From the NCBI GenBank assembly GCA_030614705.1, contig JAUWTN010000004.1, positions 1 through 36,397 on the forward strand: a stretch of 36,397 nucleotides of DNA, read 5' to 3'. A program made the position numbers and the translations under genes. This document shows positions 1 to 36,397 of the stretch, in pieces. The notes beneath the pieces are model-generated. The model searched no databases, was not told where the DNA came from, and saw only the letters and a list, made by a program, of their open reading frames with translations. The stretch comes from Candidatus Aenigmatarchaeota archaeon. GTDB taxonomy: Archaea; Aenigmatarchaeota; Aenigmatarchaeia; QMZS01. Within the stretch, counting starts at the first letter, position 1, and each line of letters starts with the position of its first letter.

Positions 1-1
1 C

Positions 2-94
2 CCACTGAAACAGATAATCACAGCATGCGCAGAGGGCGCAATTGCTGCAAATTCCGCTCATCTTGAACTTAATTCAGAAAAGAAGTCTGAGTGA
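2..94 (+). CDS. C-terminal fragment of a thioredoxin reductase-like flavoprotein (runs off the window start)
   Basis: Frame 2 reads PLKQIITACAEGAIAANSAHLELNSEKKSE-stop; 'KQIITACAEGAIAA' resembles the conserved C-terminal helix of TrxB. Only 30 residues visible. Confidence 0.55.
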   Translation, partial: PLKQIITACAEGAIAANSAHLELNSEKKSE

Positions 95-127
95 ATCTAC
101 TTATTATATAAACTAATTAAATTATAG

Positions 128-361
128 GTGAATAGAATTTCAGAGAAATATTCCGAGAGAATTCCTGAAGAAGGGAACTATAAAACAGTAATATTTGAAA
201 GAAAATATGGTGTAGATATCACTAATTATTCCACAACAACAGAAGTTGATAGATTTATAGAAAGTCAAATTGGGAGAGAACCAGGGATTATAAATTCAGA
301 TATGAAAAGTTATGATATTGAGGGATTGTTTGATAGAACAATAGAAGATATTGAGGATTAA
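128..361 (+). CDS. hypothetical protein (77 aa, GTG start)
   Basis: ORF between trxB end and the phosphatase; no recognised motif. Confidence 0.45.
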   Translation: MNRISEKYSERIPEEGNYKTVIFERKYGVDITNYSTTTEVDRFIESQIGREPGIINSDMKSYDIEGLFDRTIEDIED

Positions 362-377
362 ATAAATAGAATCTATT

Positions 378-959
378 ATGTTAACCTTTTATCTGGTAAG
401 ACACGGAACCACTGAAAGCAATCATAAATCAATTATCATGGGGCAAATAGACAGTCCTTTAACTGAGAAAGGTTTGAAGAACGCAAATACTCTTGCAAAA
501 AAACTGAAAGATTTAAAATTTGATTTTGTTTATTCTAGTGATTTAGGTAGAGCTTTTATAACAGCTTATAGAATATTGGAAAAACTCAAAATTAAACCAA
601 AAATTTACAGTTCCAAAGAATTAAGAGAAATTAACTATGGAATTTACGCAAACAGAACAAAAAAAGAAGTTAAAAAAGATTGCATTCAGTATAAAATTAA
701 CGCAGACTATATTTTTCCAAAAGGTGAGAGTTTCTATCAAATGCAAAACAGGGTTGTTAAATTCATTAAAAAACTGGAAAGAAAACACACCAATAAAAAA
801 TTGCTTATAATAACCCATGCCGGAGTTATCAGAGCGCTCAATTGCTTTTTTAATGATTACAATTTACAGGATAACCTAAAAATAAAAATCACTCATGAAT
901 ACATTGGTGAATTTGTCATTGACAAAGGAAAACTAATTTCTTATAGAAAATTAAATTAA
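378..959 (+). CDS. histidine phosphatase superfamily (phosphoglycerate mutase-like) protein
   Basis: N-terminal LVRHGTTESN (RHG) and C-terminal ITHAGVIRAL motifs. Confidence 0.9.
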   Translation: MLTFYLVRHGTTESNHKSIIMGQIDSPLTEKGLKNANTLAKKLKDLKFDFVYSSDLGRAFITAYRILEKLKIKPKIYSSKELREINYGIYANRTKKEVKKDCIQYKINADYIFPKGESFYQMQNRVVKFIKKLERKHTNKKLLIITHAGVIRALNCFFNDYNLQDNLKIKITHEYIGEFVIDKGKLISYRKLN

Positions 960-983
960 TGAAAAATTATTTAGATTATCTTG

Positions 984-1409
984 TCAATAATCCTTAAATA
1001 AATCATAATTTTTAGAAATCTTTGGTTTATAACCTGGTGTGCCTGGCAAAAATTCAGGAATCTCAGTTATATCCAATCTTATTCTTTCAGGATTAATCAA
1101 TTTCTGATAGGTTCCCTCCACATCTTCTCTTAAAAATTCCAGAACATCAATTAAAGGTTGATATTCATGATAAATAAATTTGCCAGAATCCCTTAATCTG
1201 TTAATAATATTGATTTCTTTCCAGAATTTTGCTCCATCAGGCAAATCATCATCCAAACCTTTCAATTTAGAATATTCCCTCAACATTGCGAGTGGGAGAT
1301 TTAGAGTTATATGTGCTGCATCAGAAACTGCATCATCAACAGGAACATAAGCCGTAACTTCAATAGCAATTTGATCAAAATAGTTATCAACCAAACCATT
1401 CACATCCAT
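984..1409 (-). CDS. hypothetical protein (141 aa)
   Basis: Long ORF with protein-like composition; no recognised family. Confidence 0.6.
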   Translation of the reverse strand: MDVNGLVDNYFDQIAIEVTAYVPVDDAVSDAAHITLNLPLAMLREYSKLKGLDDDLPDGAKFWKEINIINRLRDSGKFIYHEYQPLIDVLEFLREDVEGTYQKLINPERIRLDITEIPEFLPGTPGYKPKISKNYDLFKDY

Positions 1410-1501
1410 ATCTAATAGAATTCTTAAATATTAAAAGAAATTCTGTTTTTTCTCAAAATGATTATTATTTTGATAATTTACAAAAAGATTATTTTAATAT
1501 G

Positions 1502-1936
1502 TTAGAATTTACTTTTACTATATTCTTTAGGTTTCATTTCTCTTATAATATCAATTCCTGGAATTCCAAGAACTTCATCCAATGTTTTAAGTTCATCTAA
1601 TTGATTTGAAGGAACAAATATTTTATTTACTACATGATTACTGGCTATTTCATATAATGCATATTCTCTCATTTCTGAATCATAAAGCTCGAATTTCCTC
1701 GTTTCAGGATCAATCTCCCCTAAATTCATTATTCCATGTTGAGGAACTATTGCCAGCAAAGCATATTGTTGTGCAGGTTCACCAAGTATTTCAGATATAC
1801 TCCGTATTTCAGGTTTAGATATGTGCGCATATACAGAAGATAAACAATCAAAATCTGGCCTAATTACATCCCCTAATTCAAGCACTTTCTCTATATCCAC
1901 AGGTGCATAACCACCCTCCAATTTAGGTTTCTCCAT
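1502..1936 (-). CDS. hypothetical protein (144 aa)
   Basis: Long ORF with protein-like composition; the opposite-strand ORF 1606..1818 looks like a shadow. Confidence 0.6.
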   Translation of the reverse strand: MEKPKLEGGYAPVDIEKVLELGDVIRPDFDCLSSVYAHISKPEIRSISEILGEPAQQYALLAIVPQHGIMNLGEIDPETRKFELYDSEMREYALYEIASNHVVNKIFVPSNQLDELKTLDEVLGIPGIDIIREMKPKEYSKSKF

Positions 1937-2010
1937 ATATTCAGAAGTAAATAAAGTATTTATAACAGGTATTTGTTACTATTTTACAGTTAAGATAAAA
2001 AAGATTAATG

Positions 2011-2424
2011 TTATCCCAAAGGATTATAATTCCCTTTTACAAGATTTTGAACAGGAATAAAAAGTGGTTGCGGCAGATTATTCCAGTCAAACCAAGCCCA
2101 ATTCTCACACCTATCAGGTTCCATTATTTTTACTTCTCCGGAATCATATTCAGAAACCATGAAAATTGTAACATAATGTTTGTTATCCTTATCAAAAATA
2201 TCATTGGTCGCAGTAAAAAACCGGATATTTTTGATTTTTATTCCCGCTTCTTCCATTGTTTCTCTTTCTGCGCATTCTTCCCAGGTTTCATTAAACTCCA
2301 GATGTCCGCCGGGAAACTGCCAGGTTCCATCTCCATGAGCATTCTTTCTTTTACCAAGAAGCACTTTATTATCCTTGATTATTATAACTCCTACACCCAC
2401 ACCAACCTTAGGTTTAACTTCCAT
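2011..2424 (-). CDS. NUDIX hydrolase
   Basis: Nudix box GHLEFNETWEECAERETMEEAGI. Confidence 0.95.
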   Translation of the reverse strand: MEVKPKVGVGVGVIIIKDNKVLLGKRKNAHGDGTWQFPGGHLEFNETWEECAERETMEEAGIKIKNIRFFTATNDIFDKDNKHYVTIFMVSEYDSGEVKIMEPDRCENWAWFDWNNLPQPLFIPVQNLVKGNYNPLG

Positions 2425-2426
2425 AT

Positions 2427-2768
2427 TTATATATTCCTCACAAAATAGTTATTCTCATCAACAAGAATATTTTTTGGTTTAATCAATTTATCTGTTAATT
2501 CAAAACCCATTATAATTATCTCTTCTCCCTTTTCGATTAAATGGGCTGAACTTCCATTCATGCAGATAATTCCTGAATTTCTTTCTCCCTGAATTATATA
2601 AGTATCCAGTCTTGCCCCGGTTGTATTACTCACAACCAGAACTTTCTCGCCTTCCCAGAAACCCGCTTTTTCCATCAGGTCTTCATCAATGGTGATACTT
2701 CCAATATAATCCAAATTGGCTTCAGTCACAATTGCTTTATGGATTTTTGACCTTAATACCTGTCTCAT
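2427..2768 (-). CDS. panD: aspartate 1-decarboxylase-like (PanD, pyruvoyl-dependent)
   Basis: MRQVLRSKIHKAIVTEANLDYIGSITID (Gly-Ser self-processing site), NNTGAR-like and NGSSAHL motifs. Confidence 0.92.
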   Translation of the reverse strand: MRQVLRSKIHKAIVTEANLDYIGSITIDEDLMEKAGFWEGEKVLVVSNTTGARLDTYIIQGERNSGIICMNGSSAHLIEKGEEIIIMGFELTDKLIKPKNILVDENNYFVRNI

Positions 2769-2805
2769 AATTAATTATTAAATTTGAAGATTCAAAAACA
2801 AATTT

Positions 2806-3747
2806 TTATAAACCAAAATCCACCCTCTTTGGTTTTTTCGGTTTGGGGATTTTGAAACTCATCTGTTTTTCTGTTGGGGATTTTTTTATTTCATTTATTT
2901 CGAACTTTTTAATATTGTATTTTTTTCGGGCAATTTCAATAATTCTGTAAACTCTTCCAGTGTAATCTTTTGGGGCAGAGGCTTTCCTGTAGAGGGTTAA
3001 ATATCTGGAATATAATATTGGATATTCTTTTTTAATCATAGAAAAAACCCGGTCTTTGCAAGAGGATTTTAATCCAAGAATCCCTGGAATTAAATCCCTT
3101 GCTCCCGCATCCCTCACTGCTTTTATTGTTTGGTTTATACTTCCAACACTGTCTGTCAGGTAAGGAAATATTGGCATGAATAATACTCCAACAGTTATTC
3201 CTGCATCAGACAATTGCCTTATTGCATCAAGACGTTCATTTGCTGAAGATGCTCTTGGCTCAATTTTTTTGCAAATATTTTCATCAAGAGTTGTTAAAGT
3301 AATATTTACCATCAAATTGCTGGTTTTTGCCATCTCCGAAAGCAGGTCAATATCACGCAAAATAAGGTTTGATTTTGTGCAAACAAATAAAGGGGTTCTG
3401 TGCTTTGCAAAAACCTTTAAAACCTGTCTTGTGATTTCAGATTTCTTTTCCGCGGGCTGGTAAGGGTCGCACACTGAACCTAAACTAACAGGTTCGCCTT
3501 TCCAGGTTTTCCTTGATAACTCTTTCTCAAGAACTTCCGCAGCATTCATCTTTACAAGAATTTTATTGTCAAACTCCGCATCTTTGTTATAACCTAAATA
3601 CTCATGAGTATATCTTGCGAAACAGTAAGGACAGGAATGCTCGCATCCCCGATAAGGATTTGCTCCCCAGCTAAACGGGAGAAATTTCCTGCTGATTTTG
3701 TGCAAAAATGATTTACACTCAATTTGCTGATAGTTTGGCTGCATCAT
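2806..3747 (-). CDS. radical SAM protein, SplB-like
   Basis: CEHSCPYCFARYTHEYL (CxxxCxxC), SVCDPYQPAEKK, 'TLTTLDENICKKIEPRASS' typical of the SPL-like radical SAM family. Confidence 0.92.
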   Translation of the reverse strand: MMQPNYQQIECKSFLHKISRKFLPFSWGANPYRGCEHSCPYCFARYTHEYLGYNKDAEFDNKILVKMNAAEVLEKELSRKTWKGEPVSLGSVCDPYQPAEKKSEITRQVLKVFAKHRTPLFVCTKSNLILRDIDLLSEMAKTSNLMVNITLTTLDENICKKIEPRASSANERLDAIRQLSDAGITVGVLFMPIFPYLTDSVGSINQTIKAVRDAGARDLIPGILGLKSSCKDRVFSMIKKEYPILYSRYLTLYRKASAPKDYTGRVYRIIEIARKKYNIKKFEINEIKKSPTEKQMSFKIPKPKKPKRVDFGL

Positions 3748-3863
3748 TACTATATTTTGAATAATAGTTTTGTTTTCATTATCTAAGTTATATCCTTTGG
3801 ATTATACAATAATTGAGTAGTTCATTTCCAAAACAAAGTTATATATATTAAATTATATTATTT

Positions 3864-4250
3864 ATGAGTAAAGCTGAAATGGATACTTTAAGAACATACC
3901 TTAAAGAAGCAGGGAATCTTGAGTTTGAAGATGGAAAAGAAATAACTTCTGAATTTGGTGAAATTGAATTTTATAGAGGAGTGCCCGCAGGTCCAACAGT
4001 TGCTTATACTCCTAATGGTTGGGAGGAAGAATATTCATTTAGGTTTGCAAAATATTGTTCACGCATCTCAGACGCAATAGAAGAGTTAGGATATAAAGGA
4101 GAACTTAATATAACAAAAACTTTTGAAGATGGTGATATAGAACAGGTTCTAAGTTTTACAACAAAAGGTCCCTATGCTATTAAAATTGATGATAAAAAAA
4201 TTACAATCCACAGTGAAGAAGGATTACATCTTTTAGAATATCTTTTCTAA
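3864..4250 (+). CDS. hypothetical protein (128 aa)
   Basis: ORF preceded by a TATA-like tatatatatt about 20 nt upstream; no recognised family. Confidence 0.6.
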   Translation: MSKAEMDTLRTYLKEAGNLEFEDGKEITSEFGEIEFYRGVPAGPTVAYTPNGWEEEYSFRFAKYCSRISDAIEELGYKGELNITKTFEDGDIEQVLSFTTKGPYAIKIDDKKITIHSEEGLHLLEYLF

Positions 4251-4276
4251 ATACCCTAATATTTAAATACTTAATT

Positions 4277-5110
4277 ATGGCACTTATAAGAACTACTCTG
4301 TTATTGAGTTTATTAACCGGAATATTCCTTGGAGGAGGATTTCTGATTGCGGGGGCTGAAGGGGCAATGATAGCTCTGGTATTCGCGATATTCATGAACT
4401 TCTTTTCCTACTGGTACAGCGATAAAATCGTCCTGAAAATGTACAAAGCAACACCTTTAAAAAATGCTGAACTTGAAGAAACAGTTCACAAACTTGCAAA
4501 AAAAGCGAAGATTGCAAACCCAAAATTATATTTAATGAAAAGCGGGGTTCCAAATGCTTTTGCAACAGGAAGAAATGACAAACATGCTGCAGTTGTTGTG
4601 TCAGCCGGACTTTTAAACAATCTTGAAAAGGAAGAAATTGAAGGGGTTCTTGCCCACGAATTATCCCACATAAAAAATCATGATATTTTAATTTCATCCA
4701 TGGCAGCGACAATGGGTGGGGCTATTTCTTTCATTGCAAACATGGCGTGGTGGAATATGTTCCTTGGAGGGGGTGATGAAGATAACAATATGTTGATGTT
4801 CCTTCCAATGTTAATTTTAGCTCCAATCAGTGCAACAATTGTGCAGTTATCAATTTCAAGAACCCGAGAATATGGGGCTGATTATTCTGCGGGAGTTCTC
4901 ACAAAAAATCCAAAAGGTCTTGCAAATGCTCTCAGAAAACTGGAAAGTTTCTCAAATGCAAATCCTGTGAAAGGCAATGCAGCAACAGCCCACTTGTTTA
5001 TAATTAATCCATTCAAAGCAGACGCAATGTCAAAATTATTCTCAACCCATCCATCAACAAAAGAGAGGATTCAGAAACTTGAAGAGTTGGAGAAGAAATT
5101 AAATTGTTAA
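4277..5110 (+). CDS. htpX: M48-family zinc metalloprotease HtpX
   Basis: HELSHIKNHD zinc motif, N-terminal TM pair, 'SRTREYGADYSAG', C-terminal FSTHPSTKERIQKLEEL. Confidence 0.95.
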   Translation: MALIRTTLLLSLLTGIFLGGGFLIAGAEGAMIALVFAIFMNFFSYWYSDKIVLKMYKATPLKNAELEETVHKLAKKAKIANPKLYLMKSGVPNAFATGRNDKHAAVVVSAGLLNNLEKEEIEGVLAHELSHIKNHDILISSMAATMGGAISFIANMAWWNMFLGGGDEDNNMLMFLPMLILAPISATIVQLSISRTREYGADYSAGVLTKNPKGLANALRKLESFSNANPVKGNAATAHLFIINPFKADAMSKLFSTHPSTKERIQKLEELEKKLNC

Positions 5111-5165
5111 TATGAACTAATTAAATTCAACCTATTTTCTTAGTAAATCTTCATCAATATTTAAT

Positions 5166-5279
5166 TTATATATTTTCTAATTTCAGTTTTTTTCTAAGAT
5201 TTTCCATATTACCTACAGAGATCTTTCTATTTTTCATGATTAATTTGGCTCTTTCAATATACTCCAATCTCAATTCCAT
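5166..5279 (-). CDS. possible small protein MELRLEYIERAKLIMKNRKISVGNMENLRKKLKLENI (37 aa)
   Basis: Manually translated small ORF in the gap between htpX and uS17; no homology recognised. Confidence 0.2.
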   Translation of the reverse strand: MELRLEYIERAKLIMKNRKISVGNMENLRKKLKLENI

Positions 5280-5330
5280 ATTAATACCTAAATTTCAAGT
5301 ATAATCTAAAAATAACTAAAGAATTTAAAT

Positions 5331-5648
5331 TTATAACTTCTTAACAACAACGTGCCTTTTTGTCTTTGAAACAGGTCTGCATTCAGCAACCAGTACCTGA
5401 TCTCCTTTCTTCAGTTTAATGCATTTTGGCTTGTGAACGCTGTATCTCTTTTTCCTTCGCTCATATCTCTCGTATTTCTTGATAAATCTAAGGTATTTTC
5501 TCTCAATTACAGCTGTATTCTGAGGGGCTGTTGAAACAACCGTTCCTGTAATAGTTTTGCCTCTTACCTTTAAACTCCCGTGAAAAGGACAATCTTCACT
5601 CTCACAGTTCTCTTCAGGATATTTAACATCTAGACCTATGCTTCTCAT
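5331..5648 (-). CDS. rps17: 30S ribosomal protein uS17 (S17P)
   Basis: GLDVKYPEENCESEDCPFHGSLKVRGKTITGTVVS...NTAVIERKYLRFIKKYERYERRKKRYSVHKP, archaeal/eukaryal S17. Confidence 0.95.
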   Translation of the reverse strand: MRSIGLDVKYPEENCESEDCPFHGSLKVRGKTITGTVVSTAPQNTAVIERKYLRFIKKYERYERRKKRYSVHKPKCIKLKKGDQVLVAECRPVSKTKRHVVVKKL

Positions 5649-5667
5649 AACAATAAAAGAAAAATAA

Positions 5668-5985
5668 TTAATCTATTACTTTAATCACTTTTCCCTCGGT
5701 TAATGCCTCCCATGGAAATGACCATTTATCCCCTGAATTCACTTTCAGAGGCATCGCCGCAACTTTCCCATAGGAATCAATTTCCACTATAAATTCCCTG
5801 CCACACTCTGTATTTTCGCATACATGAGAGCTTTTGTTATTTTTCCTCACATTAAATTTTTTATCTTTTCTGTATTCCATCTCAAGATCACCTAAATGAA
5901 TGGTATTACAAAAAGGACAATTTGCTTCGTACTTAACCACGACCATAATATATATTAAAGAGTATAAATGGACAATATAATCCAA
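5668..5985 (-). CDS. zinc-ribbon-like hypothetical protein (true start may be an internal Met/Val)
   Basis: CPFC ... CENTEC Cys pairs; otherwise unknown. Confidence 0.65.
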   Translation of the reverse strand: MDYIVHLYSLIYIMVVVKYEANCPFCNTIHLGDLEMEYRKDKKFNVRKNNKSSHVCENTECGREFIVEIDSYGKVAAMPLKVNSGDKWSFPWEALTEGKVIKVID

Positions 5986-6663
5986 TTAAAATAAAATCAT
6001 AACAAATATAAACGTTATTGTGCACAAAATAATCATATGCTTAAGCCCGGAAACAAAAGAATCTTCAATCATTTTTCCTAAAGTGAGTCCAAGAAATATT
6101 GATTCTATGAACACTAAATGAATAAATATATCTTTATATTGAAGAATTTCAACAGTCTCAAAATAAGGTATGAAGAAATTAAAAACAATGAATATAATTC
6201 CGAGGAATACAAAGAATACAAAATAAAGAGAAATTAATTGAGGGAACAATTCGGTTTTTCGTTCTCTCTCAAGTTTTTTTGTTAAAGCCACATAATTATA
6301 TATCTCACCCATATTCTTGCCAATATCCTGACTAAACTGCGACACTTTATCCATTAAAATTACCAACCTGTCAATAAAATTATTATTCACTTTTTTTCCA
6401 AAATTTTTAATGGCCTTTTCAAACGGAACACCCCACTCAATCTGCAAACACATATTTCTTATAAATGGGGTGAGACACCCGTAATTTATATTTTTGCTTT
6501 TTTTCACCGCATCAACAAGAGACATCCCTGTTGAAGTATTGTTATAAACTTCCTGTATGAAGATTGGAAAATAATCATAAATTTCCTTATTTTTTGAATA
6601 CCGCCTATAAATAAAATAAACCGGAATTAAAAACCCAATAAAAACAGCGAGTTCAATTATCAT
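5986..6663 (-). CDS. type II/IV secretion platform protein, T2SSF domain, C-terminal half (FlaJ/TadC-type)
   Basis: Multi-TM; 'YNNTSTGMSLVDAVKKSK' and 'GVPFEKAIKNFGKKV' T2SSF-like; ATGA overlap with the upstream N-half. Confidence 0.85.
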   Translation of the reverse strand: MIIELAVFIGFLIPVYFIYRRYSKNKEIYDYFPIFIQEVYNNTSTGMSLVDAVKKSKNINYGCLTPFIRNMCLQIEWGVPFEKAIKNFGKKVNNNFIDRLVILMDKVSQFSQDIGKNMGEIYNYVALTKKLERERKTELFPQLISLYFVFFVFLGIIFIVFNFFIPYFETVEILQYKDIFIHLVFIESIFLGLTLGKMIEDSFVSGLKHMIILCTITFIFVMILF

Positions 6664-7523
6664 ACTCTAACAACATTCAAAAATATAATAAAAGTTATTC
6701 CCACAACAGGAACAGCTGCATAAGTAATTAATTTTATCAAAAACAAAATATCATAAGACATAAAAATTGGTTCAATTAATGAAAAAGTGGTAAGAACAAT
6801 TATCAGCACAAGCGGTGCAATCAAAAGAGCAATTATAAAAATATCCGCCAGAAAACCCATCATGGAAGTATATTTCTGCTGCTTACCTTCATAAACATCC
6901 AGTTCTTTCTTAGTCTCTTCATTCAAATATAAACTTATGTTGCCCCCTGAAAGTATGGTGGACATAAAACCAAGGAGAAAGATTTTAAATGGTTTTGATG
7001 GTGTTCTTAAAGCAATACTTCTCATACTTGAAACAACATCTTCCCCCACCTGATAAATATTTTTGTAAACTCTCTCACACTCTTTTGAAAATTCTCCAAA
7101 CTCCTTTGCCTCAGCAACATATTTGAACATTCTTGTTGTTGGCACACCGCTCTTTGAAATGATATTCATGTAAGCAATACCAAGGGGCATATTTCGCTCA
7201 AGACTATCTAACTGCAGATTATATTTATAGAAAGGATAAAGGTAAAAAATTGTGGCAACCAAAAAAGTAATTGTTATGGTAATGATAAATGAACTCAAAA
7301 TTGAGAACAGAAAATCAAGCCTCCAGAAAACCAAAAACAACAACAAAAAATATACTGAAAAAACACTGAAACTTAAGAAACAATAGAAGAATAATTGACC
7401 AACATATTTTTCATAGATGATAGGATAATTGGATTTCTTAATTAATTCTTCAAGGGGTTTTAGATATTTTCCAAAATATTTTATACCAATTCTCTGGAAC
7501 AAATGAATTAAGTCCTGATACAT
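6660..7523 (-). CDS. type II/IV secretion platform protein, T2SSF domain, N-terminal half (FlaJ/TadC-type)
   Basis: Starts MYQDLIHLFQRIG (start chosen at 7523, not 7832, because the longer extension overlaps the divergent CDS); 'MRSIALRTPSKPFKIFLLGFMSTILSGGNISLYL' is shared with the paralog at 20366. Confidence 0.87.
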   Translation of the reverse strand: MYQDLIHLFQRIGIKYFGKYLKPLEELIKKSNYPIIYEKYVGQLFFYCFLSFSVFSVYFLLLFLVFWRLDFLFSILSSFIITITITFLVATIFYLYPFYKYNLQLDSLERNMPLGIAYMNIISKSGVPTTRMFKYVAEAKEFGEFSKECERVYKNIYQVGEDVVSSMRSIALRTPSKPFKIFLLGFMSTILSGGNISLYLNEETKKELDVYEGKQQKYTSMMGFLADIFIIALLIAPLVLIIVLTTFSLIEPIFMSYDILFLIKLITYAAVPVVGITFIIFLNVVRV

Positions 7524-7545
7524 AATTAAAGATGTTTTATAAGTT

Positions 7546-8163
7546 ATGGTTTTCTTCAAAGGTTTTGGTGAAATAAAACACGAAGAAACTAAAAAAATGA
7601 TTAAAGCCGGAATTATAATAACCCTGCTTTTTATATTATTCTGCATAGCTCTGTTTATTTTAGCTAAAATATATCTGCCTATTGGTCTTTTATCGCATAT
7701 CGATTTATCCGGTTTTCTGGAGTATGGATACCTCGGACTGTTTGTAATAACTTTTTTTGGGGGAACCTTCTTTCCCGCAGGAAGTCCCGCAGTAGTCGCT
7801 GCAGCCGGAGTAATTGGAATGAATAAAACCACAGTGGCTTTTGTTGCTGCTGCAGGCTACACTTTAGGCACTATGGTAAATTATGCGTTTGCATACTGGC
7901 TTGGAATTCATTATGTTCAGAAAAAAATAGGGAAAGAAGTCTATAAAGAAATTGTCGGATGGTGGAATAAATGGGGAACTATTCTTCTAGTTACCTTTGC
8001 CCTGATTCCAGTGTTGCCTTTCAGTTATCTTGCATTATTGTGCGGGTTATTCAGATACAATATTGCTTATTTCATATTGATTAATTTTGGTTCCAATTTA
8101 CTGAATTCTTACTTATTTGTATACCTTGGAAGTTCTGCAGCTAATTGGATTGGGTTGTTTTAA
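7546..8163 (+). CDS. VTT/DedA (SNARE-associated) family membrane protein; start may be 7597
   Basis: Polytopic; 'FFGGTFFPAGSPAVVAAAGVIG', 'ALIPVLPFSYLALLCGLFRYNIAYF' as in VTT-domain proteins. Confidence 0.85.
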   Translation: MVFFKGFGEIKHEETKKMIKAGIIITLLFILFCIALFILAKIYLPIGLLSHIDLSGFLEYGYLGLFVITFFGGTFFPAGSPAVVAAAGVIGMNKTTVAFVAAAGYTLGTMVNYAFAYWLGIHYVQKKIGKEVYKEIVGWWNKWGTILLVTFALIPVLPFSYLALLCGLFRYNIAYFILINFGSNLLNSYLFVYLGSSAANWIGLF

Positions 8164-8205
8164 GTCAGAATTCAAATTATAAATATTTTTGATGTTTACT
8201 AATTA

Positions 8206-8607
8206 ATGGCAAAAAATCCATCTGTTAATTTTTTAGGCAAAGAACTGGAAAATCCTTTTGTTCTGGCTTCAGCCCCGCCAACAAAAGATTATGACTCTAT
8301 TAAAAAAGGATTTAAGGCTGGATGGGCCGGGGCAGTAACAAAAAGTATCTGTCTGAATCCTCTACAGGACAAAACCCCTAGAATAGGTCATATCAAAAAA
8401 GACAGGGAAGTGACAGGTTCATTAAATTATGAAATGGGCTCTGTTCATCCTATTGATAAATGGTATGGATGGATTACAGATTTAAAAGAAGAATTTCCAG
8501 AGAAACTAGTTAACCAATTATATATTTGGGGTGCAGACCTCCTTTTTTCTGCAAAGCAGAAAAGGGTACCGTTCGAAGAACGAGTATTAAACCAACCGAA
8601 CAAATAA
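8206..8607 (+). pseudogene. truncated dihydroorotate dehydrogenase / PreA-like gene (N-terminal portion only)
   Basis: MAKNPSVNFLGKELENPFVLASAPPTKDYDSIKKGFKAGWAGAVTKSICLNPLQDKTPRIGHI resembles the DHODH-family N-terminus; similarity ends at about 'EFPEKLV' and the ORF stops at 133 aa with no catalytic barrel. Confidence 0.65.
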
Positions 8608-8645
8608 AGGGTTGCTTTAGTTTAAAATAATATAATTCTTAGATT

Positions 8646-8963
8646 ATGATAAATCCAGAATCAGAGGGTCATCCTTATTATGAAATGACTGAAAAAATTA
8701 GAGAAGTTTATCCTGAAGAATCCAAGGTTTGGGAGAAACTATTGGGGGATTTAAAGAATCTAAAAAATAGGGGGTGCTATACTTGCAAATTCTACCATCC
8801 TTCTGCGAATGAATTTTGTGATATTGAAAGTGCGGATAATGAGATTGATGATGATTGGCTCCCCTGGGATACAGAAGACGCGTATGTTGACTGCGATAAA
8901 AATCCTGTGGAGCAAATGGCTCTAAAGATTAAATGTCATTTATGGAAATCCTATGAGCCTTAA
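8646..8963 (+). CDS. hypothetical protein with CYTCKFYHP...FCDIE...VDCDKNP Cys motifs (105 aa)
   Basis: ORF with possible Cys metal site. Confidence 0.55.
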   Translation: MINPESEGHPYYEMTEKIREVYPEESKVWEKLLGDLKNLKNRGCYTCKFYHPSANEFCDIESADNEIDDDWLPWDTEDAYVDCDKNPVEQMALKIKCHLWKSYEP

Positions 8964-9068
8964 TTTTAGTTAAACTTATTCCCACAATTTCTCCAAAAGA
9001 TCCTTTATTCTCTCCTCTGCAAACATTTCAGGTGTCGCTTCCACTGTATATTTATTTCAAAATTACAA

Positions 9069-9341
9069 TTAAACTTTCGGACCTTTAAAGAAATTATCCT
9101 CTTTATGCTCTGTATTTGAAAATGCTTCTTCAAGTGAAAAACCTTCCTCCACTTTGTCGTCCCTCATCACATTTTTTACTTCAACCGGCTGGAAGCAAGG
9201 CTCATCCTTAACATCAATCTTATCAATTTCATCAAACATTATTTTTACTTCTTCAAGGTCTTTCGAGAACATTTTTATCTCAGTTTCATTTAAGTCTATT
9301 CTTGCGAGTTTTGCAATTTTTTCTAGACTCAGGTCTCCCAT
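9069..9341 (-). CDS. gatC: Asp-tRNA(Asn)/Glu-tRNA(Gln) amidotransferase subunit C
   Basis: LSLEKIAKLARIDLNETEIKMFSKDLEEVKIMFDEIDKIDVKD...DDKVEEGFSLEEAFSNTEHKEDNFFKGPKV is a typical GatC pattern. Confidence 0.87.
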   Translation of the reverse strand: MGDLSLEKIAKLARIDLNETEIKMFSKDLEEVKIMFDEIDKIDVKDEPCFQPVEVKNVMRDDKVEEGFSLEEAFSNTEHKEDNFFKGPKV

Positions 9342-9380
9342 TAATTAAATCAATATAAAATAACAAAAACAAAAATTAAA

Positions 9381-10025
9381 TTACCTTTTTTTCTTAGTTG
9401 CCTTTCCTGATGCGCTTATATATCTGTCTGCTTCTTCTGCAACAGCTTCTTTCAAACCAAGTCCTGTTGCAAGAGCAAATCCAAGACCAACGCTTGCGAT
9501 TATTACCAATAATATATTGTTTACTAAACCAGGGTTTACACCTAATACAGGTAGAGCTAAAGCAATTGATACATATACTGTGAAAAAGTTTACTATTTTT
9601 CCAACAAGGCTATTATATCTTCCATCACTATGTGATATCTGGTCTTCAAAGAAACTACCTAGTATATAACCAACCACCACAATTATTGCGGCACCAACAG
9701 CCATTGGTATGAAATTTACAATCCCGTTTATGAACAATTCAAGGGCCATAATTTCCAATGCTTCTACTGCTGATTGGATGAATACCAAATAAATTAACCA
9801 AGATCCAGCTATTTTAAATAACTTACTTAATCTAAATCCTTTACATTTTAAGTAAGTATTTACTTTTATACCGAGGCATAACCTTTCAATCACTGCTCCC
9901 ACCATTTTACCTAAAGCATAACCTATTACTAATAGCAACAATGCTCCGATTAAATTTGGAATAAATGCCACTGTACTTTCTTTTAGGCCTACTAACAAAA
10001 TACTTAGATTCTGTAGATCGAACAT
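9381..10025 (-). CDS. MscS-like / conserved TM-helix repeat membrane protein
   Basis: 'LIGALLLLVIGYALGKMVGAVIERL' and 'FIPMAVGAAIIVVVGYILGSFFEDQ' repeated TM_helix motifs; 'GLGFALATGLGLKEAVAE'. Confidence 0.8.
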   Translation of the reverse strand: MFDLQNLSILLVGLKESTVAFIPNLIGALLLLVIGYALGKMVGAVIERLCLGIKVNTYLKCKGFRLSKLFKIAGSWLIYLVFIQSAVEALEIMALELFINGIVNFIPMAVGAAIIVVVGYILGSFFEDQISHSDGRYNSLVGKIVNFFTVYVSIALALPVLGVNPGLVNNILLVIIASVGLGFALATGLGLKEAVAEEADRYISASGKATKKKR

Positions 10026-10105
10026 AACTATATTACACTAGTCTTATATATAAAAATATTTGATAATTTGACCTTATAAATCAGTTTTAGAGTATTTTTA
10101 TAAAA

Positions 10106-10288
10106 TTACACTTTAATAGCATAAGTTCCCGGGGCTTCAAAACCCAGTTCTTTTGCAATCTCACTATCCTCTGATTTAAATACTATTATAATACCCTGCC
10201 AGTTCTCTGTTAATTCCCTTGTTTTACATACAGGACACTCTTTAGTTTCTGTGAGCCTGTGGCATGTTTTACATGCTTTCTCTACCAT
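10106..10288 (-). CDS. spt4: transcription elongation factor Spt4 (RpoE'')
   Basis: MVEKACKTCHRLTETKECPVCKTRELTENWQGIIIVFKSEDSEIAKELGFEAPGTYAIKV; start re-set to the internal Met at 10288. Confidence 0.92.
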   Translation of the reverse strand: MVEKACKTCHRLTETKECPVCKTRELTENWQGIIIVFKSEDSEIAKELGFEAPGTYAIKV

Positions 10289-10388
10289 ATAATATATTCT
10301 TTTAAAAAAGGAGAAATAACTTAAAATATAACATTCTAAAATACAATATTTTGAAAACAAGAGAATTCCTAAATATACCTCCTCCTTT

Positions 10389-10946
10389 TCAGCATTTTCT
10401 CAAAAACCTCCAGAATTTGCTGGTTTCTTCATTTTTATAACCTTCCAAAAAATATTCCCAGCAGTCAAATTCATAATGGACTGATTTGAAATTCTGGTAT
10501 AAATTAAGCAAATCAGCCGCCTTTTGCTCCATACTTTTTGTTTCCACACCCAACCCAAAGTCTATGAAACAGATTTCATTGTTTTTAACAATTATATTTG
10601 AGGTTGTTAAATCCCCGTGGATTATATCCGCTAAGTGCATCTTTGAAACATCTTCTCCAATTTTTCTGCAGAATCTCCCGCAATTGGTTTTATCAAGTGA
10701 ATTTCTCAGTTTAATTCCATCAATAAATTCCATCTCCAACCTGAATTGCTCTGTTTCAAACAGAATTGGAACTTTGAGACCAACCCGTTTTACATCAGAC
10801 AATAATTTCGCTTCTTTCCGTGTTCTTGATTTCCTAAGAAAATTGTCAAGTTCTTCCTCCCTGTAACTCTTGCTCACTCTCTCTTTTATAATTTTTCCTT
10901 CATCCAGATATATTTTTGCCTCGGCGCCCTGAAATATTAGTTTCAT
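10389..10946 (-). CDS. bud32: KEOPS complex kinase Bud32
   Basis: GAEAKIY, RxRTRKEAKLL, IHGDLTTSNIIV, IDFGLG motifs. Confidence 0.93.
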   Translation of the reverse strand: MKLIFQGAEAKIYLDEGKIIKERVSKSYREEELDNFLRKSRTRKEAKLLSDVKRVGLKVPILFETEQFRLEMEFIDGIKLRNSLDKTNCGRFCRKIGEDVSKMHLADIIHGDLTTSNIIVKNNEICFIDFGLGVETKSMEQKAADLLNLYQNFKSVHYEFDCWEYFLEGYKNEETSKFWRFLRKC

Positions 10947-11060
10947 AAATTATCTTATCTTTCTAATTTACCGCAGAATAAAATCCCAATTGCGGAATAT
11001 TTAATATTTAAAGAATGAAAATTACCTGAATTCATTATATTATCCAATCAATCCAACTCG

Positions 11061-13067
11061 CTAAGTTCCTAAACCGACTTTAATTACCTCAAGGAATGGT
11101 ATGAATACCATGAGTGAAACAAAAGAAACCAGGACATATACTAAACCCCCAACCATCAGATTTGTTGACATCACAGTGTTCCTGTGTATTTTATCTTCAC
11201 CAACCTGAATACCGCTCGTAAACCAAGACAAAATAATTATGGTTTCCAGAGCATAAAATCCAATTGCCAACTGGAAAGTTGCGGCTGATATTGGAACTTC
11301 TTTCATAACTGATAAAAATGCTGTATATCCAACAGCCCCGGAAGGCATATCACCCATAGCTTCTCCAAAAAAACTAAACATTTCAAGCATCATATAAGTA
11401 AGCGTATTCATTATCGCGCAAATCAAAGGCAATAAAATTGTTGCCTGCATTTGCATACTTCCAATTACCTCTGAAAATTTTTCCTGAATGGATTCCTGGG
11501 TTTTATGCAAATTTTTCAGGTATCTTGAAATTGAAATCATTATCTCAGAAACAATTTTTGTTCCTTTGTTTGAAGCATCTACGATAGCTTTCAAAACAGA
11601 ATAAATTAATTTAGAAGGGAACTGCCTTATAGCCCCATCATTCTCATCAAAAATTGCCTGCTCAACAGTATGATTTTTGTACTTTATATTTGCATCGATT
11701 CTTTTCAATAAAGTTAATGCATAATGCCCTTTTAAAGTCGGCATTATTTTCCCTATTGCAACCTCAAGAGGAATCCCTCGGTCAACTTCCTGACCCAACC
11801 CAAATAACAGTTCCTTAAATTCATCTTCCATCTCAACAATATCTCCCCTAAGTTTAGTCTTCTGGAAAGAACTTAATCTAAAAATTATTGCAAATGACAT
11901 GAAAAATCCAAGAGTAACCACATAGGACATTTGAAGAGATAAAGTGTTAAAATTTACATACCATAGATATAAAAAAGGAATCAGGAAAACTACTCCAATA
12001 AAATAAGAAGACACACAAAAATTTCCAATCCTGAATTTACCTTCAGGGGGTAAATCAGGATGCAGAGAAATATCCGGTTCCGGGAGAGTAACAACCCTTT
12101 TGTTGAGTATCTCTTTTATCACAAACACCAAAATTATTGGCAAAACAAGGTCATAAAATACAAAAATAAGGATTGGAGAAATACTGTCCTCAAGGAAAAT
12201 TGTTATAATAGGAAGCATTGTTAAAGTTAAAGTCGGCAATAAAATACCAAGCGCATTTATAAGAGTAACCGGCGATGCAAGGTTTACAACATAAGAATTG
12301 GATCTTTCACTTAGAGAAGAAAGCATTATATCAATAGATTCATCAAGCAGTTCCATTCTCCGGTTCCCTGTAGCATACAAAGAATAAATAATCGCGTTGA
12401 TTGAATCTGAAAATGATCTGAACGAACCTTTCCACTTTTCAGAATAATCAAGCAAACCCTGTTCCATTGACCTGTGAGTTCCCATGTTCACATCCCAGAT
12501 TAATTTTTTCATATCATATGCGAGAGGTCCGGTCAGGTTTGAGGTGGCAAATTTTAATGCCCCCTCGAGGTTTGGAAAATTACGCATATAAATTACAATA
12601 TGCAATATCAGCATAATTATTTCAGAACCTGCCTGCAACTCATATATCTTCCTTAAACGCATTGGGGTTGTATAAAAATAATAATACATTACTGCAGAAA
12701 GTAACATTAAAATAATCCCTACCGTAAAATCAATGTAACCAAACAAAAGCAGAGTGCCGGTGCTAAGGCATATCAACAAACCTAAAAGAATTGCAAATGA
12801 GGTCACGCCTTTTGGAGTTACTTTCAGATGAGCAAAAGCAATTGATTCTTCCATTTTTTCTCTTGCTTTTTTATCAGGCTCTATCTGCAATAAATTACCA
12901 GAGAATTTTGCAAGTTTTTCATAAATCGTATCCGGAGTTGCTATATCTTTTTCTTCTCTCTTAAAAACCCCATAATTAATTGACTCCATCTTCGCGATTT
13001 TAGCCGCAGGAAACTGAACTCCATCTTTCTTCTTTTTATGCTCTACAATAAAATCAAGAAGACCCAT
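11061..13067 (-). CDS. FlaJ/TadC-type secretion platform protein with two T2SSF domains (668 aa, fused form)
   Basis: Two homologous cytosolic/TM blocks ('HRSMEQGLLDYSEKWKGSFRSF', 'DRGIPLEVAIGKIMPTLKGHYALTLLKRI') with multiple TM segments. Confidence 0.88.
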   Translation of the reverse strand: MGLLDFIVEHKKKKDGVQFPAAKIAKMESINYGVFKREEKDIATPDTIYEKLAKFSGNLLQIEPDKKAREKMEESIAFAHLKVTPKGVTSFAILLGLLICLSTGTLLLFGYIDFTVGIILMLLSAVMYYYFYTTPMRLRKIYELQAGSEIIMLILHIVIYMRNFPNLEGALKFATSNLTGPLAYDMKKLIWDVNMGTHRSMEQGLLDYSEKWKGSFRSFSDSINAIIYSLYATGNRRMELLDESIDIMLSSLSERSNSYVVNLASPVTLINALGILLPTLTLTMLPIITIFLEDSISPILIFVFYDLVLPIILVFVIKEILNKRVVTLPEPDISLHPDLPPEGKFRIGNFCVSSYFIGVVFLIPFLYLWYVNFNTLSLQMSYVVTLGFFMSFAIIFRLSSFQKTKLRGDIVEMEDEFKELLFGLGQEVDRGIPLEVAIGKIMPTLKGHYALTLLKRIDANIKYKNHTVEQAIFDENDGAIRQFPSKLIYSVLKAIVDASNKGTKIVSEIMISISRYLKNLHKTQESIQEKFSEVIGSMQMQATILLPLICAIMNTLTYMMLEMFSFFGEAMGDMPSGAVGYTAFLSVMKEVPISAATFQLAIGFYALETIIILSWFTSGIQVGEDKIHRNTVMSTNLMVGGLVYVLVSFVSLMVFIPFLEVIKVGLGT

Positions 13068-13092
13068 AATAAACTTTGTATTATCTTATAGA

Positions 13093-13758
13093 ATGGAAGT
13101 TGGTTGTTTGTTCTCTGGGGGAAAGGACTCAACCTTTGTTGCTTATTATGCAAAAGAGAAATTTGGATTAAAATACCTTATCACAGCAAAACCAAAAGAA
13201 GGAAGTTATATGTTTCATTATCCTAATATTGAACTAACAAAACTGCAGGCAGAAATTATGGGTGTTGAACAGATATTTTATGAGAGTTGCAGCGAGAAAG
13301 AAACTGAAGTTGAAGAGCTTGAAAAAATAATTTCTGAATTGAAAATTGATGCTCTTACTGCCGGGGCTGTTGCCTCAGAATATCAACGGAGCAGGGTTGA
13401 AAACATAGCAAAAAAATTGAACCTTGAATTAATTAGTCCAATATGGAATATTGATGAAGTTGAATATTTGAAAAAATTAATAAAACTTGGCTTCAAAATA
13501 ATTATTACCGGGGTTGCTGCGGAAGGTTTTACAGAAGATTGGCTTGGACGGGAAATTGATGGGAGTTGTGTTGAGGATTTAATTGAACTTAATAGAAAAT
13601 ATAAAACCAGCATTGTTGGTGAAGGGGGAGAATATGAAACCTTTGTTCTTGATTGTCCGATTTTTAATAAAAGAATTAAAATTGTTGAAAGCGAGAAAAT
13701 TTATGAAGGAAATTCTGGGAGGTTGGAGATAAAGAAAGTTAAGTTGGTTGGGAAATAA
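13093..13758 (+). CDS. dph6: diphthine--ammonia ligase (Dph6-type ATP pyrophosphatase)
   Basis: CLFSGGKDSTFVAYYA (PP-loop), GAVASEYQRSRVENIA, GVAAEGFTEDWLGREID, GEGGEYETFVLDCP. Confidence 0.92.
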   Translation: MEVGCLFSGGKDSTFVAYYAKEKFGLKYLITAKPKEGSYMFHYPNIELTKLQAEIMGVEQIFYESCSEKETEVEELEKIISELKIDALTAGAVASEYQRSRVENIAKKLNLELISPIWNIDEVEYLKKLIKLGFKIIITGVAAEGFTEDWLGREIDGSCVEDLIELNRKYKTSIVGEGGEYETFVLDCPIFNKRIKIVESEKIYEGNSGRLEIKKVKLVGK

Positions 13759-13817
13759 TATATTACGCAAAAAACAGCTAACTAAAATTAAATAAAAATA
13801 TTTAAAAATTAAAACGA

Positions 13818-15002
13818 TTATCTAAAAACATCTATGCCCAAAGTATTGGATACTTCAGTCTGAACATCTCCTACTTTTTTTTCAGCCATTGGTCCAAGAA
13901 TGAAAGGTGATTTTACGCCGGTTACAATTGTGATTACCTGTATTTTTCCTTCGTATTCATCAAGGATTCTTGCTCCCCAGATTGTCTGAGCTTCAGGAGC
14001 CAATTGCTTGGATATTGTTTCACCAATTTCATTTACTTCTTCCAGTTTCAAATCAGGTCCTCCGATTATCTGTATTAATGCTCCCATTGCTCCGGAGTAA
14101 TCAACACTCAACAAAGGATGCCTCATTGCTTTCTCAACAGCTTCCTTTGCCCTTTCTGAAGAATCTGAAATACCAATTCCTATTGTTGAAACGCCGCCAG
14201 ACTGCATTATGGTTCTTACATCAGCATAATCAAGATTTACAAGACTTGGCTGTGAAATTGTCTCGGTTATTCCTTTTACCATTTTTGAGATTACTTCGTC
14301 TCCAAGTTCAAAAGCTTCCTGCAATGGAAGATTTCCACCGTATTCAAGAAGTTTCTGGTTCTCAATTATAATTGTTGTATCGCAACTTTGCCTTAACTGA
14401 TAAAGCCCGTCTTCTGCTTTTGAAATTCTTGCACCTTCTATTTTAAACGGCAATGTTCCCGTTGTAATTACCAAAGCTCCCTGGTTTTTTGCAATTTCCG
14501 CTATCACAGGTGTTGCTCCTGTTCCGGTTCCGCCGCCTAATCCAGTAATTAAAAAAACCATATTTGCATCCTTAAGTAATTCTTTTAATTCAGTTCTGCT
14601 TTCTTCGGCTGCTCTTTTTCCGACTTCTGGTGTTCCGCCCGCTCCAAGACCTCTTGTAAGATCTTTTCCAAGCAACAACTTCCTGTCTGCTTTAGTCATT
14701 ACTAAATGCGCAGCATCGGTGTTAACTGCAAGTGTTTCAGCTCCTTTAATTCCCATTTCTGTGATTTTGGTGATTACATTTGAACCCATTCCGCCGCATC
14801 CAACAATTAAAATCTTTGCTTTGTATTCATCAAGATTAAATTCTTCTTTTATTCTTCGTTTTATGTCTTCCTGAGATACTTTTTCTTTTTCATATATATT
14901 CATCTCGGCTGAGTTTGTTCCTGTGTTTTCTTCTGTCGCTACTTTTCTTTTTTCTTCTTCTTCGTCCCCAAAAGTTTTATCAAATAGATTTTGTATATTC
15001 AT
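13818..15002 (-). CDS. ftsZ: cell division protein FtsZ
   Basis: GCGGMGSNVITK, NTDAAHL, FLITGLGGGTGTGATPVIAEIA tubulin signature, DVRTIMQSGGVSTIGIG. Confidence 0.97.
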   Translation of the reverse strand: MNIQNLFDKTFGDEEEEKRKVATEENTGTNSAEMNIYEKEKVSQEDIKRRIKEEFNLDEYKAKILIVGCGGMGSNVITKITEMGIKGAETLAVNTDAAHLVMTKADRKLLLGKDLTRGLGAGGTPEVGKRAAEESRTELKELLKDANMVFLITGLGGGTGTGATPVIAEIAKNQGALVITTGTLPFKIEGARISKAEDGLYQLRQSCDTTIIIENQKLLEYGGNLPLQEAFELGDEVISKMVKGITETISQPSLVNLDYADVRTIMQSGGVSTIGIGISDSSERAKEAVEKAMRHPLLSVDYSGAMGALIQIIGGPDLKLEEVNEIGETISKQLAPEAQTIWGARILDEYEGKIQVITIVTGVKSPFILGPMAEKKVGDVQTEVSNTLGIDVFR

Positions 15003-15018
15003 ATTTTCACTGTGCTAA

Positions 15019-15031
15019 AGGTTTCAAACCT
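15019..15031. promoter_or_regulatory. 13-bp perfect inverted repeat AGGTTT-c-AAACCT between the ftsZ start codon and TATA-like sequence
   Basis: Direct reading of the interval upstream of ftsZ (ATG at 15002 on minus strand). Confidence 0.4.
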
Positions 15032-15137
15032 CTATATATTAATTACATTTGAGATATATATAAGGATTGGGTTGTACTACTATAACAATTAATTGTATCT
15101 ATGGAGTAATAGAAAAATAAGTTCAGTATTTATAACA

Positions 15138-16958
15138 TCAAACCTTAGCATCAACACCTTTCCACTCCTTAATATCAATCCACGGAGCCCTGCTAACCTT
15201 GAAGTTCTCTCCTGACAAAGCTCTTATATAATTCCTCCACATAAACCTCTCGTCAAGGTAAACAACAACTGCCTTGTCAGTCTCGGACCTGATTGCTCTC
15301 CCCGCAGCCTGAACAACTTTCTGTACTGCGGGATAAATATAACCATATTCCATTCCTTTCCCGTAATGCCTGTTGTAACACGAAACCACGCTTTTTGTTT
15401 CAAGGTCCGGGGTTGCCAGAGCAATCCCCGCAACAATTGTGCACTTCAATGAATTATTCGGGAAATCAATTCCCTGGTCAAAAGAACCTGACTGCACGCC
15501 CATCAACAAACGGTTCTTTGATTTTATGAAATCCTCAAGCATCTGGTTCTTCTGTTCCTTTGATAATTCCTGAGATTCCCTAAAATAATTTATGCTATCA
15601 TCAAGATAATTTTCAACCTGCTGAAGAAAGAAATATGATGGAAAGAAAACCGCTGTGTTTCCCCCAACGCTATCAAATACTTTTTTTATAATATCCGCGT
15701 AATTTTTGTACTGAGCATCCCCTCTTCTTGAATATTTTGTTGTTGCAATCGGAGCAATCAAATTCAATCTGTTCTCTTTTGGAAATGCGGATTTAAGAGA
15801 AACGCTTTCGCATTTTTTAACCCCCAATAAATCCGAATACATCTCAAGAGGCTGCAAAGTTGCGGACATTAAAATCGTTGAATAACTGTTGTTAATTATA
15901 TCCGAAGTTATTTCAGAAGGCAGCAAAGCGCTTATCTTTACCTCAACCTGTTCCCCATACCTTGAGGGTTTCTTTCTGATAATCCTTGTAAAGTTTTGCT
16001 CATCAGAGTTTGTCCATCTCTCAAGAAAATCCAAAATACTTAAACAATGGCTTCGTTCTTTTCCCTCCTCTATAACCAAATCCGCGGTCTCTTTCAATCT
16101 TTCAAGAAATTTAAGTCCAAAGGAATTTATATTTATTTCACTCTTTGAAATATAACCCTCGTCACCCATTCTTATCTTTCCCTTTAGATTCTCAATCGCT
16201 GACTGGAAATTCTCTAAATCATTGGAAATTTCCGCCTGAACATCTTTTGTTTCTTTAACAGCACGGTTTAAAATATAAGATGTGAGTTTTGAGGAAACCA
16301 AATCCCTTGATCTTCCCGGAAGCTGGTGGGCTTCATCAACAATAATTATTGAGTCCTCAAGTTTCTTGTCAATTTTCGCTAAAAAAGTTCCTGAAATAAA
16401 AGGATTAAATAAATGAAAATAATCAGCTACGACTACAGTGCTTTTCCTTGCTCCCTGACACGCAATTTCATAGGGACAAAAGTCTCCGCATCTTTTCTTT
16501 ACTTCCTCTGAAGTTAAAATATCTCCGCTCAATTCCCTGACCTTTGCTTTTGCTTCATCAGTCACCTTTCCCTTATTATAGACTTTATTGTAAAATTTGC
16601 ACTTGCCGTCTTTTTTAAGATAATTGCACATCTCATGGAAATCACCTGGATGCAACCCCTCATAAACATTATTGCAAAAACCCATCTTCCCAATTATATT
16701 CATTACAGTTATATTCCCGATTTTTCTCAGGGTTTCAATAGCCATTATATGCTGGGAATGCCTTGGTGTGAGGAAAAAAACATTCAGACCCCGCTTTGAT
16801 GCAAACTTAACAGCCGGGTAGAGAGCAGATACTGTTTTTCCTATCCCTGTGGGCGCATGAATCAGGAGATTTTTCCGGTTTTCAAGGCAGGATTCAACTT
16901 TATTAATCATCTCCTCCTGACCTAATCTTTTATTTTCAAATGGAAATTTCGGGGACAT
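15138..16958 (-). CDS. XPD/Rad3/DinG-family Fe-S superfamily 2 helicase
   Basis: APTGIGKTVSALYP (Walker A), IIVDEAHQLPGR (DEAH), Cys cluster C-NN...C-NYLKKDGKC...CGDFCPYEIACQ, VVQAAGRAIRS motif VI. Confidence 0.92.
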   Translation of the reverse strand: MSPKFPFENKRLGQEEMINKVESCLENRKNLLIHAPTGIGKTVSALYPAVKFASKRGLNVFFLTPRHSQHIMAIETLRKIGNITVMNIIGKMGFCNNVYEGLHPGDFHEMCNYLKKDGKCKFYNKVYNKGKVTDEAKAKVRELSGDILTSEEVKKRCGDFCPYEIACQGARKSTVVVADYFHLFNPFISGTFLAKIDKKLEDSIIIVDEAHQLPGRSRDLVSSKLTSYILNRAVKETKDVQAEISNDLENFQSAIENLKGKIRMGDEGYISKSEININSFGLKFLERLKETADLVIEEGKERSHCLSILDFLERWTNSDEQNFTRIIRKKPSRYGEQVEVKISALLPSEITSDIINNSYSTILMSATLQPLEMYSDLLGVKKCESVSLKSAFPKENRLNLIAPIATTKYSRRGDAQYKNYADIIKKVFDSVGGNTAVFFPSYFFLQQVENYLDDSINYFRESQELSKEQKNQMLEDFIKSKNRLLMGVQSGSFDQGIDFPNNSLKCTIVAGIALATPDLETKSVVSCYNRHYGKGMEYGYIYPAVQKVVQAAGRAIRSETDKAVVVYLDERFMWRNYIRALSGENFKVSRAPWIDIKEWKGVDAKV

Positions 16959-17017
16959 AAACTAATGTAACAATTAATTATTTTGTTGATTATAATTTAA
17001 AAAATTTTGAGTATTCT

Positions 17018-17380
17018 CTAACTGTTACTCAAGTATTCTATCATACTCCGCACATGTTCTTCCATAGGAATTACTGCTGTAATAGCAGTAATATTTCCTA
17101 AATCTTCAGTGTTCAGAACTCTGTAAAGTTTTCCATGAACATCCATCAGCCCTGTTTTATCTATATCAATTCCACAATAAGGATAAATAATACCACCCCT
17201 TTCAGGTTGATATTTATGAATGGCTTCCATTATCTCATCTTGTTGCTCAACTAAATCAACACCTTCTTTGGGAATATAAAGTTGTATTTCATCTTCTTCA
17301 TAAACACGCCATTTTCGTTGTTCAACAGGAATATCTGGAAAAAACAGTGCTTGCCCCACATCCACCGGTTTTAGTTCCAT
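17018..17380 (-). CDS. hypothetical protein (120 aa)
   Basis: Protein-like ORF; no recognised family. Confidence 0.6.
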   Translation of the reverse strand: MELKPVDVGQALFFPDIPVEQRKWRVYEEDEIQLYIPKEGVDLVEQQDEIMEAIHKYQPERGGIIYPYCGIDIDKTGLMDVHGKLYRVLNTEDLGNITAITAVIPMEEHVRSMIEYLSNS

Positions 17381-17600
17381 TTATTTACTACTATTAAATT
17401 TTAAATAATTATAATTTTATCCAAAAACCCATTTATTCTTTGAAATTTAAATTATGGATTGGCCCGCAAATATTGCGGAAAAAGGGTACATTCTTCAACC
17501 TATAGACCAAACAAGCGAAATCTTTATATAGTTTAAATACAAATAGTAAAATGCTTTTTTAACCAAAAAGTGATATAAATTTAAAAAAGGTAAATAAAAT

Positions 17601-18575
17601 ATGTTGAAAAAAGGAAAGAAATCAGGGCTTAATTGTCCTGAATGTGGTTCGAACGAAATATTGAGTGACAGTTCAAAAGGAGAAAATATCTGTTCTAAAT
17701 GCGGTTTAATCCTGAATGATGGTATGATTGATACCCAACAGGACTGGAGAGCATTTGATTCGGAAGAACTTGAAAAAACAGCAAGAACTGGGGCTCCATT
17801 GACAAGAATGCGACATGACAAAGGAATTGGAACAGAAATCGGTAAAAGCAAAGCAGAATTGTTTAAAGTTTCCGCCGGGAAAAGAGGACAATACTTCAGA
17901 ATAAAAAACTGGCAAAAGAGACTTGTAAGCAGTAAAGACAGAAACTATGGTTATGCTTTATCTGAACTTGAAAGAATCTCTTCAGCATTGAGCCTTCCTT
18001 CAAATTTACAGGAAGAAATTGGCGCAATGTATGAAAAAGCTCTTGAAGAAGGACTTGTAAAAGGAAGGAGTATTGAAGCCGTAATTGGTTCTCTTGTTTA
18101 TGCATTATCAAGAGAATACAAATCACCAAGATTAATGTCCGAGATTTGCGAGGTTTCAGGAGTTGATAAAAGAGATTTGGGAAGAACTTACAGGTATGTT
18201 GCAAGAAAACTTAACCTAAGAGTCATCCCCGCAAAAGCGATTGATTATGTGCCTAGATGCGCAACTTTGCTTAAACTAAGCGATAAATCCCAGGTAAGAG
18301 CAAAGCAATACCTGACACAAATAAAAAGCGAAGAAGAAGTTTCAGGGAAAGGTCCTATTGGATTAGCAGCAGCAACTTTGTACATAGCCGCGATAATGAA
18401 TGGCGAGGAAATTTCACAAAGAAGAATAGCAGAAGCAATTGGAGTAACAGAAGTCACAATAAGAAACAGATGCAAAGATATTGCAAAGAGTCTTGGAATA
18501 GAAGACAGCGTTGATAAAAAAATGAAAGAAATTGAGGCATTGCAAAAAAATCGATTAGATGAAGAATCTTTGTAG
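17601..18575 (+). CDS. tfb: transcription initiation factor IIB (TFB)
   Basis: Zinc ribbon CPECGSNEI...CSKCGLIL, B-finger/linker, two cyclin repeats, C-terminal GVTEVTIRNRCKDIAKSLGI. Confidence 0.97.
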   Translation: MLKKGKKSGLNCPECGSNEILSDSSKGENICSKCGLILNDGMIDTQQDWRAFDSEELEKTARTGAPLTRMRHDKGIGTEIGKSKAELFKVSAGKRGQYFRIKNWQKRLVSSKDRNYGYALSELERISSALSLPSNLQEEIGAMYEKALEEGLVKGRSIEAVIGSLVYALSREYKSPRLMSEICEVSGVDKRDLGRTYRYVARKLNLRVIPAKAIDYVPRCATLLKLSDKSQVRAKQYLTQIKSEEEVSGKGPIGLAAATLYIAAIMNGEEISQRRIAEAIGVTEVTIRNRCKDIAKSLGIEDSVDKKMKEIEALQKNRLDEESL

Positions 18576-18657
18576 ATAAAATAATATTTTTAATTTTTGG
18601 TTTTAATTAATTTTTGAATAAATAGATATACTCTAATTCAAATAAATAATTTTAGGA

Positions 18658-19305
18658 TTAAAAAACCTTCAACCCTTCCTGAATCTCAGCAAGTGCCTGA
18701 CCTCTCAGAGTCCTTGGGACAACCAAACCTTTTGAATTAGCAAGAATTTCTGCTCCGGGAAAACCCTCATAAAATGCGCATCTCTTAAATTTAACCCCGA
18801 AAGTTTTTTCAAGAATATCCAGTTCTGTGTCCTTGCATTTTTCATGAACAACACCTCCTTGGTTTGTAACTACTGCAAGAGCCCCTGGAAATGGCAAGTC
18901 TGAAATTGTTATTGCTTCGGTTTTTAATCCTAATTTTTCCTCGAAAAACTGTTTTTTATCTCTCAGGTAAGGGGACAGAACGCAACCTTTGTCATTGCAC
19001 AAAATTAAATTTCCGAGTGTTGTAAAGGAACCTTCCAGTCTCACAACTTCTTTATCCAAATTCTTTATTTCCCTGTCAGAAACAACCTCAGGGATAAAAA
19101 GATATTTTGAGTTTCCGGCTGAAAACAGCCCCAGCATGAAAGAATTGTAAAAACTGGTTTTTTTCACAGGAGTGCCTAGAGCCTCTGAAATCTTATTAAC
19201 CTGCCCTATTGGTATCTCTTCAGGAAGATAGCAACAACTCTCTGTTGCCAATCCCAATAATCCTAATGTGGTGCTCCCAAAAAACTCTGTCTGGTAAATT
19301 CCCAT
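18658..19305 (-). CDS. eif6: translation initiation factor aIF6
   Basis: SLGIYQTEFFGS-like start, GNLILCNDKGCVLSPYL, LAVVTNQGGVVHEKC, ANSKGLVVPRTLRGQALAEIQEGL. Confidence 0.95.
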   Translation of the reverse strand: MGIYQTEFFGSTTLGLLGLATESCCYLPEEIPIGQVNKISEALGTPVKKTSFYNSFMLGLFSAGNSKYLFIPEVVSDREIKNLDKEVVRLEGSFTTLGNLILCNDKGCVLSPYLRDKKQFFEEKLGLKTEAITISDLPFPGALAVVTNQGGVVHEKCKDTELDILEKTFGVKFKRCAFYEGFPGAEILANSKGLVVPRTLRGQALAEIQEGLKVF

Positions 19306-19370
19306 AAATAAACTCTTAGATTTCTTTTTATGTCCTAAATTTAGGTAATAAATTTCTTAAATTTACAATT

Positions 19371-19826
19371 ATGTCAGATATCCTTTATAAACAACTATGC
19401 GAAAAGTTTCCCCCAATAGGGCAACTTTCGAGAATTAGCATTTATCCCGAAGGGGGAGAAAGATATATTGAAAGAATATACTTAAATCTTATAGAAGAAA
19501 TATTTTTGGGGTTAACTAAACCATTGCTTAAATCCAAAGATATTGAAACTCTTGCTAAAAAAATATTTGATGACATTCCTTATGAATTCCATAAACATCC
19601 AGATGAAGGCAATATTATCTCTTTTTTGCCTGAAGGTGTGGATGAATATGCCCAGAGTTATATGGAACAGGATATCATAATCAAAGACCCTTTGAACTAT
19701 CCAAAAATAACAATCTCTACAGGAAACCGGGGAAGTATAAAATTGCATCCTGAACAAAGAGATAAATATTTTCAATTTGCTGTTGAATTATATGAAAGCT
19801 TTCTTGAAAAAACTCAGATTAATTAA
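19371..19826 (+). CDS. hypothetical protein (151 aa)
   Basis: Protein-like ORF; no recognised family. Confidence 0.55.
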   Translation: MSDILYKQLCEKFPPIGQLSRISIYPEGGERYIERIYLNLIEEIFLGLTKPLLKSKDIETLAKKIFDDIPYEFHKHPDEGNIISFLPEGVDEYAQSYMEQDIIIKDPLNYPKITISTGNRGSIKLHPEQRDKYFQFAVELYESFLEKTQIN

Positions 19827-19844
19827 TATTCAAAATAATTAAAT

Positions 19845-20249
19845 TTATTTCTTAACCAACTCAGGCATTTTCATTGGTGATGGCAACTGCAAATCATCCG
19901 CAATTTTCACGCTCTGAACCAGACATTTCTTGAAAATGTAATTAATAACCTGCAATGAAGTTTTTTCATCAAATTTCTTTTCTTTATTCCATTGGGCTAA
20001 AACTTCTTCCTGATTTTTATCATTATACAACAATTCGCCGCAGATATTTATTTTTGCATTTGTTGGCTCATATTTGGTTTTGTACTCAAATTCTATTGCA
20101 AGAACTTTTGTCTTATTTCCCGCAATTCCTAACTCTCTTTCAACAATGTTTTTTATTTTCGGCAATGAAGAAGATATTTTTAACTCTCCGGTTGGAACTC
20201 CTCCAACAGATCCTTCAATGTTAGTTAACCTGAAACTCAATATTCCCAT
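19845..20249 (-). CDS. conserved-looking hypothetical protein (134 aa)
   Basis: Beta-rich, alternating pattern 'TKVLAIEFEYKTKYEPTNAKINICGELLY'; no family assigned. Confidence 0.6.
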   Translation of the reverse strand: MGILSFRLTNIEGSVGGVPTGELKISSSLPKIKNIVERELGIAGNKTKVLAIEFEYKTKYEPTNAKINICGELLYNDKNQEEVLAQWNKEKKFDEKTSLQVINYIFKKCLVQSVKIADDLQLPSPMKMPELVKK

Positions 20250-20365
20250 ATAACAACATTAATAAAATTAATAAATAAGGACAATTCCCAAAACAAGCTC
20301 TTATTCCCCTGTAAATTCAGACGATTCTTTTTATTAAATGCATATAACTTTAAGGAATAATTATT

Positions 20366-21223
20366 ATGCTTCAGAATTATATTAAACGAGCTTATTTATC
20401 CTACGGCGAAATTGCGCAAAAAATTGCGCCTAATTTTAAATATGTGATGGAAGACCTTAAGAAAAGCGGATTGAAATACACTCTTGAAGAATATCTTTCC
20501 CTTGCAATTTTTATATCCCTGATAGTTTTTGTGGTTGAACTTCCAATCATCACTTTAATATTATCCTTCTTCATTAATGTAGTATTTGCAATAATACTTT
20601 CATTTATTTTCTCAGGGTTTGGAGCAATACTTATTTTCTTCTTATTCACAACTTACCCGAAAACAGAAGTCGCGAGTATGGCTTCTGAAATAGACAAAGG
20701 TTTGCCTTTCTCTGTAAGTTACATGAGCGCTGCATCAAGTTCTGACAGTCCGCCTATTGATATATTCAGGTCAGTTTCAAACCTAAAAGAATATCCCCGT
20801 TTAAGAGAACAGGCAACAAATGTGATAAGAGATGTTGATGGTCTTGGTATGGATATCCTGACCGCTTTGAGGAGAGAATCCAAGAGAACACCCAGCAAAG
20901 AATTTAAGGATCTATTACTGGGACTTGAAGCAACGATTAGTTCAGGAGCTAATATGACAGATTACCTGACAAGCAAATCAACATCCTTATTCACCGAATA
21001 CCAGAGAAGGATTAAAAGTTACGCTGATTTATTATCAATGTTGATAGAGATATACATAACGGTTATTATCATAGGTCCAATATTTTTTACAATCTTATCC
21101 AGTGTTATGGCTATGATGGGTGGGATAGAAAATGTTGTTGCCACTCAGGCTTTAATTTCATTTATAATAATGCCTTTGATGTCTACGGCATTGGCCTTCT
21201 ATATTAGTGTTGCTTCACCATGA
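20366..21223 (+). CDS. FlaJ/TadC-type platform protein, N-terminal T2SSF half
   Basis: 'LTALRRESKRTPSKEFKDLLLGLEATISSGANMTDYL' parallels 6660..7523; ATGA overlap with the downstream C-half. Confidence 0.9.
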   Translation: MLQNYIKRAYLSYGEIAQKIAPNFKYVMEDLKKSGLKYTLEEYLSLAIFISLIVFVVELPIITLILSFFINVVFAIILSFIFSGFGAILIFFLFTTYPKTEVASMASEIDKGLPFSVSYMSAASSSDSPPIDIFRSVSNLKEYPRLREQATNVIRDVDGLGMDILTALRRESKRTPSKEFKDLLLGLEATISSGANMTDYLTSKSTSLFTEYQRRIKSYADLLSMLIEIYITVIIIGPIFFTILSSVMAMMGGIENVVATQALISFIIMPLMSTALAFYISVASP

Positions 21224-22227
21224 GACCGAAACCTGCTCAGTTTGGAAAAAATAAAAATCCCCCAATTAAATTTGAATTAAAATCCACAAAAAACCGAAAT
21301 ATCCTGATTGTTTCTTCAATCATCGCCATCATAATTTTAATTATCGGGTTGTTTGTTTCTTTCGCATTTAATAATTTCAACATCGTATTAAACTCTTTTG
21401 TCATAGCAATATTTGTAGTGCTTATTCCTTCTTTCCTGTATAATTATATCCAATTCCTAAAGATAAAATCCTGCGAAAACTATTTGCCTTTATTTTTGGG
21501 AGATTTAAAAGAAGCAAAAAAAAGCGGAGTGGCTTTCCCTGAAGCAGTTAAAGCCTGCAGGGGAGATTATGGAAAATTAAACAAACATATTGCCAAATTA
21601 AAAAAAGATATCAGCTGGGGTATAAATATAGACCAGGCTCTAAAACATATGCAAAGAAATCTAAGAAGAAGTCCTGTAATCTCAAGGTCTCTTTCAATAC
21701 TTCTTGAAACTTACCGGACTGGAGGTAATCTGGAAGATATTCTTGAAACACTCATAGATTCATTGCTCAAAATAATGGATAGTGAAAAATACAAACAGTC
21801 TGTGATGCAACAGCATGTTGTGATGATGTATGGTATTTTTCTGATGTATATAGGTCTGATAATTATAATAGGAAATTTCCTTATTCCAATGATTAATGAA
21901 ATGGGCGGAAATGAAAATGAAATGATTGGGGTTTCATTAATGGAACCGAAATCCCCCTGCATTGACTGCGAAAATTTAATTTGTCATGGTCTGTGCGGTT
22001 ATTACAATGTGCTTGGAGGTATGCTTGGATTTGGAGAACCTGATTCCATTGAAATTTATTATAAATCATTATTCCTCACAATGATTCTTATCCAGGGATT
22101 CTTTACAGGAATTGTTGCGGGACAAATATCTTCGAGAGACTGGATGGATGGGATAAAACATGGTCTGATTATGTTTATGATTGGGTTAGTTACTGTGATT
22201 ATTACAAACCTTATGGGTATCTTCTAA
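21220..22227 (+). CDS. FlaJ/TadC-type platform protein, C-terminal T2SSF half, with Cys-rich insertion
   Basis: 'LPLFLGDLKEAKKSGVAFPEAVKAC', 'GINIDQALKHMQRNL' T2SSF-like; insertion SPCIDCENLICHGLCGYY near a TM segment. Confidence 0.9.
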   Translation: MRPKPAQFGKNKNPPIKFELKSTKNRNILIVSSIIAIIILIIGLFVSFAFNNFNIVLNSFVIAIFVVLIPSFLYNYIQFLKIKSCENYLPLFLGDLKEAKKSGVAFPEAVKACRGDYGKLNKHIAKLKKDISWGINIDQALKHMQRNLRRSPVISRSLSILLETYRTGGNLEDILETLIDSLLKIMDSEKYKQSVMQQHVVMMYGIFLMYIGLIIIIGNFLIPMINEMGGNENEMIGVSLMEPKSPCIDCENLICHGLCGYYNVLGGMLGFGEPDSIEIYYKSLFLTMILIQGFFTGIVAGQISSRDWMDGIKHGLIMFMIGLVTVIITNLMGIF

Positions 22228-22228
22228 A

Positions 22229-22762
22229 ATGTCCAATAAAAAATATCTAAAATCCGCAATGGTGGATTCATTAAAAAACAAAGGGCAGGTAAATATTCCC
22301 TTCACAATGAGTTTATTTGTATTTATCGGCTTAACCATATATTTAATCTCAAGCATAATTGGTTACCATCCATCCCACAGCGAAGCCATAAAATCCGATG
22401 TTTTATACAGCAAGGCTTATTCAATATCCGAACTATTAATTAAAGATGAGGGTCATCCCTCAAACTGGGACGAAAATAATTTCAAAAGAATTGGGCTTGC
22501 ATCTGAACCTTATCGACTCAATAGTTTAAAACTTACTGAACTCGAAAAAATATGCAATTCCACAAATATTGCAAACATCAAAAAATTCAGGGAATCTTTT
22601 GGATTGATGGATAATAACCTGAATATTGAGATTAATTATATAAATGGAACTCTTATTGAAGACTATTATCCCGGAAATAAAATCGCAGGGAGAAGCGCTT
22701 ATGTGAAAAGGATTTGTGTTTTGAATGATGAACTTGTGGAGGTGATTGTTTATGTTGGGTAG
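22229..22762 (+). CDS. pilin-like / pilus-associated secreted protein (class III-like signal peptide)
   Basis: 'LKNKGQVNIPFTMSLFVFIGLTIYLIS' resembles the archaeal KGQ-x-hydrophobic prepilin signature; starts 1 nt after the T2SSF C-half. Confidence 0.65.
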   Translation: MSNKKYLKSAMVDSLKNKGQVNIPFTMSLFVFIGLTIYLISSIIGYHPSHSEAIKSDVLYSKAYSISELLIKDEGHPSNWDENNFKRIGLASEPYRLNSLKLTELEKICNSTNIANIKKFRESFGLMDNNLNIEINYINGTLIEDYYPGNKIAGRSAYVKRICVLNDELVEVIVYVG

Positions 22763-22808
22763 AATTTGATTATTATAGTCTGTAAAATATATATTCCACA
22801 ACCTAAAA

Positions 22809-22817
22809 CTATATATA
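22809..22817 (+). promoter_or_regulatory. TATA box CTATATATA for 22839 CDS
   Basis: First base lies exactly 30 nt upstream of the ATG, consistent with leaderless transcription. Confidence 0.5.
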
Positions 22818-22838
22818 CCTAAGAGTTACTATATATTA

Positions 22839-23111
22839 ATGATAAATACAGAAGAATCTGATAGGAACAGACAAGTCTATGAATTTCTTTTAGAAAGAAT
22901 AAAAGATGGTTCTATTCTTGACTACGCGACTATTGGTGAATATACTTTTGGTGGTGAAACTGAGTATGCAAGAACCATAGCCGAAGAAGAAGGTTATTTG
23001 ACAGAGGATTTGGATACAGCTATAAATATAGGACAGAATACATTTTCCAATAAAGTTAAGGAACTAGATTACTCTTTTTTAAAATATAAAAACGGGACAC
23101 CGAAAATATAA
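22839..23111 (+). CDS. hypothetical protein (90 aa)
   Basis: ORF with TATA-like element at correct spacing. Confidence 0.6.
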   Translation: MINTEESDRNRQVYEFLLERIKDGSILDYATIGEYTFGGETEYARTIAEEEGYLTEDLDTAINIGQNTFSNKVKELDYSFLKYKNGTPKI

Positions 23112-23229
23112 TAAACCTTATGACTCCAGAAGAAATAAAAAAAATTGAAGCAGACAGGAAAAAATACACAATAGTTTAAACAATTTATTTTTCTTTTTTC
23201 AATTATCTATAAATTATACCAAACTAATT

Positions 23230-24516
23230 ATGTTGCATAAAGGATTTATAAGAATTCTGGAAATTATTATGTTTTCATTTATCATCTTCGGTCTGATGAT
23301 GCCAACTTTTTTCTATTACTCCAATGAAAATGATTGGGTTGAAGTAAACAGTTTGATGATATGCAATGACCTGCTTAATTCCCTTGAAAAAAGCAATGTT
23401 TTTGATGATGTTCTGATAACAGATCCTCTCACTGACGGGACAAATTTATCTGAAGAACACAGGCTTGATATTGAACTGCTTTACAATCTCACTTCCAGAG
23501 CTTTCCCTGTTGCTTTTGATTTTGGATATGAAATAAAAAATGTTCCTAAATACAATATTTCAATTGGATGTAATTGCACACCAACGCAGATAAGCTGGCT
23601 GAATAAAAATATATTAACTCCGAGTTATCCAACTGCGGTATTTAATATTGAACAAGTAAATTTAGGCAACATCCCTTCAGGGAAAGATTTGTTTATAATT
23701 TTTGGGGTAAATGATTTATCAGTTTACCAGTCCAATATTACTGAAAAATTAAGAGAAGGGAAAGGATTTGTTTTAATCAGAGATTTTTCCGCTGCGCCAG
23801 ATGCTTTCACAAAAGAAATTTTTGGTCTTGATTATTCCAATGTGGGTTCTGCAGTTCTTGATTTAAAATTTACTAATCTATCTGATTCAAAAATTGCGGG
23901 AATTGCAAAGAGATTTGAAAATAAATTAATTCGGATAAATACCTCAGCAGGAATTGGAACACTTTACCTGAAAGATTTAAATTATGAAGTAAATGCCACA
24001 CAGACTAAAGTAAATATCAGCAATTGTTTACCTCTGGATATTTCTGAAGGGGAAACCTGTTCAATTTCAGGAGTCGGAAATATTACACTTTACCATATAG
24101 ATCCTGTGGTTACGGACTGGACAGGCGCAGCAGAAGAATGGATTGACATTAAAATCTCAGGAATCTCAAATCCAAGAGATTACACCTTCAGGGATAATTT
24201 CCCAAGAGACCTTGCAAAAAACAATCACACTGTTTTATCTAATGGAAATTATGCAGCTGTGAGCAAAAGAACTCTGAGCGAATATTCTTTATCTTACGGG
24301 AATGAACCAAGAACCTTCTGGATTTATGATTATGACCAAAATAAAGAGGATTTAAACCTGCTTCTTAAAACCGGAATTATTTGGGCTTCAGGAGAACATT
24401 ATTTTATTTCTGAAAGGAGTATTCCGGATAAAAAGAACCGATGCACATATTTCAGTTCAGGTCTCAGGGGAAATAATGAGCCTTACCTGATTAATCTATA
24501 TTTTTGGAGTTATTAA
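23230..24516 (+). CDS. membrane-anchored extracytoplasmic protein, probable pilus/secretion-associated
   Basis: N-terminal 'HKGFIRILEIIMFSFIIFGLMMPTFFY' TM anchor followed by a long NxT/S-rich ectodomain; downstream of T2SSF/pilin-like genes. Confidence 0.65.
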   Translation: MLHKGFIRILEIIMFSFIIFGLMMPTFFYYSNENDWVEVNSLMICNDLLNSLEKSNVFDDVLITDPLTDGTNLSEEHRLDIELLYNLTSRAFPVAFDFGYEIKNVPKYNISIGCNCTPTQISWLNKNILTPSYPTAVFNIEQVNLGNIPSGKDLFIIFGVNDLSVYQSNITEKLREGKGFVLIRDFSAAPDAFTKEIFGLDYSNVGSAVLDLKFTNLSDSKIAGIAKRFENKLIRINTSAGIGTLYLKDLNYEVNATQTKVNISNCLPLDISEGETCSISGVGNITLYHIDPVVTDWTGAAEEWIDIKISGISNPRDYTFRDNFPRDLAKNNHTVLSNGNYAAVSKRTLSEYSLSYGNEPRTFWIYDYDQNKEDLNLLLKTGIIWASGEHYFISERSIPDKKNRCTYFSSGLRGNNEPYLINLYFWSY

Positions 24517-24554
24517 TAAATCACTCCTTGTCTACTTATTAGTTCTTATTATTA

Positions 24555-24836
24555 ATGGAGGAAGTGGAAATTAAAATAAGACTGCCTAAAGATGATGAAA
24601 TTATAGGTGTTGTTGAAGAAAAACTTGGAGGAGCTCATTTTAGGGTTTATTGCATGGATGAGAAAACCAGATTATGCAGGATTCCGGGGGCAAAAAAGAG
24701 AGGTTTATGGATAGAACTCAACAGAGTAGTTCTTGTAAAACCCTGGGAGGTGCAATCAGATGATAGAGGTGATATAATAGCAAAATACGACAATCACGGG
24801 GTTAAAGAACTCACCAAAAAAGGTCTTTATAAATAA
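24555..24836 (+). CDS. eif1A: translation initiation factor aIF1A
   Basis: GVVEEKLGGAHFRVYCMDEKTRLCRIPGAKKRGLWIELNRVVLVKPWEVQSDDRGDIIAKY. Confidence 0.96.
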   Translation: MEEVEIKIRLPKDDEIIGVVEEKLGGAHFRVYCMDEKTRLCRIPGAKKRGLWIELNRVVLVKPWEVQSDDRGDIIAKYDNHGVKELTKKGLYK

Positions 24837-24896
24837 TCTGGAATTGTTTTTCAAATAATTATTGATAGTAAAATAAAAAAATAATTATAATTTTAT

Positions 24897-25104
24897 GCCT
24901 CAGTAGCTCAGATAAACTGCAAACAGCATTCATCAAAAATGATGCCCCTTTTTCGCGTTGCGAAAAATAAGGCTCGACAAGCTTTAAAAAAGTTTCGGTT
25001 TAGAGAAATCTGGTAGAGTGCGTGCTTGGTAAGCACGAGGTCCCGAGTTCAACGCAACCATTTCAAAAAATAAAAGGAATGTTATGAAAACCTCGGCTGA
25101 GGCT
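24897..25104 (+). tRNA. tRNA-Thr(GGT) with two noncanonical introns (D-loop about 24912..25008; T-loop about 25054..25090)
   Basis: Exons give GCCTCAG-TA-GCTC-AGTCTGGTA-GAGT-G-CGTGC-TTGGTAA-GCACG-AGGTC-CCGAG-TTCAACC-CTCGG-CTGAGGC-T (74 nt): acceptor 7/7, anticodon stem 5/5, T-stem 5/5, D-stem 4/4 with one G-U; U73 discriminator. Confidence 0.9.
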
Positions 25105-25112
25105 GTTTATAT

Positions 25113-26150
25113 TTAAACCCGCCAATCCAGATAATCTCCAACAACTGCTCCAAGTTTTGGAGCATCAAAAAATTTCCTGCCAATAAATTCATTTGCTGTG
25201 GAAGTATACATATTTGATACAATTCTATCCAATCCCACACCCAATTGCGGGGGCTCTGACCTGCAGATTTTTCTCCAGTCTTTTATTCCATTTTCTTTTG
25301 CAACTCTTTTGGCAGTCTCTACATCATCCGCCCAAAAAGTATTCCTATAATATTCTCTCGCAATTTCTTTGCTTACCGGAATACCTTCGTAAGTAAATCT
25401 GCATTCATCCAAAGTTCAAAGCACATCAACAAGCATTAATTCCCTGTCAGGGTTATAAGCTAATTCTATTTTACCATCTTCATTTACCAAATCCGCTTTC
25501 CCAGCAATTTTAGTAATTAGATTATTTGTGTTTAAAAGAGTTCCTTTAATTTCGTCTGTTTCTTCATTAGTTAATCCAGCCAACTTCTGGGCTTCCTCCC
25601 ATTTTATATACCTGTCTGTTTCTTCCAGTTTTGTGCTTACATCTAAGAGAGGATTGTCTAATTTTTCTCCTTGTTCAGGATAATGGTCCAGCCCCAAATC
25701 TTTATAACCAATATCCCCTCTTTCCAATCTCCTGAAAACACTTGAACCTTTCGGCAAACTGTTCCTATAAATTATTTCAAGAGGTATGAGTAAATTATTA
25801 AGCGATTGATTATATAGATTATAATCATAATTTCCGTCTTTGAATTCAGGGGGAAATACCCTGACTAAATCAACTTCCATAACATTGGTTGGTTCATCAA
25901 GTTCATCTGTATAAACAATTTTCCCCTCTTGATTCACAAGACCGCGATAATGTGTGTTAATTCCCTGATCTTCTGCTCTTTCAAAACAATAACCACCTGT
26001 CATGCATAAAGAATTTCCCTTATTTTTAATAGAATTAGGCATTTTGCCCCAATCCATAACAGAATAATCATCAGAAAATTTAAATCTTCCCACTCCTAAA
26101 CTATCTCTATCAGGTTTTTTTAAAATCTCCAAATCCTTAACACTTCCCAT
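25113..26150 (-). pseudogene. PurC-like (SAICAR synthetase family) gene interrupted by one in-frame TGA (25416..25418)
   Basis: ORF 25416..26150 (GVGRFKFSDDYSVMDWGKMPNSIKNKGNSL...LVDVL) continues in the same frame after TGA as TLDECRFTYEGIPVSKEIAREYYRNTFWADD... to 25113. Confidence 0.75.
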
Positions 26151-26158
26151 AATTTAAA

Positions 26159-26430
26159 TCAACTAAATCTTAGTTTATCTAGTCTTTTCCTTTTTTGCTC
26201 AAGATACTTTTCTATTGTTGTTTCGCCTGTAGCCAAAGCTATAACTTTATCTCTCGCAGGCCATATTCTCCTCTGTTTAGGGTCTTTAAGTATTTTAAAT
26301 AACTGAACTTCTGAGTAAGTCTTTTGTAATCCGGATGCTTGTCGCAGTAATATATAAGTGTCTGCTCTGGAGTTAAACAAACCTTGCCATCTTTTATATC
26401 TAGTTCATATAAATCATCACCAATATTCAT
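26159..26430 (-). pseudogene. hypothetical gene with a probable frameshift
   Basis: Frame A start MNIGDDLYELDIKDGKVCLTPEQTLIYYCDKHPDYK appears to continue in frame B as KTYSEVQLFKILKDPKQRRIWPARDKVIALATGETTIEKYLEQKRKRLDKLRFS; junction around 26310..26335. Confidence 0.5.
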
Positions 26431-26490
26431 TATTTATTTATACTAAAAATTTTAAATAACCTCTGTTTAATTACAAAACTATCTCTATAT

Positions 26491-26565
26491 TTATAATCTT
26501 GCCCTCTCTTTCCTTATTCTTCTCTTGATTTTCCTCATCCTCGATTTCACAGAGTTCTTTGGCAT
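26491..26565 (-). CDS. candidate ribosomal protein eL41-like basic peptide MPKNSVKSRMRKIKRRIRKERARL (24 aa)
   Basis: 12 of 24 residues Lys/Arg; size and RMRK-K-RR-RKER pattern resemble eL41. Confidence 0.45.
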   Translation of the reverse strand: MPKNSVKSRMRKIKRRIRKERARL

Positions 26566-26673
26566 AATATTTTATATAAATTAAATAAACACTTAATCTC
26601 ACTAAAATTCATTATATTCTCTAAACAAATAGAATCCCTCTAGTTAATAATATGGGTCTAAAAAATATAATGA

Positions 26674-28002
<1,329 letters not shown>

Positions 28003-28006
28003 TGTC

Positions 28007-28207
28007 TCAATCTTTAAGTTCATATAGCAAAACAATTTTATCCTTGCTTGCATAGAGTTTTGGAGTTTCAAAACTTGGAGAATATTTTGTCTTTACATTT
28101 TTTAGTTTTACTTGAGAACCTGTTTCAGATAATAATATTCCTTCAAAAGATAAAGAACATCCAACAACTCCATAGTTTCCGCTAGCTGTATTAGCGTCAA
28201 CAATCAA
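28007..28207 (-). CDS. hypothetical protein (66 aa, start uncertain, possibly 5' truncated)
   Basis: ORF starts at TTG; the frame stays open upstream without an obvious ATG. Confidence 0.4.
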   Translation of the reverse strand: MIVDANTASGNYGVVGCSLSFEGILLSETGSQVKLKNVKTKYSPSFETPKLYASKDKIVLLYELKD

Positions 28208-28331
28208 CCCAACTTTTTTATCATATAGATCTTCATATTCTCCTGCTATAATATTAATAAAATAATTATTTATAAGTGATTATAAAGCTTTTCCATCCAC
28301 TAAGATTAATTAATTTACTAATTTCCATATT

Positions 28332-31154
28332 ATGGAATTCAGGGAAATTGAAGAAAAATGGAAAAAAAGGTGGGAAGACGAAAAGATATTTGAATCAAAT
28401 CCTGACAACAAGGAGAAATTCTTTGTAAATGCTGCTTATCCTTATGTAAACGGTTACGGGCATCTTGGTCACTTATTCACATTTCTGAGAACTGAAATTT
28501 TGGCGAGGTTCAAGAGAATGCAGGGATTTAATGTTCTTTTCCCGCAGGGATTTCACGCAACCGGACAGCCAATTGTTGCCGCAGCAAAGAGGATAAAAGA
28601 GAAAGAAGAAAAACAAACCAAAATTCTCAAAGATATGGGGGTCCCTGAAGAAGATTTGGAAAAGTTTTCAGATGTAAACCACTGGATAGAATATTTTCCT
28701 GAAAAATGGAAAGAGAACCTAAAAAATATGGGTTTTTCAATTGACTGGAGGCGGAGTTTTATAACCACTGAAATAAATAAACCTTACGATAGTTTTGTAA
28801 AATGGCAGTTTATGAAGTTAAAGGAAAAAGACCTTGTAAATAAAGGAAATCACGCTGTGGTCTTCTGCGAGAAATGCGGGTTTCCTATAGGAGACCATGA
28901 TAGAGCAGAAGGAGAAGGCGTTGTCCCTGAAGAAGTTATCTTGCTGAAATTTGAACTTGAGGGGTTTAAACTACCGGTAATGACCTATAGACCTGAGACA
29001 ATCTACGGAGTAACCAATCTCTGGATAAATCCTGACGAAACCTATTATCAAGCAGAAGTTTCAGGAGAAAAATGGATAATTTCCAAAGGAATGATTGAAA
29101 ATCTGAAAAAACAGGATTTTGAGGTAAATGAACTTAAAGAAGTAAAAGGTTCTGAATTTATAAAAAAGAGAGTCCTGAACCCCGTGACAAACAAAGAAGT
29201 AATAATCCTCCCCGCAAGTTTTGTTGATATTAAAATCGGGTCAGGAATTGTAATGTGCGTTCCCGCGCATGCGCCTTTTGATTATGCGGGCGTTAAGGAA
29301 CTGAGAGAAAATAAAGAGCTCAGGGAAAAATATGGGTTGAAAGAAGAAGACCTAAACTTTGATTTTATCTCATTAATAAATCTGGAAGAATTTGGGGAAT
29401 TCCCTGCTGCGGAACTTGTTGAAAAAATGAAAATCAAATCCCAAAAAGAAAAAGACAAACTTGAAATTGCAACAAAAGAAATTTATAAAAAAGAATTTCA
29501 CTCAGGAATCCTGAAGATAAAAGAACTTGAAGGGAAAAAAGTTTCTGAGGTGAAAGACGAACTTATTGAGAAATTTATAAGAAGGGGTATTGGGGTAAAA
29601 TATTTCATACTTCCTGAAAAAGTAATTTGTAGATGCCTTAATCAAGCTGTAATCAAAATTGTGAAAGATCAATGGTTTATCAATTATAGCAATAAAGAGT
29701 TGAAGAAAAAAACCCATGAACTTGTTGACCGGATGAGATATTATCCTTCTGAAATAAAAGACAATTTCCATTATACAATTGACTGGCTTAATGACTGGGC
29801 CTGCACAAGAGACAAAAAAACTTCCATAGGAACAACACTTCCTTTTGATGAAACACAGGTAATTGAGAGCCTGTCTGACAGCACATTATACATGGCTTAT
29901 TACACAATCTCAAATTATCTTCAGGAAGGAAAACTGAAAAATGACAAAATCCTTAATGAAGAATTCTTTGATTATATTTTCCTTGGAAAAGAAGGGGACC
30001 TCAGCAAAATATCTGAGAATAATAATGTTGAAGTTGAATCTCTTAAAAAAATGAGGGAAGAATTTATCTACTGGTACAAAAATGGTTTTCAGGTAAGAAA
30101 TTCCGGGAAGGATCTAATCCAGAACCATCTTACATTTTGCATGTTTAACCACACAGCAATTTTCCCTGAAGAAAATCTCCCAACAGGAATCAGCGTAAAC
30201 GGGCATGTTATGCTGGATGGGGAAAAGATGAGCAAGAGCAAAGGAAATGTTGTGTTTATGAAAGACGCGATTAATGATTACTCAATTGATGTCCTGCGAT
30301 TTATAGTTGCTTATGCGGGAACAACCGGCATGGATGATGTAAATATTGAATTAAAAGAAAGCAAAGCTATTGGAACAAAACTAAAAAAATTCTATGAATT
30401 CGCAACCTCAGACTATGAAACTTATGAAGATTATAAGAGCATAGACAAATGGTTTGATTCTGTAATGAACCGAACAATGAAAAAAGTTTATGAAAATTAT
30501 GACAATCTTGAAACAAAATTAGTTTTGCAAATTGGATTTTTTGAACTGCAGAATCATTTCAAGTGGTATAAAAGAAGAGCAACTAATTACAATAAAGAAC
30601 TCTTGTCAAAATTCATAGAGTTGCAGACAAAAATTCTTGCCCCAATCACCCCATTTCTCTGCGAAGAAATCTGGGAAAAAACTGGAAATGCAGGATTTAT
30701 AAGTTTAGATAAATTACCTGAAATTGATGAAAAAAAAATTGATGAAACTGCTGAGAAAAATGAAGAAATAATCTCGAATCTGCTTGAGGATATAAAAATT
30801 GTGATTGAACTTGCAAAAGTCGGGCAACCAAAAAAGATTAAAATTGTTGTTCCTGATGAATGGAAATATAAATTATTTTCTGAGTTGGAGAAGAAACTTG
30901 AAGAAACTCACGATTTTAGTGAACTAATAAAAGAGTCTATGAAATTTGAAGAATCAAGAAAAAAATCAAAGGAAATCCAGAGATTAATTAAAAGAATTTT
31001 AAGTAGCGGAACAGGAACATTCAATCCAGAAGAAAATAAATTAATTGAAGAAAACAAAGAATTTTTGGAAAAAGAATTTGAGTGTGAGATTGAAATTACA
31101 AAAGATTTGATAAAAGAATCCTGGCCCGGGAAATTTGGGATTTTGGTTGAATAA
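28332..31154 (+). CDS. leuS: leucyl-tRNA synthetase (archaeal type)
   Basis: AAYPYVNGYGHLGHLFTFLRTEILARFKRMQGFNVLFPQGFHATGQPI (HIGH region), KMSKSKGNV (KMSKS), YRPETIYGVTNLWI editing domain. Confidence 0.97.
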   Translation: MEFREIEEKWKKRWEDEKIFESNPDNKEKFFVNAAYPYVNGYGHLGHLFTFLRTEILARFKRMQGFNVLFPQGFHATGQPIVAAAKRIKEKEEKQTKILKDMGVPEEDLEKFSDVNHWIEYFPEKWKENLKNMGFSIDWRRSFITTEINKPYDSFVKWQFMKLKEKDLVNKGNHAVVFCEKCGFPIGDHDRAEGEGVVPEEVILLKFELEGFKLPVMTYRPETIYGVTNLWINPDETYYQAEVSGEKWIISKGMIENLKKQDFEVNELKEVKGSEFIKKRVLNPVTNKEVIILPASFVDIKIGSGIVMCVPAHAPFDYAGVKELRENKELREKYGLKEEDLNFDFISLINLEEFGEFPAAELVEKMKIKSQKEKDKLEIATKEIYKKEFHSGILKIKELEGKKVSEVKDELIEKFIRRGIGVKYFILPEKVICRCLNQAVIKIVKDQWFINYSNKELKKKTHELVDRMRYYPSEIKDNFHYTIDWLNDWACTRDKKTSIGTTLPFDETQVIESLSDSTLYMAYYTISNYLQEGKLKNDKILNEEFFDYIFLGKEGDLSKISENNNVEVESLKKMREEFIYWYKNGFQVRNSGKDLIQNHLTFCMFNHTAIFPEENLPTGISVNGHVMLDGEKMSKSKGNVVFMKDAINDYSIDVLRFIVAYAGTTGMDDVNIELKESKAIGTKLKKFYEFATSDYETYEDYKSIDKWFDSVMNRTMKKVYENYDNLETKLVLQIGFFELQNHFKWYKRRATNYNKELLSKFIELQTKILAPITPFLCEEIWEKTGNAGFISLDKLPEIDEKKIDETAEKNEEIISNLLEDIKIVIELAKVGQPKKIKIVVPDEWKYKLFSELEKKLEETHDFSELIKESMKFEESRKKSKEIQRLIKRILSSGTGTFNPEENKLIEENKEFLEKEFECEIEITKDLIKESWPGKFGILVE

Positions 31155-31697
31155 TCAAAAACAAATTCCTAATGTATTTTTCATCTCCTTATATCTTTTC
31201 CTGATTGTAACTTCATTCACACCAAAATATCCCCGCAATTCTCTTTGTGTTATTGGCTCATCGCAAATTTTGGAAGCTCTATAAATTGCGGTTACCGCAG
31301 TTCCAACAGGCGCTCCAGCGCCATATCCTATAGCATTTTTCTCCTTATACTCCTTCAGAATATATTTTGCTCTTTCTGGAATACAATCTCCTTCAAAATT
31401 TGCTAATTTACACATAGGATCTATTCTTTCAAGAATATCCACTCTTTCTATTCCTGTTTTTTTCCTTGCCTTATGTAAAAGAGGGAGTTTTGGTTTTGGA
31501 ATTTTCTTTGGTATTGCGCAGGAACATTCATCACATGCCAAATATAACGCAACATTTGCTTTATTTTCTCCAGAATAACGAATAGGATTAATTTCTTCAT
31601 AAATCTCCGTGGCTTCTTTTAACAACTTAGTTTTAGATTTATCTGAAAGTGAAGTGTCGTCCAATATAACTCTAAAATATTCTTCTATTTCTTCCAT
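31155..31697 (-). CDS. TFB-like protein lacking a zinc ribbon (two divergent cyclin-like repeats)
   Basis: C-terminal 'AIGYGAGAPVGTAVTAIYRASKICDEPITQRELRGYFGVNEVTIRKRYKEMKNTLGI' matches the TFB cyclin repeat 2; no CxxC zinc ribbon at the N-terminus. Confidence 0.8.
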   Translation of the reverse strand: MEEIEEYFRVILDDTSLSDKSKTKLLKEATEIYEEINPIRYSGENKANVALYLACDECSCAIPKKIPKPKLPLLHKARKKTGIERVDILERIDPMCKLANFEGDCIPERAKYILKEYKEKNAIGYGAGAPVGTAVTAIYRASKICDEPITQRELRGYFGVNEVTIRKRYKEMKNTLGICF

Positions 31698-31731
31698 TAT
31701 ATTACTTATAAATAATACTTAAAACATTCAC

Positions 31732-32199
31732 TTATTCTTTATTTACAAAAAAAAGATTATTATCTCCATCAAATTTAGCATAAGAGACTCCAACACAATT
31801 ACTATATTTTTCTATAATTTCCTGAAGGTGAATTTTAGATGGATTTTTGCACACAGCATTTGACCCCTCAATACGTTTTCCAATCTCATTATACCAACTA
31901 CCTCTTCCTTCTTCCTCTGAATACTGTTGATAAAGAGCCCCAAGTTTCATCCAAGCATTATCATTACCAAGATTCAGTTTTAAAACTTCTCTAAATTCTC
32001 TTTCAGCATATTCCATATTCTCTAAATGAAAATAACAGAATCCAAGATTATAATGGGATCTTTCATCATCAGGATTTATCTCTATACTTTTTTCAAAATA
32101 TTCTGCTGCTGTGGAAACATCTCCACCTTTAAGAAAAAAATCACCTAATAATTTAGATTTCTTAAAGTTTATCTTACCCCTTAAATTCATTTTAACCAC
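31732..32199 (-). CDS. TPR-repeat protein
   Basis: 'AAEYFEKSIEINPDDERSHYNLGFCYFHLENMEYAEREFREVLKLNLGNDNAWMKLGALY' tandem TPRs. Confidence 0.88.
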   Translation of the reverse strand: MVKMNLRGKINFKKSKLLGDFFLKGGDVSTAAEYFEKSIEINPDDERSHYNLGFCYFHLENMEYAEREFREVLKLNLGNDNAWMKLGALYQQYSEEEGRGSWYNEIGKRIEGSNAVCKNPSKIHLQEIIEKYSNCVGVSYAKFDGDNNLFFVNKE

Positions 32200-32372
32200 T
32201 ATATTATAAATATTAAATTAATTTATAATTTTATTTACTTCAATACAGCGAAAGATTTAAATTAAAGCATAATAAATAATATATTCTATATTTTAAACAA
32301 AATTTAAGTTTTGTATCAGGAAAAAATACAATTAATCCTGATTAAATTATTACAACCAAAAACCAATAAAAA

Positions 32373-32681
32373 TTATCCAAATAAAGAACTCAATCCTGTT
32401 GCGGCTGCCTCTGCTTTCTTTTCTGTGTTTTCTTCCTTCTTTTCCTCTTTCTTTTCTTCTCCTCCTGCTGCCGGTGCTGCTGCTGCCGCTACTGGAGCTG
32501 CTACTGCAGAACTCAAGACCTCTTCAATATTAACTTCTTTTAAATTTTCCACGGTTGATTTAATCATTGCTTTATCTGCGGTTAAACCAACAGATTCTAT
32601 AATTTTAGATACTGAAGCCTCATCAATGTCCTTTTTTGCTTCATGTAACAATAATGCCGCGTGTATGTATTCAAGTCCCAT
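32373..32681 (-). CDS. rpl12: ribosomal stalk protein P1 / L12 (archaeal)
   Basis: MGLEYIHAALLLHEAKKDIDEASVSKIIESVGL..., Ala hinge, acidic/KE region, C-terminal GLSSLFG. Confidence 0.95.
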   Translation of the reverse strand: MGLEYIHAALLLHEAKKDIDEASVSKIIESVGLTADKAMIKSTVENLKEVNIEEVLSSAVAAPVAAAAAPAAGGEEKKEEKKEENTEKKAEAAATGLSSLFG

Positions 32682-32791
32682 AATACAATTAGAAAACTTT
32701 AAAAGTAACCCCCTACATCAAAGGTTCAATAATTCAGCTACTTAAAATAAAAATAATTAATCAAAAATGTTTTTTAAATCACTGAAATAAT

Positions 32792-33205
32792 CTATTTTTT
32801 AATCAATTCCTGCCTTTCAAGATAAGAATTTAAATGTGATTTATCCCTGAAAAATCCACCTCCGGATTTCCTGTATAAATCCTTGTAAATTGTTTTTTCA
32901 ATTTTATCGCCTCCAAGTAATCTTTTTAATTCTGCCCTTAAACCTCGAATTTTTATAATCCATCGCCTTTTTTTACCTAAACGGGAATATTTTGCTCCTT
33001 TTCTGCTCCCGGTTCCCTTTTTAACTTTCTTACGAATTGACAAATTTTTCTTCTCAGGGATTTTCTTTATTGCCTTTTTCTTTATTAATTCCCTGAAATC
33101 TGCGGCAGTTATTGATTCTTCTATCTCTTTCTTTTTTGTGTGGTCAAACCAGACTTTATTTCTGCCCACTTTCAATATTCTTGCCGCCAGTCTTTTCCTG
33201 TCCAT
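32792..33205 (-). CDS. rpl19e: 50S ribosomal protein eL19
   Basis: RLAARILKVGRNKVWFD, ITAADFRELIKKKAIKK, GSRKGAKYSRLGKKRRWIIKIRGLR. Confidence 0.95.
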   Translation of the reverse strand: MDRKRLAARILKVGRNKVWFDHTKKKEIEESITAADFRELIKKKAIKKIPEKKNLSIRKKVKKGTGSRKGAKYSRLGKKRRWIIKIRGLRAELKRLLGGDKIEKTIYKDLYRKSGGGFFRDKSHLNSYLERQELIKK

Positions 33206-33318
33206 AAACTCATTTATTAAAAAATAAAAGTATCATAAACAAAAAAATTGCCTAAAATTGAGATAAATAACACTAATTTAAAGAAAAATCAAAATAAATT
33301 AAAAACAAAATATTATTA

Positions 33319-34167
33319 TCACTTACCGTATTCTTCAAGGATTTCATAAAGTACTTCTGTATCAAGATATCCACTGGCAAAATATTTACAGTTAATTATA
33401 TTTGCTGGAGTTCCTCCAACACCGTAGATTTCTGCGATATCTCTATTAGCCATAAGATCTAATGCATATATTTCAAGTTCTGGATAATCTTCCTGCGCTT
33501 GAACTAAAATAGGGTAATACTTTGTGCACCATCCACAGCCTGCATTAGAAAATACTATTAACTTGTTTTTGCATTCTTCAGCTCCTTCAAATTCCATGAC
33601 TCTATCATGATCTGTCTGTTTTGGTTCTGAAAGGTTATATCCCAAAATTTGCTCTTTTAATTCATCAGGTAGGGATTCCTTAAAAACAGACCAATCTGCT
33701 TCTTGTGGTGGATTTTGCTCTTGCTCTTCAGCTATCGCATCTTTCAAAGCCGCAAATTCTCCTGTTGGAATTCCCTGAGGGAATATATATTCACCATCGC
33801 TTGTGATGTAAGATTCCGCAACCTGTGAACTGCTGCCATCTGAAATATTTAACTCAAGTTTATACAAAGAGCCGCCGTTTAGTTCCTCTATTGAAACCAG
33901 TTCTGCTGAAATGCCTGGACCTAACAAATTAGTTGTAATGAATTCTACTGCTTTGTCCCCAGCCTCCTGCGAATTCATGGATTGTATTGATGCTGGACAT
34001 GAATTTAACAACATACCTGTAAGCAAACCAATTGCCAGACCGCCTACAAGGAGAAGAACTGCGAATATTTTATAATTCATTTTCAGTGTATTTTTAGTTG
34101 TTGACTCTTTTGTTTTAGTCGCTTCCTTAGTTTCTGCTATTTTTTCCTCTTTTGAATTTTTTGACAT
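33319..34167 (-). CDS. membrane-anchored thioredoxin-fold protein (CGWC active site)
   Basis: N-terminal TM segment; 'LIVFSNAGCGWCTKYYPIL...GVGGTPANI' with CxxC and cis-Pro motif. Confidence 0.87.
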   Translation of the reverse strand: MSKNSKEEKIAETKEATKTKESTTKNTLKMNYKIFAVLLLVGGLAIGLLTGMLLNSCPASIQSMNSQEAGDKAVEFITTNLLGPGISAELVSIEELNGGSLYKLELNISDGSSSQVAESYITSDGEYIFPQGIPTGEFAALKDAIAEEQEQNPPQEADWSVFKESLPDELKEQILGYNLSEPKQTDHDRVMEFEGAEECKNKLIVFSNAGCGWCTKYYPILVQAQEDYPELEIYALDLMANRDIAEIYGVGGTPANIINCKYFASGYLDTEVLYEILEEYGK

Positions 34168-34342
34168 AAAGTTAATAGAAAAATAATTAAAAATAAGAAT
34201 AAATACATCAAATATGGGGTCTTATAAAACAATAATTCAATATAGCAATTCAATAACAACTGGATTATTGGATGGTAATTTGGAATTAATTAAATAATAT
34301 ATAGATTTCTATCGTAAAAAATATATATCAGACATCCAAAAT

Positions 34343-34351
34343 CTATATATA
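34343..34351 (+). promoter_or_regulatory. TATA box CTATATATA for micro-ORF at 34373
   Basis: Same sequence and same 30-nt spacing to ATG as the element at 22809. Confidence 0.5.
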
Positions 34352-34372
34352 CTTGTTTTTCGTCATAGATAA

Positions 34373-34438
34373 ATGAGATACTACGATTCAGAATCTGAAC
34401 CTGAAGGAGAAACAACTGAAGAAGACACAAGTGAATAA
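34373..34438 (+). CDS. acidic micro-ORF MRYYDSESEPEGETTEEDTSE (21 aa)
   Basis: Own TATA box at leaderless spacing and terminator-like hairpin immediately downstream. Confidence 0.4.
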   Translation: MRYYDSESEPEGETTEEDTSE

Positions 34439-34440
34439 TA

Positions 34441-34484
34441 ACTATACTTCATAGTGTATATATCTTTTATTTTTTGGTTTTTGG
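34441..34484 (+). terminator. small hairpin ACTAT-acttc-ATAGT followed by T-rich tract
   Basis: 5-bp perfect stem 34441..34455 then atcttttattttttggtttttgg. Confidence 0.35.
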
Positions 34485-34507
34485 TTATTTAATTTATTAA
34501 TTTTATT

Positions 34508-34870
34508 ATGGTATTCTGGTGTTTGAAAAGCAGGAGAAAAAGTACGGGAGGAAGAGCCCTTACTAACAGAAAAAAGAAGAAATTTGAGAGAGGTGGCTAT
34601 TTTATCCCTGTAAAGATAGGAGCAAGGAAAGTCAGCGTTAATCGTACAAAAGGCGGTAATTACAAAACAAAAATGCTTAATGCTGAATTTGTGAATGTAG
34701 AAGGGGAAAAACATAAAATCATGCAGGTTGTCAAGAACAATGCAAATTTCAGGTTTAATAGAGAAAAAGTAATCACAAAAGGAGCAATTATTGAGACTGA
34801 AAAAGGACATGTGAGAGTTACAAGCAGACCTGGACAAGATGGAATTGTTAATGGGATTTTTGTTAAATAG
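34508..34870 (+). CDS. rps8e: 30S ribosomal protein eS8
   Basis: KSRRKSTGGRALTNRKKKKFERGGYFIPVKIGARKVSVNRTKGGNYKTKML...TKGAIIETEKGHVRVTSRPGQDGIVNGIFVK. Confidence 0.95.
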   Translation: MVFWCLKSRRKSTGGRALTNRKKKKFERGGYFIPVKIGARKVSVNRTKGGNYKTKMLNAEFVNVEGEKHKIMQVVKNNANFRFNREKVITKGAIIETEKGHVRVTSRPGQDGIVNGIFVK

Positions 34871-34893
34871 AATTAAAACTTCTAAAAATTGAA

Positions 34894-35457
34894 TTATATT
34901 TTATTATTTTTGATAAACCACTTTGCGAATTTTTCTTCAATATCAAAAAATTGGGATATTTTTTCGGGATGGGTTTCTCTCAATTTGCCAATTACTTCTT
35001 TTTCTCCATCCGGGATAAAAACTGAATCTATTAATGAACCTTCTTGATTGGATTTTTCAATTACAGTTCCTTTGGTCTTGCATGAAAAAGTTACTGGTTC
35101 TTTTCCGGGCTCGCAGAAACTAAAAGCATAAACCAGGTAGGCTTTTCTGTTTGTTTCATTTTCCATTAATTTCATAAACTTTTCAATTCCAAGTTTTTTG
35201 TGAAATTGGCTTGTATACACCCCAGGCAAGCCATTTAAAGCATCCACAAAAAGACCAGTATCAAGCTTTATTGTTGGTTTCCTGATTTTTTCCGCTGTCC
35301 ATTTTGCTCCAAATTCCGCAACTTCTTCGCAAGTATCTGCCTGAATTTCAGGAATCCCAAAATTCTTTTCAATCTTAATATTAATCCTGAATTTCTCAAT
35401 TATTTTTTTCATCCCATTTGCCTTTCGCTTATTGTTTGTGAAAAATAATATTTCCAT
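34894..35457 (-). CDS. XTP/dITP pyrophosphatase (Ham1/RdgB family)
   Basis: MEILFFTNNKRKANGMKKII, DTGLFVDALNGLPGVYTSQF, GSLIDSVFIPDGE; start re-set to the internal Met. Confidence 0.92.
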   Translation of the reverse strand: MEILFFTNNKRKANGMKKIIEKFRINIKIEKNFGIPEIQADTCEEVAEFGAKWTAEKIRKPTIKLDTGLFVDALNGLPGVYTSQFHKKLGIEKFMKLMENETNRKAYLVYAFSFCEPGKEPVTFSCKTKGTVIEKSNQEGSLIDSVFIPDGEKEVIGKLRETHPEKISQFFDIEEKFAKWFIKNNKI

Positions 35458-35508
35458 AAATAATATCAAAAATCCAGTTATATTTTAATTAACAAATTAT
35501 TCAATTAA

Positions 35509-36397
35509 TTAATATCTCCTTCGCCTGTTTGGTTTATTTGACCTTCTTCCATCACTTGACCCTGAATTGCTTTTTCCTTTATAACCTCCTGAACTATTTC
35601 CGCCAAAGCCACTGCTTCGACCTCCAGAATTGCTATTGCTTCCTCCATAACCACCTGAACGGTTTCCACCATAACTTCCAGAACTGTTTCCACTACTTTT
35701 TCCTTTATAACCTCCTGAACTGTTTCCGCCGAATCCGCTGCTTCGACCACCAGAATTGCTGCTTCTTCCTCCGTAACTTCCTGAACTACTTCCGCCACTT
35801 CGACCTCCATAGCCACCTGAACGGTTTCCGCCGAATCCACTGCTTCTTCTCTCAAAACTTCCTCGATCACTAAATCCACCTCTAGTTCCCCGATTTCCTC
35901 CCCGGGTTCCCATATTTCTTTCCTGAATGAGGTTTCTGTCAAATACGAGTTTAGGTATTTTTGGCACGCCTGTGCTTTTTATATCTAATTTACGGTCTGA
36001 TAAAACGCACCTGAAATTATCATAATCTCTTTCTGACAATAAAGTTATAGCTTCGCCGTTTTTTCCTGCTCTTGCTGTTCTTCCAATCCTATGGATATAA
36101 TCTTCTGATGTTTTTGGAACATCATAATTGTAAACCTGAGTAACATTTTTTATATCCAAACCTCTTGCCGCAACATCTGTTGCCACAAGAATCCTTGTTT
36201 TTTCTTTTTTCAAGGAATCCAAAGCATGAACTCTTTTGTTTTGGGTAAGACCTCCGTGAATAGCCATTGCGTGAATATCATTTTGCTTTAAATTTGCTGT
36301 GAGGTAATCTACTTCCATTCTTGTTCCGCAAAAAATAAGTGATAATCCGTCTGTTTTTTTATTGAGTAAATGCACTAATAAAGAAAATTTCCTTCCC
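35509..36397 (-). CDS. DEAD-box RNA helicase, C-terminal part with Gly/Ser/Arg-rich tail (5' end beyond window)
   Basis: KFSLLVHLLNKK...LIFCGTRMEVDYL, RILVATDVAARGLDIKNVTQVYNYDVPKTSEDYIHRIGRTARAGKNG motifs IV-VI, then an RGG/GSGGY repetitive tail. Confidence 0.95.
   Translation of the reverse strand, partial: GRKFSLLVHLLNKKTDGLSLIFCGTRMEVDYLTANLKQNDIHAMAIHGGLTQNKRVHALDSLKKEKTRILVATDVAARGLDIKNVTQVYNYDVPKTSEDYIHRIGRTARAGKNGEAITLLSERDYDNFRCVLSDRKLDIKSTGVPKIPKLVFDRNLIQERNMGTRGGNRGTRGGFSDRGSFERRSSGFGGNRSGGYGGRSGGSSSGSYGGRSSNSGGRSSGFGGNSSGGYKGKSSGNSSGSYGGNRSGGYGGSNSNSGGRSSGFGGNSSGGYKGKSNSGSSDGRRSNKPNRRRRY

Follow-up and report, generated by a model that had tools for sequence, protein, structure and literature searches.

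The segment 20366-24516 of the window (the whole of contig C40, JAUWTN010000004.1, 36,397 nt) is very probably the downstream half of a type IV pilus operon found across the class; in one family of Ca. Aenigmatarchaeota it has been split from the gene of its ATPase, termed here ATPase B. The source genome (G000, Ca. Aenigmatarchaeota) comprised 729 kb in 55 contigs and was 78% complete. Eleven genomes of the family were sampled, and orthologues of the platform encoded in the segment (copy 2, to distinguish it from copy 1 on the same contig) were found in eight of them; outside the family, contiguity of ATPase and platform genes was scored in 21 genomes of the same class, with adjacency counted by hand from coordinates. 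A search of the N-half alignment against contigs retrieved only six family loci, and the named relatives (92-68% N-half identity) were Candidatus Aenigmatarchaeota. Matches to the A1 profile occurred in 142 of 145 genomes of this Aenigmatarchaeota class, a count that includes copy-1 matches. The features of the segment were as follows.

20366..21223, + strand: N2, N-half of the platform, 285 aa, with one T2SSF domain (PF00482, E 1.9e-16; N-half of FlaJ model NF004704)
20885..20968, + strand: motif RTPSK..LLLG..T..SG inside the T2SSF domain of N2 (R174, T175, P176, S177, and G194 invariant in 8 orthologues)
21220..21223, + strand: ATGA stop/start overlap at the N2-C2 junction, read from the sequence
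21220..22227, + strand: C2, C-half of the platform, 335 aa, with one T2SSF domain (PF00482, E 2.3e-11; C-half of FlaJ models)
21958..21996, + strand: four-cysteine loop CIDCENLICHGLC in C2, flanked by hydrophobic segments and predicted to be extracellular (from the alignment)
22229..22762, + strand: pil2, candidate class III-like minor pilin, 177 aa, with G19 and Q20 invariant ahead of a hydrophobic helix
22763..23229, no strand assigned: 467-bp segment in the gap between pil2 and ecto2, outside the conserved operon, holding a 90-aa ORF (22839-23111)
23230..24516, + strand: ecto2, membrane-anchored large extracytoplasmic protein, 428 aa, with N-terminal KGFIRILE and a hydrophobic stretch

Both T2SSF matches exceeded the Pfam curated cut-off. 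On the FlaJ model NF004704 (555 positions), N2 covered positions 11-236 and C2 positions 265-472, thus identifying them as the N- and C-halves of a platform. The split FlaJ/TadC-type pair with an ATGA junction proposed in a preliminary description of this DNA was therefore recovered, each ORF carrying one T2SSF domain, and so was the paralogous motif common to the two copies (RTPSKEFKDLLLGLEATISSGANMTDYL in copy 2 and RTPSKPFKIFLLGFMSTILSGGNISLYL in copy 1). The 4-nt overlap occurred in all eight family orthologues and was not kept outside the family. Protein identity to relatives was 92-59% for N2, 88-51% for C2, 82-41% for pil2, and 91-40% for ecto2, and conservation at these levels indicates that the feature did not arise by chance. 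No solved structure related to N2 came up when the N-half profile was compared with the PDB. In the four-cysteine loop of C2, C247 and C259 were invariant and C250 and C255 were present in 11 of 12 class-wide genomes, while a search for the pattern in C-halves of copy 1 and of the C19 type did not find it; the loop is thus a signature by which the genes of the copy-2 operon can be recognised, and its residues could possibly form disulfide bonds or bind a metal.

Among the 21 same-class genomes outside the family, 20 had a T2SSE ATPase gene immediately upstream of the copy-2 orthologue and read in the same direction. The gene order in relatives, which is taken as ancestral, was pilB1 - pilB2 - ATPase B - N2 - C2 - pil2 - ecto2, and all seven genes were seen in this order at six loci (L073, L074, L075, L076, L078, and L096). 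The single exception was G031 (L097, L098), from another family, where ATPase B stood apart from N2 and N2 was close to one end of the only contig, an apparent second and independent break of the operon. None of the eight family genomes with copy 2 had an ATPase adjacent to it. Contig C32 of the source genome retained pilB1 - pilB2 - ATPase B and the window retained N2 - C2 - pil2 - ecto2; the C32 cluster corresponds exactly to the missing upstream part, and these gene orders are most simply explained if the operon broke once, between ATPase B and N2, in the ancestor of the family. Phylogenies pointed in the same direction. In the ATPase tree, the ATPases linked to N2/C2 grouped with the stand-alone ATPase B of the family (98/96), those linked to N1/C1 grouped with ATPase C (100/100), and ATPase A was separate (100/100); the platform tree sorted likewise, its groups N2, N1, and NA paralleling ATPase groups B, C, and A. 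Mirror-tree distance correlations gave r 0.82 for B-N2 and 0.77-0.86 for crossed pairs, values that do not separate true from crossed pairs. From the linkage in relatives and the trees, we infer that ATPase B is the cognate ATPase of the copy-2 platform.

It is extremely improbable that the separation is an artefact of MAG binning or assembly, with ATPase B truly lying upstream of N2 in the source genome. Such an origin would be in keeping with the fragmented and incomplete state of the assembly, but both flanks were sequenced, the gene upstream of N2 was an unrelated divergent one (19845-20249), and a release-factor-like gene was found downstream of ATPase B on C32. Moreover, the same arrangement was present in G006, and in G002 both ATPase B and N2 were on one contig (C22), 28 kb apart, which demonstrates that the separation is real; an assembly artefact was on this basis rejected as its cause.

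Five T2SSE proteins were encoded in the source genome, four of the secretion type (A to D) and a PIN-ATPase-KH protein on C14 (equivalog NF010335, 687 bits), a type reported never to occur in secretion contexts (PMC4858521). None of them was on the window contig, in agreement with the absence of a FlaI/TadA ATPase from the window recorded in the preliminary description. The secretion-type ATPases were distributed as follows.

C19: ATPase A, 492 aa, adjoining its own split platform and pilins
C32, 4495-6360: ATPase B, 621 aa, adjoining two pilin-like genes, pilB1 and pilB2
C23: ATPase C, 505 aa
C43: ATPase D, 747 aa

These four classes recurred across the family. ATPase B was kept in 10 of the 11 family genomes; G008 and G009, both incomplete, had it without a detected N2, and G003 had neither ATPase B nor N2. 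Its Walker A and Walker B motifs were intact, and its closest solved relative and best PDB match (E 1.5e-108 over residues 127-582) was 2OAP, the archaeal secretion ATPase GspE2 of Archaeoglobus fulgidus. The best-scoring named model for ATPase B was that of archaellum FlaI (378 bits, under the cut-off of 550), and the score with the TadA model TIGR03819 (177 bits) was also below its cut-off of 373, so that ATPase B was not assigned to the TadA family. A single prepilin peptidase was detected in the source genome (one PF01478 match on C43, E 1.3e-7, 259 aa, with GDGD) and, being the only match, it looks shared among the machines. As a separate observation on D-type ATPases, the gene in G011 (L130, 6537-10280) continued in frame to 1247 aa, and frames of 1287 and 1269 aa in G004 and G008 also matched T2SSE piecewise; these long frames may represent fusions with another domain.

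Downstream of the platform genes, the pil2 ORF opened 1 nt past the C2 stop and was followed by the ectodomain ORF, in the positions previously described. It carried KGQVNIPF and a hydrophobic stretch, and resembled pilA3, a neighbour of the C19 platform. The structure model of pil2 (pLDDT 78.7) presented a helix at residues 23-71 with beta strands after it, and this predicted long N-terminal helix with a small beta domain fits a pilin; a Foldseek search of the model against the PDB gave no meaningful match, the best hits being ribosomal proteins at E 0.04. At mature position 5, the eight family members had Pro, His, or Tyr, and 10 of 11 relatives had Glu or Asp. The family pil2 proteins retained the KGQ (or RGQ) start but lacked the Glu5 of the class III signature QXSXEXXXL, and so did not match this signature. 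Because this residue was lost throughout the family, the role of pil2 may have changed. GspK, the minor pseudopilin at the tip of the type II secretion pseudopilus, likewise lacks Glu5, and by this analogy a tip or initiating role is plausible for pil2. The ecto2 gene was found at the equivalent position in six family genomes, the source genome included, and in most operons of relatives, and its KG..R..E start was invariant in the family; the structure model (pLDDT 51) did not resolve its fold and was too poor for a structure search. In relatives, pil2 and ecto2 overlapped by about 11-38 bp. Within the intervening segment of the window, the first ~75 bp resembled sites on C29, C20, and C13 of the source genome, and the segment may therefore represent a small element of mobile or repeated type.

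These losses could also be read as decay, copy 2 of the family being a relic, or being repurposed, that makes no filament since its ATPase was unlinked, with pil2 and ecto2 in some other membrane role. We consider this quite improbable. Among the sampled genomes, breakage of the operon was limited to this family and a separate case in G031, and the absence of Glu5 from pil2 of the whole family would agree with decay; nevertheless, N2, C2, and pil2 were intact, contiguous, and conserved (59-92% for N2) in 8 of the 11 family genomes, ecto2 persisted in six of these eight, and ATPase B was retained almost throughout the family with its catalytic motifs and both of its pilin neighbours.

A filament-assembling system thus remains the preferred reading of copy 2. 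In type IV filaments, the ATPase acts on the platform from the cytoplasm, and a GxGD peptidase cleaves prepilins before assembly; the genes found here include a T2SSF platform, ATPase B, the prepilin-like pil2, pilB1, and pilB2, and the prepilin peptidase. Judged from this gene content, prepilins of the copy-2 system would be processed by the single GxGD peptidase encoded on C43, cytoplasmic ATPase B, of FlaI/GspE2 type, would convert ATP hydrolysis to movement of the N2+C2 platform, and this platform of two one-domain subunits would draw the prepilins from the membrane into the filament. As minor subunits, or subunits of the tip, pil2 and ecto2 would present the large extracytoplasmic domain. 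No small abundant major pilin was identified for the copy-2 system.

The source genome encoded five platforms: the C19 split pair, copy 1, copy 2, a 668-aa fused form in the window, and a second fused form on C33. The three platforms within about 16 kb of the preliminary description represent several coexisting machines, but they are part of a larger set, and their clustering was not conserved in G001 or G002. The N-half ORF of copy 1 (6660-7832) was over-extended at its 5' end, overlapping a divergent ORF at 7546; judged from relatives, its start is near 7523 (287 aa). The 668-aa fused ORF (11061-13067) had no Pfam match itself, and its orthologues scored T2SSF with E values of 1.6e-6 and 3.3e-5; profile comparison of the fused platform gave nothing with N2 (probability 2%) and a partial match only with C2 (71%), so that the membership of the fused form in T2SSF rests on the orthologues. 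The second fused platform, a paralogue of the 668-aa one with about 690-720 aa, was found among pilin-like genes in G003, G005, G006, G007, and G009, and its partial counterpart in the source genome (G000:C33:15473-16327) reached the contig end. No ATPase was detected near it, either on C33 or at L113-L118.

Alongside the absence of an ATPase from the window, it had been proposed that several distinct pilus-like machines may share one ATPase encoded elsewhere. Indeed, copy 1, copy 2, and the 668-aa platform were all unlinked from ATPases, in the source genome and in the family genomes examined, and only system A was intact in the former. Yet the genomes had four distinct, conserved secretion-type ATPase classes instead of one, and in relatives every platform class had a particular ATPase class as its neighbour: B for copy 2, C for copy 1 (in the eight relatives examined), D, adjacent or nearby, for the 668-aa platform (G030, G051, G061, G031, G062, G011, G102, and G035), and A for the C19 pair. 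A dedicated ATPase beside the orthologue of each platform is the arrangement that the preliminary description had itself named as evidence against its proposal. Both members of the B/copy-2 set and of the C/copy-1 set also persisted together in the family, and the parallel grouping in the two trees argues in the same sense. Sharing of one ATPase by the several platforms is consequently unsupported and quite improbable. It survives in a narrower form, as G000, G003, G005, G006, and G009 each had a single D-type ATPase despite two fused platforms, and G043, outside the family, presented the same combination. By the similarity of the platforms, the second fused one would be expected to use ATPase D, and these two platforms, with their single D-type ATPase, are the only real candidate for sharing.

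Platforms split into two genes have been described before. In Tad and Epd-like systems the platform is built from two one-domain genes, which has been explained as gene fission (PMC6668835), and archaeal T4P Clades 1 and 2 have two tadC-like genes (PMC4858521); the split pair of copy 2 is therefore not new. As in the Epd-like and Tad pili of archaea and bacteria (PMC6668835), two adjacent platform genes of one T2SSF domain each are in tandem, and one ATPase of VirB11/GspE type and class III-like pilins bearing KGQ at the N-terminus are present, but the relatives studied here place the ATPase ahead of the two platform genes, the ATPase of the family is unlinked, and ATPase B scores higher with the FlaI than with the TadA model, both under cut-off. 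In archaeal T4P Clades 1 and 2, too, an ATPase gene and pilin-like genes accompany the two TadC-like ones (PMC4858521); the terms "DPANN" and "Aenigm" are absent from the main text of that study. With the archaellum, the copy-2 system has in common that FlaJ and FlaI are the best-scoring named models for N2 and ATPase B, but here the platform is split and the scores (89.5 bits for N2 and 378 bits for ATPase B) are below the equivalog cut-offs of 550. Genes for FlaG, FlaI, and FlaJ are reported in most Aenigmarchaeota genomes (PMC8407114). None of the operons read contained a recognisable archaellum gene, FlaH and archaellins included. The copy-2 locus is a real but ordinary feature, and what is new is only the description of the operon, its partner ATPase, and the break in one family.

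The analysis delineates a pilus operon that is widespread in one Aenigmatarchaeota class, together with its partners. It also indicates that, when an orphan platform is met in one window, relatives should be checked before ATPase sharing is read from it; here, that question was reduced to a single case open to test, that of the fused pair and the one D-type ATPase. The remaining points are the dispersal of three of the four ATPase genes in the family, the loss of Glu5 in pil2, the four-cysteine loop, and the fused pair. A tentative and rather doubtful reading adds to the unlinking of B, C, and D in the family, and to the parallel loss of Glu5 in pil2, an obligatory sharing of the single D-type ATPase by the two fused platforms (668 aa and ~700 aa). 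If true, exchange of motors among pilus machines could be tolerated, or even favoured by selection, in these small, probably host-associated archaea.
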